A stretch of DNA of 64,000 bases from Candidatus Collinsella stercoripullorum (lineage in GTDB: Bacteria; Actinomycetota; Coriobacteriia; Coriobacteriales; Coriobacteriaceae): contig DXAO01000013.1 of assembly GCA_019117005.1 (NCBI GenBank), positions 1 to 64,000 of the forward strand, in the 5' to 3' direction. The notes under the pieces were generated by a model. The model was not told the DNA's origin. It did no database searches and worked only from the letters and a program-made list of their open reading frames with translations. Made by a program: the position numbers and the translations under genes. Positions within the stretch are counted from its first letter, which is position 1. Every line of letters begins with the position of its first letter. Of the stretch, positions 1-64,000 are shown one piece after another.

Positions 1-1
1 G

Positions 2-94
2 CTCAGGTGCGGCGACTGCCAGCCCCAGCTCCCGGGTCGCCCGGTGAAGGCGAGGAAGAAGGGCGTGAAGGGAGCGAAGAGCGTTGCTGCCTAG
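2..94 (+). CDS. C-terminal tail of an unidentified protein, cut by window edge
   Basis: An open frame enters from the left edge and stops with TAG at 92-94. Its last 30 residues hold a CGDC (CxxC) motif, then a basic Lys/Arg-rich tail ending in Ser-Val-Ala-Ala. The CxxC and basic tail would fit a zinc-ribbon or nucleic-acid-binding C-terminus, but the family cannot be named from this piece. It converges on the DUF262 gene, whose stop codon begins one base later at 96. Its GC-rich codons match the chromosome and contrast with the AT-richer gene to its right. Confidence 0.4.
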   Translation, partial: LRCGDCQPQLPGRPVKARKKGVKGAKSVAA

Positions 95-95
95 G

Positions 96-2018
96 CTAGC
101 CCCTTGTCACACAAACTACCGAAGCCTCATATTTTGTCGCATAGCACTCCCAGTTGGGGTGGGACTCATCTATGCGTTCTTCAAGACTTGAGAACAAGTC
201 GAAGCACTTTCCTCCTTCCAAGAGGCTGGGGTGGTCTTCCATCGTCCAGATTCCCTTGCCGCGGCTTGCCTTTTTTGGTTTATATGTCTCGACGATTTGT
301 GGGTCGATATGTGGATACGGCCAGACCTTCAGAGCCTCATCAGCGAGAATCGACGCTCTTTCCTCTATCTGCGCTTCAGTCCAGACGTTCTGGTCTCGCA
401 CATAGTCATTTAGGGCATATGGGCTTTTTCTGAACCCATATTGGGCATCGTCGAGTTTCTGTTCGAAGGGTTTGTTGGACAACTCCGAGTTCGCCCCTGT
501 CAGCGTAAGATTGCCGAGGTTGTTGCAGTACTCGTCATGGATCATCTCCCAGGAGTCTCCGAGCATTGCCTGCCATTCGGGTGAGTCGTCGATGCTCTGC
601 GGCATGATGTGCTCGATTTGATATTCCTTTCCTAAGCTAATGGGTTGCTTGGGGTGACGGGCGTTTTCGAGCCTCTCGAGCAGGTATTTCCGCTTGGTGA
701 AGCGGTTGTAGCAATCGCGCGTTACCAGTTGTTCATGGAAATGATCATCGGTGGGGAAGTATGCCGTCATGTTTCTGTCATGGGTAAGCAGCATCGCCGT
801 CACGTAGGTCTCGATATCCGCCTGGCGAGAAATGTCCCTGTAAACGGTTGCAAAGAAGCCGTTGAGGCCGGTGGAGAGGCGTCCGATGACTGCTCGCCTG
901 AAGAGGAAGGATTCAAGCACGTTGCACAGCCTCAGAAGGGCATCTGCGGTCAGCCTGCCCATATCGACCTGATCGTAGAGGACCATCATGAGCGGCCGAA
1001 TGGGTTTCACCCCAAGTTCCACTATGCGCTCAAATACGTCCTTCAGATTTTTGTCAGACTCGGTGCCGAGGAACATATCGGAGTAGCGCCGGGCAAAGCG
1101 AAGGAGCTCCTGGAGCAGCTCCTCTACCGATCCCCCGAAATAGTCCTGCTTGAAGCACTTGAACTCGTTATAGACCTCGTTTTCCGCGGGCTTTCGCTCC
1201 GGAACCTTTATCCAGAGCCAGTACCGCATGAATGCGTTGAACTCATGATCGCTGTTCTCTGCTGCGTTGAACGTGTCCTCCATCGGTTTCCAATAGGTCT
1301 CAAACAGGTGGGACTGCTCCTTCTCTGGGAGCGACATCAGGATGTAGTTTCTGATCAGGTCTGTCGGGCTGAGCGGCTTTCCCTTTGAGTTCATGGACTC
1401 GAAGATGAGCTGGGCATCATCGATTCCTGCCGTCAGCTCGGTATCGATGACTTGAAGGTTTAGGAGCCCCGTCCAAAGCACCTTCGGATCAAAGGACTTT
1501 CCCATCATCCACTGTCTGAAGCTGTTGAGGTTGTCTATGAGCCGCGGAGAAGATTCTTTAGGAAGCGCGTTTCTCGCGACGATCGAGTACAGCGTTTCTC
1601 GGTCCTCTTGAGATAGGGAGAGCTTATAGCGCGCATCTCCGTTGTAGTCATCGTCATTGAAGAGATAGTTCTTTCTGAGTCCGGACACCTTGATGTCGGT
1701 GAGGAACTCCGCTCGTTTGGGATCTTCTTCAAGATACTCGACGAACGCCTCGAGAAGTAAAGTCATTGTTGTCATGCGCTGCTGACCATCTATGAGCAGA
1801 TGCCTCTTCATGCCGGTAATCGTCGAGGCTCCCTCGGGTATATGGAGCACCGAGCCAATGAAGTGGGTCCTGTTTTGCTTGCCGGCTCGGATGATGTCGT
1901 TCCACAACGTTCGGCAGTCCGCTTCTTCCCATGCGTATTTTCGCTGGTAAACGGGGATTACATACTGAACAGTTGAGGCTCCCAGCAGCTGGAGAAAGGA
2001 TGCCATATTTGCCTGCAT
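96..2018 (-). CDS. DUF262/DUF1524 GmrSD-like nuclease
   Basis: A 640-residue protein with the DUF262 (GmrS-type) N-terminal domain and a DUF1524 HNH-type C-terminal domain. DUF262 marks are PVYQRKYAWEE near residue 22, LIDGQQR near 75 and FESMNSKGKPLSPTDLIRNY near 205. The HNH signature is EHIMPQS near residue 468, followed by NLGNLTL near 500. In characterised members such as GmrSD, the first domain is an NTPase and the second cuts DNA, often modified phage DNA. A phage-defence role is therefore the likely one, by family only. The ATG at 2018 is preceded by AAGGGG at good spacing. Codon use is clearly more AT-rich than most of the window, consistent with horizontal gain. No methylase partner is visible to the right. 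Confidence 0.85.
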   Translation of the reverse strand: MQANMASFLQLLGASTVQYVIPVYQRKYAWEEADCRTLWNDIIRAGKQNRTHFIGSVLHIPEGASTITGMKRHLLIDGQQRMTTMTLLLEAFVEYLEEDPKRAEFLTDIKVSGLRKNYLFNDDDYNGDARYKLSLSQEDRETLYSIVARNALPKESSPRLIDNLNSFRQWMMGKSFDPKVLWTGLLNLQVIDTELTAGIDDAQLIFESMNSKGKPLSPTDLIRNYILMSLPEKEQSHLFETYWKPMEDTFNAAENSDHEFNAFMRYWLWIKVPERKPAENEVYNEFKCFKQDYFGGSVEELLQELLRFARRYSDMFLGTESDKNLKDVFERIVELGVKPIRPLMMVLYDQVDMGRLTADALLRLCNVLESFLFRRAVIGRLSTGLNGFFATVYRDISRQADIETYVTAMLLTHDRNMTAYFPTDDHFHEQLVTRDCYNRFTKRKYLLERLENARHPKQPISLGKEYQIEHIMPQSIDDSPEWQAMLGDSWEMIHDEYCNNLGNLTLTGANSELSNKPFEQKLDDAQYGFRKSPYALNDYVRDQNVWTEAQIEERASILADEALKVWPYPHIDPQIVETYKPKKASRGKGIWTMEDHPSLLEGGKCFDLFSSLEERIDESHPNWECYATKYEASVVCVTRG

Positions 2019-2417
2019 GCATTACCCCTTAAGATGTTACAAACGAAATGTGTCGATTAGTTTTATCTTACGACACAAAGAGCTCGACGATCCGGCAGTT
2101 ATAGATGCGTGCCTTTATCGAGTATCTGCATTTCTCTTTCCATCCGCACTTACGATTTTCACTGAATGATTGCCGGTGGGCTGGGCCAATATTGCTCATT
2201 ATTAAAGTACTTCTATGCTGGGCGCGAGAATAGTCGCGTTCTTCCATTTGGTCCAAAGGACTATCTGAGTAGAACTGTATCTGCTGGATATGCCTTCAAA
2301 AGCGAAAACGCCCATAATTGGTATTCGACGATACGTGTCTAACTCTGATGCGCTAGATCACATCCGTGAGCCGAGGGCTTAGTAGTTGAAAGCTATCGAG
2401 ATGTCGCGGGGAGCAAC
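2019..2417. other. AT-rich intergenic stretch, no gene supported
   Basis: About 400 bases between two minus-strand genes. The only notable open frame (62 codons on the minus strand, 2068-2256) would need a TTG start and has neither a ribosome site nor family resemblance, so I do not call it. The low GC matches the two flanking accessory genes. It presumably carries the promoter of the DUF262 gene. Confidence 0.5.
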
Positions 2418-3071
2418 CTATTTCGTATAGTCGCAGCAGGAGCTTTTGGAAAACAAAATGCCCGTCTTAAGATGAGAGCTGATTTTCTCAGCGATGTTTC
2501 GGCAGCGAGAGCTGTCGGAAAATAACGAGTCTATCTCTAAGTAAGATCGGATTTTCTCAACGAGATTGTAGATGGATTGCTGGAGATGCTCAGACTCAGC
2601 GGCATGGTCGGCCGCGATGAATCTTCTATCCTCAATAGCCTGTTTGACAGCATTCGACATGTATATGTTTACTGAGGTGCGCACTTCGTCGGCCGCTTCC
2701 TTTATTTCTCCAGCGCCTATTGCGGAGACGCGCAGAGACTTCTGCGCCAGCATATTAAGTGCTATATAGAGGCGGTCTAGTGCCTCGCAACTAGCCTCAT
2801 CTCTTTGTCGTGCCTCTTCGATTTCATCCTCTGTAGAATCAGGGCCCGGCTCTTTTCTTCCAGACAGGGCTCTTCCGAATGTTTCAAACGCGTCGAGCAC
2901 CTCGAATGACGTATCTAGGATGCTCAGATATTCTCCGACTTGATAATTCGTGACAAGGGATTTCCTACTGTTCCTATCCGCTTTCCTTTGGGACCAAACT
3001 GTTCCAAATAGCGTAAGGATGGCACCGATGATGGCTCCTATAATTCCTGATAGAGCGCTGGACAAATCCAT
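2418..3071 (-). CDS. Orphan membrane-anchored protein with C-terminal tandem repeat
   Basis: A 217-residue protein of no recognised family. Residues 5-27 form one hydrophobic segment (SSALSGIIGAIIGAILTLFG), followed by a basic stretch (QRKADRNSRK), predicting an N-terminal anchor with the rest in the cytoplasm. The body is charged, probably helical, and rich in Glu, Asp, Ala and Ser. The last about 46 residues are two diverged copies of a 23-residue unit (EKIRSYLEIDSLFSDSSRC and EKISSHLKTGILFSKSSCC), matching a 69-bp DNA tandem duplication. Base composition is low in GC, like the DUF262 gene next to it. The pair may belong to one acquired island, but no functional link is shown. Confidence 0.6.
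   Translation of the reverse strand: MDLSSALSGIIGAIIGAILTLFGTVWSQRKADRNSRKSLVTNYQVGEYLSILDTSFEVLDAFETFGRALSGRKEPGPDSTEDEIEEARQRDEASCEALDRLYIALNMLAQKSLRVSAIGAGEIKEAADEVRTSVNIYMSNAVKQAIEDRRFIAADHAAESEHLQQSIYNLVEKIRSYLEIDSLFSDSSRCRNIAEKISSHLKTGILFSKSSCCDYTK
2433..2570. repeat. 69-bp tandem duplication inside the orphan gene
   Basis: The blocks starting GCAGCAGGAGC at 2433 and GCAGCGAGAGC at 2502 are diverged tandem copies. GATTTTCTCA recurs at 2481 and 2550, which gives the same 69-base period. The period is 23 codons, so the frame is kept. Confidence 0.75.
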
Positions 3072-3400
3072 CGCGCATCCTCCCTATCTCTATTTTCAGT
3101 GCGGCCTTCTTACCATCACGTTTTGCCAACTCAAGCAACGGTTGATGAATCACATTAGATTTAATATCCCGTATATTGAACCATATTAGCGTGATTACAG
3201 CCGATTTCCAGCGACGCCTATTCAGGACAGCTGGCGGATCCCCCGTCGTCTTCACTTCTGATTCGATGCCGAATGAGTCGATTGAAAGATGTGCGTGACG
3301 CTTAGGGGATGGGCGAACCATCCTAAGAATACCGATGCTAGACTGTCCACACATCGAGTACGAGCATACTGCCGCGCATTCCACCCTCCCTCCTTGGCAC
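3072..3400. other. AT-rich intergenic stretch, no gene supported
   Basis: About 330 bases between the orphan membrane-protein gene and the terminator of the agmatine deiminase gene. Open frames crossing it lack ribosome sites and family features. GC rises sharply past about 3400, so the right border of the accessory patch probably lies here. No direct repeats or tRNA end that would mark an integration site were seen. Confidence 0.45.
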
Positions 3401-3441
3401 AAAAGCCCCCGGCAGCCGCAACAATACGGCTGCCGGGGGCT
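3401..3441 (-). terminator. Rho-independent terminator of agmatine deiminase gene
   Basis: A perfect 15-bp stem pairs 3404-3418 with 3427-3441 around an 8-base loop. On the minus strand it is followed by TTTT. It lies 35 bases past the aguA stop codon. Confidence 0.85.
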
Positions 3442-3475
3442 ACGCGAATCGGCTTTGCGCCACCTCCGCCGCGTC

Positions 3476-4600
3476 CTACGCGGTGCGGTGCGCCTTGGGC
3501 TGCTGCTGCGTGATGCAGTGGATGTTGCCGCCGCCGTAGATGATCTCGCGCGTCATGATGCCGATCACCTCGCGGTCCGGGTAGGCCGCCTGGATGTCCT
3601 TGAGCGCCTGCTCGTCGTTGGGGTCGCCAAACTGGGGGACCAGAACGGCGCCGTTGATGGGCAGGAAGTTGAGGTAGCTCGGCTCGAAGGCGTCCTCGGG
3701 CGTGCGGGGCAGGCTGCCCTCCACGAGGTCGATGGTCGAGGCCTCCTCCTCGGTCATGTAGACCGACGTGCTCGGCATGATCACCTTGTGCACCTTGAGC
3801 TTGCGGCCGCGGGCGTCCGTCGCTTCGCAGAGCACGCGGTATGCCTCCTGACACTCGCGGTAGAACTTGTGGTCGGGGTCGTCCGTCCACATGCAGCACA
3901 CCTCGCCCGGGGCGTTGAAGCGCGCCACGTCGTCCACGTGGCCGTTCGTCTCATAGGGGTCGATGCCGTCCTTGATCCAGATGACCTTCTCGATGCCCAG
4001 GTACTCGCCCAGCAGCTCCTCGATCTGCTCCTTGGTGTACTGGGGATTGCGGTCCTCGTTGAGCAGGCACATCTCGGTGGTCACGACCGTGCCCTGGCCG
4101 TCGCAGTTGAACGAGCCGCCCTCTAGGATGAAGTCGTCGGGGCGGTAGCGCGTCACCTGCTCGATCTGGCTGATCTGCAGGCCGAGCGAGGCGTCCTTGT
4201 CCCAGGGGAAATACAGGCCGTCGATCATGCCGCCGTAGCCGTTGAAGTGCCAGTGGCAGGCGCGCTTGTCGCCCTTGCCGTCGATCACGTAGGTGCAGGC
4301 GGTGTCGCGGAACCAGGCGTCGTCGGTGGTCATCTCGATGACGGTGACGTTCTCGTCTTCCTCGAAGACGGCCTTGCAGTTGGCGTAGTCGGCCTGGTTG
4401 GCGCACATGGTGACCGGCGTGAACCGAGAGATGGCGCGGGCGATTTCGGCGTACTGGGCCTGGGCGGGCTTGGCGCCGTGGGCCCAGGTGTCGGTGCGGT
4501 GGGGCCAGCCCATCCACACGCGGTCCTGCGGGGCGAACTCGGCGGGCATGTAGAAGCCGTCGGCCTTGGGGGTGGATTCGGACTCGGTGATCGTACGCAT
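3476..4600 (-). CDS. aguA: Agmatine deiminase
   Basis: A 374-residue enzyme of the agmatine deiminase/PPAD guanidino-group family, about the usual length. It converts agmatine to N-carbamoylputrescine and ammonia in the cytoplasm (EC 3.5.3.12). Family marks are FAPQDRVWMGWPHR near residue 22, the DAWFRDT segment near 93, EGGSFNCDGQGT near 160, NGHVDD near 218 and GGGNIHC at the end. The nucleophile is Cys362. An AGGAGGTAAT-type ribosome site precedes the ATG at 4600. It sits downstream of an amino-acid permease gene on the same strand, the usual place for an agmatine/putrescine exchanger. A terminator separates the two, so aguA probably also has its own promoter. Confidence 0.95.
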   Translation of the reverse strand: MRTITESESTPKADGFYMPAEFAPQDRVWMGWPHRTDTWAHGAKPAQAQYAEIARAISRFTPVTMCANQADYANCKAVFEEDENVTVIEMTTDDAWFRDTACTYVIDGKGDKRACHWHFNGYGGMIDGLYFPWDKDASLGLQISQIEQVTRYRPDDFILEGGSFNCDGQGTVVTTEMCLLNEDRNPQYTKEQIEELLGEYLGIEKVIWIKDGIDPYETNGHVDDVARFNAPGEVCCMWTDDPDHKFYRECQEAYRVLCEATDARGRKLKVHKVIMPSTSVYMTEEEASTIDLVEGSLPRTPEDAFEPSYLNFLPINGAVLVPQFGDPNDEQALKDIQAAYPDREVIGIMTREIIYGGGNIHCITQQQPKAHRTA

Positions 4601-4628
4601 AGATTACCTCCATATCGCTTGCGATCCG

Positions 4629-4649
4629 CCGCCGGCATCCAGCCGGCGG
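4629..4649 (-). promoter_or_regulatory. Hairpin in the aguA leader
   Basis: An 8-bp perfect stem (4629-4636 with 4642-4649) with a 5-base loop lies about 30 bases upstream of the aguA start, between the upstream terminator and the ribosome site. It has no U tract. It could stabilise the 5' end of a processed aguA mRNA. Confidence 0.4.
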
Positions 4650-4659
4650 GCAATTGCCG

Positions 4660-4694
4660 AAAAAAGAGGGCAGGCTTTTGGTGCCGTGCCTGCC
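4660..4694 (-). terminator. Terminator between permease and aguA
   Basis: On the minus strand a 7-bp stem (GGCAGGC, 4694-4688, with GCCTGCC, 4675-4669) is followed within two bases by six T residues. It lies about 90 bases past the permease stop and would limit read-through into aguA. Confidence 0.65.
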
Positions 4695-4783
4695 GGACGG
4701 CGAAAGGAGAGGAGCGGGTTTTTGAACCGTACCCGCGAACGGCCCGAGATGGCGTATCGCACGAGGTCGGAAATCAGGCGGGG

Positions 4784-5635
4784 TTACTCGCCATCAGCCT
4801 CCTTGGCCTCGGCTGCCAGGCGCGCGGCGGCGAGCTTTGGCGTGAGGCCGCGGTACTCCTCCTTGCGGTCGCGGGCGGAGACGACGCGGACCACCTCGCC
4901 CACGAGCAGCAGCACGATGAAGCCGATGAGCATGGGAACCTTGTCTGCGACCTCGGCCCCGGAGAGCGGCACGACGGTCGCGACGATCGTCAGCACGAGC
5001 TCGATGCAGGGCACCGCGAGGGCGACCTTCATCAGCGCGCCCTCGAACGGGAAGCGGAACACGCGCTCACGGTCGGGATCGTTCTTGCGCAGGTTGAGGA
5101 AGGCAGGGAACATTGGAATGTAGGTGAGCAGCAGGAACACGACGGAGGTGCCGAACAGCATCCAGAAGATGCCGTTGGAGATGGCGTCGCCGTTCAGGAC
5201 CCACTCGGAGTCGGCGACCTTGCTGCGGCCGATGAGGTAGACGATCCAGACGAAGGCGAGCTCGATGGCGATCGCTGCGGGAAGGTCGAAGGTGATGCCG
5301 AAAACCATGCCCAGGATGTCGGGGAACATGGTGGCGAGGGATGCGATCCACAGCGGGTAGTTCACCCTGTAGTAGAAGGAGATGCGGGCGCCCCACCTGT
5401 CGCCCAGGCCCTCGCGGACCCAGTCGTAGATGCCGCCCTCCCCGTCATAGGTCGTTCCCAGCTCGGCGACGACCATGCCGTAGGGGAGCAGGAACGTGAT
5501 GATGAGGAAGATCCACCAGAAGAACTGCTGGTTTCCGATGGCGGCCGCCGGGGCGGCGGCCTCGCAGACGAAGGCCACGCAGATGACCGTGGAGATGACG
5601 GTCAGGAAAGAGAGCTTCTTTGCTTTTTCTGCCAT
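4784..5635 (-). pseudogene. APC-family amino-acid permease with internal in-frame deletion
   Basis: The protein is 283 residues from the ATG at 5635, which has AAAGGA upstream. It resembles amino-acid/polyamine antiporters of the APC superfamily, which usually have about 450-500 residues and 12 membrane segments. The N-terminal part is typical (TVISTVICVAFVCEAAAP, then WWIFLIITFLLPYGMVVAEL and TYDGEGGIYDWV). The C-terminal part is also typical (LNLRKNDPDRERVFRFPF and the last helices). The middle is missing. The likely join is around EWVLNG/DAISNGIFWM, near residue 152. Only about 7-8 helices remain, so transport is doubtful. Next to aguA, the intact version was probably an agmatine-putrescine exchanger. 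A short functional variant cannot be excluded. Confidence 0.7.
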
Positions 5636-5688
5636 GGTAGTAATCCTTTGCTCAGTCGTTGGGGCCGGCACCCCGGGACGCACCCTGA

Positions 5689-5955
5689 GCTCAGCGAATT
5701 GGGAGCGACCCGGGGTACCGGCCAGGTCGACGGGAGGCAGGAGACGAGCATCTCCAGGAGTTCTGCGACCGCAACGGGATCTCTAAGCGCGAGTCCGAGG
5801 TGCTCCGATTGGTGCTGCAGGGCAAGAGCAACCAGGAGATCGCCGACGAGCTGTTCCTTGCGCTGGGGACGGTGAAGACCCATGTCCACAACCTGCTGGT
5901 GAAGTGCGACAAGAAGAAGCGCGACGACCTGATCCTTTATTTCTGGCAGTCGTGA
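5689..5955 (+). pseudogene. C-terminal HTH fossil of a LuxR-family regulator
   Basis: A frame open from 5689 to the TGA at 5953-5955 encodes a LuxR-type DNA-binding domain: ISKRESEVLRLVLQGKSNQE, then IADELFLALGTVKTHVHNLL and a basic tail. This is a full four-helix GerE/LuxR HTH with the usual TVKTHV recognition helix. No start codon, ribosome site or sensor domain precedes it, and the frame is closed at 5686. Coriobacteria carry many regulators in which this HTH follows a multi-helix membrane sensor. This looks like the tail of one, its front lost to a deletion reaching the permease 5' region. It is probably not expressed as a regulator. Confidence 0.65.
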
Positions 5956-6033
5956 TCGCGCCGTGTGGCCGGCGTCCATATGTGGCGCCCTCGTGCAGTA
6001 ATGGTAGGGAATCGCGGGAGAGCTTGCGCGAGC

Positions 6034-6088
6034 TCCTCTTCTCGGAATAATTGATACTCGAATCATATCAATTATTCCGAGAAGAGGA
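6034..6088 (+). promoter_or_regulatory. 23-bp perfect hairpin masking the ribosome site of the surface gene
   Basis: Arms 6034-6056 and 6066-6088 are perfect inverted copies of 23 bases with a 9-base loop. The right arm contains the Shine-Dalgarno (AGAGGAAG, 6083-6090) of the gene starting at 6094. The left arm therefore contains an exact anti-Shine-Dalgarno. There is no U tract, so it is not a standard terminator. The arms are much more AT-rich than their surroundings. Confidence 0.75.
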
Positions 6089-6093
6089 AGACC

Positions 6094-9000
6094 ATGAAGC
6101 GAACCATGACCAAGCTGCGTCCCGCCGTCACCGCGGCGCTCGCGTTCTCGATGGCGGTGCCCGCGCCCATCGCGCGCGCCGCCGAGCTCGAGGCGCTGGA
6201 GGAGCCCGAGTCCCCGTCCGAGGAGGGGGCATCCCCCGAAGGCGAAACCGTCCAGACCCCGCCCGCCGACGCGCCCCCTGCGGACGCGGGCGCGATCGCC
6301 CCGGGTGAGCCTGACTCGGAGCTCGACACTTCCGCTGCGGCCGACGATGCGCTCGACGGGGGCGACGCGGCTCCGTCTTCCCCGGTCGACGAGGCCCCCG
6401 TCCCGACGGATTCCGCTGCGGGCGACGCCGAGGACGCTGCGGCCTCCGCCTCCCTCGCCGAGGGCGACGTCGCCGTCGACGCGTCCTCGTTTCCCGACGC
6501 CGCCTTCCGCGCCTGGGTGCTCGACCCCGCCAGCCTTCGCGGGGCGGGTGCCGACGGGGTGCTCACGCGCGAGGAGCGCGAGGCGGTGACCGGGATCCTC
6601 GCCAAGAGGCTCGGCATCCGCGACATCACGGGCATCGAGCTTTTCCCCAACCTCACGTTCATCGACTTCGAGGGCAACTACATCGAGCAGGCGGACCTGT
6701 CGGGAAATCCCGAGCTGCTCACGGTGTACCTGCGCAACAACTGCCTTACGAGCATCGATTTTTCGCACAACACCAAGCTCGAGTTCATCGAGATCTTCGA
6801 CAACCGCCTCGCGGAGGTCGATGTGTCGATGCTCCCCAACCTCAAGTTTGTCCACCTGGACTACAACGATCTCAAGGTCATCGATCTGAGCCACAACACC
6901 AAGCTCGAGTCGGATGGCTTCGTGGGCAACAACAACCCGCTCGAGAAGGTGGTCCTTCCCAAGATCGAGGGGCGCTCCTTCGACTCGTTCGTGATCTCGG
7001 AGCTCGACGAGTACAAGGGGTACACCTCCACGCTGCCGGAATGGTACACCACCGCCGACTTCCAACCGGGCACGGGCATCACGCCCTCCACGGTGGCCGA
7101 TCGCGTATACATTCCCTTCGACGGGCAGACGCTCTACGTCAAGCGGACGCCCAACGCCTATACCGTGCGCTTTGACGCCAACGGCGGCGACGGGACGATG
7201 GAGCCGGTTGCGCGCACCTGGGACGACGGCGCCCAGGCGCTGCCCGCATCCTCTTTTGGCCGCCTTGGGTACCGCTTCGCCGGCTGGGCGAAGGATCCTG
7301 ACGGAAAAGCGGTGTACGGCGACGGCCAGGAGGTCGCAAACATCGCCGGCGCCAAGGATACGGGCGAGACGGTGACGCTCTACGCCGTATGGGAGCCCGT
7401 CGCCGAATCGAGCGGATACTTCCGCTCCCAGCTCTCCGGGGATGAGCGCGCGCTCTACGACGAGATCGTCTCGCAGCTCGGCGGTCTTACCGACCCCGGC
7501 GATCCCGGCGCGCTCGAGGTATATGCGCCCGATGGGCTCGACCGCTCGCTCGACCGGGCGCTGTTCGCCGCCCTGCGCGACCATCCCGAGTACTTCTGGA
7601 TCGACTACTCGCGCCTCTCATGGGAGGAGACGGGCGAGTCCCGGTTCGCCCTAGCGCCGCGCGTCTCCGGCGAGTCGTACTTCGTGGACGGCTTCACCGC
7701 CGAGAACCTTGCCGGCTACCGCGAGCGCTTCGAGGCCCGGGTTGACGAGGTCGTGGCGGGGGCGCCGGCAGATCCGCTGCTCGCGGTGAGGTACCTCAAC
7801 TCGTGGCTTTGCGCCAACAACGTGTACAACCCCAGCGGGCTGGGCGCCTCCAACTTCTCGCGCACGGCGGCGAGCGGGATCCTGAGCGCAAACGACGCGG
7901 CGAGCGGGCCGGTGTGCTACGGCTACGCGACCGCCATGAAGGTGCTCCTCGATCGCGCGGGCATAGAGAACGCCTACGTGGAGGGATGGGCGTATAACGG
8001 CAAAAACGGTTCGGGCGAGCAGCACGCCTGGAACTACGTGAACGTCGACGGCTCATGGTACGCCGTCGACCCCACCTGGAACGACCCGTCCTCCGCCTCG
8101 GCCCCCGCGCTCGAGACCTATCTGCTGGTGGGTTCGGATACCGTCACCGCGCCGTCCCTTGCGGGCAAGGAGGCCTTTGGCGCCAACCATGATGCATCGA
8201 AAAGCCCCGCTTTGCGCTACGGTTTGGGCTACCCGACGCTTTCCGTCGACGCATGCCCGGGCGTTTCCGCCGGGCTCGTCGAGGTGGTGGACGGGGACGC
8301 CTCCCGGCGCTTCGACTCGCTCGATGAGGCCCTTGCCGCCGCCGAAGAGGGACAGACGATCCGCCTTTGGGGCGATATCGAGCTCGCGGGAACGGCCACG
8401 GTCGCCCGCGATGCCGTCATAGACCTCAACGGCTACGGGCTGGCCTGCCCGTCGGCGCCTGCGCTGCGGGTGGATGGCGGCGCCTCGCTGAGGATCGCCA
8501 ATTCCGCGGGCGCCCAGTCGACCGTCTCCTCTCGCACGGGCGCCGCCGTGATGAACGGCGGGAAGCTCACGGTCGACCCATGGGTGCGCCTGAAGGGTGC
8601 GGGCATGAGCGCCGTTTCGGGGACGGAACCCGCGGCGGGCGCGCACGCCTACCTCGTGCGCACGACGGGGGCGTATACGGCATACGAGGTCGTGTCCCCC
8701 GTATCGCCCGAGGCGGGAGCCGTGGACGTATCCGATGCCGGCAATACCCTCGAGGGCCTTATCGCCTATGTGAACGGGGAGGGCAGGCCCCGGGTGGACT
8801 TTTCCTACCTCACGGCGACCGGCTCGTCCATGCCGATTCCCGGCACCGCGGTCCCTGCATATTCCTGGGAGCTTGCTTCCGGGGCCGCAGACGGGGATGG
8901 CCTTGTGCGCGGCGCCTATACGTTCAAGGCGACGGCGTTCGGCTATGAGCTGTCCTACTCCGTCACCGTGGGGGATCGAGCTCTCGAGCAGTCGCTCGAG

Positions 9001-10269
9001 GCGGCTGCAAATAAGGCGGACTCCGCCCTCGCCGAGCTCGCGTCCCGGGCGGAGGCCGGTCTTGTGACCGCTTACGATCTGGAGCGCGCCCGCACCGAGG
9101 CGGACGCCGCCCTCGCCGCGATGGGGGAGGCGTCGACGGCCGACGAGGTGGATCGGATGGCCTCGGCGCTCCTCGCGCGCCTGGACGCGACGCCCACGAC
9201 CGCGCAGCGGGCTTCCGACCTGGAGGCGGCCTGGCGCGCCGAGCACGCCCGCGCCCTCGCATGCGTCTTCGAGGGGTCGGTTTCGTTCGCCAATGCCGTC
9301 GAGCGTCTTGCGGCGGCGCGCGAGGCCATCGATGCGGCGAGCCTGCAGAGTCTGGCGGACATGCTTCCCGAGGGCATGGGGGCGGCCGACCGCGCGCTCG
9401 TGGCCTCGATTGCACGGTCGCAGATCGAGGCTGCCGCCGATGGGCTCTCCGGTCTGGAGGCCCTCGCGGCGGCAGCCGCCTGGTCCCAGGGCGCCGCGGC
9501 GGTGGTCGACGGGTTGCCCGACCCGGTGACCGGGGACGAGGTCGAGCCGCTCCAGGATCTTGCCGACAGCCTCAGTGCCCTCGAAGGAGAGGTGCGCCGC
9601 CTTATCTCGTCCGTCGATGCGTCGCGGATCTCCGATCTTCTCGACGAGGCCCTTGCCGCTGCAGATGGCGAGGGCGAGCAGCAGCCTGGTGATGTGGGCC
9701 AGCCCGGCGAGGGCGAGCAACCCGGCGATGATGGCGAACAGCCCGGCGACGGGGAGCAGCAGCCCGGCGATGATGGCGAGGGCCAGCCCGGCGACGAAGA
9801 GAAGCCGGGAGACGAGGAGAAGCCCGGCGAGGGCGAGGAGCAGCCCGGGGATGAGGACCAGCCCGGCGACGATTCGACGGGGCTGGAGGACGGCTCCACG
9901 GAGACTGACGATGGGACGTCCGAGTCCGACGATGCCGGTTCGGTAACCGAGGACCACAAAGATCGGGTTCCGTCATCAGCCGGCACGCTGCAGCGGGAAA
10001 TGACTGCCGACAACGGCCGAAACGAGGGGGCGTCCCGATCCCTGACGTCAAGCGCTGCCGCGGAGTCCACCTCATCGACCTCGACGGGCACCGACGCTCA
10101 ACGCGACGAGGCGGTGCAGGATGAGGATGCGGCTACGGCGAGCGCGTCGACCAAGGCGAGCACGTCGGCTGAGGCAGATTCCGACGTACCGGTCGCAGGT
10201 GTTGCCGCTATCGCCGCGGCGCTCGTTGCGGCAGCGGGCGCTGTGATAAGGTTCCGACGCCGTTCGTAG
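6094..10269 (+). CDS. Secreted LRR / InlB-repeat / transglutaminase-like surface protein
   Basis: A 1391-residue wall or surface protein. It starts with a signal peptide (about 1-30, ending in Ala-Arg-Ala) and an acidic Ala/Pro/Glu linker to about residue 125. Leucine-rich repeats follow at about 170-290 (LTSIDFSHNTKLEFIEIFDN and similar). A Listeria-Bacteroides InlB-type repeat lies at about 355-435. A transglutaminase-like domain follows, with triad Cys608 (GPVCYGYATAMK), His644 (EQHAWNYV) and Asp659 (YAVDPTW). Helical regions and a Glu/Gln/Pro/Gly/Asp repeat at about 1190-1270 precede a C-terminal hydrophobic helix with an FRRRS tail. A clear LPxTG is absent, so anchoring may be by the membrane helix. 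ATG 6094 is chosen for its Shine-Dalgarno, which sits in a strong hairpin. Likely role: peptide or glycoprotein remodelling, or adhesion. Confidence 0.85.
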   Translation: MKRTMTKLRPAVTAALAFSMAVPAPIARAAELEALEEPESPSEEGASPEGETVQTPPADAPPADAGAIAPGEPDSELDTSAAADDALDGGDAAPSSPVDEAPVPTDSAAGDAEDAAASASLAEGDVAVDASSFPDAAFRAWVLDPASLRGAGADGVLTREEREAVTGILAKRLGIRDITGIELFPNLTFIDFEGNYIEQADLSGNPELLTVYLRNNCLTSIDFSHNTKLEFIEIFDNRLAEVDVSMLPNLKFVHLDYNDLKVIDLSHNTKLESDGFVGNNNPLEKVVLPKIEGRSFDSFVISELDEYKGYTSTLPEWYTTADFQPGTGITPSTVADRVYIPFDGQTLYVKRTPNAYTVRFDANGGDGTMEPVARTWDDGAQALPASSFGRLGYRFAGWAKDPDGKAVYGDGQEVANIAGAKDTGETVTLYAVWEPVAESSGYFRSQLSGDERALYDEIVSQLGGLTDPGDPGALEVYAPDGLDRSLDRALFAALRDHPEYFWIDYSRLSWEETGESRFALAPRVSGESYFVDGFTAENLAGYRERFEARVDEVVAGAPADPLLAVRYLNSWLCANNVYNPSGLGASNFSRTAASGILSANDAASGPVCYGYATAMKVLLDRAGIENAYVEGWAYNGKNGSGEQHAWNYVNVDGSWYAVDPTWNDPSSASAPALETYLLVGSDTVTAPSLAGKEAFGANHDASKSPALRYGLGYPTLSVDACPGVSAGLVEVVDGDASRRFDSLDEALAAAEEGQTIRLWGDIELAGTATVARDAVIDLNGYGLACPSAPALRVDGGASLRIANSAGAQSTVSSRTGAAVMNGGKLTVDPWVRLKGAGMSAVSGTEPAAGAHAYLVRTTGAYTAYEVVSPVSPEAGAVDVSDAGNTLEGLIAYVNGEGRPRVDFSYLTATGSSMPIPGTAVPAYSWELASGAADGDGLVRGAYTFKATAFGYELSYSVTVGDRALEQSLEAAANKADSALAELASRAEAGLVTAYDLERARTEADAALAAMGEASTADEVDRMASALLARLDATPTTAQRASDLEAAWRAEHARALACVFEGSVSFANAVERLAAAREAIDAASLQSLADMLPEGMGAADRALVASIARSQIEAAADGLSGLEALAAAAAWSQGAAAVVDGLPDPVTGDEVEPLQDLADSLSALEGEVRRLISSVDASRISDLLDEALAAADGEGEQQPGDVGQPGEGEQPGDDGEQPGDGEQQPGDDGEGQPGDEEKPGDEEKPGEGEEQPGDEDQPGDDSTGLEDGSTETDDGTSESDDAGSVTEDHKDRVPSSAGTLQREMTADNGRNEGASRSLTSSAAAESTSSTSTGTDAQRDEAVQDEDAATASASTKASTSAEADSDVPVAGVAAIAAALVAAAGAVIRFRRRS
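9670..9890 (+). repeat. Low-complexity Glu/Gln/Pro/Gly/Asp repeat coding region
   Basis: Degenerate repeats of a GEQPGD / EKPGD type unit in the stalk of the surface protein. Repeat length varies and copies are degenerate, as in wall-spanning stalks. Confidence 0.8.
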
Positions 10270-10310
10270 CCGCCCATATCCGAACACTCCCGATCGGAAT
10301 GGCTTCACGG

Positions 10311-10350
10311 GGAGGGGGCGCGGGTGATCCCGCGCCCCCTCCTTGCGTTT
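10311..10350 (+). terminator. Terminator after the surface protein gene
   Basis: A 14-bp perfect GC stem (10311-10324 with 10329-10342), a TGAT loop, then TTGCGTTT. Confidence 0.8.
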
Positions 10351-10551
10351 GTGGTCCCGTTTGCCCGGAGGTTCGCCCCGCCTGCCGAAGGGGGGCACGG
10401 ACCGCGCGGGCAGCCTTTGGACCCGGGTTTGATACCTTAAGGATTGTCTAAGGAATCCTCGAGATATCCCGTGGGTGCAACGGGTAACAGAAGCGGACCT
10501 AGTAAGTGCGCCCGGTCCCGGTATGAGGCCGGACGGGAAAGGAGATGCACG

Positions 10552-11517
10552 ATGTGCACGGGTATTCGCTTTAACGACGCGGACGGGAAGATGTTCTTCG
10601 GCCGCAATCTCGATTGGACCCAGGGCTACGGCGAGCGCGTGGTGGCGACGCCTCCCGCCGCTCGGGTTCCCGCGGCGTTCGATCGCCCCAGCGACCCGAA
10701 GGTGGGACATGCCGTCATCGGCATGGGGATCGTCGTCGACGGCATTCCGCTCTATTTCGATTGCGGCAACGATGCCGGGCTCGCCGTCGCGGGTCTCAAC
10801 TTTCCCCAAAGCGCGCGCTATGCTCAGCGGGCGCACGAGGGGTCGGTGAACGTCGCCGCCTATGAGTTCCCCTATTGGATCGCTCGCACGTTCTCGACGG
10901 TGGAGGAGGTTCGGTCCGCCCTTGCGGGGGTGAACGTCGTGGCGAAGCCGGTCAACGACCGGCTCCCCGTTGCGAACCTCCACTGGATCATCGGCGACGC
11001 GACGGGCAGCATCGTGGTCGAGTGCATGGAAGACGGGCTCCACATCTGGGAGAACGACGTCGACGTGCTCACCAACGAGCCCGATTTCGGGTGGCAGCGC
11101 ACCAACCTCAGGAACTACCTCATGCTCGACGACGAGGAGCCCGCCCATGTCGAATGGCGCGGCGCCGCGCTGGCGCCCTTCGGTTCGGGCATGGGCATGC
11201 AGGGAATGCCCGGGGATTACAGCGGTCCTGCCCGCTTCGTGAAGGTCGCGTTCGTGAACAGCCATTATCCAATGCAGACGGAGGAGCGCGCCAACGTCGT
11301 GCGCCTGTTCCGCACCCTCGGATCGGTCGCCGTGCCGGACGGGTGCGCCAAGATGGCTGACGGATCCTGCGAGAAAACCCTGTACACCAGCTGCTTCTCC
11401 GCGGCGAGCCTCACCTATTACCATGCGGTCTACGACGACCCCACCATCCGTGCATACCCGCTGTCCTCCGTGGACCTGGCGGGCGCCGAGCCCGTGGTCG
11501 TGCCGCCGGCGGCCTAG
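10552..11517 (+). CDS. bsh: Bile salt hydrolase / choloylglycine hydrolase, copy 1
   Basis: A 321-residue Ntn-hydrolase. I place the start at ATG 10552, giving Met-Cys2, because Cys2 is the catalytic nucleophile exposed after Met removal and GGAAAGGAGA lies just upstream. The residues known from clostridial bile salt hydrolases are present: Cys2, Arg18, Asp21, Asn83 (family Asn82), Asn175 (TNEPDF) and Arg228 (GDYSGPAR). It should cleave glycine- or taurine-conjugated bile acids in the cytoplasm, although penicillin V acylase and lactonase relatives share the fold. An MFS permease follows 35 bases later, probably in the same operon. A second copy of this two-gene unit lies at 41-44 kb, about 80% identical at the protein level by eye. 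Confidence 0.93.
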   Translation: MCTGIRFNDADGKMFFGRNLDWTQGYGERVVATPPAARVPAAFDRPSDPKVGHAVIGMGIVVDGIPLYFDCGNDAGLAVAGLNFPQSARYAQRAHEGSVNVAAYEFPYWIARTFSTVEEVRSALAGVNVVAKPVNDRLPVANLHWIIGDATGSIVVECMEDGLHIWENDVDVLTNEPDFGWQRTNLRNYLMLDDEEPAHVEWRGAALAPFGSGMGMQGMPGDYSGPARFVKVAFVNSHYPMQTEERANVVRLFRTLGSVAVPDGCAKMADGSCEKTLYTSCFSAASLTYYHAVYDDPTIRAYPLSSVDLAGAEPVVVPPAA

Positions 11518-11552
11518 ATGCGATTCCGAAACGATTTGATAGGGGAATGCAC

Positions 11553-13241
11553 ATGACCGCTCATTTGCAGACCAGACACGCCGCTTCAGATGGGCGGAGC
11601 GCTTCTGCCGGGGAGAGATTCCTCGTGCTGCCCATCATCGTCCTCATCCTTGCCCAGATGGGCGCTACGGGCGACAGCGGGGCGCTGTCGCTTGCCGCTT
11701 CGGCGCTTACCGCCGACCTGGGCGCCACCACCTCCGATATCCAGCTTGCCAATATGATCTATCCGCTCGTGGGCGGTGCCTTCATGGTCGCCGGCGGCCT
11801 CATGGGCACCATCTTGGGCTGGAAGCGCACGTTCCGCGCCGGCGCGCTCCTGTGCGCCGCGGGCGAGGTGGTGCTCGCTGTGGCGCCCAACATGTTCGTG
11901 TTCATCTGGGTCGGCCGCGTGCTGGTGGGCTTCGGGGCGAGCTTCATGATCCCCTCGGTTTTGGGCCTCATCCCCCTGCTGTACAAGGGGCCAAACCGCA
12001 CGGTCGCGTTCGGCTGCATCGGGGCGGCCTCGGGGCTCTCCGCGGTGCTGCCGCTCATACTCGGCGTCGTGATGGAGGCGGCGGGCATGCACGTCACGTT
12101 CTTCGTGCTCGGCGTGTATTTCGTCATGGTGTTCGCGGTATCGTTCAGCCTGCCGCCCATCGCGCAGGACGGTGGGAGGCTCAAGTTCGACGGCCTCGGT
12201 GTCGCCCTCGCAGCGTCCGGACTCTTTTTGTTCCTTATCGGCATCTCGAGCGTTTCGTCTTGGGGCCTCGTAAAGCCGCTTCAGGGAGCTCCCTTCACGG
12301 TGCTCGGGATATCTCCCGCGCTGCCGCTCGCCGCGCTCGGCCTGGTGCTTCTTGCGGTTCTTATCAGGGTGGAGCGTGGGGTGGAACGCAAAAACGGCGT
12401 GGCCCTGCTGCCGCAATCCTTCCTCACCACTCCTCAGGTGCTCGCCGGACTCGTGGCGAACGCCATCATGTTCTTCTTCATGGGCGCTCAGTCCATTCTC
12501 ATGGCACCTTACCTGCAACTCGTCGCCGGATGGTCTCCCATCGCGGTGGGAACCATCTCGATCGTCACCGGTGTCCCCACGTTCGCGCTCGCGCTTGGAA
12601 TCCCCAAGCTCGCTCCGCACGCGAACCCGCGCCACGTGATCCAGTTCGGTTATGTCGCCATGGCCGCGGCGCTTCTCATCATGGCGCTCTCGGTCACGCC
12701 GCAGGGGTCTGTGCCCGCCCTCGTGTACCTGGGCGCCTTCATGGCCGGCGTCGGAGCGGGCTCGGTGTCATCGCATGCGAGCAACGTCGTCGCGCTTGCC
12801 CTTCCGGAGCGCGACGCTTCGCAGTCCGGTGGTATCCAGAGCACGATGCGCAACGTCGGCCAGGCCCTCGGTGTGGCGTTCCTGGGCGCTGTCCTGCTCC
12901 TGGGAATCACGAACACCGTACGCACCCAGGCGATGGCCGATCCATCCATTTCCCCGCAGGTGACCAGCCAGCTTGCCGGCCTCAATATCGACTTGGGCAG
13001 CAGCAAAGCGTTCGAGGGGCAGATAGCGGATATTTCCATGACGCCCGGGGAGCGCGCCGAGCTCGTGGGGATCGAGGCGTCTGCGCGCTACGACGCCACC
13101 CGCGCTGCCTACGTGGTCGGTGCGGCGATCGTGCTGCTCGGTCTTCTCTCCACGCCGGCGATCAAGATCACCAGCCACGACCAGGTTGCCGAGGCGGAGG
13201 GGAAGGGCACCGAGAGGTCTCGTGCCGGCAGCGCGAGCTGA
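11553..13241 (+). CDS. MFS transporter, DHA2-like, paired with bile salt hydrolase, copy 1
   Basis: A 562-residue major facilitator with about 14 predicted membrane segments, like DHA2-type exporters. Features include the loop GGLMGTILGWKRTFRAGALL near residue 85 (motif A region), the motif C-like GAASGLSAVLPLILG near 155 and the long last loop typical of 14-helix members. The ATG at 11553 is preferred over 11547 because AGGGGA lies 6 bases upstream of it. The gene directly follows bsh, and the same order recurs at 41-44 kb, so I infer movement of bile acids or their cleavage products. Direction and substrate cannot be read from sequence. The general alternative is multidrug efflux. Confidence 0.85.
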   Translation: MTAHLQTRHAASDGRSASAGERFLVLPIIVLILAQMGATGDSGALSLAASALTADLGATTSDIQLANMIYPLVGGAFMVAGGLMGTILGWKRTFRAGALLCAAGEVVLAVAPNMFVFIWVGRVLVGFGASFMIPSVLGLIPLLYKGPNRTVAFGCIGAASGLSAVLPLILGVVMEAAGMHVTFFVLGVYFVMVFAVSFSLPPIAQDGGRLKFDGLGVALAASGLFLFLIGISSVSSWGLVKPLQGAPFTVLGISPALPLAALGLVLLAVLIRVERGVERKNGVALLPQSFLTTPQVLAGLVANAIMFFFMGAQSILMAPYLQLVAGWSPIAVGTISIVTGVPTFALALGIPKLAPHANPRHVIQFGYVAMAAALLIMALSVTPQGSVPALVYLGAFMAGVGAGSVSSHASNVVALALPERDASQSGGIQSTMRNVGQALGVAFLGAVLLLGITNTVRTQAMADPSISPQVTSQLAGLNIDLGSSKAFEGQIADISMTPGERAELVGIEASARYDATRAAYVVGAAIVLLGLLSTPAIKITSHDQVAEAEGKGTERSRAGSAS

Positions 13242-13299
13242 TGCCGCCTGACGGATAGGGCGCGATGCCCGCGGCGTCGCGGCGAACCCGAAACGCAGG

Positions 13300-13335
13300 G
13301 CGCCCCGCCCCGCATTGAACTGCGGGGCGGGGCGC
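13300..13335. terminator. GC hairpin after the first bsh-MFS operon
   Basis: A 15-bp perfect stem (13300-13314 with 13321-13335) with a 6-base loop, 59 bases past the MFS stop. No T tract, so termination is likely but not certain. Confidence 0.6.
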
Positions 13336-13349
13336 TGTCGGGTGCATGC

Positions 13350-13430
13350 GGGCGGGACGAGGGAGGTTCTCTTGGTCACGCCGATGAGGCGGGCCTCCGT
13401 CTCGAGGGGCGGCGCTACGGACCTTTGCAT
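13350..13430 (-). pseudogene. 5' stub of a lost gene, ABC-ATPase-like start
   Basis: A strong ribosome site (CTAGGAGGTGGCGGC) precedes an ATG at 13430. The first about 25 residues include PPLETEARLIGVTKRTS, which recalls the first strand of ABC-transporter ATPases. The frame then runs into hairpin sequence and becomes antisense to the MFS gene, with no Walker motifs. I read it as the retained 5' end of a deleted gene, but the similarity is too short for certainty. Confidence 0.3.
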
Positions 13431-13476
13431 GCCGCCACCTCCTAGTTTTAGAAGGTGACGACGGCGCTGGAGGCCG

Positions 13477-16400
13477 TTACCGGCGGGCTTTATCGGCCGC
13501 GCGGCTCATCGCCAAGAAGACGGCACCGGCTGCCGTCGCGGCGATTGTAGCCAAAAGGACGGGGGAATCGGAGGTCTGGACGAGTTTCCCGTCGTCTGCC
13601 TTCGAATCCTCGCGCTCCTCCTCGCGGACGGTGCCCCCATCTTCGGGGGCCTCATTTGCGCCCTGATCGCCTGCAGGCTGCTTCGCGTTGTCGTCGGGCT
13701 GCTGGTCGTTTCCGGCGTCCGGGGTCTCCTCATCGTCGGAGCCCGTGTCCTCACCGGAATCCGGCTCGTTCTCGCCGTCGCCCGCATCCTCGCCGTTGCC
13801 CGCGCCTTCGCCGTCGCCGGGGCTCTGACCGTCGCCGTCGCCGGGCTCCTGGCCATCGCCGTCGCCGTCAGGGTTTTGACTGTCGCCGTCGCCGGGTTCC
13901 TGGCCGTCTTCGTTGCCGCTTTCGCTCTCGTCCCCGGCCCCGTCGCCCTCGGCGGGCGGGACGGTATCGCCCTCGCCGCCGTCTCCGGATTCGGGCTCAT
14001 CGAGGTCGATCGTGAAGCGGACGACGGTCTGCTGTCCGTACTTGTTGGAGGCGGCGAGCGTGTAGACGCCCTCCGCGTCCACCTCATCGCCCGCCCGATA
14101 CCCCTCTACGAGCTCGCCCCAGTCGGGGTCGGCGGCAGCCCTGGTCGCCACCTCATCGCCCGCCTCGGCGTCGACGGGCAGGCCCGTCTCGGTGTCGACG
14201 ACGACGGGCAGCTCCTTGCGGTAGAGCTCGACCGAATCGGCCCGCTCGACCACGGGCGTTACCGCTGCGGAGTAGGTGGCCCCGTCCTCGATGCCCGTGA
14301 TGGTGGGGGGCACGGGAACCTCGTCCAGCACATCGCCCGTGAAGAACCGCGGGTTGCCCCAGCCGGCATGGCTGTTGCCGGCCCCCTTGTCGGTGTTTTT
14401 GAGGGTGATCGCGACCGCGTTCTCGGGGATAGCGACCAAAACGTGTTCCTGCACGGCGTACCACCCCATGATGGGCCCGGTGTACAGGTTGACCTCTTCG
14501 GTCGAGCCGTCCTCTTTGCGGATGGTCGCCCATACCTCGGGCTGGATCTTGCCGTTCATGCCCCAGTTGACGTTCTGGCGAACGGTCCCGTTGATGCCGA
14601 CCCAGGCGTCAAAGTAGCTGTACCCTTTGTCCTCGATGTCAAACGTCGTGCTTCTGGTGTCGTTTTGGCGGATGCCCACGGCGTAGGGGACCTCGCAGCG
14701 GCCGTTCCACAGGCTCACACCCTCGAAGGTCGCCCCGTTGTTGCTCGTCACGCTGTCGGCGCCTGCGGCGGCGACCTCGCCGTCGACCACCTGCACGTAC
14801 GCGGTCGCGTTCGCGGTGTTGCCCCGGTCGTCCTCCACCGAGAAGACGATCTTGTACAGGCCCGCGGCGAATCCCCCTTCGGTTCTGCCCTCCTCGAGCC
14901 CTCCGTCGTCAACGGTCACCCGGTCGATGAGGTCGCCCTGGTAGATGCTCGTCGCAGACGAGACGAGGCTCATGGCGTCGAAGCTCGCGGCGTCCTCGGG
15001 GGCGAGCACCGTGATCGACTCCTCGGCGGTAAGGGAGATGCTCGGCCACGACGTCCACGCGAAGGGGTAGCCCTCGGAGACCATGTCGGGGTAGCCTTTG
15101 GCGCGGTCGAAGAAGATCTCCTTGTGATGGCCGTGGAAGCCCTCGTGTGCGGCGTCGATGGACAGGAAGCAGCCGGGGCGGGCAAGAAGGTCGACGCGGT
15201 AGTAGCGTCCCTCGCTCGCGCCGCTGTCATCGTGGTTGAGCTTGACGTTGCTCCAGGCGTGGCTGTTGGTTCGCACCCAGTACGCCTTGATGCCCATGCG
15301 CTGGCACAGGTAGGCGCTTCCGCGCGCGTTGCCGCCGCAGACCGATTGGCCGTCGGCGAGCGCCTCGTCCATCATCTGGCCGCCCTTGTAGCTGATCCAG
15401 TCGGCATAGGGGTACAGCACGGCGCGCAGGCGCTGCGCGTCGGTCATGCCGTCCTTTTGGTTGGAGAGGAACCGCGTGGCGTTCGCCTCGGTCGCGAGCA
15501 GCCGCGCATGGTAGTACACCTCGCCGTCGCCGTCCTTCTGCCCATAGCGCTCGGGGACGAAGAACGAGACGGTTCCCGCCAGGCCGTTTTTGGACGAGAC
15601 GGAGGTTCCCCAGTCCTTGACGTGGAAGCACCGAGGCTCGTTATCCAGGATGGTGGAGGTCAGATAGGCGGCGTCTGCGGCGGATACGCGGATGCCGGCG
15701 GCGTACAGGTCGATATCGATCCGGTACACGCTCTCGCCCCACCGGGTGACCAACGGATAGGCGTCCACGTTGTCCCCGAAGTCAAGGAGGGTGCTGACCG
15801 AGAGGTCGAAGGCGGCCTTGCCCTGCTCGTCGAGGTAGTCGCGGCCGGTGTACAAAAAGCTCGCGAACGGCGACGTGAGATAGTCGAGGTCAGCGTCGAG
15901 CTTCGTGCGCTCCCTGTCGCGAACGGTCATCTTGACGGTGCGCTCGCGCACGAGGCCGCCGCCGTCCTCGACGCGGTAGGTAACGTTAAACGTTCCGGTC
16001 TCGCCGGCGATGTAGTCGGTGGTGTAGGTGACCGCATTCGAGAGGTCGTTGTCCTCTCGGCCGTTGCGCAGGGTCCCGGCGGGACCTCTGACCGGCTCGT
16101 CGGTGGCGCCCGGCTCGCCGGAGAGCGTCCGCGCGAAGACCCCCTCGAGGATGTTCTCGGGTGTCACCTGATCGGGAATGGAGAACTCCTTGTCCGACGC
16201 CGAAAGCCACGGGGTCGCCTCGGCCTTGCCGAATGAGGCGTCCGCCCAGATGGTGTGGTTGTTGGGGTGCGCGCCCTTATCCGTCGCTTCGGCGACAAGC
16301 TCGAGGACCCGCACATGCGAGATGTCGACCGAGACGAACTCCGCATCGCTGAGCTCGGTCATCTCCGGGCTCTCCCAGAGCACCTCGCCGTCTCCCACGA

Positions 16401-16824
16401 CCTTGAACACGACGCGGGCGCTCTTGCCGTCCGCGCGCGCCGACGCCCCCACGCCGACCCACGACTCGAATGTCTCGTAGCCGTAGTCCTGGATGTCGTT
16501 GTAGCAGATGGTTGACGGAGCGTGCGCGAACATGCCCGTATCGAAGGTGCGCTCCCGTCCGTCTGCGAGCAGGGAGAGGGGTTCTCCGTCATAGCTCGCG
16601 TCGAGGTACAGCTTGCCCCAGCCCACAGAGTACCCGGTTGGCTCACGGTCGGAAAGGTGCTGGGCGTATCCCGCGTCAACGGTTGCGCCGCGTTCGATGG
16701 CGAAGGCTGCCGCGGTCGGGGTGCTCTCGATACCGATGGCGGCGATCGGGCCGGCAACGGTGATGGTCGTGATCGCCGCAAGGGCGACGGCCGCGCGACG
16801 GGCGGCGGGGGATGGGCTTCTCAT
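13477..16824 (-). CDS. Secreted transglutaminase-like surface protein with NPCBM-like modules
   Basis: A 1115-residue exported protein. The signal peptide is about 1-42. A module at about 85-195 fits the NPCBM carbohydrate-binding family (HAPSTICYNDIQDYGYETFE, VGVGAS, VFKVVGDGEVLWESPEM, WADASF). A transglutaminase-like core follows, with Cys496 (GQSVCGGNARGSA), His522 (SHAWSNV) and Asp545 (YRVDLLARPG). A second NPCBM-like module lies at about 710-835. Immunoglobulin-like segments and an acidic Gly/Asp/Glu repeat stalk at about 930-1070 come next. The C-terminus is a sorting-like signal: LVQTSD, a hydrophobic helix, then DKARR. The start has GGAGAAGAGC upstream. It probably binds host or bacterial glycans. 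It is convergent with the first bsh-MFS operon. Confidence 0.85.
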   Translation of the reverse strand: MRSPSPAARRAAVALAAITTITVAGPIAAIGIESTPTAAAFAIERGATVDAGYAQHLSDREPTGYSVGWGKLYLDASYDGEPLSLLADGRERTFDTGMFAHAPSTICYNDIQDYGYETFESWVGVGASARADGKSARVVFKVVGDGEVLWESPEMTELSDAEFVSVDISHVRVLELVAEATDKGAHPNNHTIWADASFGKAEATPWLSASDKEFSIPDQVTPENILEGVFARTLSGEPGATDEPVRGPAGTLRNGREDNDLSNAVTYTTDYIAGETGTFNVTYRVEDGGGLVRERTVKMTVRDRERTKLDADLDYLTSPFASFLYTGRDYLDEQGKAAFDLSVSTLLDFGDNVDAYPLVTRWGESVYRIDIDLYAAGIRVSAADAAYLTSTILDNEPRCFHVKDWGTSVSSKNGLAGTVSFFVPERYGQKDGDGEVYYHARLLATEANATRFLSNQKDGMTDAQRLRAVLYPYADWISYKGGQMMDEALADGQSVCGGNARGSAYLCQRMGIKAYWVRTNSHAWSNVKLNHDDSGASEGRYYRVDLLARPGCFLSIDAAHEGFHGHHKEIFFDRAKGYPDMVSEGYPFAWTSWPSISLTAEESITVLAPEDAASFDAMSLVSSATSIYQGDLIDRVTVDDGGLEEGRTEGGFAAGLYKIVFSVEDDRGNTANATAYVQVVDGEVAAAGADSVTSNNGATFEGVSLWNGRCEVPYAVGIRQNDTRSTTFDIEDKGYSYFDAWVGINGTVRQNVNWGMNGKIQPEVWATIRKEDGSTEEVNLYTGPIMGWYAVQEHVLVAIPENAVAITLKNTDKGAGNSHAGWGNPRFFTGDVLDEVPVPPTITGIEDGATYSAAVTPVVERADSVELYRKELPVVVDTETGLPVDAEAGDEVATRAAADPDWGELVEGYRAGDEVDAEGVYTLAASNKYGQQTVVRFTIDLDEPESGDGGEGDTVPPAEGDGAGDESESGNEDGQEPGDGDSQNPDGDGDGQEPGDGDGQSPGDGEGAGNGEDAGDGENEPDSGEDTGSDDEETPDAGNDQQPDDNAKQPAGDQGANEAPEDGGTVREEEREDSKADDGKLVQTSDSPVLLATIAATAAGAVFLAMSRAADKARR

Positions 16825-16899
16825 GCTCTTCTCCGCGTGCTCGAGGGTGATATCCGACGCCCCGGGGGGCGGTGCCCGATTCTAGCAGCTCCCTCCTAT

Positions 16900-16920
16900 A
16901 TGTTGCAAAATACACAACAT
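16900..16920. promoter_or_regulatory. AT-rich dyad upstream of the transglutaminase-like gene
   Basis: ATGTTG at 16900 and CAACAT at 16915 form a perfect 6-bp dyad with a 9-base spacer in an AT-rich patch, 76 bases upstream of the start at 16824. It is a plausible operator or promoter; the factor is unknown. Confidence 0.4.
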
Positions 16921-16961
16921 TTACGATGCCCGGAGGTCGGGCCTCCGGTCTCCGCGGCATG

Positions 16962-16996
16962 GGAAACGGCCCCTTCCGGAGGAAGGGGCCGTTTCC
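16962..16996. terminator. Strong hairpin, probable terminator
   Basis: A 16-bp perfect stem (16962-16977 with 16981-16996) and a 3-base loop. No intact gene now ends beside it on the plus strand, so it may have outlived a lost gene. Confidence 0.6.
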
Positions 16997-17046
16997 GAGG
17001 GGGGGACGGCTTGGGGGCGGGCGACTCGGGCTACCGCATCTCGCAG

Positions 17047-17199
17047 ATGGACATCGTGGGCGATGACCTGTTTATCGAGGTGTCGGGTTCGGGGGATGCG
17101 CCGTCTGCGCGCGATCTTGATGATGAGCTCGATCGCGAGGGCGTCGAGCTCGGTCGCGTCTCCGTTGCCGTCCGTTTTGAGGAGACGAGCGAAGGCTGA
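17047..17199 (+). pseudogene. C-terminal fragment of an unidentified protein
   Basis: A frame ending in TGA at 17197-17199 encodes about 50 protein-like residues (MDIVGDDLFIEVSGSGDAPS, then an acidic helix and VSVAVRFEETSEG). Codon bias matches real genes here. The alternating strand pattern looks like an alpha/beta C-terminal domain. No ribosome site lies before the ATG, and a terminator-like hairpin sits just upstream, so it is probably the tail of a truncated gene. I could not assign a family. Confidence 0.35.
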
Positions 17200-17265
17200 T
17201 GCGCCGCGCGATCTAGTCGTATACTTTTGCGGCTTTGAACAACGCCGACGGGAAGGATGTGGGCA

Positions 17266-18408
17266 ATGTCGCTGCTGCGTGGAAGCGTGGTCAGCTTGGG
17301 CGAGCTCGTGCGCCGCGATCCGGTGCTCGCGGCGGCTGTCGTGCTCGCGGCGCTGTCGTGCGCCGTGGTTCCGCCCGATGCCGGGTACCTGGACTATATC
17401 GACCTTCGCACGATCGGAATGCTGTTCAGCCTCATGGTCATCATGGCGGGGCTCACGCGCCTCGGTGTGTTCACCGCGGTGTGCCGGTACCTGCTGGCCG
17501 TCGCGCGCTCTCCGCGCAGGCTCAGCCTCGTGCTCTCCTTGCTGGCGTTCTTTTCCAGCATGCTCATCACCAACGATGTCGCGCTGGTCACCTTCGTCCC
17601 CCTCGCCCTGCTCGCGCTTCGTCCGCTGGGATCGGAGCGACTCACGTGCTTCACCGTGGTGATGATGACGGTGGCGGCTAATCTTGGCAGCATGTTCACG
17701 CCGGTGGGAAACCCGCAGAACCTGTACCTGTATTCCGCCTCCCATCTGTCGCTCTCCGGTTTCCTGCTGCTCATGCTGCCCTATACGGTCGCCGCTCTCG
17801 TCCTGATCGTGCTTTCGGTTCTTTTCTTTGCGCGGGTTCCCGTCGATTCGCCGGGGGCCGAGGGGCCCGGTGCGGACGCCGCGGGAATACCCTGGGCGCG
17901 CATCGTCCCATGGGCCGTCGCATTCGTCTTCGCGCTGCTTTCCGTTGCGCGAATCCTGCCATTCCAGGTTGTCGTCGTCGTAACGGTCGCGATCGGCCTG
18001 GTGGCCGATCGCGGGGCGATCGCGCACATCGATTACGCCTTGCTCGCCACGTTCGTCGCCTTCTTCGTTTTCGTGGGCAACATGGGCCGCGTCGAAGCGG
18101 TCGACGCCCTCATCGCGCAGATGGTGGAAGGGCACGAGCTCGCCGTGTCGGTCGCTGCGAGTCAGGTGCTCTCAAACGTGCCGGCTGCCATTTTGCTTTC
18201 GGGCTTTACCTCGAACTGGTCCGCACTCATCGTGGGGGTCAACCTGGGCGGGCTGGGCACTTTGATCGCCTCGATGGCGAGCCTCATCTCTTACAAGCAG
18301 GTCGCGCTCGCCCTGCCTCGCGCGAAGGGGCGCTATCTGGCGCTGTTCACTGCATGGAACCTGGTGTTCCTCGTCGCCCTGCTTGCCGTGTGCCTCGTTG
18401 CGGGCTAG
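17266..18408 (+). CDS. SLC13/ArsB-like ion permease
   Basis: A 380-residue integral membrane protein with about 10 hydrophobic segments, of the ion transporter superfamily (CitMHS/ArsB/NhaD-like). The two family hairpin signatures are visible. SSMLITNDVALVTFVPLALL (near 95-115), followed by NLGSMFTPVGNPQNLYLY, holds the conserved Asn-Asp and Gly-Asn-Pro-Gln. The second half has ASQVLSNVPAAILLSGFTSN and GVNLGGLGTLIASMASLIS. Substrate could be arsenite, a dicarboxylate or Na+/H+; sequence does not decide. The second ATG (17266) has AAGGA at proper spacing and is chosen over 17257. No arsenic genes adjoin it, and it appears monocistronic. Confidence 0.85.
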   Translation: MSLLRGSVVSLGELVRRDPVLAAAVVLAALSCAVVPPDAGYLDYIDLRTIGMLFSLMVIMAGLTRLGVFTAVCRYLLAVARSPRRLSLVLSLLAFFSSMLITNDVALVTFVPLALLALRPLGSERLTCFTVVMMTVAANLGSMFTPVGNPQNLYLYSASHLSLSGFLLLMLPYTVAALVLIVLSVLFFARVPVDSPGAEGPGADAAGIPWARIVPWAVAFVFALLSVARILPFQVVVVVTVAIGLVADRGAIAHIDYALLATFVAFFVFVGNMGRVEAVDALIAQMVEGHELAVSVAASQVLSNVPAAILLSGFTSNWSALIVGVNLGGLGTLIASMASLISYKQVALALPRAKGRYLALFTAWNLVFLVALLAVCLVAG

Positions 18409-18604
18409 CCCGCCTGCGCGGACGCGGCGACGGCGCTATTCCGTATCGGGGCCTGACGGCTGCCGTCTCCCGTCTGGGGGCTGCCTGCAGGCTCGCTTCA
18501 GCGCCCGGAGCGCGCTCGGAAGCGCGAACCTTCAGGTTTCGTCGCGGGCCCCGGATACGGTTGCGTCTGGCGGATGGGGCGGGCGGCTGACGGGGGGCGT
18601 TGGG

Positions 18605-19441
18605 CTACGATTCGGTGGCGGGCAGCCGTAACGCGCCACCCCGTCCCTCATGGAGATGGTACCGTTTCGCGAAATCGCTTTTGACGTAGTCCATGAAGCG
18701 CTGGGCTATCGCAGACGGCTGCTCTCCCAGAAGCCAGGTGAAGCCGATGGTCGAGTAGAGCGGCTTGTCGAACGAGATGCACGCGATATCGGTCGCCTGA
18801 TAGGTGGTCACCAGGCGCCGCGAGAGGACCGAGGTCCCCATGTGATGCTGGACCGCCTTGATGAGCATGCGGTGTCGCGTGTGGTGCAACGGGGAATTTG
18901 GGTTGAATCCCTCCGCATTGCAGGCGCTGAGGAACATCTTGGTCACCTCGGACTGCTCCTCGAGCAGGATGAAGCGCTCGTTTCTGAGCTCGCCTACGTC
19001 AATTCGCTCGCGTTCGGCAAGGGGATGGTCGGAGGGGCACACCAAGACGAGCTCGTCTTGGACGATATCGGTGTACTCGAACCAGTCCTCATCCAAGAAA
19101 TCGGTGCGGGCGAGCGCGATGTCGATCTTGTTCCGCTTGAGCTTGTCGAGCAGGTCGTTCTGGTTGCGCTCGTAGAATTTGATCTGAACCGACGTGTTGC
19201 GCACCCGGTACGCGGCGAAGCACTCGGCGAACCCGTATTCCTCGGTAAGGGGCAGGGCGCCCATGGAGAGGACGAAGGTGGATTCCCTTTTGTACTGCTG
19301 CAGATGCGCCACCTCGTGCTGATATTCGGGTAGCGCCTTGCGCACGTAGCCGTAGAAGTCGCGTCCCGCCTGGGTGAGCTCTATCCCCGATCTCGTTTTC
19401 TTGAACAGCTTGACGCCGAGCTCCCGTTCGAGCTGAGACAT
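18605..19441 (-). pseudogene. LysR-family regulator lacking the first half of its HTH
   Basis: The effector-binding domain of a LysR-type regulator is complete (FVLSMGALPLTEEYGFAECF, IDIALARTDFL, LVLVCPSDHPLA, FILLEEQSEVTKMFL). The first in-frame ATG, at 19441, is inside the DNA-binding domain. Reading further upstream gives FSQSSLSKQ just before MSQLERELGVKLF, which is the recognition helix. The first about 22 residues (helix 1 and the start of helix 2) are missing, replaced by sequence of the divergent transporter gene. The junction is near 19466-19471. DNA binding should be impaired. The intact form probably controlled the transporter and the decarboxylase genes to the right, in the usual divergent LysR arrangement. 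Confidence 0.75.
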
Positions 19442-19467
19442 CTGCTTAGAAAGGGAGGACTGCGAGA

Positions 19468-20651
19468 ATGTGCATATTCCAGCTCGATGAGCCGGCCGAG
19501 ATCTTCTATGCGTGGACGGGTACCACGATGTGGCTCGTCATAGGTGCCTATCTGATCGCCAACGCCGTGCAGACCTCGGGACTGGGCGAGCGCATCGCAT
19601 ATAGCTACATGCTTCGCTTCGTCACCGGGTTCAAGAGCATCATCGTCGGCATCTTCGCGCTCACCGCGATCCTGTCGCTGCTCATCCCACATCCCTGGCC
19701 GCGCGCCTTCCTGATCATGGCGGTCATGGCCGTCATCATCAAGAGCTCCGGCATCTCGGCCGGCGCGCCGTCAAGATCGGCTTTGCCGTCTTCGCCGCCT
19801 CTGTGCCCTGCTCGCTCATCTTCATCACGGGCGACGCGGTGATCAATCCGCTTGCCGCCTCCTATGCGGGCGGTGCGGACTTCGTGACCTGGTTCAAGGT
19901 CATGGGCGTTCCCGCCATCATCATGAGCGTCATCACCCTGGTGCTCTTCCTGCTGCTTTTCCGTGCGGAGAAGGACTACGCTGTCGACAAGGAGGCGATT
20001 CGCGTCAAGCTCGCCGAAATGGGCAAGATGAGCGTCGTTGAGATCAAGACCATCGTCTGGGTCGTTCTCGCCATCGTCCTGTGGCTCACCGAGTCCATCC
20101 ACGGCATCGATATCGGCTGGGTCACCTTCGCGGTCGGTATGCTCATGAGCATGCCCATCGTCGGCGACCTCAACGCCGCCAAGGATTGGAGCGCCGTCCC
20201 CATCCACGTGCTCGTCTTCCTGACCGCCGCTATGGCCATCGGCCACGTTGGTGCTGACACTGGCATGAACGCTTGGATCGCGTCCTTCATGCCCACCACC
20301 GTGCCCGACAACATGTTCCTTGTCGCGGCGATCATCGTTGCCCTGTCCTTCGTCATCCACATGCTGCTCGGGTCCGTCATCGCCGTCATGGGCGTTGCCG
20401 TCCCCGCCATCCTGGCCTTCGCTGAGCCGCTGGGCATCGACCCCATGGTTGCCACGATGATCTGCTACATGGCCGTCGCGGCGCACTACCTCTTCCCCTT
20501 CCAGCACCTCAACACGCTGGTTGGAGCGAGCCCCGATACGGGTAACTACACCCAGAAGGAGACCTTGAGGCTCGGAATCGTCTTGATTCCCTTCCTGTTC
20601 GTCATCGCGTGGATCATGGTCGGCTGGTTCATGATCATCGGCTTGGCTTGA
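19468..20651 (+). pseudogene. DASS/SLC13 anion transporter, 5'-truncated and frameshifted
   Basis: The frame from 19468 encodes part of a divalent-anion:sodium symporter (AWTGTTMWLVIGAYLIANAV, GLGERIAYSYMLRF, PHPWPRAFLIMAVMAVIIKS). It breaks near 19764-19770 and continues in another frame to 20651 (VKIGFAVFAASVPCSLIFIT, then the last seven or so helices, ending GWFMIIGLA). Restoring one base in GGCGCGCCG rejoins the frames. The usual first 60-70 residues, with one or two helices, are absent. The 5' end abuts the truncated LysR gene head to head. It was probably the aromatic-acid importer for the neighbouring decarboxylase. The single-base break could be a sequencing error; the 5' loss could not. 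Confidence 0.75.
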
Positions 20652-20806
20652 TGCCGCGGAAAACGCATCATCTGCCAGCGCGAGACGGGTGGCGGCACGA
20701 GCGGGATCGCTGCTGGTGCCGCTCCCGCCTCGCTTGTTCTGTCCATATCAAGGCTTTTGGGCATTTTGCCCGGAGAGCCATACGACATCCGAAGGGAAGC
20801 ATTCCG

Positions 20807-21382
20807 ATGGAAAGCAAGAAGCGCATCATCGTAGGCGTGAGCGGGGCCACGGGCGTTCAGCTCGCGCTCTACCTCATGCGGGCGCTCGCGGGATACGATG
20901 AGGTCGAGACGCACCTCGTGGTGAGCGACGGTGCCAAGAAGACCTGGGAGCTCGAGTGTCAAGAGCCCATCGACGAGCTGCTCGACCTCGCCGACGTGGT
21001 CCATGACTCTCACAACCTGGCGGCGTCCATCTCCAGCGGCTCGTTCGTGACCTCGGGCATGGTCGTCATGCCGTGTTCCATGAAGACGCTTTCCTCCATC
21101 GCGACCGGGTATGCCGACAACTTGGTCTCGCGTGCGGCCGATGTCTGCCTCAAGGAGGGGCGCCGCGTGGTGCTCGTGCCGCGCGAGATGCCCTTGGGCA
21201 AGATCCACGTGCGCAACATGCTCGCCGCGGCGGATGCCGGGTGCGTGCTCGTCCCGCCCATGCTCACCTTCTACAACGGCCCGATCACCCTCGACGATCA
21301 GATCTACCATGTCGTCGGCAAGGTGCTGCGCCAGTTTGGGCTCGAGCCCAAAGTCTTCCACGCTTGGGAGGGAGCCGAGTAG
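20807..21382 (+). CDS. lpdB: UbiX/LpdB flavin prenyltransferase
   Basis: A 191-residue UbiX-family enzyme of normal length. It joins dimethylallyl phosphate to FMN to make prenylated FMN, the cofactor of UbiD decarboxylases. Signatures are GVSGATG at residues 10-16 (flavin phosphate loop), VVMPCSMKTLSSIATG near 85-100 and LVPREMPLGKIHVRNM near 123-138. The ATG at 20807 has GAAGGGAAG upstream; longer upstream extensions lack support. It is followed after 80 bases by the UbiD gene, matching the lpdB-lpdC pairing of gallate decarboxylase loci. Codons are richer in C/T-ending preferred forms here, suggesting good expression. Confidence 0.93.
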   Translation: MESKKRIIVGVSGATGVQLALYLMRALAGYDEVETHLVVSDGAKKTWELECQEPIDELLDLADVVHDSHNLAASISSGSFVTSGMVVMPCSMKTLSSIATGYADNLVSRAADVCLKEGRRVVLVPREMPLGKIHVRNMLAAADAGCVLVPPMLTFYNGPITLDDQIYHVVGKVLRQFGLEPKVFHAWEGAE

Positions 21383-21462
21383 GCCCTCGCGTGGCGCCAT
21401 AGGGCGCTCCCGACACAGCCTTTAATGTGCGGCATCGCCGCGCGAAAGCAAAGGAGGCACAT

Positions 21463-22929
21463 ATGTCCGTTAAGGTCAACGATCTCCGCAGTGCCATTGA
21501 GCTACTCAAGGGCATTCCGGGGCAGCTCGTCGAGACCGACGTCGAGGTCGAGCCGCTTGCCGAGCTCTCCGGCGTGTATCGTCACGTCGGTGCCGGCGGC
21601 ACCGTCATGCGCCCCACCAAAGAGGGTCCCGCGATGATCTTCAACAACGTCAAGGGTCATCCGGGCGCGAGCGTCATCATCGGTCTGCTTGCCAGCCGCA
21701 CCCGCGTGGGTTACCTGCTCGATTGCGATCCCAAGCGCCTCGGCTTCCTGCTCAAGGATGCCGTCAACGCCCCTATCGCTCCTGTCGTCACTGACGAGCC
21801 CGCGCCCTGTCAGGAAGTCGTCTACAAGGCCGACGACCCTGACTTCGACATCCGCAAGCTCATCCCGGCTCCGACTAACACCGAGGAGGATGCCGGCCCG
21901 TATATCACCATGGGTATGTGCTACGCCACCGACCCCGAGAACGGTGAGAAGGATATCACCATCCACCGTCTCTGCCTGCAGAGCAAGGACGAGATCTCGA
22001 TGTACTTCGTCCCCGGAGCGCGTCACCTCACCGTCTTCCGCGAGAAGGCCGAGAAGGCCGGCAAGCCGCTGCCCATCTCCATCTCCATCGGCGTCGACCC
22101 CGCCATCGAGATCGCCGCGTGCTTCGAGCCGCCCACCACGCCGCTCGGCTACAACGAGCTCGGCTGCGCCGGTGCCCTTCGTGGCGAGCCCGTCAAGCTG
22201 GCCCAGTGCCTGACCATCGACGAGCAGTGCATCGCCAACGCCGAGTATGTCATCGAGGGCGAGCTTCTGCCCGACGTCCGCGTGCGCGAGGACCAGAATA
22301 CCGACTCCGGCAAGGCCATGCCCGAGTTCCCCGGCTACACCGGTGGTGCCCAGGCCGCTCTGCCCGTGATCAAGGTCAAGGCCGTCACGACCCGCAAGAA
22401 CCCCATCATGCAGACGGTCATCGGCCCCTCCGAGGAGCACGTCAGCATGGCCGGTATCCCGACCGAGGCTTCGATCCTCACCATGGTCGAGCGCGCTCTG
22501 CCCGGCAAGGTGCAGAACGTCTACGCAGCTTCTCCTGGCGGTGGCAAGTACATGGCCGTCATCCAGTTCAAGAAGGAGATTCCCTCTGACGAGGGCCGTC
22601 AGCGTCAGGCCGCGCTGCTTGCCTTCTCCGCCTTCCCCGAGCTCAAGCATGTCTGGCTCGTGGACGAGGATGTCGACCTCTTCGACATCAAGGATGTCAT
22701 CTGGGCTATGAACACGCGCTTCCAGGCTGATATCGACGTCGTCACCATCCCCGGCGTCCGCTGCCACCCGCTCGATCCGTCCAACGATCCCACCTGTGAT
22801 CCGAGCATCCGCGATCACGGTATCGCCTGCAAGACGATCTTCGACTGCACGGTCCCGTTCGACCAGAAGCATCGTTTCCAGCGCTCCAAGTTCAAGGATG
22901 TCGACCCGACGCACTGGACCGAGGCGTAA
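21463..22929 (+). CDS. lpdC: UbiD-family LpdC-type hydroxyarylic acid (gallate) decarboxylase
   Basis: A 488-residue UbiD-family decarboxylase with AAAGGAGG before its ATG. It resembles, from memory of the family, the catalytic subunit LpdC of Lactiplantibacillus plantarum gallate decarboxylase along its whole length. Examples are TDVEVEPLAELSGVYRHVGA, GPAMIFNNVKG, FDIRKLIPAPTNT, DAGPYIT, FEPPTTPLGYNELG, MPEFPGYTGG and GPSEEHVSMAGIPTEASIL. Prenylated-FMN and metal contacts are expected around ITIHRL, GARHLT and the Glu of MPEFPGY. The likely reaction is non-oxidative decarboxylation of gallate or protocatechuate to pyrogallol or catechol. Exact substrate is inferred. A terminator follows, so the LpdD-like gene downstream is a separate transcript. 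Confidence 0.88.
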   Translation: MSVKVNDLRSAIELLKGIPGQLVETDVEVEPLAELSGVYRHVGAGGTVMRPTKEGPAMIFNNVKGHPGASVIIGLLASRTRVGYLLDCDPKRLGFLLKDAVNAPIAPVVTDEPAPCQEVVYKADDPDFDIRKLIPAPTNTEEDAGPYITMGMCYATDPENGEKDITIHRLCLQSKDEISMYFVPGARHLTVFREKAEKAGKPLPISISIGVDPAIEIAACFEPPTTPLGYNELGCAGALRGEPVKLAQCLTIDEQCIANAEYVIEGELLPDVRVREDQNTDSGKAMPEFPGYTGGAQAALPVIKVKAVTTRKNPIMQTVIGPSEEHVSMAGIPTEASILTMVERALPGKVQNVYAASPGGGKYMAVIQFKKEIPSDEGRQRQAALLAFSAFPELKHVWLVDEDVDLFDIKDVIWAMNTRFQADIDVVTIPGVRCHPLDPSNDPTCDPSIRDHGIACKTIFDCTVPFDQKHRFQRSKFKDVDPTHWTEA

Positions 22930-23036
22930 CCGATCGCATACGAGGCGCTTTCGTCGCCTAACCGGGCCGGTTGATCGGTCCGACATGCGCCTGAGCGCAT
23001 TGCCGGGCGTATGGGAGCATAGGCTTCCGCACGTGA

Positions 23037-23074
23037 GGGTCGGGCAGGCGGTATATGACCCCTGCCCGACCCTT
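23037..23074 (+). terminator. Rho-independent terminator of the lpdB-lpdC operon
   Basis: A 12-bp perfect stem (23037-23048 with 23061-23072), a 12-base loop, then a TTTT run. Confidence 0.85.
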
Positions 23075-23086
23075 TTCCCATAGGTC

Positions 23087-23122
23087 GTGCAGCTTATGAT
23101 ATCGTGCGTGCAAACGTGCACG
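23087..23122 (+). promoter_or_regulatory. Promoter and dyad before the LpdD-IDI gene
   Basis: A -10-like TATGAT near 23096 is followed at once by a dyad (TCGTGC, 10 bases, GCACGA) at about 23101-23122, which also contains GTGCA-AACG-TGCAC. A dyad just past a -10 suits a repressor site. The -35 box is not clear. Confidence 0.35.
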
Positions 23123-23218
23123 AACGGTGTCGTGCCCGGTTGTTTTGGGCAGCATGAGCATGAGCATCGGCACGATTTCGAGTATCAGGCCCGAGACAAC
23201 GGGCGGAAGGGTGTTGTT

Positions 23219-24163
23219 ATGGAGACGCGCACATTCAGCGTCGGCGAGGGCAAGTTCAAAGTCGACGTGACCATGGTCGATACTGGCAGGGGCGTGACCG
23301 TCACGGTGGGTTCGCGCGCTGCGGGAGCCGCGCATGTCGGCGCAACCGCCCAAGCGATTCCCCGGCCCGAGCCCGGTCGCACCGCCACGGTGAGCATACT
23401 CGCCGTTCCGTGCCATCGCGACGAGATCCCTGCCCATGACATCGCGGCGATCGTGGCCACGGCGCTGAGAGTGCCCGTGACGGCGACCTGCGGCATCCAT
23501 GTGGATGACGCCTCGAAAGAGGATATCGCCCAGCTCGTGGACGTGTGCCGCCAGGTGGGCGAGCGCGTCATCGAATGCTCGGAGCGGATCCGCCGTGCGC
23601 GCTGGGACGACCAGGACGGGGTCGTGACGGTCGACGAGACCGGAACGGTGACGGGCAGCGTCGAGCGCGTCGAGGCTCATGCTGGCGACGGCATCCTGCA
23701 CCAGGCCTTCTCGATCTATCTGGTCGAGGGGGAGGGCCCGGATGCCAAGCTGTTGCTGTGCCGCCGCGCTGCCGGCAAGCGCCTTTGGGGCGGTGTGCTC
23801 GCGGATACCTGTGCCGGGCACCCCAAGGAGGGCGAGGCGCTCGCGGCGGCCGCCGAGCGCAGGCTGAAGGAGGAGACGGGCGCTACCGCCGCCTTGACGT
23901 CGCTGGGCCATATCGTCTATCGCGAGGATCACGGTGACGGATTCTGCGAGTGCGAATGGTGCGAGGTCTTCTGCGGGCGGACCTCCGAGCGGCTGCACAT
24001 CAACGAGGAGGAGATCAGCGAGGTACGTCGCGTCTCGCTCGCGGAGCTCGACGGGTATCTTCAGGGTCGTCCCGAGCAGCTTGCCCCTTGGACGCGCATC
24101 GCGCTCTCCGATCCGGCCATCAGGGCCGAGCTCGCGCGTTTCGCCGGCCAGGGCGACCAGTAG
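23219..24163 (+). CDS. Fusion of LpdD-like prenyl-FMN chaperone domain with type 1 IPP isomerase
   Basis: A 314-residue two-domain protein; ATG 23219 has GGAAGG upstream. Residues 1-120 match LpdD, the small third protein of gallate decarboxylase loci (TFSVGEGKFKVDVTMVDTG, then AHVG, CHRDEIPAHDIAAIVA, ATCGIHVDDASKEDI). Residues about 130-300 are a type 1 isopentenyl-diphosphate isomerase of the Nudix fold. His154, His161, His201, Glu244 and Glu246 sit where E. coli Idi has metal ligands, a Nudix-type box spans 200-222, and Trp291 is conserved. The Cys lies in TCAGHP (Cys198), one place earlier than in the usual CGHP. The isomerase would make DMAPP, the prenyl source for UbiX. It follows lpdB-lpdC. 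I know of no description of this fusion. Confidence 0.85.
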   Translation: METRTFSVGEGKFKVDVTMVDTGRGVTVTVGSRAAGAAHVGATAQAIPRPEPGRTATVSILAVPCHRDEIPAHDIAAIVATALRVPVTATCGIHVDDASKEDIAQLVDVCRQVGERVIECSERIRRARWDDQDGVVTVDETGTVTGSVERVEAHAGDGILHQAFSIYLVEGEGPDAKLLLCRRAAGKRLWGGVLADTCAGHPKEGEALAAAAERRLKEETGATAALTSLGHIVYREDHGDGFCECEWCEVFCGRTSERLHINEEEISEVRRVSLAELDGYLQGRPEQLAPWTRIALSDPAIRAELARFAGQGDQ

Positions 24164-24285
24164 ACGGGACGATCGGCGCCCTTGGGGGCTCCGCGCCGCG
24201 CGGTCGAGCTGCCCGGCGCGGTCGATGCGCCGCCGGGCGCGTCCCCCGCGATGCGCCGGTCCCCGCTGCAAGATAGCCGGTTTTC

Positions 24286-24327
24286 AGGACCGTGGGCAAC
24301 CGAATGCGCCCGCGGTCCTGCTCTTTT
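24286..24327 (+). terminator. Terminator after the LpdD-IDI gene
   Basis: A 12-bp stem (24286-24297 with 24308-24319, one T-G pair) is followed by GCTCTTTT. Confidence 0.75.
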
Positions 24328-24407
24328 GCATGCCGCCGCGTGGCGGGCTATCCTTATGCCTCCGATTCACGGGCTCGGTGCCCGGGCCATCGCAGAGGAG
24401 TCACCCC

Positions 24408-26570
24408 ATGGATATCATCGCCACGCTCGCGCGCGAGCTCAACCTTAATCCCGCCGCCGTCGAGGCGGCCGTCAAGCTGATCGACGAGGGCAACACGATC
24501 CCCTTCATCGCGCGCTACCGCAAGGAGACGACGGGCGGCATGGACGACGTCGCTCTGCGCGCGCTCGACGACCGCCTCGCCTATCTGCGCAACCTCGAGC
24601 AGCGCAAAGAGGACGTGATCGTCCTCATCGGCGCCCAGGGCAAGCTCACCCCCGAGCTCGAGGCGGAGATCCGCGAAGCGACGCAGCTCCAGCGCGTCGA
24701 GGACCTCTACAAACCCTATCGCAAGAAGCGCCAGACGCGCGCGCAGAAGGCGCGCGAGGCGGGTCTTGAGCCGCTCGCCAATATGATCATCATGCAGGTC
24801 ACGCCCCGCGGTGCCGCCACCCCGCTCGGTGCCGCCTCGGCCTACGTCACGCCTCAGGCGGTCCAGGCGGGGTACGACACGGCGGAAAAGGCGCTCGCGG
24901 GCGCATCCGACATCGTGGCGGAGACCGTGGCGGAAGACGCCGAGAACGTCGCCGACCTGCGCTCCTTCACCCAGGGCACGGGCGAGATCGTCGCCGTCGC
25001 CGTCGACGCGGACGAGAAGACCCCCTACGAGCCGTACTACGATTTCGCCGAGCCGGCGCGCAGGATCCCCAACCACCGCATCCTGGCCATCGATCGCGGG
25101 GAGCGCGAGGGGAAGCTGCGCGTGAAGGTGCGCGTCGACGCCGACGCAGCCGTGGCGCGCCTGGGTTCTCGCTGGCCGCGCCGGCAGGGCATGTTCGCCC
25201 CGGTGCTCGAGGCGGCGATCGCGGACGGCTACAAGCGCCTCATGGCTCCCTCGCTCGAGCGGGAGACCCGCGCGCAGCTGACCGTGCGCGCCCAGACCGA
25301 TGCCATCAAGGTCTTTGGCAAGAATCTCGAGGGCCTGCTTTCGGCCCGTCCCGTTCGCGGTGCCCGCATCATCGCGCTCGATCCCGGGTACCGCACGGGG
25401 TGCAAGGTGGCCGTGCTCGACGAGACGGGCAAGCTGCTGGACCATGGCGTGGTGTATCCCACCAAGCCCCGTCATGACGTCGCGGGCACCAAGCGCGAGC
25501 TCGCGCGGCTCGTCAAGAAGCACCGCATCAACACCATCGTGATCGGCAACGGCACGGCGAGCCGCGAGACCGAGGAGGTCGTGTCCGAATTCATCGCCGA
25601 GCAGGCTCCCGAGCTGCGCTACACCATCGTGAACGAGGCGGGGGCATCGGTGTATTCGGCAAGCGAGCTGGCAAGTCAGGAGTATCCCCAGCTCGACGTG
25701 ACCACGCGCGGGGCGATGAGCCTGGGCCGCCGCCTGCAGGACCCCCTGGCGGAGCTCGTCAAGATCCCGCCGCAGTCCATTGGCGTCGGTCAGTACCAGC
25801 ATGACCTCGACCAGGCCGAGCTCGCCCGCACGCTGGGCAACGTGGTCGAGGACGTGGTCAACCGCGTGGGCGTCGACGTGAACACGGCGAGCGCGAGCCT
25901 TCTGGGGTACGTCTCGGGTATCACGCCGGCGGTGGCGAGAAACATCGTGGCCTACCGCGAGGAGCACGGCGCCTTCACCGATCGCCGCAAGTTGAAGGAC
26001 GTGCCCAAGCTGGGCCCCAAGGCCTACGAGCAGTGCGCGGGCTTCCTGCGCATCAACGGCGGGGACAACCCGCTCGACGCGACGAGCGTCCATCCGGAGA
26101 GCTACGAGGTGGCGCGCAAGGTGCTCGAGCACGCGGGCGTCGGCGCGGGCGACCTGGCCGCCGGCGGCATCCCGGACATCGAGCGGCGCGTGGGCAGCGT
26201 GGCCTCGCTGTCCGGCGAGCTCGGCTGCGGCATCCTCACGCTCATCGACATCATCGCCGAGCTCGAGAAGCCCGGGCGCGACCCGCGCGACGACGCGCCC
26301 GAGGTCGTGTTCAGCCGCGCGGCCCTCACGATCGACGACCTCGAGCCCGGCATGGAGCTCACCGGTACGGTGCGCAACGTGGTCGACTTCGGCGCCTTCG
26401 TGGACGTGGGGGTGCACCAGGACGGGCTCGTCCACATCTCCAAGCTGTCGGGCCGCTTCGTGAAGCACCCGAGCGACGTGGTGGCCGTCGGCGATACCGT
26501 GAAGGTGTGGGTCGAGCGCGTGGACCGGGCGCGGGGCAAGATCTCGCTCACCATGGTGCAGGGGAAGTAG
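24408..26570 (+). CDS. tex: Tex-family RNA-binding transcription accessory protein
   Basis: A 720-residue cytoplasmic protein of normal Tex length. The order is an N-terminal helical domain (FIARYRKE near 33), a YqgF/RuvX-like RNase H fold (ALDPGYRTGCKVAVLD near 324), helix-hairpin-helix repeats (VNTASASLLGYVSGITPAVA and KLKDVPKLGPKAYEQCAGFL) and a C-terminal S1 RNA-binding domain at about 645-718 (LTGTVRNVVDFGAFVDVGVH). Tex proteins bind RNA and elongation complexes; the catalytic role is unclear. The start has CAGAGGAG upstream. It appears to be a single-gene unit. Confidence 0.95.
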   Translation: MDIIATLARELNLNPAAVEAAVKLIDEGNTIPFIARYRKETTGGMDDVALRALDDRLAYLRNLEQRKEDVIVLIGAQGKLTPELEAEIREATQLQRVEDLYKPYRKKRQTRAQKAREAGLEPLANMIIMQVTPRGAATPLGAASAYVTPQAVQAGYDTAEKALAGASDIVAETVAEDAENVADLRSFTQGTGEIVAVAVDADEKTPYEPYYDFAEPARRIPNHRILAIDRGEREGKLRVKVRVDADAAVARLGSRWPRRQGMFAPVLEAAIADGYKRLMAPSLERETRAQLTVRAQTDAIKVFGKNLEGLLSARPVRGARIIALDPGYRTGCKVAVLDETGKLLDHGVVYPTKPRHDVAGTKRELARLVKKHRINTIVIGNGTASRETEEVVSEFIAEQAPELRYTIVNEAGASVYSASELASQEYPQLDVTTRGAMSLGRRLQDPLAELVKIPPQSIGVGQYQHDLDQAELARTLGNVVEDVVNRVGVDVNTASASLLGYVSGITPAVARNIVAYREEHGAFTDRRKLKDVPKLGPKAYEQCAGFLRINGGDNPLDATSVHPESYEVARKVLEHAGVGAGDLAAGGIPDIERRVGSVASLSGELGCGILTLIDIIAELEKPGRDPRDDAPEVVFSRAALTIDDLEPGMELTGTVRNVVDFGAFVDVGVHQDGLVHISKLSGRFVKHPSDVVAVGDTVKVWVERVDRARGKISLTMVQGK

Positions 26571-26738
26571 GGGGGCGCCGCCGGCCGGGTCCCGCCGGCA
26601 GCCTGCAGGCCGGGTCCCGTCGGCGGGCGCCGCCGCCGGCAGATGCCGGCCCGATAGCGCGGCCGGCTGCGGGACCTGGCTGCTGCGGGCCCGCACCCGT
26701 CTGCGGGCCCCGCCCGCCCTCGATCGAAGGGATGCTCG

Positions 26739-27692
26739 ATGATATTCTCCCTGGCCTCCATGGAGGGGATCACGGGGCACGTGTTCCGCCGGGTCCATGC
26801 CGAGTGCTTCGGCGCGCTCTACCGGTACTACACCCCGTTCATCACCCCGCCGCGCGCGGGCTCCTCGTTCGGCGGCCGCGTCCGCCGGGAGGTCGACCCC
26901 GCCGCCAACCGGGGGCTCGACGTCGTCCCCCAGCTGATCACGAAGAACGCCGACGAGTTCGCCTGGGCGGCCCGGCTCCTCGCCGAGATGGGCTACGCGG
27001 AGGTGAACCTCAACCTCGGGTGCCCGTCGGGAACGGTCGTGGCCAAGGGCCGGGGCGCCGGGCTCCTGCGCGACCCGGACGGGCTCGAGGCCTTCCTGCG
27101 CGACGTGTGCCGCGCGTCGTCTCTGCCGGTCTCGGTCAAGACGAGGCTCGGCATCCAGGATGACGCCGAATACGGGCGGATCCTCGAGGTGTACCTCCGG
27201 CTGCCGCTCAAGGAGCTCATCGTCCACCCCCGCGTTCAGCGCGACCGCTACCAGGGAGTCCCGCGGCGGGAGCTGTACGGCGAGACCCTGCGGCGCGCCC
27301 CGTTCCCCGTCGCCTACAACGGGGACGTCTTCGGGCGCGGGGATCTCGACGCCCTGCTCTCGGCATACCCGGATACGCGCCACGTGATGCTCGGCCGGGG
27401 CATCCTCGCCAACCCCGCGCTCGCCCGCATGCTCGCAGGCGGGCCGGCTGCCACGGCCGACGAGCTCAGGCGCTTCCACGACAGGCTCTTCGATGCGTAC
27501 CGGGAGGAGATCGGGGGCAACGCGGTCTTCCGCATGAAGGAGTGGTGGTCCTACGCCCGGTTCTCCTTCGCCGACCCGCTCTCGGTCCACCGCGCGGTCA
27601 GGAAGGTCCGCCGGGTGGACGAGTATGCGGACGCGGTCGAGCGGGTCTTCGCCACGGAGCGCCTGGCACGGGTCGCGCGGTTCCAGGGGTAG
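26739..27692 (+). CDS. dus: tRNA-dihydrouridine synthase
   Basis: A 317-residue flavoenzyme that reduces uridine to dihydrouridine in tRNA. Motifs are [15 protein letters not shown] at the N-terminus, [18 protein letters not shown] with the catalytic-loop Cys, [12 protein letters not shown] and the FMN phosphate site AYNGDVF and [11 protein letters not shown] helical C-terminal domain follows. Length is usual. It stands alone between tex and guaA. The 168 bases before it are extremely GC-rich with imperfect GCCGGC-type repeats and no recognisable promoter. Confidence 0.93.
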
Positions 27693-27880
27693 AGCGCCCG
27701 CGCCCGCGCGGCGGTCCGGATGCCTCGGCGGCGCCCACGTCCCATGCGGGGCATCCGTCGCGCGCTCCCCACGCCCGCGCGGCGGATGCCCACGCCCGCC
27801 GAGCGGACGCCCCGTCCGCGGGTTCCCCCTGCTCGCGCGGGATAGAATCAGGCCAGCTGTCCCCAACAGAAGGAGCACCC
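27693..27880. other. GC-rich spacer with short imperfect repeats
   Basis: Between dus and guaA there are imperfect about 22-base copies of a CCCACGCCCGC-containing unit near 27768-27825. No gene or terminator with a T tract is visible. The guaA promoter is presumably near its 3' end (GATAGAATCA at 27841). Confidence 0.4.
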
Positions 27881-28867
27881 ATGGACCTTCCCAACAAGCG
27901 CCCGGACGACATGGCCCGCATCACCACCCCGGAGCTCGCCGAGGCGTTCATCGACGAGCAGGTCGCCGCGATCCGCGAGCAGGTGGGCGAGGGCAACGTC
28001 CTGCTCGCCCTATCCGGTGGCGTGGACTCGTCCGTCGTGGCGGCGCTGCTCATCAAAGCGATCGGCCGCCAGCTCATCTGCGTGCACGTGAACCACGGCC
28101 TCATGCGCAAGGGCGAGTCGGAGCAGGTCGTCGACGTGTTCCGCAACCAGATGGACGCCAACCTCGTCTACGTGGACGCCACCGACCGCTTCCTCGACCT
28201 GCTCGCCGGTGTCGCGGAGCCCGAGGCCAAGCGCAAGATCATCGGTGCGGAGTTCATCCGCGTGTTCGAGGAGGAGGCGCGCAAGGTGGCCGGTGAGGTC
28301 GACTTCCTCGCGCAGGGCACCATCTACCCCGACATCGTGGAGTCCGACGGCGTGAAGGCCCACCACAACGTGGGCGGTCTGCCCGACGACCTGCAGTTCG
28401 AGCTCGTGGAGCCCGTCCGCCTGCTCTACAAGGACGAGGTCCGCACGGTCGGGCGCGCGCTCGGTCTGCCGGAATCCATGGTCGAGCGACAGCCGTTCCC
28501 CGGTCCGGGCCTGGGCGTGCGCTGCCTCGGCGCGATCACGCGCGACCGCCTGGAGGCGCTGCGCGGGGCCGACGCCATCCTGCGCGAGGAGTTCGCCGAG
28601 GCGGGGCTCGCCGGCAAGGTGTGGCAGTACTTCGTCGTGGTCCCCGACATGCGTGCTACCGGCGTGCGCGACGGGCGCCGCGCCTACGACTGGCCGGCCG
28701 TCATCCGCGCCGTCAACACGGTGGACGCCATGACCGCCACGGTGCCCGAGCTCGACTGGTCGCTGCTCAAGCGCATCACCGGCCGCATCCTGGCCGAGGT
28801 GCCGGGCATCTGCCGCGTGACCTACGACCTCACCCCGAAGCCCATCGGCACAATCGAGTGGGAGTGA
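27881..28867 (+). CDS. guaA: GMP synthase, ATP-pyrophosphatase subunit without amidotransferase domain
   Basis: A 328-residue protein covering only the synthetase half of GMP synthase: the ATP-PPase loop SGGVDSS at residues 45-51, then the dimerisation domain ([22 protein letters not shown]-like [49 protein letters not shown]). The roughly 190-residue class I glutamine amidotransferase domain that normally precedes it in bacteria is absent. AAGGAG lies before ATG 27881, so this is a real start, not a truncated frame. It makes GMP from XMP. Ammonia must come from a separate amidotransferase subunit, as in archaea, or from free ammonia. Confidence 0.92.
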
Positions 28868-28923
28868 GGTACGGGATCCCCGGTTCCAAATCCGACTAGC
28901 TCGTCGAGACACCGAGGGGAGCC

Positions 28924-28960
28924 GCGGGGGCGGGCCCGAGCGCATCGGGCGCGCCCCCGC
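28924..28960 (+). terminator. GC hairpin after guaA
   Basis: A 16-bp stem with one mismatch (28924-28939 with 28945-28960) and a 5-base loop. No T tract. Confidence 0.5.
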
Positions 28961-28988
28961 ATGCCGGCGATGGGGGAGGGAAGCGGGG

Positions 28989-29633
28989 ATGCGCGCGATG
29001 AAGACCAAAGAGGACCTGTTCGCCGCCGATGCGGCGCGCGATGCGGCCGTCTGCGGGCGCCGCCTGTCCGCTCCGGCGTCCGCCCGCCCCGACCTCGCCG
29101 CGTCGGGGGCGCACGACCCCACGCCCACGCCCTACTTCATCTTGGACGAGCTACTCGCGCCGCTCGGGCTGGGTCCCGGGGACCACCTGCTGGATGTGGG
29201 CTGCGGGACGGGTCGCGTGCTCGCCTATGCCGCCGACCGCCTGCGCTGCCGGGCGACGGGGGTCGAGCTCGACGAGGGGCTCGCCTCGGTCGCGTCCTCA
29301 TGGGCGTCCGCCCACCCGCGGCTCCGCGTCGTGGCGGGCAGCGCGCTCGACATCCCGCTTGCCCCGTATACCTGCTTCTACCTGTTCAACCCCTTCGATA
29401 CGGACGTCCTGACGCGCTTCCTCGACAAGGTCGAGCGGGAGGCGGCCCGCCCGGTCGCGCTCGTCCATATGTCGGACAACGGGGAGTCGTTCGCCTACCT
29501 CGGCCGGACGGGGTGGGAGGCCGTGCGCGAGGGGTCGTTCCGCTTCCTCCGCGCGCCCGGCGGTGCCGATATCGAGGTCTACGCGCATCCCCAGCATTTC
29601 ACGGTCTGGCGCTTCTCGCCCGCGTCCGACTGA
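28989..29633 (+). CDS. Class I SAM-dependent methyltransferase
   Basis: A 214-residue Rossmann-fold methyltransferase. The SAM site LLDVGCGTGRVLAYAA is near residue 62, with an acidic residue ending strand 2 (GVELDE). FNPFDTDVLTRFL fits motif IV. The rest is a short C-terminal beta region. The substrate is unknown; the strand 4 motif NPF is weakly like N-methyltransferases. GGAGGGAAG precedes ATG 28989. Its 3' end overlaps the sensor kinase gene on the other strand by 35 bases. Confidence 0.75.
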   Translation: MRAMKTKEDLFAADAARDAAVCGRRLSAPASARPDLAASGAHDPTPTPYFILDELLAPLGLGPGDHLLDVGCGTGRVLAYAADRLRCRATGVELDEGLASVASSWASAHPRLRVVAGSALDIPLAPYTCFYLFNPFDTDVLTRFLDKVEREAARPVALVHMSDNGESFAYLGRTGWEAVREGSFRFLRAPGGADIEVYAHPQHFTVWRFSPASD

Positions 29634-31170
29634 CCGGGCCCGCTGGGTCCGGCTCCGCCCCGTCGCCTCCCGCGCGCTCTGCGAGCGGGAGCAGCAGCGA
29701 CGCGCGCGCCCCTGCGACCCGTCCGTCCCTGTCGACGATGTTCTCGAGCTCGATGGCGCCGCCGTGCGCCCGCGCGGTCTCCGCCGCCATGGCGAGGCCG
29801 ATGCCGTAATGAGCCCCCGCCCCGCCGCGCCGCGCCGCGTCGTCGGTGTAGAAGCGCTCGCAGCCGTGCTCGAGCGCCGCGGGCGAGAAGCCCTTTCCGT
29901 CGTCCGCCACCGCGATCCGCACGCGGCCGCCCGGTTCCCCGTCCCCGCGCGCCGGCTCGACTCCCAGCGAGATGCGCACCGCACCCGCGGCATGGTCGAC
30001 GGCGTTCGCGACGAGGTTCATGGCCGCCCGGGTCACGGCCTCGGCGTCGAGCGAGGCGTGCGCCCCGATCGCCTGCGGGTCCGCGTCGACCGCGAGCTCG
30101 AGCCCGCGCGCCGCCGCGAGCGCACGCGCGTCCGCCGCGAGCGCGGCGAGCAGGGAGCCCAGGCGCACCGTGCGGCGCTCCGACGGCGCCTCCCCCCGGG
30201 ACGTCTCGATCAGCAGGCGCACGTAGGCGTCGAGCCGCTCGCTCGCCTCCGCCCCGTCGCGCGCGGCGCAGGCGAGCTCGGCGCGGGCGGGCCCATCCAG
30301 CTCCGCATCCCCGGAGAGCTCCTCCTCCAGGAACTCGGTGTTCGCGCGCACCACGGTCAGCGGCGTCTTGAGGTCGTGTGCGAGCGCCGCGACCTGGTCG
30401 CGCTGCCTGCGCTCGGCCCGGTAGCGCGCCTCGAGGGACTCGGCCAGCGAGGCGCGCATGCGGTCCATGGCGGCGAGGACCTCGTTCACCTCGCGCACGC
30501 CGGTGATGCCGACGCTGAAATCGAGCTGCTGCGCGCCCACCTTCTCCGCCGCCGCGGAGAGGGGGGCGAGCGAACGGGAGATCATGCGGCTCGCGCGCCG
30601 GGCGACGAGGGCGGTGGCGGCGACGCTGCCCGCGCAGCCGGCGGCGAGCATGAGGTTCTGGGGGTTGGGAAGGCTTTCGGCGAGCTCGCGCGAGATGAAC
30701 TGCGGGAGGTACTCGCAGCGCAGCACGCAGACCGTCCCGTCCGCGAGCGCGACCGTCCCGTAAGTGACGCCCCCGCCCCCGCCGATCTGCTCGAGCTCCG
30801 ATGCCGTCCCGTCCGATTCGGCGGACTCCGCGCGCGCCAGCTCCCGCGCCCGTTCGAGCTGCTCTCCGGTCAGGTCCGTATCCAGCACGGTCCCGTCGTC
30901 CGAGACGAGGGCGTAGTGGTACGCGGTCGGCAGCGCGCCCGCATCGAACGCCCCCTCGTCCCGCAGGGCGGCGGCGACCTCGTCCATATGCGCGGGGCCC
31001 CAGCTCGCCGGGTAGACCATGCCGGCGTTGCACGCCGCCGAGAACGCGGCGAACGAGGCGACCCACGCGGCGCCGATGCCGAGCACGGTGTAGGCGAAGT
31101 AGCGCACGATCAGCCAGGAGAGCGGAGCGCCCCGCCCGCGCGTGCGCAGCGGGGCTATCGGGACTGCCAT
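29599..31170 (-). CDS. Sensor histidine kinase of the antimicrobial-peptide operon
   Basis: A 523-residue membrane kinase. Two membrane helices (about 18-45 and 180-200) flank an extracytoplasmic domain of about 135 residues. A HAMP-like linker (RRASRMISRSLAPLSAAAEK), a HisKA domain with ALAHDLKTPLTV and an HATPase domain (NLVANAVDHA, DDGKGF, GIGLAMA) follow. I take ATG 31170, which overlaps the regulator gene by 16 bases with GGGG upstream; a longer frame runs through the regulator and is not real. It should phosphorylate the regulator encoded just upstream. Neighbours suggest it senses lantibiotic-like or host peptides. Confidence 0.88.
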   Translation of the reverse strand: MAVPIAPLRTRGRGAPLSWLIVRYFAYTVLGIGAAWVASFAAFSAACNAGMVYPASWGPAHMDEVAAALRDEGAFDAGALPTAYHYALVSDDGTVLDTDLTGEQLERARELARAESAESDGTASELEQIGGGGGVTYGTVALADGTVCVLRCEYLPQFISRELAESLPNPQNLMLAAGCAGSVAATALVARRASRMISRSLAPLSAAAEKVGAQQLDFSVGITGVREVNEVLAAMDRMRASLAESLEARYRAERRQRDQVAALAHDLKTPLTVVRANTEFLEEELSGDAELDGPARAELACAARDGAEASERLDAYVRLLIETSRGEAPSERRTVRLGSLLAALAADARALAAARGLELAVDADPQAIGAHASLDAEAVTRAAMNLVANAVDHAAGAVRISLGVEPARGDGEPGGRVRIAVADDGKGFSPAALEHGCERFYTDDAARRGGAGAHYGIGLAMAAETARAHGGAIELENIVDRDGRVAGARASLLLPLAERAGGDGAEPDPAGPVSRTRARSARP

Positions 31171-31820
31171 CGGTACCCCATCCCCCAGACGGTCGCGATC
31201 GGGTCGGCGCCGGCCTCCGCGAGCTTCCTGCGCGCACGGCTCACGTGCATGGAGACCGCGCTGTCGTCCGCGCCGCTCTCCCAGCCGAGGACGCGCTCGC
31301 GGATCTGCGCGCGCGTGAAGACCTGGCCGGGATGGCGGGCGAGCAGCTCGCAGATCTCGTATTCGGTCGGGGTGAGCGGCACCGGCGTCCCCGCCACCTC
31401 GACCGCGCAGGCGCCGAGGTCCACGCGCAGCTCCCCGAACGCCAGCGCGTGGGTGCGCTCGCGCCGTTCGCGGCGCAGGTGGGCGGCGACCTTGGCGCGC
31501 AGCTCGGCCGCACCGAAGGGCTTGCGGACGTAGTCGTCGGCGCCCAGCCCGTACCCGGTGACGGCGTCGTCCTCGTCGACCTTCGCGGTGAGGAACACGA
31601 TGGGGCCGTCGAACCGCGGGCGGATCCGCCGGACGAGTTCGAAGCCGTCGAGACCGGGCATCATGACGTCGCAGAGGATGAGGTCGAAGCGGGCGAGGTC
31701 CATTTCCGGGACCCGCACCGGGTCGTCCGCGCATGCGACATCGTGCCCGTCGCGCCGCAGGATGCGGGCGAGGGCGTCGAGAATCGCCCGCTCGTCGTCG
31801 ATCGCCAGGATGTGCGCCAT
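31155..31820 (-). CDS. OmpR-family response regulator
   Basis: A 221-residue regulator with a receiver domain (ILAIDDERAILDAL; phospho-Asp in LILCDVMMPGLDG; VFLTAK; KPFGAAEL) and a winged-helix DNA-binding domain (LTPTEYEICELLARHPGQVF, TRAQIRERVLGWESGADDSA, VSMHVSRARRKL, IATVWGMGYRW). AAGGAGGAACC precedes ATG 31820. A TATAAT lies upstream, so it can be transcribed apart from the ABC genes. Two direct CGGGATTCCC boxes sit at and above its -35, suggesting self-control. Confidence 0.93.
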   Translation of the reverse strand: MAHILAIDDERAILDALARILRRDGHDVACADDPVRVPEMDLARFDLILCDVMMPGLDGFELVRRIRPRFDGPIVFLTAKVDEDDAVTGYGLGADDYVRKPFGAAELRAKVAAHLRRERRERTHALAFGELRVDLGACAVEVAGTPVPLTPTEYEICELLARHPGQVFTRAQIRERVLGWESGADDSAVSMHVSRARRKLAEAGADPIATVWGMGYRWQSR

Positions 31821-31841
31821 GGTTCCTCCTTGTCCGTGGGG

Positions 31842-31893
31842 ATTATAGCGGGAGCGCCGCGTGTGGCGGGATTCCCGCGCCGCCGGGATTCCC
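31842..31893 (-). promoter_or_regulatory. Promoter and direct-repeat operator of the regulator-kinase genes
   Basis: On the minus strand TATAAT (31847-31842) lies 21 bases before the regulator start. Direct repeats CGGGATTCCC at 31867-31876 and 31884-31893, 17 bases apart, cover and flank the expected -35 position, which is itself poor (CCCGCC). A weak -35 with upstream boxes suits an activator. Confidence 0.55.
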
Positions 31894-31939
31894 TCGTGCC
31901 CGGTCGCGCGGCCGGAGACGCCGTCGGGTTTTCCGCCTC

Positions 31940-32404
31940 CTACGCGAGCGCCCTGCGCGCGGGTTCGGGTACGTCGCCCTCCTCGATGCCTCGGTAGCGG
32001 ACGCCCGTCCCGCCCTTCGCGTCGATCCGGAGCCAGCCCTCCCCGTCGGCCTGCTCCCCGAAGCAGATGATCTGCAGCTCGCGGACGTTGCCTGCGGAGT
32101 CCGATGCCCGGATCAGGTAGACGAAGTTGCACCCCGCCCCGGTCGCGTCCCCGTACGAGTCCGTGAAGGAATCGGGGTCGGGGGAGCGCGCGTACATGGT
32201 GAGCTCGGGACCGGGCACGATGCGGTCGAGGCCCGATCGGACGACGGCGCCCATGCCGCCGCATCCCGCGAGGCCCCCGCAGGTCGCGAGCGCGCAGGCG
32301 AGGGCGCAGGCGAGCAGGCGGGCGCGGTGCCGCGCGGCGCGCGGCCCGTTCGCGGCCCCGGCGCCGCAGGCGGATGCCATGTTCCCGGTCCCGGTCCTAT
32401 CCAT
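31940..32404 (-). CDS. YxeA/DUF1093-like lipoprotein
   Basis: A 154-residue predicted lipoprotein. A basic start, a hydrophobic helix and lipobox LAGC place the acylated Cys near residue 48. The mature part has a small beta-rich fold with Tyr/Phe pattern (NFVYLIRASDSAGNVRELQI, GVRYRGIEEGDVPEPARRAL) as in the YxeA family, often found with lantibiotic-type ABC transporters. The start is uncertain: ATG 32404 overlaps the upstream permease gene by 8 bases, while the internal Met at residue 9 would give a shorter leader. Role at the membrane is not known. Confidence 0.7.
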   Translation of the reverse strand: MDRTGTGNMASACGAGAANGPRAARHRARLLACALACALATCGGLAGCGGMGAVVRSGLDRIVPGPELTMYARSPDPDSFTDSYGDATGAGCNFVYLIRASDSAGNVRELQIICFGEQADGEGWLRIDAKGGTGVRYRGIEEGDVPEPARRALA

Positions 32405-33224
32405 GGGTCTCTCCGTTCTCGAAATGCCTGAACCATATCGGCAGCGCCGTCGCGCAGGCGAGCGACGCGAGCGCGGCCGCCGTCCCCGTGAGCGCGCCCG
32501 CCGCCCGCACCGCGACGGCCTCCGCCGTGCCGGATGCGGCTATCGCGCCCTCGATCCCGAGCGAGCCCAGCCGCGCGGCCCAGCAGAAGGGGAGCGCCCC
32601 GAGCGCGTCCGCCCCGTGGGCCCCGGTGAGCTCGCCGGTCATGAGGCCGTGCGCGAGCCCCCCGACCGAGAGGAACGCGAGGGCGAGGCCTGCGGCCCCC
32701 GCGCCGATGGCGACGTTGCGCCCGAACCGCAGGGACAGCGCGAGCGCCAGCGCGTAGAGGGGCAGGCTTCCCAGCACGCAGCCCGCCCACGACAGGGCGA
32801 TCGCGCCCGCGCCCACGGCGAGCGCCCCCGCCGCGGCGAGGATGGCGGCGAACAGCCCGAAGGCGAGTGCGAGCGTCGCGGCTCCCATGAGGACCAGCGC
32901 CCCGTACAGGGCGAGGACCGCCCGCGCGCGCGACGGCGCCCCCGTGAGGTTGGCGAGTCCCCCTGCGACCCGCTCCTCGTCCACCGCGAGGCCGCAGACG
33001 ATGCCCGCCATGAGCGGCATCATCGCCCCGAGCAGCTGGGCGTAGGCATCCGCCCCGAGGGACGGGTCCCAGGGCGCGCAGGCGAAGTAGGCGCCGCAGG
33101 CCGCCCCGGCGGCGGTCCCGCACGCCGCGTGGACGGCGGCGATGGGGGAGCGGGAGAGGCGCAGCAGCTGTGAGCGCAGGGCGCGCGGCAGGGTCGCGCG
33201 CATCCGACGCGCCCGCGCGCTCAT
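32397..33224 (-). CDS. Lantibiotic-immunity-type ABC permease, LanG/MutG-like
   Basis: A 275-residue membrane protein with six hydrophobic segments, low in charged residues, fitting the second permease of LanFEG-type transporters. Its ATG overlaps the previous permease stop as ATGA, a sign of translational coupling. It should pair with the first permease to carry antimicrobial peptide away from the membrane. Assigned mainly from topology and operon position. Confidence 0.75.
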   Translation of the reverse strand: MSARARRMRATLPRALRSQLLRLSRSPIAAVHAACGTAAGAACGAYFACAPWDPSLGADAYAQLLGAMMPLMAGIVCGLAVDEERVAGGLANLTGAPSRARAVLALYGALVLMGAATLALAFGLFAAILAAAGALAVGAGAIALSWAGCVLGSLPLYALALALSLRFGRNVAIGAGAAGLALAFLSVGGLAHGLMTGELTGAHGADALGALPFCWAARLGSLGIEGAIAASGTAEAVAVRAAGALTGTAAALASLACATALPIWFRHFENGETHG

Positions 33225-34063
33225 CGCTCCTCCGAGCGTGCGAACCATGCGGCGGATGCCGAGGTGAGCAGGACGAACGCGGCCGCGCAGACGGCGAGGC
33301 CTCCCCAGATGAGGGCGGCGTCGCCGGCGAGCGCCCCGCCGAGGGCGGTATCGGCCGCGAGGGGCTCCCCGCTCGGGAGCACCGGGATAAAGGCGGTGGG
33401 GATGACCACGGTCGCGCAGGGCGGCAGCAGCTGGGGGACCGGGACGAGCGACCAGGCGAACGCCCCGGCGATCTGGACCGCAAGCGGTGCGAATATGCCC
33501 GCGAGCATGCCCGCGCCCGTGCAGAGGGCGAGGGTCGCCGGGATCATCCAGGCGGTCGTGAGCGTGTTGGCGGCCGCGCAGCATAGCATGGTAAGCGTCC
33601 CCGCCGCCGTGAGGCCCTGCGCGGTGAACGCGGACCCGACGAGATAGACGGCGAAGACGACGAGGTTGGCCAGCGCGGACAGCGCGAGGCACCACAGGGC
33701 CTTCGCCCACCACGCGCACCCGAGCGGCGCGCCCTGGCCCAGGACGCCGCGCATCCCTGAGCGCGCGTCGGCCTGGGCCACGCACGCCGTGAACAGCGAG
33801 ACGGCCACCGGAAGGAAGAGGGCGTACCAGTAGTTCCACGCGGAGAACGCCTGGTAGCCGTTCACCGGCATCGCCCCTAACAGCGGCATGGGGAGCGCCA
33901 TGGCGACGGCGATCCGCATCGGCGCGGCGCGGCGCGATTTGAGCGCCTCGGCTCTCAGCGCCGAGAGCAGGGTCGCACGGGGAAGGCCCGCGGCGTCTCG
34001 CTCCGCACGGCGCCGGCCGGTTCCCGCGGCCGTGCGCGGGGAGTTCAGGATGCGTTCGGTCAT
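33221..34063 (-). CDS. Lantibiotic-immunity-type ABC permease, LanE/MutE-like
   Basis: A 280-residue membrane protein with six hydrophobic segments. The start region LRAEALKSRRA and AWNYWYALFLPVAVSLFTAC are typical of MutE/BcrE-type permeases. A long periplasm-facing loop (VPVPQLLPPCATVVIPTAFI) precedes the last helix. Start ATG 34063 overlaps the ATPase stop as ATGA. It forms the membrane part of the exporter with the LanG-like protein. Confidence 0.8.
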   Translation of the reverse strand: MTERILNSPRTAAGTGRRRAERDAAGLPRATLLSALRAEALKSRRAAPMRIAVAMALPMPLLGAMPVNGYQAFSAWNYWYALFLPVAVSLFTACVAQADARSGMRGVLGQGAPLGCAWWAKALWCLALSALANLVVFAVYLVGSAFTAQGLTAAGTLTMLCCAAANTLTTAWMIPATLALCTGAGMLAGIFAPLAVQIAGAFAWSLVPVPQLLPPCATVVIPTAFIPVLPSGEPLAADTALGGALAGDAALIWGGLAVCAAAFVLLTSASAAWFARSEER

Positions 34064-34788
34064 GCCGCCCACCCCCGCGTCCGCCCGCCGCCGCGGCGGC
34101 AGACGTCCATGAAGAGGCGCTCGAGGTCCTCGCCGGGCCGCAGCTCGTCCTCGTAGGCGAGGCGGCCGTCGGCGATGATCCCGATCCTGTCGGCCATCTG
34201 CCCGACCTCGGAGAGGATGTGACTCGAGACGAGCACGGTGATGCCGCGCGCGGGGAAGCTGCGGACGAGGTCGCGCAGCTCCTCGATGCCGATGGGGTCG
34301 AGCCCGTTGGTCGGCTCGTCGAGGATGAGCAGGCGCGGGCGGGCGACGAGGGCGAGCGCGATGCCGAGGCGCTGGCGCATGCCCATGGAGAAGCGGCCGG
34401 CGCGCTTGCGCCCGGTTCCCTCGAGGTCCACGACGGCGAGGACCTCGTCGATGCGCTCCTCGGGAAGCCCGAGGAGGGTGGTGCGCACGCGGAGGTTCTC
34501 CCGCGCCGAGAGGTTGGGGTAGATCGGCGGCTCCTCGATGAGCGAGCCGATGCGGTAGAGGTCCTCGCGGCGCCACGGGCGGCCGTCGAAGGCGATCTCC
34601 CCGGCGGTGGGGCGGAGCATCCCGCAGATCATCTTGAGGGTGGTGGATTTGCCCGCCCCGTTGGGGCCGAGCAGGCCGTAGACGCGGTCGCGCTCCACGT
34701 GGAGGTCCACGTCGGCCACCGCGCACCGGGCGTCCGCGCCCCGGCCGAAGCGCTTGGTGAGCCCGCGCGTCTCGAGCATGTATGCCAT
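34060..34788 (-). CDS. Lantibiotic-immunity-type ABC ATPase, LanF/BcrA-like
   Basis: A 242-residue ABC ATPase: Walker A GPNGAGKSTT near residue 42, the Q-loop region LIEEPPIYPNLSARENL, signature FSMGMRQRLGIALALVARP and Walker B LLILDEPTNGLDPIG, then SSHILSEV. The glutamate in place of the Q-loop glutamine (LIEEPPIYPNL) is the mark of LanF/BcrA-type immunity ATPases. Ribosome site AAAGGAC before ATG 34788. First gene of the operon ATPase-permease-permease-lipoprotein-regulator-kinase. No lantibiotic synthesis genes are nearby, so it is probably a stand-alone resistance module. Confidence 0.9.
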   Translation of the reverse strand: MAYMLETRGLTKRFGRGADARCAVADVDLHVERDRVYGLLGPNGAGKSTTLKMICGMLRPTAGEIAFDGRPWRREDLYRIGSLIEEPPIYPNLSARENLRVRTTLLGLPEERIDEVLAVVDLEGTGRKRAGRFSMGMRQRLGIALALVARPRLLILDEPTNGLDPIGIEELRDLVRSFPARGITVLVSSHILSEVGQMADRIGIIADGRLAYEDELRPGEDLERLFMDVCRRGGGRTRGWAA

Positions 34789-34865
34789 TCGGCGTCCTTT
34801 CTCCCGTGTCGGCGCGGCGGTTCCCGCGCCGTTGCTTCCGGACGCCTCAATGGTGGGGCCCAAGT

Positions 34866-34896
34866 CTAACGGACCCCTAACGGTTCCCGGGAATCC
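34866..34896 (-). promoter_or_regulatory. Response-regulator box upstream of the ABC operon
   Basis: CTAACGG occurs at 34866-34872 and 34877-34883, exactly 11 bases apart, the spacing OmpR-family dimers use. Beside it a near-palindrome at 34882-34896 contains CGGGAATCC, close to the CGGGATTCCC boxes before the regulator gene. The site lies about 80-110 bases upstream of the ATPase start. Confidence 0.5.
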
Positions 34897-35027
34897 GACG
34901 GCGCGCGGATGCCGCGCGAGCGGGCCCGTTCCCGCCGCGGCCGGCGGCGCAACAGCCCGTTGCTTGCCTCCCCGCGCGGGACCGCAGAATAATGGGTGCG
35001 ACACGCAACCGTTCGATCGGAGGGCAT

Positions 35028-35489
35028 ATGGCGATCAAGGACGTGCTGCCCCGCCTGCGCCGCGAGCGCGGCCTCACGCAGGAGCAGCTCGCGCGGAGGC
35101 TCTACATCACCCGTCAGGCGGTGGGGCGCTGGGAGAGCGGGGCCACGACCCCCGGCATCGACATGACCAAGCTCCTCGCGCGCGAGTTGGACGTGCCCAT
35201 CACCGAGCTGCTGGAGATGCCGGAGCGCTACTGCCAGAGCTGCGGGATGATGTTCACCGGCCCCGACCAGCTCGGGCACGAGGCGGACGGCTCCGAGACG
35301 GAGGAGTTCTGCCGCTGGTGCTACGACGGGGGCGCCTACACCTACGAGACGACGATGGACGAGATGATCGAGGAGTGCGCGCCGCGGATGGCCGAGGCGA
35401 TGGGCTGGACTGTGGACGAGTCCGCATCGCTCCTGGGGGCGGTGCTCCCCACCCTCAAACGGTGGAGGGGAGAGGCCGACGGCGCTTGA
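35028..35489 (+). CDS. XRE-type HTH regulator with zinc-ribbon domain
   Basis: A 153-residue protein. Residues 5-60 are an HTH_3 (Cro/C1) domain (LPRLRRERGLTQEQLARRLY, ITRQAVGRWESG). Residues about 68-150 hold CQSCGMMF and CRWCYDGGAYTYETTMDEMI, the pattern of the zinc-ribbon family PF12674, common as a tail in small regulators and DUF-type proteins. CGGAGGGC precedes ATG 35028. It is divergent from the ABC operon, so it might act on the shared 200-base region, but no link is proven. Confidence 0.85.
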   Translation: MAIKDVLPRLRRERGLTQEQLARRLYITRQAVGRWESGATTPGIDMTKLLARELDVPITELLEMPERYCQSCGMMFTGPDQLGHEADGSETEEFCRWCYDGGAYTYETTMDEMIEECAPRMAEAMGWTVDESASLLGAVLPTLKRWRGEADGA

Positions 35490-35548
35490 CCGCGCGGCGC
35501 GGCACCCGATACGGCGGCCCGCGCGATGCGGGCGGGAGAGGAGGGGCT

Positions 35549-35947
35549 TTGGATACGGCGCTGGTGGACGAACGGCTGCTCTCGCATGCGGGGGCGGTGA
35601 GTGCCCTGCACGAGTCGTGGGGCTGGATGGTGTACTCGGTCGACGGCAGGCAGTTCGCCTGCGAGTTCACGGCGGGGGAGCGGGCCCGCGCGCCGTACGC
35701 CGGCAGGCACCTGCTCTCGCTCAAGTGCGACCCGGACCGCATCCTCGAGCTGCGCTCCGAGTTCCCGGACGCGGTGCTCCCGGGGTATTACTCCGACGGG
35801 CGCACGTGGATCTCCCTGGACCTCGACGCGGGGCTTCCGGAGGACCTCGTCCTGGAGCTGTGCGACGAGAGCTACCGGCTGGTGTTCGCCAAGCTCGCGA
35901 AGCGCAGGCAGCGCGAGATCCTCTCGGGCCGGGGCGGGACGGCCTGA
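35549..35947 (+). CDS. MmcQ/YjbR family protein
   Basis: A 132-residue protein of the MmcQ/YjbR family (MmcQ-type, CyaY-like fold): WMVYSVDGRQFACEF, LLSLKCDPDRILELR, LPGYYSDGRTWISLDLD, LCDESYRLVFAKL. TTG 35549 is chosen as start because AGGAGGGG lies just before it and no upstream ATG fits. Members are thought to bind DNA, but their role is unclear. It follows the zinc-ribbon regulator by 59 bases, perhaps in one transcript. Confidence 0.8.
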   Translation: MDTALVDERLLSHAGAVSALHESWGWMVYSVDGRQFACEFTAGERARAPYAGRHLLSLKCDPDRILELRSEFPDAVLPGYYSDGRTWISLDLDAGLPEDLVLELCDESYRLVFAKLAKRRQREILSGRGGTA

Positions 35948-35974
35948 CCGGACGGATGCGGCTGGGAACGGAAG

Positions 35975-36011
35975 GCGCCCGCCTCCCTGCGGTCGACGGG
36001 GAGGCGGGCGC
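35975..36011. terminator. Hairpin between convergent yjbR and M60 genes
   Basis: A 13-bp perfect stem (35975-35987 with 35999-36011), between two convergent stop codons. It could serve both strands. Confidence 0.6.
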
Positions 36012-36016
36012 ATCGT

Positions 36017-39000
36017 CTAGCGCTTGGAGCGCAGGCGCGCGAGGAGGCCGGCCCCGAGGGCGGCCACGGCCCCTGCCGCCGTCGCGAGGACGGGGAGCTG
36101 CGAGGCGTCGCCGGTCCGGGCGAGGATGCCGGCGTTCCCCGGCTCGCCTGCGGTCGAACCCGTCCGGTCGGCGTCGGCCGCCGCATCGCCGCCCGCGGGG
36201 CCTCCCGACCCGCCGTCGGGCGTCTCTGCCCCTGAGCCGCCGCCCGGCTGCTCGCCGGAGCCCGTGTCGTCCCCGCCGCCCGGCTGCTCGCCGGACCCGT
36301 CTCCGGTCCCGTCGTCCCCGGCGACCCGGATCTCGAGCACGTCCGTGTCGGAGGCGTTGCCCGCGCGGTCGTAGGACGTCGCCTCGACGCGGTAGGCGCC
36401 CGTCCGCTCGGCGCCGAGCTCGAAGACGAGCTCCTCCTCGCGGGCGATGCGCTCGTCCAGAAGTGCGCCCGCGGCATCGTAGATGCGCGCCTCGATGCGG
36501 TCGACGCCGCTCGCGGCGGCGACGCCCTCCGCGGGGTCGTCGGCGGCCTCGACCTCGATGGTGACGTCGTCTCCCGGCGCGACGTCCTCTCGGGAGGCCT
36601 GCGCCCGGACGGTGGGGTCGGTGCGGTCGATCCTCGTCGTCACCCGGGCGGCCGACGTGGTCGCCCCCGCGTTCCCGCCCGTGCCGATGCGCCCGCGGAC
36701 CTCGTGCTCGACCTCGCCCTCGGTGTCGATGCGGGCCCGCTCGGCGAAGTCGCCGTCCCCGACCGCGATCAGGTCGTAGGTGCCGGCGTCCCCCGCGGCG
36801 CCCTCGAGCGAGAGCTCCACCGCGCCGTCGCTCCATGCGTCCCCGGCGACCTCCCCGCCCGCCTCGTCGCGGCGCGCGACGCGCTCGGGGTCCAGGGCGT
36901 CCTGGCGCACGGTCAGGACGCCGGACTCGAGGGTCACGTCGTAATCGGGCCCCAGGTCGACCGTCTCGGCGACGAGCCGGTAGGTGCCCGCGACGGAGAG
37001 GTCCGCGTCGGCGCCGTCCTCGGCGAGCGCGCGGACGGCGACGTCGCCGAGCTCGTCGCCGGGCAGGAGCCCTCCCTCGACCGTCGGCCGCACCGCGGGC
37101 AGGCCGCATCCGGCGAACGTCTCTGCGTCGCCCACCCGCACCGTGACGGGGCGCGGGGCGACCGTCACGGTGAACCGGTACGGCCCGTAGTCGACGCCGT
37201 CCAGGGTCATCGTCACGAGGATGTCCGTGCTCCCGGCGTGCAGCGCGGTGACGGTGCCGTCGGCGCCGACGGAGACCACGCCGGGGTCCGCCGCCTCGAA
37301 GCGGTAGGCCGCGCCCTGCGGCCCGTCGAGCTCGAGCGCGCCCGGGCCCTCGCCCATGACGAGGGAGGGAACGGTCGCCGACAGCGGGATGTCCTGCGCC
37401 GCGCCGGGGCCGCTCGGGTTGAGGCGGACGTCGTAGGCGACCACCGTGTAGGCCGATGCGGGGACGCCCCCCTGCGCGCCGTCGCCCTCGAGGGAGAACG
37501 AGCCGGTGCGCGAGAAGCCGACGAGCTCCCCGTCGCGGTACAGCTCGTAGGCGCAGGTCGCGCGGCGCAGCTCGTCGGTCGGCATGCCCGCCTGCACGCG
37601 GACGCCGCCGTCGGCACCGACGGATACCGAGACCTCGGGCTCCACCTCGTCCGGCGCCCCGGCGACCTCGGCGTAGGTCTTGGCGCCGTTGATGATCGCC
37701 GCGTCCGTATCCAGCGAGAAGTAGCGCACCTTCCGCGGCATGGAGGGGTAGCGCGCGCACCACTCGCGCACCTCGGGGGCGAGGTCGCGCTCGCCCAGCC
37801 CGTAGAGGTACTCCGCGAAGTCATAGCCCGTCCCCATGGTGAAGGCGACGGCCATCCGATTGTACTTCACGCCCGTGGCGGCGTTCGACGCGAGGTCCTC
37901 GATGGTCTTCACGGCGTCGGGGTCGCCGCGCAGGATCCGCAGGGTGGCGCCGTACGCGCCGTACCGCTCGACGTCGGCGGCGATCTGCTCGGTGTAGGGG
38001 CTCGCGGAGAAGTCGTAGCCGGAGTAGTCCCAGTCGTCGAAGAAGTGCAGCCCGTTCCACCAGGTGGTCACATGGGTCCAGATGTAGGTGCCCCATACGC
38101 CGCCGTTCATCCAGTCGGGCACGTAGCCGCCGTCCGCCGCCATCCGGGCGAGCTCCTCGTCGCGGCGCCTGGTCGCGTTCACGGCGTTCACGTGGTAGTA
38201 GGCCGACGGGTTGAACGCGATGCCCGCGGACCGTGCGGCCTCGATGCCGCCGTGCCGCGCGCCGGCGATGGAGTAGAGGTTGTTCGTCTCCTCGGCCACC
38301 GCGATGACGTTGTTGTCGAGCATGTGGCCGTACTCGTGCGACATGCCCCATCCGTACATGCTCGCTCCCGAGAGGAACGCCGCCGCCGTGCTCTCGGGCA
38401 TGTGGAAGTAGCGCCCGTAGGCGTACATGGTCGAGGGGTTCGACACCGTGCGGGTGAACGCGGTGTGCACGCGCGCGGTGGTGACGGCGTTGGGGCCGCC
38501 CGTCTCCGCGACGTCGAAGCCGTCGAAGGACCAGTAGAACTCGAGGCGGTCCTGGATCGCCCGGTTCGACCGCTCGATGTAGGCGATGGCGTCCTCCTCG
38601 GACGCGATGCCCGCGTAGGCGCGCTCCATGGCCGTGGCGCTGATGGCGAACTGGGCGTGTCCGTCGTCGCCCATCTGGAGCATCGTCATGTCCGCGGCCT
38701 CGCCGGCGCGGACGCGCGCCGCGTAGGCGCGGATGTCCTGAACGTATGCCCAGAAGCGCTCGGGGTGGGCGGGGTCGTGCTCGTAGTAGGGGTGCGTCCC
38801 GAGGCTCGTGCCCGTGACGGGCTCGGTGTCGACGGCGTCGACCGCCTCGATGCGCACGCGCGCCGCGTTGTCCGCGGAGTCGTTGCGCATGTAGAGCATG
38901 GAGCCGTACGTCTTGCCCGTGAGGTCCACGGTGATGCGGTTCTCGCCGTTGACGAGCTTCGACGTCTGGGCGAGGTTCAGGGAGGGGTAGTTCGACGTGT

Positions 39001-40689
39001 CGGTGAGGCCGACCTGGCGCCAGGCGACCGAGAGCTTCGAGGGGTCCTCGGCCTCGACGTACACCGCGATCTCGTTGACCTGGCCGGGCTTCAGGTAGAG
39101 GCCCGTGGCGTCGAGGTTGTCGAACTGGTACCCCTGCTGGGTCCGGCGCGCCTCGGCGCCCGGGTCGCCCAGCTGGGAGAGCTCCCGGACCGAGGCGGCG
39201 AGCGCGTCGCGGTTCCCCTGGAGGTACGACGCGTAGCGCTGCGCCCGGTCGAGCTGCTGCAGGCGGAGCCGCCGCTCCGGGGTGTCGATGCCGGAGAAGT
39301 GGGTCTCGATCTGCTCGCGCAGGGCGTCGAAGGCGCCCGGCGCGGTGAGCTCCGGGCGCATCTCGAGGGCGAGGTCGTCCGCGAAGGGGTTCTCGAGCAG
39401 GTCGAAGGCGGCGGTCACCTCGGAGGGGGCCAGCGCGATGCGGCTCGCGTCGGCGGGGTCGATGCCGACCGACGCCGCGCGCTCGGGCGTTCCCGCGCGG
39501 CGGACGGAGAGGCGGGAGAGGACCGCGCGGGCGACCTCGGGAGAGGCGCTTCCCGCGACGGGGTCGCCGTCGTCCCACGTCCCGGCGAGCACCACCTCGA
39601 CGGGGTCGTCTACGGAGTGCGCCTCGGGGCGCCGGAGAAGGAGAGGGAGCCCCCGCGCGCGAGGCTCACGCGGTCGGCGCCCTCGAGGCGGGCGCGGGAG
39701 CCGATCTCGAGCGAGGCGCCGGCGTCGACGCGCACCCCGAAGGTGTTGTTGGGCCGGTTGTCGCCGACGACCCCGCCGCTCAGGGCGAACGACCCGCCGG
39801 AGAGCACGTGCACCACGCCGTCGGCGGAGACGTTGGAGACGTTGCCCGCGATGGCGCCGCCGCTCATGCTGAACGAGCCCTTCGTCCACACGATGGACTC
39901 GGAGTAGGTCGCCTTGTTGCCGGTGATGGAGCCCGCGCGCATGTCGAACGACCCGCCGGCCTCGACGGCCACGGCGGGGTTGCGCATGGCGAGGGCGCCG
40001 CGGATCTCGCCCCCGTCGAGCGTGAAGGATCCCGAGCGCACGTACACGCTCGCCCACGGCTTCCACGAGCACAGCGCGTCCTCCACTGCGGTGCCCGCGC
40101 CCATGGCGAGCGACGAGCCCTCGAGCAGGGTGACGACGGCCTCGTCGGAATCGGCGCCGGCGCCGTCGAGGACGAGCTCGTAGGCGGCCGGGTCGGCGGA
40201 TTCGAGGGCGAGCGAGGAGGACCCGGAGAGCCGGACCATGCCGGCGACCTTCCCGCCGGACCGCGGGAAGCCGGGGCCGCGGGTCAGCGACGCCGCGCCG
40301 GTCGCGCGCAGGGTGACGCTGCGCCCGTCGGAGACGGCGAGCTGCCTGTCGAGCACGTGGTCGCCGAGGACCTCGACGGTCTCGCCGTCGCGTGCGGCGT
40401 CGAGGGCGGAGGGCAGGTCGGGGAAGGCGATGCGCTCGCCGTCGCGGACGATGGAGGCGCCGGCCCCGGCGGACGCGGGCTCCGGGGAGGCCGCGGGGGA
40501 CGCCTCGGGCGCCCGGTCGGCGGGCGAGGACGGTTCATCGGCCCCGTCGGCCGCTCCCTCCGCGAGGGTGCCCTCCCCGGCATCCGCCGGCTGCGCGGCA
40601 TCCGGCGCGGCGGCATGCGCGCCCGCGGGGACGAGACTCGAGCACAGCAGGGCGCTCAGGACGATGGGTGCTACGGCGTTTCGGGGCAT
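36017..40689 (-). pseudogene. M60-family mucin-type metallopeptidase surface protein, frameshifted
   Basis: The gene begins at ATG 40689 with a signal peptide (to about residue 27). A Gly/Ser-rich beta-helix-like region follows (GGSFDMRAGSITGNKATYSE and similar). The frame stops at 39610 and continues in another frame to 36017. One C missing in the GCCCC run at 39626-39629 explains the break. The second part holds an M60/enhancin-like peptidase (GYGRYF, zinc site HEYGH with a following EE, TNNLYSIAG), Ig-like and MBG-like modules, a Gly/Glu/Gln stalk and an LARTGD sorting signal with helix and RSKR tail. M60 enzymes cut mucin-type glycoproteins next to O-glycans. It is either decayed, phase-variable, or a sequencing error. 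Confidence 0.75.
39626..39629 (-). other. Frameshift site in the M60 gene
   Basis: The minus-strand run GCCCC here joins ...SLSFSGAP in one frame to EAHSVDDPVEVVLAG in the next. GCCCCC would restore one open frame of about 1550 codons. Confidence 0.7.
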
Positions 40690-41083
40690 GGTGCTTCTTT
40701 CGCATCTCGCGCCTGACCGGCGCGGCCGCCCGCGCGGACGCAGGCGGGGCCTCGGTGGGTGTCTCGGTGCGCGGCGGATATACCCGTACGCGCATGCATC
40801 ACGTCCGTATTCGGACGGAATCGCGATCCCTCCTCCGTTCCTCCTCAATCGGCGCTGTGCCGAAGCGTTGGAAACGCTGTGGAATCCTGCATCGCTCGGT
40901 TATATCTACCTGCGGGAATAGAAATCGAATGAGAATATATGATACCCAGGGGCCGGTTAAGTAAGTTTTCATAAATACCCATAGAAATAATGGGAAAGAT
41001 AAGAAGAACGATGGGCGCAGGCGCGCCTGTCCGACTTCGATGTGCCCGGCGCCAGACCGACCGGGCGAGAAAGGGGCCGCCCC
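40690..41083. other. Divergent intergenic region between M60 gene and second bsh
   Basis: The first about 110 bases are GC-rich; 40880-41010 is strikingly AT-rich and likely carries the bsh promoter. CCCAT/ATGGG at 40979-40994 forms a short dyad just before the bsh ribosome-site region. I see no gene in it. Confidence 0.5.
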
Positions 41084-42049
41084 ATGTGCACGGGTATCCG
41101 CTTCACCGACACGGCCGGCAACATGTACTTCGGCAGGAACCTCGACTGGACCTGCGGCTACGGTGAGCGCGTGGTGGTGACGCCGCCCGCGGCGCAGGTC
41201 CCGGCGGCCTTCGACCGCCCGGGCGACCCCGAGCGCGGCCATGCGGTGATCGGGATGGGCATCGTCGCCGGCGGCATCCCGCTGTACTTCGATTGCGGCA
41301 ACGACGCCGGCCTCGCCGTGGCGGGCCTCAACTTCCCCCAGAGCGCCCGGTACGCCGAGGCTCCCGTCGCGGGGCGCGTGAACGTGGCCGCCTACGAGTT
41401 CCCCTACTGGATCGCGCGCTCCTTCTCGACGCTCGACGAGGTCCGCTCCGCGCTCGCGCACGTCACCGTGGTGGCGAAGCCCGTAAGTGAGCAGCTCCCG
41501 GTGGCCCGCCTGCACTGGATTGTCTCGGATGCGACCGGCTCGATCGCGGTCGAGTGCCTCGAGGACGGGGTGCGCGTCTGGGAGGACGACGTCGACGTCC
41601 TGACCAACGAGCCCGATTTCGGCTGGCAGCGCCAAAACCTCAGGAACTACCTCACGCTGAGCGAGGATGAGCCCGCGGACGCGGCGTGGGGCGCCGCGCG
41701 CCTGGCGCCCTTCGGCTCGGGCATGGGCATGGCCGGCATGCCCGGCGACTACAGCGGCCCCGCCCGCTTCGCGAAGGTCGCCTTCGTGAACGCGCACTAC
41801 CCGGTCCAGGAGGGCGAGCGCGCCAACGTCACGCGCCTGTTCCGCACGCTCGGCTCCGTCGCCGTCCCCGACGGCTGCGCGCGCATGGCCGACGGCTCCT
41901 TCGAGCGGACCCTCTACACGAGCTGCTTCTCCGCGTCGAGCCTCACCTACTACCACGCGGCCTACGACGACCTGGCGATCCGCGCCTACCCGCTCTCCTC
42001 GTGCGACCTGACGGGCACCCGGCCCGTCTTCGTGCCGAGCGCGGCGTAA
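41084..42049 (+). CDS. bsh: Bile salt hydrolase / choloylglycine hydrolase, copy 2
   Basis: A 321-residue paralogue of the enzyme at 10.5 kb, same length without gaps and about 80% identical by eye. All catalytic residues are kept (Cys2, Arg18, Asp21, Asn83, Asn175, Arg228). Differences cluster at residues 92-98 and 191-206, loops that could affect substrate fit. Start ATG 41084 gives Met-Cys; GAGAAAGGGG lies upstream. Codons are GC-richer than in copy 1, so the copies have diverged for some time. The paired MFS gene follows 85 bases later. Confidence 0.93.
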   Translation: MCTGIRFTDTAGNMYFGRNLDWTCGYGERVVVTPPAAQVPAAFDRPGDPERGHAVIGMGIVAGGIPLYFDCGNDAGLAVAGLNFPQSARYAEAPVAGRVNVAAYEFPYWIARSFSTLDEVRSALAHVTVVAKPVSEQLPVARLHWIVSDATGSIAVECLEDGVRVWEDDVDVLTNEPDFGWQRQNLRNYLTLSEDEPADAAWGAARLAPFGSGMGMAGMPGDYSGPARFAKVAFVNAHYPVQEGERANVTRLFRTLGSVAVPDGCARMADGSFERTLYTSCFSASSLTYYHAAYDDLAIRAYPLSSCDLTGTRPVFVPSAA

Positions 42050-42134
42050 GGGGCGCCCCGCATCCGCCCGGGCGGCGCGCGAGCCGCACCGCCCGGGCGT
42101 CTCCCATCGATCATCTCGGAAAGAAAGGCAGCGC

Positions 42135-43811
42135 ATGAACGCAGCCACGGCACCGGCCGCCTCGACCGGGCCCGCGGGCGCACCCGCCAAGGGGCGCTTC
42201 GCGGTCCTCCCCATCATCATCCTCATCCTCGCCCAGATGGGCGCGTCGGGCGATAACGGCGCCCTCTCGCTCGCCACCTCGGCGCTCACCGACCAGCTCG
42301 GCGCGACCACGTCCGACATCCAGCTCGCCAACATGATCTACCCGCTCGTGGGCGGGGCCTTCATGGTGGCGGGCGGCCTTCTGGGCACCATATTCGGCTG
42401 GAAGCGCTCCTTCCGCGTGGGAGCGCTCGTCTGCGCCGCCGGCGAGGTCGCGCTCGCGCTCGCGCCCAGCATGGCGGTGTTCATCTGGGTCGGGCGCGTG
42501 CTCGTGGGCCTCGGGGCGAGCCTCCTGATCCCCTCGGTGCTCGGGCTCGTGCCGCTCATCTACCGCGGCGCGGACCGCGCGGTCGCCTTCGGGTGCATCG
42601 GCGCGGCGTCGGGGCTGTCCGCCCTGCTCCCGCTCGCGCTGGGCGTCGTCATGGAGGCGGCGGGCATGCGCGTCACCTTCATGGTCCTCGCGGTCTACTT
42701 CGCCGCGGTCGCGGCGCTCTCCTGGCTCCTGCCGCGCATCGAGCACACGGGTGGCGGGCTGCGCTTCGACGGCGCGGGCGTCGCGCTGGCGGCGGTCGGC
42801 CTGTTCCTCGTTCTGATCGGCCTGTCGGGGATCTCGTCCTGGGGCCTTATCGCCCCGTTCCCGGGCGCCCCGTTCACCGTGTTCGGCATCTCGCCGGCGC
42901 TTCCCGCCGTCGCGTGCGGCATCGCGGTGCTCGCGGTGCTCGTCCGCGTCGAGCGCGGCGTCGAGGCCAGGCACGGCATCGCCCTGCTTCCCCGGTCGTT
43001 CCTGGAGACCCCGCAGGTGCTCGCCGGGCTCGCCGCCAACGCGATCACGTTCTTCTTCATGGGGGCGCAGTCCATCCTCATGGCCCCATACCTGCAGCTC
43101 GTCGCGGGATGGACGCCGATCGAGGTGGGCGTGATCTCCATCGTGACGGGCGTGCCCACCTTCGCCTGCGCCCTCGGCATCCCCAAGCTGGCGCCGCGTG
43201 CGCACCCGCGCCACATCGTCCAGCTGGGCTATCTCGCCATGGCGGCCGCCCTCGGTATCATGGCGCTCTCGGTCACCCTCGACGGGGCGAGCGCCGAGGG
43301 CGTGTTCATCGGCGCGTTCGTCGCGGGCGTGGGCGCCGGCACCGTGTCGTCGCAGGCGAGCAACATCGTGGCCCTCGCCCTGCCCGAGCGCGCCGCGGCG
43401 CAGTCGGGCGGCATCCAGAGCACGATGCGCAACGTGGGGCAGGCCGTCGGCGTGGCGCTGCTGGGCGCGGTCCTGATCTTCGGCATCACCACCACGGTCC
43501 GCGCGAAGGCCGACGCCGATCCGCAGATATCCTCGGAGGTGCGCGAGCGCCTCAGCGGCATGACGATCGACCTGGGAAGCAACGGGAGCTTCGAGAAGCA
43601 GCTCTCCGGGGTCGAGATGGGCGATGCCGAGCGCGACGCCCTCGTGGGGATCGAGTCGCGGGCGCGCTTCACCTCCACGCGGGCGGCCTACGCGGTCGGT
43701 GCCCTCGTGGTCCTGCTGGGGCTCGCGACCACCCCGGCCATCAAGGGGGCCTCCGCGGACCGGTCGGGGGGCTCCGGCGATGGGGCGGACCGGCCGGGGA
43801 GCGCCGGCTGA
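42135..43811 (+). CDS. MFS transporter, DHA2-like, paired with bile salt hydrolase, copy 2
   Basis: A 558-residue paralogue of the permease at 11.5 kb with about 14 membrane segments and the same signature stretches (IQLANMIYPLVGGAFMVAGG, ANAITFFFMGAQSILMAPYL, SGGIQSTMRNVGQA). GGAAAGAAAGG precedes the ATG. Conserved pairing with bsh in both copies supports a bile-acid-linked role. Only the N-terminal about 20 residues and the C-terminal tail differ strongly from copy 1. Confidence 0.87.
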   Translation: MNAATAPAASTGPAGAPAKGRFAVLPIIILILAQMGASGDNGALSLATSALTDQLGATTSDIQLANMIYPLVGGAFMVAGGLLGTIFGWKRSFRVGALVCAAGEVALALAPSMAVFIWVGRVLVGLGASLLIPSVLGLVPLIYRGADRAVAFGCIGAASGLSALLPLALGVVMEAAGMRVTFMVLAVYFAAVAALSWLLPRIEHTGGGLRFDGAGVALAAVGLFLVLIGLSGISSWGLIAPFPGAPFTVFGISPALPAVACGIAVLAVLVRVERGVEARHGIALLPRSFLETPQVLAGLAANAITFFFMGAQSILMAPYLQLVAGWTPIEVGVISIVTGVPTFACALGIPKLAPRAHPRHIVQLGYLAMAAALGIMALSVTLDGASAEGVFIGAFVAGVGAGTVSSQASNIVALALPERAAAQSGGIQSTMRNVGQAVGVALLGAVLIFGITTTVRAKADADPQISSEVRERLSGMTIDLGSNGSFEKQLSGVEMGDAERDALVGIESRARFTSTRAAYAVGALVVLLGLATTPAIKGASADRSGGSGDGADRPGSAG

Positions 43812-44056
43812 CGCCGCGCGCGGGCACCCGCCGCCCCGTGCGGGAGGACGTCCGACGGCGTTCGGATGGCGGCCCGCCCGGGTCCGGGTCGATGGGGGCG
43901 GCATGGCCGCTGACGGGATGCCACCCACCGAGGAAACCGACCGTTCGCGGTCGTGCCGGAGCGCGCCGACTATCCCGGCGCACGGCGGGAATATCTACGG
44001 TGCACAGATTCACGGTCGCATCGAAGACGAGGCGACGGACGAAGGAGGTGGGTCCC

Positions 44057-44116
44057 ATGGGCAGTGAAGACTCGGCAGCCTTCGGGCTCGCCCTCTACGC
44101 CACCGAGGCCCTTTAG
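44057..44116 (+). CDS. Possible 19-residue small protein or gene stub
   Basis: GAAGGAGGTGGG, one of the best ribosome sites in the window, precedes an ATG with only 19 codons (MGSEDSAAFGLALYATEAL) before TAG. Past the stop, the same frame stays open for about 20 more codons. A T-tract terminator follows 150 bases later, so a short transcript is likely. It may be a small protein, a leader peptide or the start of a decayed gene. No family can be named. Confidence 0.3.
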   Translation: MGSEDSAAFGLALYATEAL

Positions 44117-44263
44117 CATCTGGGGCGAGCGGACTCGCCCAACGCGGAACGGGGCGAACCCGGTGGGAGCCGATGAGGGGCGCCGGCGGGCCCGAAGGTT
44201 TACAACTGCATGTCTTGTCCGTCCGAGATGAGATATGAGGTGAGTCCACCCTAATGGATTGCG

Positions 44264-44288
44264 GGCGGGGCGAAGGCCCCGCCTTTTT
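44264..44288 (+). terminator. Rho-independent terminator upstream of rsmJ
   Basis: GGCGGGGC, loop GAAG, GCCCCGCC, then TTTTT. It ends the short unit carrying the small open frame at 44057. Confidence 0.9.
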
Positions 44289-44418
44289 CATGCGCCGAGG
44301 CCGCGCGCCCCGGAAGCCCGCCCCGCCGGGTCTGGGGTACAATGCGCCCGTACCGCAGAGGCCCCGCCGGCCGGCGTGAGCCGCAGGGGTCCGTCCACCC
44401 GATCCGGAAAGGGGCCCC

Positions 44419-45171
44419 ATGGGCATCCCGATGCTCGCCATAGACCTCATCGACCCGGCGTGCGCCCCGCGCGCCAAGCGCCTCGCCGAGCACCTGGGGG
44501 CCCCGGTCGTCACCGGAGGGGCGGCGGACGAGGGGGCTCTCCTGCTGCGCGTCGACGCGCGGGGACTCAGCCTCGCGGGGGAGGGCATGGAGCTGCGACC
44601 GGACTTCGCCGACCGCATGGCGCGCCTGAAGCCCGCGAACCTCGGGCGCGAGCTGCTCGTGCGCGCGGTGAGGGTCAAGGGCGTGCCCGCGCCCCACGTG
44701 GTGGATGCCACGGCCGGTCTGGGCGACGACGCGCTGCTGCTCGCCGCGGCCGGCTGCAGGGTCACGATGTTCGAGCGCGACCCGGTGATCGCGGCCCTGC
44801 TCGACGACGCGCTGGGCCGTGCGCGGGAGGATCCCCGTCTGGCGGGTATCGCTGCCCGCATGGAGCTCGCCGAGGGCGACAGCGTGACGGGCCTGCGCTC
44901 GCTCGCGGAGCCCCCGGACGTCGTCTACCTCGATCCCATGTTCCCGGGCAGGACGAAGAGCGCCGCGGTGAAGAAGAAGTTCCAGCTGCTGCACCGCCTC
45001 GAGCGCCCCTGCGGGGACGAGGGGGCCCTGATGGATGCGGCGCGCGCGGCGCGGCCGCGCAAGATCGTGGTCAAGCGCCCCGCGAAGGGGCCGTATCTGG
45101 CCGGGGTGAAGCCGAGCCATTCGCTTGCGGGCAAGGCGGTGCGCTTCGACTGCATCGCGTGCCCCCGCTGA
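44419..45171 (+). CDS. rsmJ: 16S rRNA m2G1516 methyltransferase RsmJ
   Basis: A 250-residue methyltransferase of the RsmJ family: SLAGEGMELRPDFADRMARL, the SAM site VVDATAGLGDDALLLAAAGC, FERDPVIAALL and YLDPMFPGRTKSAAVKKKFQ. It should modify G1516 of 16S rRNA, by homology with the E. coli enzyme. GGAAAGGGGCCCC precedes the ATG. It looks monocistronic. Confidence 0.9.
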   Translation: MGIPMLAIDLIDPACAPRAKRLAEHLGAPVVTGGAADEGALLLRVDARGLSLAGEGMELRPDFADRMARLKPANLGRELLVRAVRVKGVPAPHVVDATAGLGDDALLLAAAGCRVTMFERDPVIAALLDDALGRAREDPRLAGIAARMELAEGDSVTGLRSLAEPPDVVYLDPMFPGRTKSAAVKKKFQLLHRLERPCGDEGALMDAARAARPRKIVVKRPAKGPYLAGVKPSHSLAGKAVRFDCIACPR

Positions 45172-45293
45172 CGCCCCGCGCCGCCATGGCGGATGGCGCC
45201 GGACGGGACGGCATCCGCTGCCGCCACCTGCCGTCATCATTCCCGATGCCGCGGTGCCGGCGGATCGCAGGCCGCGGCGCCCCGGCGGGACCC

Positions 45294-45551
45294 CTACAGG
45301 GCCGCGCCGGCGATCGCGATGATGAGGGCGAACAGGGGCGTGATGCCGCTGACCACGATGCCCGCGATGGAGCAGACGAGCCCGGCGGTCGCCGGGAGGT
45401 CGGTGCGGTAGTCGGCGCGCCTCGCGCGCCGCGACGCCGCGATGCCGGCGATGCCGGCCGCCACGCCGACGAGCTGGAGGGGGATGAAGGGGGCGAAGCC
45501 GAGCAGTATGGCCAGGGCTCCGCAGGCGATCGAGACGTACTGCAAGGGCAT
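45294..45551 (-). CDS. Small two-helix membrane protein, DUF4190-like
   Basis: An 85-residue protein with three hydrophobic stretches in the pattern ACGALAILLGFAPFIPLQLVG, a basic RRARR turn, then LVCSIAGIVVSGITPLFALI, resembling DUF4190-type proteins. I start at ATG 45551 because GGAGGAACCCCC lies before it. Function unknown; convergent with rsmJ. Confidence 0.65.
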   Translation of the reverse strand: MPLQYVSIACGALAILLGFAPFIPLQLVGVAAGIAGIAASRRARRADYRTDLPATAGLVCSIAGIVVSGITPLFALIIAIAGAAL

Positions 45552-45717
45552 GGGGGTTCCTCCGGGATCTGGGGCGGGTCCGGCTCCAGGGAAAGCCGAC
45601 CCCCTCATCATACGCCTAGCCGGTCGCGGCCCGCTTTAAGGAAAACGCAAGCGGGGGTCCGTCCGCGGATGCGCGCCCGCCGGGTACCATGGCGATGACG
45701 GCGGAAACGGAGGAGCC

Positions 45718-46077
45718 ATGTCCCTGATCGGCAACATCATCTGGATCCTGCTGGGCGGCATCTGGACCGCCCTCGGCTGGCTGCTGCTCGGATGCGCGTT
45801 CTGCATCTCCATCGTGGGCATACCGCTCGGGCTCCAGTGCTTCAAGATGGCGAGCCTCACGTTGGCGCCGTTCGGCAAGGAGATCGTCTACGGCGGCGGC
45901 GCGCCCTCGCTGCTCGCCAACGTGTTCTGGGTCATCTTGGCGGGCATTCCCATGGCGCTCGCCTATCTCATCGCCGGCGTCCTCAACTGCCTCACCGTCA
46001 TCGGCATCCCGTTCGGCCTGCAGAGCTTCAAGATGGCGAAGCTCGCCCTTCTGCCCTTCGGCTCCACGGTCCGCTGA
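45718..46077 (+). CDS. yccF: YccF-domain inner membrane protein
   Basis: A 119-residue protein with two YccF (DUF307) repeats: NIIWILLGGIWTALGWLLLG with SIVGIPLGLQCFKMASLTLAPFG, and NVFWVILAGIPMALAYLIAG with TVIGIPFGLQSFKMAKLALLPFG. Four membrane segments are predicted. GGAGGAGCC before ATG. Role unknown across the family. Confidence 0.93.
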   Translation: MSLIGNIIWILLGGIWTALGWLLLGCAFCISIVGIPLGLQCFKMASLTLAPFGKEIVYGGGAPSLLANVFWVILAGIPMALAYLIAGVLNCLTVIGIPFGLQSFKMAKLALLPFGSTVR

Positions 46078-46117
46078 CGCCGGGCTGCGTGCGCCCGGCG
46101 TCAGCGCGTGGCCGGCG

Positions 46118-46243
46118 TCAGCGCGTGGCCGGTGCCAGCCCCGCGATCGCCCTCGCCGCATGGGGCAGCAGGTCGCGCAGGCACCGCGCGGTCGCCGTCT
46201 TGCCGACGCCCATGGTCCCGCCGATGAGGTAGAGGGTCTTCAT
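46118..46243 (-). pseudogene. N-terminal stub of a P-loop kinase
   Basis: A 41-residue frame starts MKTLYLIGGTMGVGKTATAR, a Walker A loop of small nucleotide or sugar kinases, then loses family character within about 12 residues and stops. The ATG overlaps the methyltransferase stop (ATGA), so the original gene was translationally coupled. The rest of the kinase is missing; a duplicated GCGTGGCCGGCGTCA-like stretch at its end may mark the deletion scar. Confidence 0.6.
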
Positions 46244-47103
46244 GCGCGGCCCGCCGCGGTCCCGCCCCGATGCGATGCGGCGGACGGGTCGTCGCCCGCC
46301 GCGGGCTTCTCGGCGCAGGTGGCCCAGAACGTGGGGATGCCCAGCTCGTGGAGGCGACCCTCGCCGTTGGTGTCCTCGTAGAGGTCGACGATGCGGAACC
46401 CCGCCTGGATCTGGCCGCGGATCTGCTCGTCCAGCGTGTGCGAGAACTGCATGCCCCATTCCGGCAGGTCCTCGGGAGGGATGAGCGAGGGGTCGCGCAG
46501 GGGGTTGAACGGCAGCCCCCGGATGATGCGCCGCTCGTCGTCGTCGACCGTGTAGTTGAAGCCGTTGTCGAGGCCGGCGAGCAGGCGGCCGCCGGGCGCG
46601 AGCACGCGGAAGCACTCCCGCCAGACCGGCAGGACCTCCTCGATATAGCAGTTGGAGACCGGGTGGAAGACGAGGTCGAAGGCTCCGTCCCCGAACGGTA
46701 GCGGCTTGGTCATGTCGGCGCGCACGGTGGCGATGCGGTACCCCTCGCGCTCGGCGACCAGGCGCTCCGAGGCGACCTGCGACGCGGAGTAGTCGAGCAC
46801 GGTGCACTCCGCCCCCATGGCGGCGAAGACCGGCATCTGCTGCCCGCCGCCGGACGCGAGCCCCAGCACCCGCTTGCCCCGCATATCGGGCAGCAGCCAG
46901 CTGCGCGGCACGGGGCGGGTGGGCGTGAGCACCATGGTCCAGTCCCCTTCGAGGGCCGCCAGGTAGCGCTCATGGGAGATGGGCGTGCCCCATTCCCATC
47001 CCTCGGCGATCCAGGAGTCGATGATCCGCGCGTTGAGATCGGTGTAGGTCTCGGTGCCGGCGGGTGCCTTCCCGGCGTGCCCGCCGTGGTTCTGAACGCT
47101 CAC
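46240..47103 (-). CDS. Class I SAM-dependent methyltransferase, UbiE-like
   Basis: A 287-residue methyltransferase. GTG 47103 is the start (AAAGGAGACGCC upstream). SAM motif VLGLASGGGQQMPVFAAMGA, acidic strand 2 end CTVLDYSASQV, motif II ADMTKPLPFGDGAFDLVFHP and the post-motif VLAPGGRLLAGLDNG. The N-terminal region (NARIIDSWIAEGWEWGTPIS) is shared by a common but uncharacterised small-molecule methyltransferase group. The downstream coupled gene is only a kinase stub. Confidence 0.8.
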   Translation of the reverse strand: MSVQNHGGHAGKAPAGTETYTDLNARIIDSWIAEGWEWGTPISHERYLAALEGDWTMVLTPTRPVPRSWLLPDMRGKRVLGLASGGGQQMPVFAAMGAECTVLDYSASQVASERLVAEREGYRIATVRADMTKPLPFGDGAFDLVFHPVSNCYIEEVLPVWRECFRVLAPGGRLLAGLDNGFNYTVDDDERRIIRGLPFNPLRDPSLIPPEDLPEWGMQFSHTLDEQIRGQIQAGFRIVDLYEDTNGEGRLHELGIPTFWATCAEKPAAGDDPSAASHRGGTAAGRA

Positions 47104-47490
47104 GGCGTCTCCTTTCCAAGAAGCTCGGATGTCCCGGGCGCCCCGCCCGCGCCTCGCGGCTCCCCGCATCCGCCCCCGCCGCGTGACGCCGGGGTCGGGC
47201 GGGCGCCCGGAGGGGCGCGACGGGGCCCGCCGCCGTCCGGGCGGGGAGGGCCCGCCCCCATGATAGCCGCCCTGTCGCCGGGCGCGGCCCCGATCGGAGC
47301 GATCCGTGGTGAAGCGGTGGGGGAGCGGACATGTCTGCGTCGAGGCCGCCTCGGCGGGTACAAAGAGGATACATGCGCCCGGCGGGCCGATGCGCCGCCG
47401 GGCGGTCCGCGCCGTCGGGCATGCGGCGCCCAGCCCCTGCGGAGCCCCGGCCCGTGAGGCGCCCTAACCCATTCGAACAAGGAGCATGAT
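47104..47490. other. Divergent intergenic region, no gene
   Basis: A very GC-rich 387-base spacer between the methyltransferase and flavin reductase genes. No RNA fold, repeat family or protein-like frame stands out. AAGGAG at 47480 is the ribosome site of the reductase. Confidence 0.45.
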
Positions 47491-48045
47491 ATGAAGAAGA
47501 TCCTGCTGATCGTCGGCTCGCTGAGGAAGAGCTCGTTCAACCGCCAGCTCGCCGGGGAGGCCGCCGCGCTGCTCGAGGGCCGCGCGAACGTGAAGACGCT
47601 CGACTTCGACAGCGTCCCCTTCATGAACCAGGACCGCGAGTACCCGGCGCCCGAGTCGGTGGCGCGCGTGCGCACGGAGGTCGGCTCCGCCGACGCCATC
47701 TGGATCTTCACGCCTGAGTACAACTACAGCTACCCGGGCGTGCTCAAGAACCTGCTCGACTGGCTGAGCCGCCCGCTCAAGGAGGGCGACCCCAACCGGG
47801 TGAGCGCGCTGACGGGCAAGAAGGCCGCCATCAGCTCGGCCGCGGGCTCGTCTGCCGGCGCCGGCGCCCGCGCCAAGCTCGGCGAGCTGCTCGTCGCATG
47901 CCGCGCCGACGTGATGAAGGACCCGCAGACCGGGGTCAAGCTCGACCGGGAGGCCTACACCACCGACGTGCTCTCCCTGGGCGAGGAGGAGCGCGCCCAG
48001 CTCGCCGCCCAGGCCGACGCCCTGCTGGCGTACCTGGAGGCATAA
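47491..48045 (+). CDS. NAD(P)H-dependent FMN reductase, flavodoxin-like
   Basis: A 184-residue protein of the NADPH-dependent FMN reductase family: phosphate loop GSLRKSSFNRQLA at residues 9-21, FTPEYNYSYPGVLKNLLDWL near 70-90 (the family's PEYN motif), then AAISSAAGSSAGAGARAKL. It reduces flavins or quinones in the cytoplasm. A link to the prenyl-FMN locus is possible in principle but they are 25 kb apart. Confidence 0.9.
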   Translation: MKKILLIVGSLRKSSFNRQLAGEAAALLEGRANVKTLDFDSVPFMNQDREYPAPESVARVRTEVGSADAIWIFTPEYNYSYPGVLKNLLDWLSRPLKEGDPNRVSALTGKKAAISSAAGSSAGAGARAKLGELLVACRADVMKDPQTGVKLDREAYTTDVLSLGEEERAQLAAQADALLAYLEA

Positions 48046-48255
48046 GGGCCCGTCCGCATGCCGCCCGGTGCCGCTCGGCGTGCCGCTTCTAGACGCGAGG
48101 CGCGCCGTCCCCCGCTTCGGCGCCCAGGCCGCAGCGCCTCCCGGGCGGCGCCCCGACGGCTCGGCGGTCTCCCCCTCGCCCGACCTCCCGCATCGCCCGG
48201 GGCGAGGGGGTTATACTGACCCGATGTCCTGTGTGCGGATGAGAGGGGAGCGCGT

Positions 48256-49128
48256 ATGGGTGCGGATGGGGCGGGGTCGCGGCCCACGGTCGGCGCGGTG
48301 CTCGAGGGCGGCGGGTTCCGCGGCATGTACACCGCCGGGGTGCTCGACGTGTGGATGGAGCACGGGCTCACTGCCGACGCCTGCGTGGGCGTCTCGGCGG
48401 GGGCGACCTTCGGGTGCAACTTCAAGTCCCTCCAGGTCGGCCGGGCCCTGCGCTACAACAAGCGCTACTGCGGCGACCCGCGCTACGTGGGGCTGCGCAA
48501 CCTGGTCCTCACGGGCGACCTGTTCAGCCGCGACTTCGCCTACGGCGAGCTGCCCTGGGAGCTCGACGTCTTCGACAGCGCGGCCTTCGCCGCGAACCCC
48601 ATGCGCTTCACGGTCGTCGCCACCGACATCGTGCGCGGCGAGGCCGTCTACCACGACCTCGGGCCGGGGGACGAGGGGGATATCGAGTGGATCCGCGCAT
48701 CGGCGTCGATCCCGGCCCTCTCGCGCCCGGTCGAGCTCGACGGCAGGCTGCTGCTCGACGGCGGCGTGGCGGACTCGATCCCGTTCCGTTGGATGCTCGA
48801 CCAGGGATACGACCGCACCGTGGTCGTCCTCACGCAGCCCGCGGGGTACGCCAAGGAGCCGAACTCCCTCATGCCGCTTCTGCGCGTCATGCTCCGGCGC
48901 TATCCCGCGCTGGTCGACCTGCTCGCCGACAGGCACGTTCGCTATAACAAGTCGCTTGCGGACCTCGCCGAGCTCGAGCGCGTCGGCCGGGTGTTCGTGA
49001 TCCGTCCGAGCGCGTCGGTGAGGATGCCCATGATCGTGCGCGATCCCGAGGTGCTGGACCGCGCCTACCGCCTCGGCCGCGAGGATGCCGAGCAGTCGCT
49101 CGACGCGCTCCGCTCCTACCTCGGGTAG
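48256..49128 (+). CDS. Patatin-like phospholipase
   Basis: A 290-residue patatin-fold serine hydrolase. Oxyanion loop GGGFRGMYTAGVLD near residue 18, nucleophile in GVSAGATFG near 45, catalytic Asp in LLLDGGVADSIPF near 168. The fold and C-terminal region are like the YjjU-type bacterial group. It probably cleaves phospholipid acyl chains. GAGGGGAG before ATG 48256. A TATACT -10-like box lies near 48211. Confidence 0.9.
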   Translation: MGADGAGSRPTVGAVLEGGGFRGMYTAGVLDVWMEHGLTADACVGVSAGATFGCNFKSLQVGRALRYNKRYCGDPRYVGLRNLVLTGDLFSRDFAYGELPWELDVFDSAAFAANPMRFTVVATDIVRGEAVYHDLGPGDEGDIEWIRASASIPALSRPVELDGRLLLDGGVADSIPFRWMLDQGYDRTVVVLTQPAGYAKEPNSLMPLLRVMLRRYPALVDLLADRHVRYNKSLADLAELERVGRVFVIRPSASVRMPMIVRDPEVLDRAYRLGREDAEQSLDALRSYLG

Positions 49129-49134
49129 CGCCGC

Positions 49135-49775
49135 GGCGTCCGGGAGGGGGCCGCGCGTCGCGGCCCGCTGCGCGAGGAGGACGGCTCCCGCGCGGCGACC
49201 CTCGACCGCGAGGACCTCTTCATCGTCTCCAAGGTCCTGCCGCACAACGCGGGCCGGCCGGACATCTTCGAGAGCTGCGACAACACCCTCGACAACCTGG
49301 GCGTCGACTACCTCGACCTGTACCTGCTGCACTGGATGGGGCCCGTGCCGCTGGCGGAGACCGTCGCCTGCATGGAGGAGCTCGTGGCGGAGGGCAAGAT
49401 CCGCGCGTGGGGCGTCTCGAACCTCGACATCGACGAGATGGAGGATCTCTGGCGCGTCCCGGGTGGCAGCAACTGCCAGGTCAACCAGGTGCTCTACCAT
49501 CCGGCGTCGCGCAGGCGGGCACGCTGCGCGGCCGGCTGTTCGAATCCCCCGCGCTGGCAGAGGTCGCCCGTCGCCACGGCGCGACCGTCCCGCAGGTGGT
49601 GCTCGCCTGGGACGTCCGCGGCGGGGACACGATCGCCATCCCGCGCAGCTCGCGGCCCGAGCACACCCTGGAGAACGCCGCGGCCGACGCGATCGAGCTG
49701 ACCGAGGAGGACCTGGCGCTCATCAGCCGCGACTTCCCCGCGCCCTCCCACAAGATGCCGCTCGACATGGAGTGA
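49135..49775 (+). pseudogene. Aldo-keto reductase fossil
   Basis: The first frame gives the middle of an aldo-keto reductase (DLFIVSKVLPHNAGRPDIFE, VDYLDLYLLHWMGPVPLAET, GKIRAWGVSNLDIDEMEDLW, NQVLYHP). At about 49505-49515 it jumps frame to the C-terminal part (AQAGTLRGRLFESPALAEVA, PQVVLAWDVRGGDTIAIPRS, ISRDFPAP). The N-terminal about 50 residues, with the nucleotide and first catalytic residues, are missing, and about 50-60 residues are lost at the internal join. No start or ribosome site. Clearly nonfunctional. Confidence 0.85.
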
Positions 49776-49885
49776 CCCACCGTTCGCGGTATCGGGGGCG
49801 GGGCTCCCGCGCGTTTGTGCGGCGGGGCGCCCCGTTGGCAGATGCGCCCGCGCAGACGGTCGCCGGCAGCCCTACAATGCTGCTA

Positions 49886-49895
49886 GTACGCGTAC
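49886..49895. promoter_or_regulatory. GTACGCGTAC palindrome before the HTH gene
   Basis: A perfect 10-bp palindrome 18 bases before the ATG at 49914 and 7 bases after a TACAAT -10-like box (49873). The position suits self-repression by the encoded HTH protein. Confidence 0.4.
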
Positions 49896-49913
49896 CGAAA
49901 GCGAGGAGGAGCA

Positions 49914-50243
49914 ATGCCCGAGAACCGTGGGCCCGCCCTAATCGACCCCGAGGGCGGATGGCATGAGCTGAGCCGTAGGGAGTACGAGACGATCGTGGCG
50001 ATGGCGGCGCGCGTGGGCATCTGCGGGACGCTCGCAGCCGAGGGAGCCGCCGACACGGCGATCACCACCGGGCAGGCGGCGGAGATCCTGGGGGTCTCGC
50101 GGCGCACGGTGACGCGCATGCTCGACCGCGGGGAGATCCCCGGGATCCGTTTGGGTCTCAACCATCACAGGAGCGTCCGCCTCTCCGACGTCCTGGCGTA
50201 CCGGGACCACGGGTCGGCGGGACGCGAGCCGGTCGCCCTGTAG
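49914..50243 (+). CDS. Excisionase/MerR-type HTH protein
   Basis: A 109-residue protein. The C-terminal half is an HTH_17 domain (AITTGQAAEILGVSRRTVTR, MLDRGEIPGIRLG, RSVRLSDVLAYRD). The N-terminal half (WHELSRREYETIVAMAARVG) is helical, as in DNA-binding proteins paired with PIN or other toxins. No toxin gene follows; the next gene is thpR. AGGAGGAGC before ATG. Confidence 0.8.
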   Translation: MPENRGPALIDPEGGWHELSRREYETIVAMAARVGICGTLAAEGAADTAITTGQAAEILGVSRRTVTRMLDRGEIPGIRLGLNHHRSVRLSDVLAYRDHGSAGREPVAL

Positions 50244-50336
50244 GGGACGAGGCCGGGACCAGCGCATCGACGGGCGCCGCGCGGCAACGTGCGGCGCCCG
50301 TTCGCATAGCGGGCCGGTTCGGGGGAGGAGGAGCCC

Positions 50337-50867
50337 ATGAGGACGTTCATCGCGCTGGAGCTGCCGCCGCGGTTCGCCGACGACACCGCGCGCCTGGCGC
50401 GCCAGCTCTCCGCCGCGGTGCGGGGCCGGTTCATGCCCCGCGGGAACCACCATATCACGCTCGCCTTCCTGGGCGAGGTCGACGAGGCGGGCGCCCGGCG
50501 CGCGGTCGAGGCGCTCGACGCGGCCTGCGCCGGCGTCCGCGCGGTGAGGTGCGCGGCGGACGGGCTGGGGACCTTCGGGAGGTCCCGGGATGCGACGCTG
50601 TGGCTCGGCATCGCGCGCGACCCCGACCTCATGCGCCTGGCGGGGCGCCTGCGCGCAGAGCTTCTCGGGCGCGGGCTCGAGGTGGACGCCAAGCCCTTCC
50701 GCCCGCACGTCACGCTCGCGCGCCGCGCGCGGATGCCCGAGGCCCCGCTGGGGGACCTGGCGTTCCCCGAACCGGATCGCGCCCGCGCCGTCACCCTGTT
50801 CCGGAGCACGCTCGGGAGCGAGGGCGCGACCTACAAGCCGCTGTACCGCGTGGAGCTGGACGGGTAG
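50337..50867 (+). CDS. thpR: RNA 2',3'-cyclic phosphodiesterase (2'-5' RNA ligase family)
   Basis: A 176-residue 2H phosphoesterase. The two His-x-Thr motifs are HHITLAFLG near residue 40 and RPHVTLARR near 122. It opens 2',3'-cyclic phosphates on RNA, by homology with ThpR/LigT. GGAGGAGGAG precedes ATG 50337. Convergent with the helicase gene. Confidence 0.92.
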   Translation: MRTFIALELPPRFADDTARLARQLSAAVRGRFMPRGNHHITLAFLGEVDEAGARRAVEALDAACAGVRAVRCAADGLGTFGRSRDATLWLGIARDPDLMRLAGRLRAELLGRGLEVDAKPFRPHVTLARRARMPEAPLGDLAFPEPDRARAVTLFRSTLGSEGATYKPLYRVELDG

Positions 50868-51043
50868 CGGCAGCTCCCGCGTGCGGCCCGCGGCGTCGAC
50901 GCCCGGGTCGGCCCGCCGGCGTCCCCGCGTCACGGCGCCGCACCGCGGCGACCCCTCCGGATGGCGGCCGCCGCGCGCCCGGACCCCGGGTCAGCCCGTC
51001 GGCGCGCCCCCGCCCGCAGCGCCGGCCGACCCTGCGGGCGGCC

Positions 51044-53671
51044 TTACGCGAGCAGCTCCTCGATGAACCCGACGCGGTAGTTCGCGAACACGGCCTCTCC
51101 CTCCTCGGCGGTGGCGTCCAGGTCGAGGTCGGCCATGATGCCGAAGTCGCGGTCGCCGTCCTCGTCCGAGAAGATCTGGTGCACGTGCCATACGTGCGCG
51201 GACCGCTCGTCGGACTCGTCGACGGAGAAGAACGCCGTCGAGCGCGCGTCCGCGTCGAGCAGGATCTCCCCGTGCTCGGCGCGGTAGGCGTCGAGCGCCC
51301 GGCGCCAGCGCGCCTCGCCCATGCCCCAGTCCGCGTCGAGCTCGCCGAGCGCGGCGGTGTCGTCTGCGGCGGCGAGGCTCACGCGGCGGATGAGGGCGTT
51401 GCGCACGAGCAGCGTGCAGCCGCGGCGGTCTGCGACCACCGCATCGGAGGCCGACGGCGGGGCGGCATCCAACGCTGCCGGGTCGCCCGCCGCCTCCCAT
51501 TCGTCCACGAGGCTCGAGTCGACCGAGCGCACCATGAACCCGAGCCATGAGATGATGTCGCGCAGCCGGTCGTCGCGCTTCTCGAGCGGCACGGTGCGGT
51601 CCAGGGAGCGGAACGCCTCGGCGAGGTAGCGCAGCAGGATGCCCTCGGACCGCGCGATGCCGAGCTTCTGGACGTAGCCCTTGAAGTCCGACGCGCTCTC
51701 CAGCATGTCGCGCAGCACCGATTTGGGGGAGAGCGCGTAGTCGTTGGCCCACGGCACCTTCTCGCAGTACGCGGAGAAGGCGGCGTCGAGCTCGTCCTCC
51801 AAAGGCTTGGGGTAGGTGACGTCCGCGATGCGCTCAAGGCGCTCCTCGTACTCCACGCCGTCCGCCTTCATCTCGGCCATCGCGCGGTCGCGCGCCGCGC
51901 GCTCCTGGGCGCGCAGGACCTGCTTGGGGTCCTCGAGCGTCGCCTCGACCATCGAGATGAGGTCCATGGTGTAGGTCTCGCTCTCGGGGTCGAGCAGCTC
52001 GAGCGCGGCCAGCAGGAAGGGCGACAGCGGCTGGTCGAGCGCGAAGTCGTCGGGCAGGTCGACGGTGAGCGTGTAGTCGGGCGTCCCGTCCGCGAGCTCA
52101 TCGCGCACCACGACGCCGCTGTCGATGAGGGTGGCGAAGATCTCGTCGGCGCGGGCCGACAGCGCGAGCTTCTCCTCGGGCGTCTGCAGCGACCTGCCGA
52201 TCAGCTCGTCCACGTAAGCGCGGGCGTCCCCGCCCTGTTCGACCTGGGCGAGCACCATGGAGTGCGTGATGCGCAGGCGGGGCTTCAGCGTCTCGGGCGC
52301 CGCCTCGATGAGGCGGTCGAACGTGCCCTCGTTCCAGGTCACGAAGCCCTCGGGCGGCTTCTTCTTCTTGATCTTCCGCATCTTCTTGGGGTCGTCCCCG
52401 GCCTTGGCCATGAGCTTGGCGTTCTCGATGTCGTGCTCCGGCGCCTCGGCGATGACGCAGCCCTCCGTGTCGAAGCCGGCCCGTCCCGCGCGCCCCGCGA
52501 TCTGATGGAACTCGCGGGCGCGCAGGCGGCGCATGCGGTGCCCGTCGAACTTGGTGAGCGCGGTGAGCACGACGGTGTGGATGGGGACGTTGATGCCGAC
52601 GCCGAGCGTGTCGGTCCCGCAGATGACGGGCAGCAGCCCCTGCTGCGCGAGCTTCTCCACGAGCAGCCGGTAGCGCGGCAGCATGCCGGCGTGGTGCACG
52701 CCCACGCCGCAGGAGAGCAGGCGCTTCAGGATCTTGCCGAACGCCGTGGTGAAGCGCGTGCCGCGCGACGCCTGCTTGATGGCCTCGCGCTGCTCCTTGG
52801 TCGCGACGCCGAAGTTCGCCAGCGAGCTCGCCGTGGACAGCGCGGCGTCCTGGGAGAAGTGGACGATGTAGAGCGGCGCCTCGCCGCGGCGCATGGCGAG
52901 CTCGACGGTCCCCTCGAGCGCGGTGGTCACGTACTCGTAGGACAGCGGGACGGGCCGCGGCGCGTCGGCGACGACGTCGACCTCGGCCCCGGTCCGCTCG
53001 CGGAGCGCGTCGGCGATCTGCGTGACGTCGCCCAGGGTGGCGCTCATGAGCATGAACTGCGTGTGCGGCAGCGTGAGCAGGGGGACCTGCCAGGCCCAGC
53101 CGCGATCGGGGTCGGCAAAGTAATGGAACTCGTCCATCGCCACGCTGCCCACGTCGGAGTCCTCGCCCTCTCGCAGCGCCTGGTTGGCGAGGATCTCGGC
53201 GGTGCAGCAGATGACGGGGGCGGCCGTGTTGATATGCGTATCGCCGGTGATCATACCCACGTTGTCGCGGCCGAGCACCTCGACCAGGTCGAAGAACTTC
53301 TCGGAGACGAGGGCCTTGATGGGCGCGGTGTAGTAGGCCCGCTTGCCCTGGGCGATGGCCATGTACAGCATGCCGAGCGCGACGAGCGACTTGCCCGAGC
53401 CGGTCGGCGTGCCCAAGATCACGTGGTCGCCCGCGGCGAGGTCCATGAGGGCCTCCTCCTGGTGCGGCCACAGCTCGATGCCCTGGTCGGCAGCCCACTC
53501 GAAGAAGCGCTCGAAGGCCTGGTCGGGCGTGAGCCACGGCTCGGGCGCGCTGCCGTCCTCGGGCTCCCACCAGCTGGGGGCGAGCGCGCCGAGCGAGCCT
53601 GCCGCCAGGGCCCCGGTCCCTGCGGAGAACGAGCTCGCGCTCGAGGATGCGATGTCGGTGCTGTCTGCCAC
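51044..53671 (-). CDS. Ski2-like DEAD/DEAH-box RNA helicase with DUF3516-type C-terminus
   Basis: An 875-residue helicase from a GTG at 53671, chosen because AGAAGGG lies 6 bases upstream; a longer frame from an ATG has no ribosome site. Motif I GTPTGSGKSLV, Ia APIKALVSEKFF, II DEFHYFADP, III LMSATL, V CGTDTLGVGINVP and VI HQIAGRAGRAGFD. The long helical C-terminal region fits actinobacterial DUF3516-type helicases. An acidic Ala/Ser N-terminal tail precedes the core. RNA turnover or remodelling is likely. Confidence 0.92.
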   Translation of the reverse strand: MADSTDIASSSASSFSAGTGALAAGSLGALAPSWWEPEDGSAPEPWLTPDQAFERFFEWAADQGIELWPHQEEALMDLAAGDHVILGTPTGSGKSLVALGMLYMAIAQGKRAYYTAPIKALVSEKFFDLVEVLGRDNVGMITGDTHINTAAPVICCTAEILANQALREGEDSDVGSVAMDEFHYFADPDRGWAWQVPLLTLPHTQFMLMSATLGDVTQIADALRERTGAEVDVVADAPRPVPLSYEYVTTALEGTVELAMRRGEAPLYIVHFSQDAALSTASSLANFGVATKEQREAIKQASRGTRFTTAFGKILKRLLSCGVGVHHAGMLPRYRLLVEKLAQQGLLPVICGTDTLGVGINVPIHTVVLTALTKFDGHRMRRLRAREFHQIAGRAGRAGFDTEGCVIAEAPEHDIENAKLMAKAGDDPKKMRKIKKKKPPEGFVTWNEGTFDRLIEAAPETLKPRLRITHSMVLAQVEQGGDARAYVDELIGRSLQTPEEKLALSARADEIFATLIDSGVVVRDELADGTPDYTLTVDLPDDFALDQPLSPFLLAALELLDPESETYTMDLISMVEATLEDPKQVLRAQERAARDRAMAEMKADGVEYEERLERIADVTYPKPLEDELDAAFSAYCEKVPWANDYALSPKSVLRDMLESASDFKGYVQKLGIARSEGILLRYLAEAFRSLDRTVPLEKRDDRLRDIISWLGFMVRSVDSSLVDEWEAAGDPAALDAAPPSASDAVVADRRGCTLLVRNALIRRVSLAAADDTAALGELDADWGMGEARWRRALDAYRAEHGEILLDADARSTAFFSVDESDERSAHVWHVHQIFSDEDGDRDFGIMADLDLDATAEEGEAVFANYRVGFIEELLA

Positions 53672-53885
53672 GTGCTGCCCTTCTCCCGATGATGCGCGCT
53701 GGTGCGGATGCGCCGGTCGCATCCCATTATGGACCAAGCGGCGGCCGCCGTCCCAGCGCGGCCTCGACACGGCGCCGCTCGTCCAGCCAGCGAACTCCGA
53801 TGCCCGCCGTCCCTGCGCGGGGCGGCGGGCCTCCGCCTGTATCTCGGGCCGATCCTTCCGTACCTGCCGCAGCGAAGCGGGGGGG

Positions 53886-54063
53886 GGTGGTCAATTTCAG
53901 TGCGAATTGCGAACCTGCATACCGGCGCGGGCCTGTCTTCGCATCGGGATCTCCCGTGCATCGAAGGGCCGATACAAGATGTTGGGTGGGAAACCCCTTC
54001 ATCGCACTACGAAGATGATGCTCAAGTGGTGGTAATTCACAATTCGTGCTGAAATTGACCACC
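53886..54063. mobile_element. MITE-like 178-bp element with 24-bp terminal inverted repeats
   Basis: 53886-53909 (GGTGGTCAATTTCAGTGCGA and on) and 54040-54063 are inverted copies differing at 2 of 24 bases. GGTCAATTT-type ends recall IS21-family termini; that is a resemblance from memory, not a search. The inside codes for nothing convincing. The right arm supplies the last codons and stop of the nuclease gene at 54037, so that gene was altered by the insertion. Target-site duplications are not clear. Confidence 0.6.
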
Positions 54064-55119
54064 CTGCTCCGGCGTCTCCTCATCGGAGTTGGAATCCGAT
54101 GCAGGTTCATCCTCTGCATCCTGCTGTTTTATCAACGCGCTATGCAGAAGGGCCTGCCGCAGGGCGAAGACGGACGAACGGATCCTCAGCCTGCCGCCAC
54201 TCCTTCGGGCGATGATCCGTGCAACGGATTCGAGTCTTCCGGGGTCGTTGAGCTGCGCCGCCGAGACGCGCAGCACGAGGATGCCCATACGGGCGAAGGC
54301 GACGTCGCGCGCGGTGTCGCGCCGGCGCTGTTCCTCGTCGTTGTGGTGGGCGCTGTCGTACTCGAGGTCGACGCGCGCCTTGATGAAGTACGCGTCGCAT
54401 TCGTATTCAGGGGGACCGCCTTGCTCGCGGGCGTAGCTGTCAAGCTGGACGGTATGGTTGAGCAGCGGGAGGTCGAGCCCGTAGCCCCCGCGGACGATCG
54501 GTTGCGTGAGCAGGGCGACCGTCGCGGTCTCCCGGGGCGACCGGGAGCGCCCGAGCAGGTAGGGGAGCGCTTCTCGGACGGTTCGCGAGCCCTGCAACCT
54601 GCCCGCCCTGTCGAGGTAATCCTTCAACGAGTCGAGCGTCATGGCTGGCTCGCAGGGGTTGAAGTCCCCGTCGCCGTCGGGTGGCAGCGTGTAGAGCCCC
54701 AGCAGCTCGAAGGCGATTGCGACCAGCTCCTCGCGCTTGATGGTGGCGGCGAGCTGGATCAGGCACAGCTCGGGTCGGCAGACGTACACGCTCTGCGATA
54801 CGCGGAGCAGCGATCCGTCTGGAGGGAGCCTGGAAATCAGATGGGGCCGCACGCCGATCCGGGGCACGCGCGAGCCGGCGTTCCCGACGAGGATGTCGAG
54901 CGGCTCGCGGGGCGCGCCCGACTCGGGGTCGGCGTCGGCGGCGATTCCGAGTGACCTAAGCTCCTCGAGGTCGGTCGCGCTGCTGCGGCAGTCCGAGCGG
55001 GCGAGGACGTGTTCCTGCTCATCCGAGGTGCAGGCGCGCCAGGGGACCTCGCCGCGCCAGGTGCGCGAGCTGCGGAGTGCACGCAGGGCGCTGAGATGGC
55101 TGTACACGGTAACGCTCAT
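54037..55119 (-). CDS. DUF559-like endonuclease-domain protein, C-terminus altered
   Basis: A 360-residue protein. The N-terminal half resembles AbiEi-type antitoxin and HTH-less regulators in layout (SRLPPDGSLLRVSQSVYVCR). The region YFIKARVDLEYDSAHHN through RRRDTARDVAFARMGILVLR matches the PD-(D/E)XK-like DUF559 nuclease pattern (Glu/Asp, His, Arg-Asp, Gly-x-x-x-Leu-Arg). The last residues, EQGGQFQHEL, come from the MITE-like repeat arm, so the native C-terminus was replaced. It may be part of a defence or DNA-repair role; the family is poorly studied. Confidence 0.65.
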   Translation of the reverse strand: MSVTVYSHLSALRALRSSRTWRGEVPWRACTSDEQEHVLARSDCRSSATDLEELRSLGIAADADPESGAPREPLDILVGNAGSRVPRIGVRPHLISRLPPDGSLLRVSQSVYVCRPELCLIQLAATIKREELVAIAFELLGLYTLPPDGDGDFNPCEPAMTLDSLKDYLDRAGRLQGSRTVREALPYLLGRSRSPRETATVALLTQPIVRGGYGLDLPLLNHTVQLDSYAREQGGPPEYECDAYFIKARVDLEYDSAHHNDEEQRRRDTARDVAFARMGILVLRVSAAQLNDPGRLESVARIIARRSGGRLRIRSSVFALRQALLHSALIKQQDAEDEPASDSNSDEETPEQGGQFQHEL

Positions 55120-55275
55120 GGGGCGAGTGTGCCACAGGGCGCGATGCGCGGCGCAAAGCGCGCCTTACGGGTTTCGGGGCTATCTGATCGGCGGCGTGGC
55201 GTCCTCTGCGGCACCGGCCGGCCGGGTGCCGGCCATCCGCAGGCCCGCCGCGTCGGGTTCCCGATCGGTCCGGCG

Positions 55276-56136
55276 TCAGCCCGCCGCGCCAGGGATGCGC
55301 GCCTTGCCCTTGCGCTCGCGGTTGCGGAAGTTCTCGACGGCGGCCTCCATGCCGAGCGGCACGTAATCCAGGGAGAACAGGTCGTCGGGGAGGTAGGCCA
55401 TGAGGCTCTGCTCGGCGTCGCGTCCCGCCTGGACCCGATCGGGCGAGGGGGCCGGTGCGAGCGCGGCGCAGATGCCGTACACCGCCGCCCCGCGTGCGGT
55501 CAGGCGGCGCTCGTACTCGGTCTCCGGGAAGCCGGGGCGCTCGCGGCTCACGTCGGCCGATGTCCACAGCGCACGGTACCCCGCGGCGTCGAACTGCCCC
55601 TTGGCGTACTCCCACAGCGGCTGGCTGTCGGTGCGCAGCGTGACCGTCGCGCCCGGCGCCAGCAGCGGGCGGTAGGCCAGCAGGCGGTCGACGTGGACGA
55701 GCCGCTTGCGCGCGTGGTGCCGCTTGGGGTGGGGGGTGGGGAAGTTGAGCGTGATGCCCGCGAGCTCGCCCTCGGCGAAGACCCGCGCCAGAGCGTCGGC
55801 GCCGAGCGGCACGATGACGGCGTTGGGCAGGTCCCGCTCGGCCACGGCCTGGGCGGCGTAGGCTATGCAGACGGGCTCGGCGTCCATCCCGATGTACAGC
55901 CCCTCCGGGTCCCGTTCGGCGCACGCGACGACGAAGGCGCCCTTGCCGCAGCCGAGGTCGAGGTGCACGGAGCCGTACCGCCTCAGGGCGCCGCCCCCGT
56001 CCATGGCGAGCGGGCAGCAGGCCTCCGCCCAGCGCCCCTTATAGGCGCCGGCGCCGCGCTCGATGGCGCCGGCGTAGCGCTCGAGGCGCTCGTCGAGGTC
56101 GAAGTTCTTCGGGAGGCGGATATGCGTGATGCCCAT
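55276..56136 (-). CDS. trmB: tRNA (guanine-N7)-methyltransferase TrmB
   Basis: A 286-residue SAM enzyme that makes m7G46 in tRNA. Motifs: HLDLGCGKGAFVVACAERDP near 57, YIGMDAE, the TrmB signature LNFPTPHPKRHHARKRLVHV near 128 (usually FPDPWPKxRHxKRR, here TPHP) and TLRTDSQPLWEYA. About 60 residues longer than the average TrmB, mostly at both ends. Start ATG 56136. Confidence 0.9.
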   Translation of the reverse strand: MGITHIRLPKNFDLDERLERYAGAIERGAGAYKGRWAEACCPLAMDGGGALRRYGSVHLDLGCGKGAFVVACAERDPEGLYIGMDAEPVCIAYAAQAVAERDLPNAVIVPLGADALARVFAEGELAGITLNFPTPHPKRHHARKRLVHVDRLLAYRPLLAPGATVTLRTDSQPLWEYAKGQFDAAGYRALWTSADVSRERPGFPETEYERRLTARGAAVYGICAALAPAPSPDRVQAGRDAEQSLMAYLPDDLFSLDYVPLGMEAAVENFRNRERKGKARIPGAAG

Positions 56137-56265
56137 GGCGTTCCCTGCTGTCGGATGTTCGTGTTCGAGGATTGTATACGATGGACGGCTAGAACCGGCA
56201 GGACGTGCGCCATATGCATATTCGAAGCTACGCTCGACCCGTCCTGCTGGCGCAAGGGAGAGCGA

Positions 56266-57045
56266 TCATGGATGATTCGGTCCCTCAATGCGGCAGATGA
56301 GGTAGCGGTTGAGCGCGCCGGAACGGCCGTCCGACGAGAAACGGTCGACTTCGTAAGCACCGCGCTGGGCAAGGTGCGTCGAAAGCTCGTCGATTTCGAC
56401 CTCGTTGAAGTGATGGCAGTAGCGGACGGGCTGGATGCCATCCTGCCAGCCGAGGAAGTGATCGTTCGCATCGAGGCCGTCCATGGGAAACCCCCGGGCA
56501 CGCATTTCTTCGTCTGCGGCAAGCGCCTTGCGCGCGAGGCGCGGGTCGTCCATGAACTGCCAGAGGGCAAGCGCGACGATGCCTCCAGCACGGGTGCGAC
56601 GCACGAGGGCGTCGAGCAGCGCGCGGCGGAGCTTCTCACCTGGCACATGGTGCAAGAAGCCAAAGCAGACCGTGAGGTCGAACGTCCCGGTTCCCCTAAG
56701 CGGGTCGCAGCCGTCGAGCAGCGGTTCGAGCACATCGATGGTGCGCGTCTGAACGCCACGGGGTATCGGTTCGTCTTCGGCGAGCTCGGGCGTGCTGTCC
56801 ACGGCGAGGCATGAAAGCCCGATTGCGGGTACCCGCTCGGCCAAAAACCGCTCGAAACGCATGTTCCCGCAGGCGACATCGAGCACGCGTGGGGACCCCG
56901 ACGGCTTCGCAAGCGCTCGGGACGCCTCGACAACACGCGCCCATCCCTGCCAGGGCGTCTGACGAGTGGCTGAAAACGATGCGGCGTGATGCCGGTAGAA
57001 CTCGTTGTTGCAGGCGATAAGCTGACGGGCGAGCCGTGCGTCCAC
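56266..57045 (-). CDS. SAM-dependent methyltransferase, possibly tRNA-directed
   Basis: A 259-residue protein from GTG 57045, which has one of the best ribosome sites in the window (GAAAGGAGG). The N-terminus NEFYRHHAASFSATRQTPWQ and SAM motif RVLDVACGNMRFERFLAE recall Trm9-like tRNA wobble methyltransferases; DLTVCFGFLHHVPGEKLRRA is the typical motif IV region. Divergent from elp3, which makes the wobble cm5U precursor, so a role in the same tRNA modification is worth testing. Confidence 0.7.
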   Translation of the reverse strand: MDARLARQLIACNNEFYRHHAASFSATRQTPWQGWARVVEASRALAKPSGSPRVLDVACGNMRFERFLAERVPAIGLSCLAVDSTPELAEDEPIPRGVQTRTIDVLEPLLDGCDPLRGTGTFDLTVCFGFLHHVPGEKLRRALLDALVRRTRAGGIVALALWQFMDDPRLARKALAADEEMRARGFPMDGLDANDHFLGWQDGIQPVRYCHHFNEVEIDELSTHLAQRGAYEVDRFSSDGRSGALNRYLICRIEGPNHP

Positions 57046-57362
57046 GGAACCTCCTTTCGGGTACGATTCGGGCCTTTCGGTCAATCGGGTTCGCTCCATT
57101 GTAGCGGCTCGGGCCATAACCCTTTTTGGGACGGCTATAGAGTGTCTGGTCGGGCGGACGGCATATCGCGCTCGAAAAAGTGCAAGTACATGCGTTGTCA
57201 GATGCGTTCGTACTTGGCGATGCCGCCACAGCTCTCTCCAAGACGAGGGCATGGGTTCCGGCTGACGGAATGCGGGTTTCGATAATCCGTTTCAGGCATC
57301 TTGCTATTACCTTGCACCGCCTGGCACCGCCCTGTCAGCCGCGCCATAGTACAATGCGCCCT
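57046..57362. other. Divergent promoter region of the methyltransferase and elp3
   Basis: No gene seen. TACAAT boxes occur on both strands: 57098-57103 (minus, for the methyltransferase) and 57350-57355 (plus). The plus box lies only 7 bases before the elp3 ATG at 57363, and no Shine-Dalgarno is visible there, which suggests a leaderless elp3 mRNA. Confidence 0.45.
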
Positions 57363-59267
57363 ATGGAAGATATCATCGTTAACATACTCGAGATGCTGCG
57401 GCGCGGTGAGACGGTTGACGACGCGGTGCTCGTCAAGCTCGTGCATGCGCAGGCCAAGCTCACCGGTGGCGACAAGCGCACCTTTGCCAAGCGGCGCCTG
57501 CTGCCGTTTTACCAGCGCATCAAGCGCGAGGAGCCCGATCGCTGGCGCAGCTGGAACGTGACGTCGGAACTGGAGCGCGGTCTGCTGAGTGTTATCCGCA
57601 TGAAGCCGCGGCGCTCTGCCTCGGGTGTGGCGACCATCACGGTTATCACCAAGCCGTGGCCGTGCGGCAGCGATTGTTTGTACTGTCCCAACGACGTGCG
57701 CATGCCCAAAAGCTATCTGCACGATGAGCCGGCATGCGCTCGTGCGGAACAGAACCGCTTCGACCCCTATCTGCAGGTGGCAACTCGCCTGACTGCCCTT
57801 TCGCAGATGGGCCATGCTACCGACAAGATCGAGCTCATCATTCTGGGAGGCACGTGGAGCGACTATCCGCGTGACTACCAGGTATGGTTCGTGACCGAAC
57901 TGTTCCGCGCCCTCAACGACGATGCCGTCTCCGGTGTAGCGGCAAACCCCATGCTCGCTGAACCTGGCGAGGACAAGGGCGCTGTGCTCGCGAGCTCTTC
58001 GGACGTTCCGACGGGGGTCGTCGAGCGCCGCGCGTGGTACCGCGCTTGCGGCATCGCCGCGGATGAGCGGGAGCTCGCGGAAGCGTCTGCGGAGACCCAG
58101 GTCGCAGTCGATACCGGGGTATGCAGCTACAATCGGGCGGTTGGGCGGCTATACGGGAAGAGCACCGCATGGCGGCGCGCTGCCGCTGTCCAGACGGCGA
58201 CCCTCGCGGAGTTGGAGCATGAGCAGCGCAGTAACGAGACCGCTCGTCATCGCGTTGTCGGCTTGGTCGTGGAGACGCGCCCAGATGCCATCACGCCCGA
58301 GTCGCTTGCCCTCATCAGGCATCTGGGAGCGACCAAGATCCAGATGGGCGTGCAGAGCACCGACCAGCGCATCTTGGACATCAACGAGCGCGGCATTCCG
58401 GTCGAACGCATCGCCGAGGCGTTTAGTTTGCTACGCGCTTTCGGGTTCAAGATCCATGTGCACGCGATGGCCAACCTGCTCGGTGCGACGCCGGAGGACG
58501 ACAAGCGCGACTACGCGCGCCTGATGCGCGATTCGGCGTACCGACCCGACGAGGTGAAGCTCTACCCCTGTGCGCTGATCGGAAGCGCGCGTTTGGCCGA
58601 GCGGTACCGCGACGGCTCATGGGTGCCCTATACCGAGGAGGATCTGCTCGACGTGCTCGTCGAGGACGTGCTCGCGACGCCGGCGTACTGCCGCATCTCG
58701 CGCATGATCCGTGATTTTTCCTCTGACGATATCGTTGCGGGCAACAAGAAGCCCAATCTTCGCCAGCTTGTCGAGACGCGGCTCGCGGCGCGCTCCGACG
58801 ATAGAGCTCCTGTTCATCCCGACGTGCAGGAGATACGTTTCCGCGAGATCGGCACGCGAGCTGTGGATGTGGGCGACCTGCGCTTGGATATCGTGTCATA
58901 CGAGACGGAGAACACCGCGGAGTTCTTCCTGCAATGGGTGTGCGCGGACGGCCGCATCGCCGGGTTCCTGCGCCTTTCGCTGCCTGACCCCGTCTATATC
59001 GAGGCCCATGCCGCGGAACTTCCCGTCGCCGCGGGCGAGGCGATGATTCGCGAGGTGCACGTTTACGGTATGGCGACATGCGTGGGCGCCGACGGCCGCG
59101 CTGCCCAGCACCTCGGCTTGGGCAGGCGCTTGGTCGAGCGTGCATGTTCCATGGCACGGGATGCGGGCTATCGGCGCATCAACGTGATCAGCGCGGTGGG
59201 CACGCGGGAATACTACAGACATCTTGGCTTTGAGGACCACGGGCTCTACCAGCAAAGGAAGCTGTAA
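57363..59267 (+). CDS. elp3: Elp3-family tRNA uridine-34 carboxymethyl/acetyl transferase
   Basis: A 634-residue radical-SAM plus GNAT protein. The iron-sulphur site is KPWPCGSDCLYCPNDVRMPK near residue 100. ILGGTWSDYP, VVGLVVETRPDAI, ATKIQMGVQSTDQRILDINE and the C-terminal acetyltransferase (IREVHVYGMATCVGADGRAA, QHLGLGRRLVERA, GTREYYRHLGFEDHGLYQQR) are all present. It should modify wobble uridine in tRNA. The start is ATG 57363, perhaps leaderless. Its GC content is lower than that of the fossil elp3 copy at 62.4 kb, so this copy may be a foreign replacement. Confidence 0.93.
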   Translation: MEDIIVNILEMLRRGETVDDAVLVKLVHAQAKLTGGDKRTFAKRRLLPFYQRIKREEPDRWRSWNVTSELERGLLSVIRMKPRRSASGVATITVITKPWPCGSDCLYCPNDVRMPKSYLHDEPACARAEQNRFDPYLQVATRLTALSQMGHATDKIELIILGGTWSDYPRDYQVWFVTELFRALNDDAVSGVAANPMLAEPGEDKGAVLASSSDVPTGVVERRAWYRACGIAADERELAEASAETQVAVDTGVCSYNRAVGRLYGKSTAWRRAAAVQTATLAELEHEQRSNETARHRVVGLVVETRPDAITPESLALIRHLGATKIQMGVQSTDQRILDINERGIPVERIAEAFSLLRAFGFKIHVHAMANLLGATPEDDKRDYARLMRDSAYRPDEVKLYPCALIGSARLAERYRDGSWVPYTEEDLLDVLVEDVLATPAYCRISRMIRDFSSDDIVAGNKKPNLRQLVETRLAARSDDRAPVHPDVQEIRFREIGTRAVDVGDLRLDIVSYETENTAEFFLQWVCADGRIAGFLRLSLPDPVYIEAHAAELPVAAGEAMIREVHVYGMATCVGADGRAAQHLGLGRRLVERACSMARDAGYRRINVISAVGTREYYRHLGFEDHGLYQQRKL

Positions 59268-59299
59268 CGGGTAGACAGATTCCGCAGCGCGAGGCACCC

Positions 59300-59330
59300 G
59301 CACGGCGCCGTGTGCGCCGCACGGCGCCGT
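59300..59330. repeat. Twofold GCACGGCGCCGT repeat between convergent genes
   Basis: GCACGGCGCCGT occurs at 59300-59311 and 59319-59330. Each contains the palindrome CACGGCGCCGTG or nearly so. It may fold as a terminator between elp3 and the kinase-RyR remnant. Confidence 0.45.
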
Positions 59331-59337
59331 ATCCGCC

Positions 59338-60414
59338 TCAGCTGTCGCGCGCCACGGCGTATCCCATGCTATCGAGGATTCCAATGATGCCGCGCGCCGC
59401 AACTCGGTTGTACTCCTTGTCCGTCTCCGAAAGCGCATCGTAAGGGATGAGGTTGGGGTGGATGCGACGTTCGTCGTCGCGCGGGGAGCCGAGGACCCAG
59501 CCACCTTGGATTCGCTCATCGCACCATCGGAGATGCTCCAGGAAGGCAAGGTATTCAATTTCTTCTGCAGAAAACGAAGTGACGCGTTGAGCTTCGGGTA
59601 TTCGCCCGCGTTTCACTATCCTATATCCGAGCGCGCGCATCTTGGACGGGATATCTCGAATCTGATCGATATTCGAAGCCTGCAGCTGTTCCGGTTGATC
59701 CTCAAAACTACTGTATTCCGGAACGCGGCCGGCGCGTCTGCACGCATCTGCCCACATGCGGTAGGCGGTGTCGCGTGCAAGTCGGTCGACGGGGGCGTCG
59801 TCTAGGATTCCCGTCTCACGCTGGGCGACCTGGCGCGCCCGCTCGTCCAGGTAGCCGCTTGGGGCAATGCGCTCCTTGATGAAGGCGCGAATTCGCTCGT
59901 CGAAGAAGTGGTCCGCATCGAGCGGCGTGAGTCTGAGCAGGTGCGCGATGGGATCGATATCCTGAGATCGGTCGAGCCTGCGTATTATGGGCATCCCGTC
60001 TTCCGTGTATTGAAAAAACGGGCGAATGCCCATCGCAAGCTCTCCAGGCAATGCGGTTTCTATACTTTTGCCGCTGGCGAGCTCGTAGCGCAAGGCGGAG
60101 AGGTACCCCAGATCACGCATGAGCGAAGTGGGGCGTATCTCCGAAGCTTCCGTGTGGAGATGTCGGGGGATATCGCAAAACACCGCTCTGCGATATCGTT
60201 CGGCAGAGGCGGGGATGTCGGTACCTTCGTACCCGGTCACCGGTTCATGATCGATGAGCGTTGCATGAAGATCCTCCGGTTGCATCCCGAAACGCCGCAC
60301 GCAGATATTTGCGGCGCGGATATCGCGATGGTAGAGCCCATGCGCATGGAGACGTTCATCTTGATCGGGTTGATTCCCAACCCCAGTGCAACACCCTCCC
60401 CGCGGTCCGCATAT
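59338..60414 (-). pseudogene. 5'-truncated protein kinase-RyR domain gene
   Basis: The remaining about 350 residues start inside a protein-kinase C-lobe (LHAHGLYHRDIRAANICVRR, catalytic loop HRD-x4-N; LIDHEPVTGYEG in place of DFG) and end with a RyR domain (FLEHLRWCDERIQGGWVLGS, DERRIHPNLIPYDALSETDK, EYNR). The kinase N-lobe with its ATP lysine is gone; the break is at the IS30 remnant near 60414. RyR domains next to kinases occur in nucleotide-activated and other conflict systems, so the intact gene may have been a defence sensor. Composition is AT-richer than neighbours. Confidence 0.7.
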
Positions 60415-60594
60415 CCCGAGGTCATCGCAACGCCCCCGACCCTCGCGGGCTCGCATCATCCCGGCTCGCAGCGCCCGGACGGGGCCCGCTCGGGTGTTGC
60501 GATGGGTCCTGGAGGCATGCGGGGGCGCCCCGCCGGCCGGCCCTCCCGGACTCAGCGCAACGGGTCCCCGCGGGGCCTATGGGTACTCCGGCGC

Positions 60595-61538
60595 CTACCC
60601 GGCCAGCGGCCCGTCCCCCCTCTCGGCCCGGGCTCGCTCTATGCACCCGGGCGTCAGGTCGAGCTCCGAGGGGTCCAGGACCTCGATGCCGAGCCCGTCG
60701 AGGAGCGCCCGGGCGTCGTCCCCGTAGGCCGCCGGCAGCATCCGCGAGGGGCACATGAAGGCGAGCGAGCCCCTCGGCTCGGAGTTCACCTGGCCCGTCG
60801 GCAGCGCGCAGTCGGCCGGCGCCAGCCGGTCGAACGATATCCCGCGGCCCTTCGGCAGCAGCTTCCTGATCTCGACGTGGTTGCGCTCGCACGCGCCCTT
60901 CTGGTCGGAGCGCATCGGGTCGCAGTAGAACAGCCTCGTCTCGCCCGGGCGCTCGCAGAGAGCGGTGGCGATGCCGGCCTCGTCGGCGAACTCGGGGCCG
61001 TTGTCGGTGAGCACGACGGCGAACACCCTGCGCACGCCGTCCTCCCCGAGCAGCGCGCGCAGGGCGCCCAGCGCGCGCACGGCCTCGGGCGAGGTCCGAC
61101 CGTATGACCTCGAGCTTCATCGCCATGCCCTCCTCGGTCTCGTCGACGCCCCTGCGCGCCCCCCGGAGCTCCTCGTCGGCGAGCGCGTGCGCCCTCGCCG
61201 CGCGGTAGACGGCCTTCGGGGTCCTCGAGCACCCGCAGGCCCTCTTCCTGCACCCGCTGCACACCCCCGGCGACCTCGCGAGCAGGCCGCACGGCCCGTC
61301 CGGGCCCTCGGCGGGGAACCGCTCGCCCTCCATGCCCCCGGGCCTCAGGTACACCCTGTTCCTCCTGACCTCGCGCGTCACCGTGGACGGCGGCCTGCCG
61401 AGCCTGCGCGCGATCTCGCGCATGCTCTCGCCCCCGTCCAGCCCGCGCTCGATGCCCCGCCTGTCGTCGAGCGTGAGCCTCGGGTAGGCGCGCCGCGCGG
61501 CGAGCGGGGCGGCCTTCGCCCTCTTCGAGTCCTTCATC
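60595..61538 (-). pseudogene. IS30-family transposase, internally deleted and frameshifted
   Basis: From ATG 61538 the N-terminal HTH is intact (LTLDDRRGIERGLDGGESMR, EIARRLGRPPSTVTREVRRN). A CxxC cluster follows (CSGCRKRACGC). Near 61100 the frame breaks; the C-terminal integrase core continues in another frame (VVLTDNGPEFADEAGI with the second Asp, RSDQKGACERNHVEIRKLLP with the Glu). About 100 or more residues with the first catalytic Asp are missing. Inactive. Confidence 0.85.
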
Positions 61539-61577
61539 TTCCGGCCCCCTTGCCGGGGCCGTCGACCGGCCCCACGG

Positions 61578-61633
61578 CCAAAGGATTCCAGAACCCAGCG
61601 CAACGCGTTGCGCTGGGTTCTGGAATCCTTTGG
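61578..61633. repeat. 56-bp perfect palindrome (abutted IS ends)
   Basis: 28 bases (61578-61605) are followed with no spacer by their exact reverse complement (61606-61633), centre AACGCGTT. Each half is an IS30-type terminal repeat. IS30 elements transpose through a dimer with abutted inverted repeats, which this resembles. A further partial copy, GCGTTGCGCTGAGGTTG, follows at about 61637. Confidence 0.85.
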
Positions 61634-61727
61634 CACGCGTTGCGCTGAGGTTGAAACTTTAGGTGCAAATCAAACCGTTGCCTATCGGAGGCAAACGGAT
61701 AGTCCTGAAAGTCTCGCGCCGTTCGTG

Positions 61728-61749
61728 ATGTGGTATAATAGGGCCACAT
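61728..61749 (+). promoter_or_regulatory. Extended -10 promoter with operator of the toxin-antitoxin operon
   Basis: TGGTATAAT (61731-61739) is a strong extended -10. ATGTGG (61728-61733) and CCACAT (61744-61749) form a perfect dyad around it, the classic position for self-repression by a YefM-type antitoxin. Confidence 0.7.
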
Positions 61750-61773
61750 ACGTCTCGGGGAAAGGTGCCCATC

Positions 61774-62043
61774 ATGACGCTTTGCGTTCCGGTTAGGGAT
61801 ATGAAGGACACGGCGGCGTTCGCCAGGCTCGTTAGGGAGTCTTCTGAGCCCGTCACGGTCACCAAGAACGGATACAGTGAATTCGTAGTTATGCGCAGCG
61901 AGGATTACGACCTTATGTGCGAGGAGGTTGCAAAGGCTCGTCTCGTCCGCGTGCTCGCTGATGCGGACAAAGCATATGAGGCGGGTGAATATGTCGACGG
62001 CGATTCCTTCATTGCGAGCCTGAAGGGGCGTTATGACCTGTAA
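61774..62043 (+). CDS. Phd/YefM-family antitoxin
   Basis: An 89-residue antitoxin. The N-terminal DNA-binding part has the family pattern VPVRDMKDTAAFARLVRES, then EPVTVTKNGYSEFVVMRSED; the C-terminal acidic tail (DADKAYEAGEYVDGDSFIAS) would wrap the toxin. ATG 61774 has AAAGG 8 bases upstream; GTG 61765 is less well placed. It overlaps the toxin gene by 11 bases. Composition is low in GC, a mark of mobility. Confidence 0.92.
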   Translation: MTLCVPVRDMKDTAAFARLVRESSEPVTVTKNGYSEFVVMRSEDYDLMCEEVAKARLVRVLADADKAYEAGEYVDGDSFIASLKGRYDL

Positions 62044-62338
62044 CTACGTACTCCTTCCCCGCGCCCAACAAGATTTCGATGGAATAGTCCGTTATCTTTC
62101 CATTGATCTTGCAAGCCCTGCGACTGCGCGGCGATTCATCAGCGAGTTTGAAAAAAGCATGATGCTCGTCTGCGAGCACCCGGAGATGTATCCCTTGAGT
62201 CAGATGGATGAGGTGGCGGCTCGCGGCTATCGCGCCATGCGCGTAATGAGATACATCGTTTTGTATGCAAATAGAGATGACAAAATCGTGGTTGCGCACA
62301 TCTTCCATTCGCTGCAGGATTACGCGCGCTACGTCTAG
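62033..62338 (+). CDS. RelE/ParE-family toxin
   Basis: A 101-residue toxin of the RelE/ParE superfamily: YVLLPRAQQDFDGIVRYLSI, then helix ASPATARRFISEFEKSM, MYPLSQMDEVAARGYRAMRV, YIVLYANRDDKIVVAHIFHS. The spacing and the C-terminal strand with HIFHS fit a RelE-type fold; mRNA cleavage or gyrase poisoning cannot be told apart here. Coupled to the antitoxin by an 11-base overlap. Confidence 0.9.
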   Translation: MTCNYVLLPRAQQDFDGIVRYLSIDLASPATARRFISEFEKSMMLVCEHPEMYPLSQMDEVAARGYRAMRVMRYIVLYANRDDKIVVAHIFHSLQDYARYV

Positions 62339-62415
62339 ATAGCCCTAGGTGCGGTATCGAAGCGGATGCACGCGCCCGCCTTCCTGCCCCTCATCGCCTC
62401 ATCCGATCCGCGCGC

Positions 62416-62801
62416 TGCCGCATCTCGCGCGTGATCCGCGACTTCCACGCCGGCGACATCCTGGCGGGGCCTTCGAGGCCGATCTGCGTCAGATGGTCGA
62501 GGTGCGGCTGCGGCGTCCCGGCCCCGCTCTCGTCGCCCGCCATGCGGCGGAGCTCCCCGTCGCGCCGGGCGAGGCGATGATCCGCGAGGTGCACGTCTAC
62601 GGCATGGCGACGCGCGTCGGCGCGGAGGGCCGGGCGGCGCAGCACCTGGGGCTCGGACGGGCGCTCGTCGAGCGGGCGTGCGAGCTCGCGCGGGATGCCG
62701 GCTACGACCGCATCAACGTGATCAGCGCCGTCGGGACGCGGGAATACTACAGACAGCTCGGGTTCACGGACCACGGGCTGTACCAGCAAAGGAGGCTCTA
62801 G
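62416..62801 (+). pseudogene. Fossil second copy of elp3 (C-terminal pieces)
   Basis: CRISRVIRDFHAGDILAG at 62416 matches CRISRMIRDFSSDDIVAG of the intact elp3. The frame then shifts to ADLRQMVEVRLRR, loses about 50 residues, and resumes with HAAELPVAPGEAMIREVHVY to the end LGFTDHGLYQQRRL. Codons are as GC-rich as the chromosome, more so than in the intact copy. The stop is immediately followed by the ATG of the next gene, so the native elp3 once led this operon. Confidence 0.85.
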
Positions 62802-63824
62802 ATGATCCTTCGGAGAAGGCCCGTCGCCGGACCCGCCCCCCATGCGGCGTCCGACGAGCGCATCGTCGACGCTCCCGTCAGCCCGCCGTTCGGCCGCCCG
62901 CCGCGCGAGGTCCCCGAGCAGGTGACCGGCACCGTCCTCATCCTCGTGGTGGCGCTCGCCTTCCAGCTCGCCGGGGTCTCCGGACCCGCCGGGGTCGCCC
63001 TGACCGTCATCGTCGCGGCCGCCGTCGCGATCTCGTGGGCGTGGCTGCGCTTCATGCCGCATCCGGTGCGGACCGGCGCCGGCCTCGCCCTCGTCAGGAC
63101 GCGCCGCGCCGCCGACGGCTCGCGCATCCGCGTCCTCTCGCTGGGAGGGGTGTGGCAGTCCGCCACCTACCTGGACGGGCGCCGCTTCGACCCGGTCTTC
63201 GCCTACCAGCGCGCCTTCGACGCCGCCTTCGACGCGGAGGGCGAGATGCGCGACCGGTTCGGCCACGGGCTGCGCCGGGTGCTCGCCATCGGCGGGGGCG
63301 GCTTCGCCTGGCCCAAGCACGCCGTGGCGCGCCATCCCGAGGTCGAGGTGGAGGTCGCCGAGATCGACCCGGCGGTGATCGGCGCGGCGCGGCGCTGGTT
63401 CTTCCTCGACGAGGCGGAGGAGCTGGCGGAGGGGCGCCTGCGCGTGCGCTGCGCCGACGGGCTCGCGGTGCTCGGGGAGACGGGGGAGCCGTACGATGCG
63501 ATCGTGAGCGACGCCTTCTCGGGCGCCGAGCCGGTCCGCGCGCTCGCGGCCCTCGACGCCGTCCGCTCCGCCCATGCGCGGCTCGCCCCGGGCGGGGTCT
63601 ACCTCGCGAACGTCGTATCGCGTGACGACGGACGCGACCTGGGCTTCCTGCGCGATTCGGTGGCCACGCTCACCGAGGTGTTCGCCTACGTCAAGGTGGT
63701 GCCGGTGAGCGACGAGGAATACGGGGGCGAGGACAACTACCTGGTCGCGGCGTCGGACGCCGACTACCCCCTCGCAGGCGCCGTCCCCTTCGACGAGGGG
63801 TTCCTAGGCGATGTGATCCGTTGA
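62802..63824 (+). CDS. Spermidine-synthase-like membrane-anchored SAM-domain protein
   Basis: A 340-residue protein. Two hydrophobic helices at about 45-85 precede a spermidine-synthase-like Rossmann domain: RRVLAIGGGGFAWPKHAVAR, VEVAEIDPAVIGAARRWFFL, RVRCADGLAVLGETGEPYDA, IVSDAFSGAEPVRALAALDA. The usual GGGDG is GGGGF and the catalytic Asp region is SDAFSG, so activity as a true aminopropyltransferase is doubtful; many relatives have unknown substrates. Its ATG directly follows the fossil elp3 stop, so it may now lack its original promoter. Confidence 0.85.
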   Translation: MILRRRPVAGPAPHAASDERIVDAPVSPPFGRPPREVPEQVTGTVLILVVALAFQLAGVSGPAGVALTVIVAAAVAISWAWLRFMPHPVRTGAGLALVRTRRAADGSRIRVLSLGGVWQSATYLDGRRFDPVFAYQRAFDAAFDAEGEMRDRFGHGLRRVLAIGGGGFAWPKHAVARHPEVEVEVAEIDPAVIGAARRWFFLDEAEELAEGRLRVRCADGLAVLGETGEPYDAIVSDAFSGAEPVRALAALDAVRSAHARLAPGGVYLANVVSRDDGRDLGFLRDSVATLTEVFAYVKVVPVSDEEYGGEDNYLVAASDADYPLAGAVPFDEGFLGDVIR

Positions 63825-63911
63825 GGGCCGCACCCGCGGGCGGAGCCCTGTCCGGATACGGGCCCCTTCCTGCTATGATGGGGGCGTGGGAACCGGATGA
63901 CGGGGGTTGAG

Positions 63912-64000
63912 ATGATGCGCACAGGCGGGCGCGATGCGCGCGATGAGGCGGGTCGGGGGACCCGGGGCGTGACGCGCCGCGGCCTCGTCGCATCCTTGGC
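63912..64000 (+). CDS. Start of a gene with a possible Tat signal, cut by window edge
   Basis: ATG 63912 with GGGGGTTGAG upstream and a TATGAT -10-like box near 63875. The first about 30 residues contain TRRGLVASLA, which fits the twin-arginine motif at the edge of a hydrophobic helix. An exported, folded (perhaps cofactor-bearing) protein is likely; its identity lies outside the window. Confidence 0.55.
   Translation, partial: MMRTGGRDARDEAGRGTRGVTRRGLVASL

What the first reader, a model, noticed from the sequence alone, without database searches (positions are those of the whole stretch)
6034..6096. Ribosome site of a surface protein locked in a 23-bp perfect hairpin
The right arm of a perfect 23-bp inverted repeat contains the Shine-Dalgarno, 6 bases before the ATG; the left arm is an exact anti-Shine-Dalgarno. 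Such a stem should block translation unless opened by a factor, by temperature, by an antisense RNA or by transcript start within it. Its AT-rich arms stand out, so it could also be a protein-binding operator.
Basis: partly seen in the sequence, partly recalled or inferred. Interest (0 to 1): 0.62.

Follow-up and report, generated by a model that had tools for sequence, protein, structure and literature searches.

The report
Inverted copy of a borrowed leader
In front of a gut bacterium's surface-protein gene lies a perfect 23-letter DNA hairpin that looks like a recent back-to-front copy of another gene's promoter and ribosome site, which could silence the gene by hiding its ribosome site or by turning its promoter round, but no switch has been shown.

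Summary
The hairpin is real: arms 6034-6056 and 6066-6088, 23/23 paired, 9-nt spacer, Shine-Dalgarno (SD) in the right arm, ATG at 6094. It is far beyond chance and the only one of its kind in 475 kb of this genome.

Comparison changes its meaning. The right arm plus spacer match the promoter-leader of an unrelated gene, a small DUF1450-like CxxC protein on contig C14 of the same genome (23 of 28 bases). Several congeners conserve that leader as TATGnRACAAT-N7-RCAATTW. CAATTA-N1-5-CCGAGAAGRGG occurs, in 197 genomes of the order, only in the two arms here and in two congeners' leaders of that gene. The match to C14 is on the minus strand: the spacer lies reversed relative to its SD. Simplest history: a captured leader, an inverted copy made by replication template switching, a reversed spacer.

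The stem would hide the SD only in transcripts that begin at or before about 6034. By homology, transcription belongs inside the hairpin, leaving the SD free. As assembled, that promoter faces away from the gene. A locked ribosome site is possible, not shown; assembly k-mers of 24 or less cannot tell the spacer's orientation.

The parts
6034..6056 (.). left arm of the perfect inverted repeat; read here as the newer, inverted copy of the right arm
   Evidence: the native downstream flank (AGACCATG, cf. GACCATG or GAAGACATG in congeners) is on the right-arm side only
6057..6065 (.). 9-nt spacer; its reverse complement TGATTCGAG matches the C14 leader CAATTCGAG at 7 of 9, in the present orientation 1 of 9
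   Evidence: the six congener leaders alone give 2-4 of 9 inverted against 1-3 of 9 as it stands, not informative
6066..6088 (+). right arm: leader-like CAATTATTCCGAGAAGAGGA, carries the SD
6084..6088 (+). Shine-Dalgarno GAGGA
   Evidence: sequence
6062..6070 (-). extended -10-like TG-A-TATGAT on the minus strand (pointing away from the surface gene), in register with TGnRACAAT of the conserved leaders
   Evidence: inference
6024..6051 (+). alternative weak promoter-like pair TTGCGC-16-AATAAT, partly in the left arm; would start RNA inside the spacer
   Evidence: score 9.4; background 90% 8.6, 95% 10.35; not found by the stricter scan
6094..10269 (+). surface protein ORF, 1391 aa: signal-like N terminus, LRR, Listeria-Bacteroides repeat, transglutaminase core, C-terminal hydrophobic anchor
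5787..5955 (+). remnant of a LuxR-type regulator (GerE domain only), 79% identical over 118 bases to a full-length gene on contig C36

Best explanation
The hairpin is a young palindrome. The surface-protein gene's start region carries a promoter-leader of the type that serves a small DUF1450-like CxxC protein elsewhere in this genome. A replication template switch (or like event) copied 23 bp of that leader, SD included, in inverted orientation just upstream, and the 9-bp spacer between the copies is reversed relative to the source. Consequences, inferred: (1) a transcript arriving from upstream folds a 23-bp stem that hides the SD; (2) a transcript that starts inside the hairpin, where the source promoter starts, lacks the left arm and has a free SD; (3) with the spacer as assembled, the source's extended -10 element points away from the gene, so the gene is probably weakly expressed unless another promoter serves it. 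Shown: the repeat, its leader homology, and the computed occlusion as a function of the 5' end. Inferred: the history, the promoter, the expression state.
For: Perfect 23/23 repeat. TCGGAATAATTGNNACTCGAAT occurs exactly twice in the genome, here and at C14:91273. GGAATAATTG occurs exactly only in the two arms and there. Minus-strand 28-mer: 23 of 28 to the C14 leader; the next best place outside the hairpin has 18 of 28 among 949,198 positions of sampled DNA; 0 of 1000 shuffles do as well against C14. C14's match is the leader of a gene found in 12 of 43 genus genomes, with ATATGnRACAATn7RCAATTW in 7 of those 12. CAATTAN{1,5}CCGAGAAGRGG: 3 of 197 genomes, in this palindrome and in two congener leaders of that gene; control 0. 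SD occlusion depends on the 5' end. Template switching makes perfect hairpins and inverts spacers, reversibly (PMC8794818, PMC8604942: passages read).
Against: No strain or sister species with the pre-duplication form was found, so the event is not polarised by an outgroup at this locus. Against the flipped 28-mer the six congener leaders alone are not significant (12-15 of 28; 69-709 of 1000 shuffles as good, and one of them fits the present orientation better); the link rests on the own C14 leader and on the CCGAGAAGRGG stretch. ACAATN7RCAATTW is not specific: 33 matches in 27 of 43 genomes against 16 for the reversed-pattern control. The -10 call uses a recalled E. coli matrix. The spacer orientation may be an assembly choice.
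Confidence: 0.5

Rival explanations
1. A functional RNA lock or insulator: transcripts from upstream form the stem and are not translated unless opened by a factor, temperature or antisense RNA; or, as in fold-back control of transposase genes (recalled for IS10/IS50), only transcripts that start inside the hairpin are translated.
For: Stem of -34.5 kcal/mol; SD unpaired 0.02-0.10 with a 5' end at or before 6034 and 0.5-0.7 from 6040 on. The left arm complements the SD exactly.
Against: No conservation or covariation: no relative with the hairpin. No Rfam match at gathering scores, only chance miRNA-like hits. The perfect pairing is explained by recency. A 23-bp stem is far too stable to melt as an ordinary thermometer (established knowledge).
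Confidence: 0.22
2. A DNA operator: a dimeric repressor binds GGAATAATTGATA-N9-TATCAATTATTCC over the promoter.
For: AT-rich dyad in a 68% G+C window. AATTGATA-N4-14-TATCAATT occurs in 5 of 395 order genomes, reversed-pattern control 0. By my reading of the flanks the four others lie near a Fur/PerR-type regulator, an XRE-type regulator, an XRE-type antitoxin-like gene and an ATPase gene. A 12-bp AT-rich dyad sits before the SD of a toxin-like gene in this genome.
Against: Spacers differ (4-7 nt there, 9 here), so not one regulator's site. Symmetry of 55 bp that runs through the SD is longer than an operator needs. No second copy of the dyad in the genome. No regulator gene beside it except a LuxR remnant.
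Confidence: 0.2
3. Assembly or amplification artefact: a foldback chimera in the source data, or a real hairpin with the spacer assembled in the wrong orientation.
For: The genome is in 59 contigs. k-mers up to 24 are identical for both spacer orientations.
Against: The palindrome is 55 bp with unique flanks, so one ordinary short read spans it; the copied block is short.
Confidence: 0.08

Closest known systems
Template-switch-made hairpins and spacer inversions (PMC8794818, PMC8604942; plastid 'small inversions', PMC6824564; passages read)
   Same: Perfect arms made as a reverse-complement copy; spacer in inverted orientation; short spacer between long arms
   Different: Here the copied block is a promoter-leader with its SD, and the ancestral and inverted forms were not seen at the same locus in relatives
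Fold-back control of transposase translation (IS10/IS50 type; recalled, primary papers not read)
   Same: Transcripts from outside include an arm that hides the SD; transcripts from an inside promoter do not
   Different: No transposase gene; the promoter inside appears to face away; neither transcript demonstrated
CIRCE/HrcA-type operator (consensus and N9 spacing recalled)
   Same: Inverted repeat with a 9-nt spacer near the SD
   Different: Different sequence, 23-bp instead of 9-bp arms, not at a heat-shock gene
Invertible promoters (invertons) of gut bacteria (search listing only)
   Same: Inverted repeats around a promoter element upstream of a surface-protein gene
   Different: A 9-bp spacer is far too short for a site-specific recombinase; a flip would need template switching or cruciform resolution; no alternative state observed

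Membership tests
Template-switch palindrome | arms perfectly reverse-complementary | tested here: met
   23/23
Template-switch palindrome | one arm has an identifiable source, the other is new | tested here: inconclusive
   right arm and its flank resemble leaders of the DUF1450-like gene; no sister locus without the left arm was found
Template-switch palindrome | spacer may be inverted relative to the ancestor | tested here: inconclusive
   7 of 9 inverted against 1 of 9 direct versus the C14 leader; congener leaders uninformative; assembly orientation unverified
SD-sequestering riboregulator (thermometer, riboswitch, fold-back) | stem hides the SD in the full transcript | tested here: met
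   (prediction only)
SD-sequestering riboregulator (thermometer, riboswitch, fold-back) | left arm is part of the mRNA | not testable with these tools
   no 5'-end data; homology suggests a start inside the hairpin
SD-sequestering riboregulator (thermometer, riboswitch, fold-back) | structure conserved with compensatory changes | tested here: not met
   no relative with the hairpin in 42 other genus genomes or 64 other family genomes; none like it in the surface-protein relatives scanned
CIRCE/HrcA operator | CIRCE consensus (recalled) | tested here: not met
   sequence differs
Dimeric-repressor operator | a cognate regulator binds the dyad | not testable with these tools
   no regulator gene beside it but a GerE-only remnant
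Intrinsic terminator | stem followed by a T run | tested here: not met
   right arm followed by AGACCATG; the scan found only a weak unrelated site on the minus strand
Invertible promoter | both orientations seen in one population | not testable with these tools
   one assembly, no reads

The most novel reading that the evidence does not exclude
A recombinase-free phase switch: the 9-bp spacer flips by template switching between its perfect arms. In the flipped state it makes an extended -10 (TGATATGAT, spanning the arm/spacer junction) that faces the surface gene, and the mRNA starts past the left arm with a free SD. In the present state the promoter faces away and read-through mRNA is locked by the stem, so the OFF state has two layers.
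Probability: 0.06. Interest if true: 0.75.

Novelty: new variant of a known kind. Interest (0 to 1): 0.38.

Why it matters
It offers a concrete case of how one replication error could create, in a single step, a ribosome-site-hiding stem and a reversed promoter in front of a surface-protein gene. If spacer flips occur at a useful rate, it would be phase variation without a recombinase. If not, it is a caution that perfect hairpins over ribosome sites can be young mutations and not riboregulators.

Tried and rejected
Terminator: no T run. Rfam: only sub-threshold miRNA-like hits, which any long perfect hairpin attracts. Mobile-element ends: no further full copies of the arm in the genome, none in plasmid or phage records. 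One viral contig has the 18 specified bases, about what chance gives in a collection of that size (my estimate); its context is 37% G+C and unrelated. Shared coding sequence: the arm can be read as FEYQLFREEE on the minus strand; no relative beyond itself at a meaningful E-value in 43 genomes. Surface-protein orthologs: relatives are distant (24 loci, 24-60% best-segment identity, one of them labelled Collinsella and one Bacteroidales, the rest by their titles Firmicutes); the scan of these and of the genus loci found no comparable hairpin. Paper searches on the readthrough/SD theme gave little: 0 papers, listing only, with passages of one paper read. CIRCE search: listing only. Invertible-promoter search: listing only.

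Rows dropped before counts: of the 12 leaders, L125-L127 lack the full motif, L121 has it altered, and for L128 my script picked a wrong start, so it was not judged. The alignment used 7 of the 12 leaders (L117-L123); L124, nearly identical to L123, and L125-L128 were left out. In one search the spacer-register table had wrong rows for C14 and G040 (first CAATT taken); one search replaces it.

Full report
OBSERVATION. The inverted repeat is exactly as described: 6034-6056 and 6066-6088, 23 of 23 paired, spacer CTCGAATCA, with GAGGA at 6084-6088 and ATG at 6094. The RNA of 6020-6120 folds at -44.5 kcal/mol, z -7.6. The window is 68% G+C and the hairpin is a local AT-rich island. Perfect long inverted repeats are not unique here: 10 with arms of 19 or more in 474,599 bases sampled (window plus 22 stretches). 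Most of these carry a REP-like GGGACAGGCAC sequence or lie between genes. Only this one has 23-bp arms ending in an SD and start codon; the other two of 3 among 66 have 12-bp arms.

SURROUNDINGS. The downstream ORF (1391 aa) has LRR, Listeria-Bacteroides repeat and transglutaminase-core domains and a C-terminal hydrophobic anchor (sequence). Upstream lies a scar: a GerE-domain-only remnant of a LuxR-type regulator ending at 5955 and a permease ORF with an internal gap, both related to an intact LuxR / carbamoyltransferase / permease cluster on contig C36 (the carbamoyltransferase is named by eye). I saw no regulator gene beside the hairpin other than this remnant.

THE MATCH ELSEWHERE. A 15-base piece of the arm, searched in the whole genome with up to 3 mismatches, gave a second place on contig C14 in which the match continued into the spacer. 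TCGGAATAATTGNNACTCGAAT has exactly two places in the own genome, none in the other 42 genus genomes at up to 3 mismatches and none in the other 64 family genomes at up to 2. The exact 10-mer GGAATAATTG occurs only in the two arms and on C14. On C14 it lies just upstream of a small CxxC protein gene. The congener protein resembles DUF1450 (Pfam PF07293, 24.2 bits, below the 30.1 cut-off); the gene is present in 12 of 43 genus genomes. Seven of those 12, the own genome included, share ATATGnRACAATnnnnnnnRCAATTW before the SD. This looks like an extended -10 promoter with its start region, an inference from the motif and its spacing to the SD. The loose pattern ACAATN7RCAATTW alone is not specific: 33 matches in 27 of 43 genomes against 16 for the control.

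HOW THE WINDOW FITS. Read on the minus strand, the hairpin's GATATGATTCGAGTATCAATTATTCCGA matches the C14 leader GAAACAATTCGAGTGGCAATTATTCCGA at 23 of 28. The best other place outside the hairpin among 949,198 positions scanned has 18, and 0 of 1000 shuffles do as well against C14. Against the six congener leaders the same 28-mer is not significant on its own (12-15 of 28). The distal part has an independent link: CAATTAN{1,5}CCGAGAAGRGG was found in 3 of 197 order genomes, namely in both arms here and in the leaders of the CxxC gene in G040 and G041, with 0 control matches; G036 has it too. In the sampled own DNA CCGAGAAGRGG occurs 3 times, once before a start codon, which is this site. The ATG-side flank (AGACCATG) resembles those leaders only on the right-arm side. 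So the right arm is most simply the original and the left arm its inverted copy. The spacer fits the C14 leader at 7 of 9 when inverted and 1 of 9 as it stands.

MECHANISM. Replication template switching makes perfect reverse-complement arms in one step and inverts spacers, reversibly (PMC8794818 and PMC8604942, passages read; plastid small inversions, PMC6824564, passages). I infer: leader capture by the surface gene, then inverted copying, then (or with it) spacer inversion. Effect on RNA: with 5' ends at 5990-6034 the SD is 2-10% unpaired; from 6040 on it is 50-71% unpaired; a transcript from 6057 has no notable fold (z 0.47). So the stem matters only if RNA enters from upstream. My rough promoter scan, with a recalled E. 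coli matrix, puts all sites of 5930-6094 scoring above 7 within or overlapping the hairpin. The stricter scan finds none, so promoter placement rests on homology more than on scores. In the assembled orientation the homologous -10 faces away from the gene; reversed, it would face the gene.

CAVEATS. The orientation of the spacer is undetermined for k-mers of 24 or less and determined at 25 or more; raw reads are needed. One genome per species was available, so no within-species comparison was possible. The operator reading keeps some support: AATTGATA-N4-14-TATCAATT occurs in 5 of 395 order genomes, control 0, and by my reading the four others lie near regulator-type or antitoxin-like genes or an ATPase gene. 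But the spacers differ, and the leader homology explains the sequence without a repressor.

VERDICT. 'Ribosome site locked' is one conditional consequence, not shown. The best-supported account is a recent inverted copy of a borrowed promoter-leader. A 9-bp flip switch is the boldest reading not excluded.

Noticed in passing
window 61577-61634: 58-bp perfect palindrome with no spacer, between a transposase-like ORF on the minus strand (IS30-type by eye) and a Phd-like / RelE-like gene pair at 61765-62338 (by eye); IS-end-like sequence follows it.
   Followed up: partly
window 4784-5955: Degraded duplicate of a cluster on contig C36: permease ORF kept in frame across an internal deletion of about 0.58 kb with a 10-base overlap of the two aligned pieces, next to a GerE-only LuxR remnant. 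An agmatine-deiminase-type gene (PAD_porph) lies at 3476-4600.
   Followed up: partly
L092:6379-6452 (contig C14): 74-bp perfect palindrome without spacer between two genes, 41% G+C arms.
   Followed up: no
L087, L090, L091 (contig C52): REP-like family TGGGAAAATAGGGACAGGCACTTTTTTCCCA in perfect inverted pairs with 30-50-bp arms.
   Followed up: no
L097:10240-10276 (contig C36): 12-bp AT-rich dyad directly before the SD of a 126-aa ORF that looks like a HigB/RelE-type toxin followed by an HTH antitoxin (by eye); probably an autoregulation operator.
   Followed up: no
window 99-2018 and 10444-11517: A GmrSD-type restriction protein and a choloylglycine hydrolase family gene.
   Followed up: no

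Follow-up and report, generated by a model that had tools for sequence, protein, structure and literature searches.

An LpdD chaperone domain fused to an IPP isomerase-like domain without its catalytic cysteine in a ubiX-ubiD cluster of Collinsella

In the window analysed here, a 64,000-nucleotide stretch of Candidatus Collinsella stercoripullorum (contig DXAO01000013.1), a single gene joins an LpdD domain, the predicted chaperone of reduced prenylated FMN (prFMNH2), to a domain derived from type 1 IPP isomerase (IDI) in which the deprotonating cysteine of that enzyme has been replaced. This LpdD-IDI-like fusion is a new form of the UbiX-LpdD-UbiD system. We somewhat favour the reading that it is a prFMN-supply protein whose IDI-derived domain handles the C5 prenyl donor without the Cys67-dependent isomerisation. 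A search of open-access papers yielded no description of an LpdD-IDI fusion, in agreement with the first-pass annotation of this DNA, which had regarded it as apparently undescribed.

The fusion gene and its neighbours

The following features were assigned in and around the locus:

18605-19441, minus strand: LysR-type regulator, N-terminus missing
19468-20651, plus strand: carboxylate transporter of the DASS/Na-sulfate-symporter type, N-terminus missing, one frameshift
20807-21382, plus strand: ubiX, flavin prenyltransferase (family score; His at PaUbiX position 181)
21463-22929, plus strand: ubiD, AroY/LpdC-type (closest solved relative 5ny5, 669 bits)
23036-23073, plus strand: hairpin preceding a short T run, in the gap between ubiD and the fusion gene (-32.6 kcal/mol, z -6.4)
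23219-24163, plus strand: LpdD-IDI-like fusion gene, 314 aa in a single frame
24285-24320, plus strand: hairpin followed by CTCTTTT, 3' of the fusion gene, terminator candidate (z -2.9)

The fusion gene opens with ATG at 23219, ends with a stop codon at 24161-24163 and has no internal stops; this start was preferred to an alternative GTG at 23087 because the homologues open at METRTF or MHT. Full-length fusions are present in 18 of the 67 genomes of the family (Collinsella/Enorma), covering 3 genera and including 13 named Collinsella and Enorma loci, and the relatives share 51-70% identity with the protein. In the LpdD half as well as in the IDI-like half, dN/dS (where estimable) is about 0.05-0.3, indicating purifying selection. 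A frameshift artefact merging two genes, which had been named at the outset as a possible flaw, can be discarded in view of this selection and of the 18 full-length copies in separate genomes; the coordinates, start and frame first given for one open frame across both domains are correct. When plasmids were searched with the fusion, no full-length match was obtained, and the matches listed comprised standard IDIs only.

As had been described from the sequence, ubiX and an LpdC-type ubiD adjoin the fusion gene, both on its upstream side. The UbiD protein has the three-domain UbiD architecture with AroY and VdcC as closest relatives, 5ny5 being an AroY 3,4-dihydroxybenzoate decarboxylase, and the UbiX protein passes the family score with the catalytic residues E49, E140 and Y169 present. 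UbiX positions were counted on what we take to be the PaUbiX reference sequence, which agrees with the published residue numbers F181, Y169, E49 and E140. Every UbiX of these clusters that covers the column has His at position 181. This position is Phe in the DMAP-specific enzyme of P. aeruginosa and Gln in the DMAPP-specific fungal enzyme, and the His181 enzyme O157 UbiX accepts both DMAPP and DMAP, DMAPP better (PMC6541611). By this residue the cluster UbiX proteins look DMAPP-capable, and position 181, being His and not Phe, was rejected as a sign of a need for DMAP, which would not be strictly required because O157 UbiX carries the same His.

The strong hairpin between ubiD and the fusion gene is a terminator or attenuator candidate and suggests a separate or attenuated fusion transcript; a consensus scan did not list it. 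At the far side of the cluster, about 2.39 kb that Collinsella sp. An2 (L031) has is missing from the window at 19467|19468. The missing segment comprises a second UbiD-like gene together with the 5' ends of the genes for the LysR regulator and the DASS transporter; the transporter gene also contains a single-base frameshift, in the interval from about 19758 to 19803. Truncation and frameshift (19441-19810) reflect either real decay or an assembly error.

Fold and residues of the two domains

Within the fusion gene, the following segments were assigned, all on the plus strand:

23246-23575, plus strand: LpdD (PAC_bac) prFMNH2-chaperone domain, residues 10-119 (homology, profile, model)
23333-23335, plus strand: His39, equivalent to the metal-site His35 of L. 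plantarum LpdD (alignment)
23414-23422, plus strand: His66-Arg-Asp68, equivalent to LpdD His61/Asp63 (alignment)
23609-24142, plus strand: IDI-like Nudix domain, residues 131-308 (NCBIfam, Pfam, alignment, model)
23804-23815, plus strand: Asp196-Thr-Cys198-Ala199, with E. coli IDI Asn64 replaced by Asp and catalytic Cys67 by Ala
23816-23884, plus strand: Nudix box GHPKEGEALAAAAERRLKEETGA, complete except that the first Glu of REUxEE is Arg

The assignment of residues 1-120 to LpdD was confirmed at residues 10-119, which match Pfam PAC_bac (PF21758, 4.3e-24; LpdD/proteasome-chaperone fold). A profile of 30 relatives of the family matched the solved LpdD of L. plantarum (8po5, 8pzh, 8p4w; 4.5e-13), and when the domain was modelled with AlphaFold2 (pLDDT 94.9), its top PDB match was LpdD (TM 0.77, 8e-8), with proteasome assembly chaperones as the next matches. 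The metal-site residues H35, H61 and D63 are kept as H39, H66 and D68; in L. plantarum, His35 is required for prFMNH2 binding, and LpdD binds prFMN in its reduced form only and assists the activation of UbiD (PMC10865409). Judged by homology and these key residues, the N-terminal half is a true LpdD with a predicted activity on prFMNH2. In both organisms LpdD is encoded in the neighbourhood of a UbiD decarboxylase, but L. plantarum LpdD is a separate small protein whereas that of the window is fused to the IDI-derived domain.

For homology and fold, the likeness of residues 130-300 to type 1 IDI likewise holds. Residues 131-308 match the NCBIfam IDI model NF002995 with 144.6 bits (cut-off 127), residues 161-285 match Pfam NUDIX (2.6e-16), and a model of the full-length fusion (pLDDT 94.9, pTM 0.85) resembles E. 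coli IDI structures with TM 0.87-0.89. In E. coli numbering, His25, His32, Arg51, Lys55, His69, Arg83, Glu87, Tyr104, Glu114, Glu116 and Trp161 are kept near-universally in the IDI-like domain, the single exceptions being H25Y in L083 and R83H in L079; the window protein retains the metal ligands H25, H32, H69 and E114 together with the catalytic Glu116 and Tyr104. Compared with E. coli Idi (1nfs/1hx3/1ow2), the fold, metal site, diphosphate ligands, Glu116, Tyr104 and Trp161 are thus common, but Cys67 is replaced by Ala or Ser and Asn64 by Asp. The alignment runs without gaps around this motif. Among 57 IDI-type sequences of the class, both replacements were found in 14/14 cluster members (the fused clade and its standalone sister), and Cys67 and Asn64 are kept in all 43 others. 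As the conserved Cys of type 1 IDI deprotonates the substrate and a Glu protonates it (PMC3509576), its loss means that IPP isomerisation by the known mechanism is most likely absent.

K21R was dropped as a diagnostic residue, Arg or Val being found there in some complete actinobacterial IDIs. In the wider phylum, three of the best 27 matches outside the family lack Cys67, all of them as C67S and none near ubiX; such Ser-type proteins, with Thr or Ala at Asn64 and no ubiX nearby, occur in other actinobacterial families at L158, L159 and L160 (genomes G505, G485 and G621). The equivalog NF002995 accepts the Cys67-less domain above its cut-off, so that automated pipelines would label the domain an isomerase.

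Against the Nudix motif GX5EX7REUXEEXGU (PMC6112128), the box of the window protein differs only by Arg215 at the first Glu of REUXEE. This Arg makes hydrolysis of DMAPP an uncertain prediction. The box, Arg included, is shared by complete IDIs of the class and is therefore no marker of a change in function; the 'restored' Glu-Glu of the box was dropped as a sign of a hydrolase, most complete IDIs of the class having it too.

Distribution of the fusion and recruitment of IDI-type proteins

Of the 18 fusion genomes, 16 have both UbiX and UbiD, and 6 relatives with no full fusion and no LpdD have neither; G027, with a fragment of the fusion gene only, has neither. Whether the fusion always lies beside lpdB/lpdC, a check named at the outset, can thus be answered with a near yes: G012 (L188) and G008 (L189) carry an intact fusion, but neither UbiX nor UbiD was detected in these two genomes. 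The intact fusion is likewise kept at the Collinsella locus L041. Over the class, an IDI-like domain occurs in 40/52 genomes with LpdD against 36/346 without, counts that are uncorrected for kinship. In the class outside the order of the window, 7/7 genomes of families f11/f12 have a standalone IDI-like gene with C67A in a ubiX-lpdD-ubiD cluster. The gene order of these clusters differs from that of the fusion locus, and most of them, where the contig extends that far, also include genes for a DASS transporter and for another UbiD-like protein. In four of the seven (L079, L082, L083, L084), a full ribBA (DHBP synthase and GTP cyclohydrolase II, riboflavin biosynthesis) adjoins the IDI-like gene. 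Like the LpdBCD/AroY-type UbiX-UbiD systems, the cluster in the window combines ubiX, an AroY/VdcC-like ubiD and LpdD; it adds the IDI-derived partner and the DASS transporter, and some relatives further add ribBA and the second UbiD-like gene.

IDIs with Cys67 are also found in such clusters. In family f2, which belongs to the order of the window, a Cys-containing IDI adjoins lpdD in the ubiX clusters of G163, G173, G206, G293 and G392, and adjoins ubiX in G251. In G346 of the same family, LpdD is fused to a Cys-containing, apparently complete IDI (L152 901-1902 and L190 7309-8376, minus strand) beside ubiX, a transporter and ubiD; as G346 is a single draft genome of 88% completeness, its fusion needs checking. 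In the tree, support is 99/92 for a group of all Cys67-less proteins and 99/95 for a clade that unites the C67A proteins, 7 fused and 7 standalone. The ubiX-linked IDIs with Cys67 branch among the normal IDIs of the order (100/99). The wide separation of the Cys-less and Cys-containing groups therefore points to at least two recruitments of IDI to the prFMN cluster. On these phylogenetic grounds, an IDI-type protein has joined the cluster at least twice and has probably been fused to LpdD twice.

Proposed role in prFMN supply and alternatives

The link of the fusion to prenyl-donor supply, proposed at first from the window alone, is strengthened by the unfused cluster partners, by ribBA in some clusters and by the second, independent recruitment and fusion of an IDI. 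The fusion protein would be a dedicated part of prFMN supply for an AroY/LpdC-type UbiD decarboxylase, its LpdD half binding prFMNH2 from the neighbouring UbiX and handing it to apo-UbiD. The IDI-derived half most likely binds a C5 prenyl diphosphate, because its metal site is kept along with the prenyl pocket and the residues that contact the diphosphate. It would probably serve UbiX by preparing or holding its prenyl donor, whether as a Nudix enzyme that hydrolyses DMAPP to DMAP or as a domain for DMAPP binding or docking. Donor handling and product capture would thereby be united in one chain. The hydrolase form accounts for perhaps half of the likelihood that we give to donor handling. Because the cluster UbiX proteins have His181, supply or hand-over of DMAPP would suffice, with the step to DMAP possible and optional. 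In E. coli, NudB, NudF, NudI and NudJ convert DMAPP to DMAP, which is used for prFMN (PMC12359138; PMC6058358). E. coli NudB and NudJ have the Nudix fold in common with the IDI-like domain, and supply of DMAP for prFMN is the proposed shared role, but they belong to another Nudix subfamily and are not fused to LpdD, of which E. coli has no homologue (PMC10865409). It is conceivable, though we consider it rather doubtful, that loss of the Cys and the change of Asn64 to Asp turned an IDI into a DMAPP-specific hydrolase or donor-delivery domain that was later fused to the prFMNH2 chaperone. Against donor handling, its ligand and chemistry are predictions, the fusion is kept in two genomes without UbiX and UbiD, C67S relatives lie away from ubiX, and the strong hairpin lies between ubiD and the fusion gene.

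According to the first-pass annotation, the C-terminal domain converts IPP into DMAPP for UbiX. Such an active isomerase, perhaps with the invariant Cys198 or another base, appears unlikely to us, even though the domain exceeds the IDI equivalog cut-off with all residues listed above apart from Asn64 and Cys67 in place, complete IDIs have entered ubiX-lpdD clusters independently, and the UbiX proteins look able to use DMAPP. The mechanism assigns deprotonation to the very Cys that is Ala or Ser in 14/14 cluster members, which also have Asp for Asn64. Cys198 corresponds to E. coli position 66, which is Val in that enzyme and Cys, beside Cys67, in most complete IDIs; it is therefore not a specific substitute. 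IspH yields both IPP and DMAPP. It was found in 20/20 genomes tested, so that DMAPP is supplied independently of IDI by the MEP pathway, and unlike E. coli Idi, the IDI-like gene is dedicated to a ubiX-lpdD-ubiD cluster in such MEP-pathway organisms. The claim of isomerisation in the normal way is thus unsupported, and of the self-sufficient cofactor module first suggested, dedicated prFMN supply together with ubiX and ubiD is supported while a donor made by ordinary IPP isomerisation is not.

A catalytically dead domain that binds no prenyl diphosphate, serving only as scaffold, dimer partner or dock for UbiX or UbiD, seems slightly less probable still. In its favour, the catalytic Cys is gone and LpdD crystallised as a dimer (PMC10865409), but retention of the other metal and substrate ligands of IDI over deep divergence would be odd in a pure scaffold, and purifying selection acts on the domain. 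That the domain hydrolyses a Nudix substrate other than a C5 prenyl diphosphate, for instance a damaged cofactor or a flavin nucleotide (FAD to FMN), is very improbable despite its Nudix fold, the near-complete Nudix box and ribBA as a source of flavin inside some clusters, as the conserved positions belong to the small pocket in which IDI accommodates C5 diphosphates.

The rather doubtful reading of a Cys-less IDI turned DMAPP-specific hydrolase or donor-delivery domain would, if true, represent a new type of enzyme derived from an IPP isomerase, with one protein feeding the donor to UbiX and collecting the product. The Cys-less IDI subfamily, scoring above the IDI equivalog cut-off, is likely misannotated as isomerase. 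Active preparations of many UbiD enzymes are difficult to obtain, and the provision of the prenyl donor and the transfer of prFMNH2 to apo-UbiD are poorly known; the fusion and the related clusters, which bring together ubiX, lpdD, ubiD, a gene for the IDI-derived protein and in some cases ribBA, suggest a complete, co-expressible module for cofactor supply.
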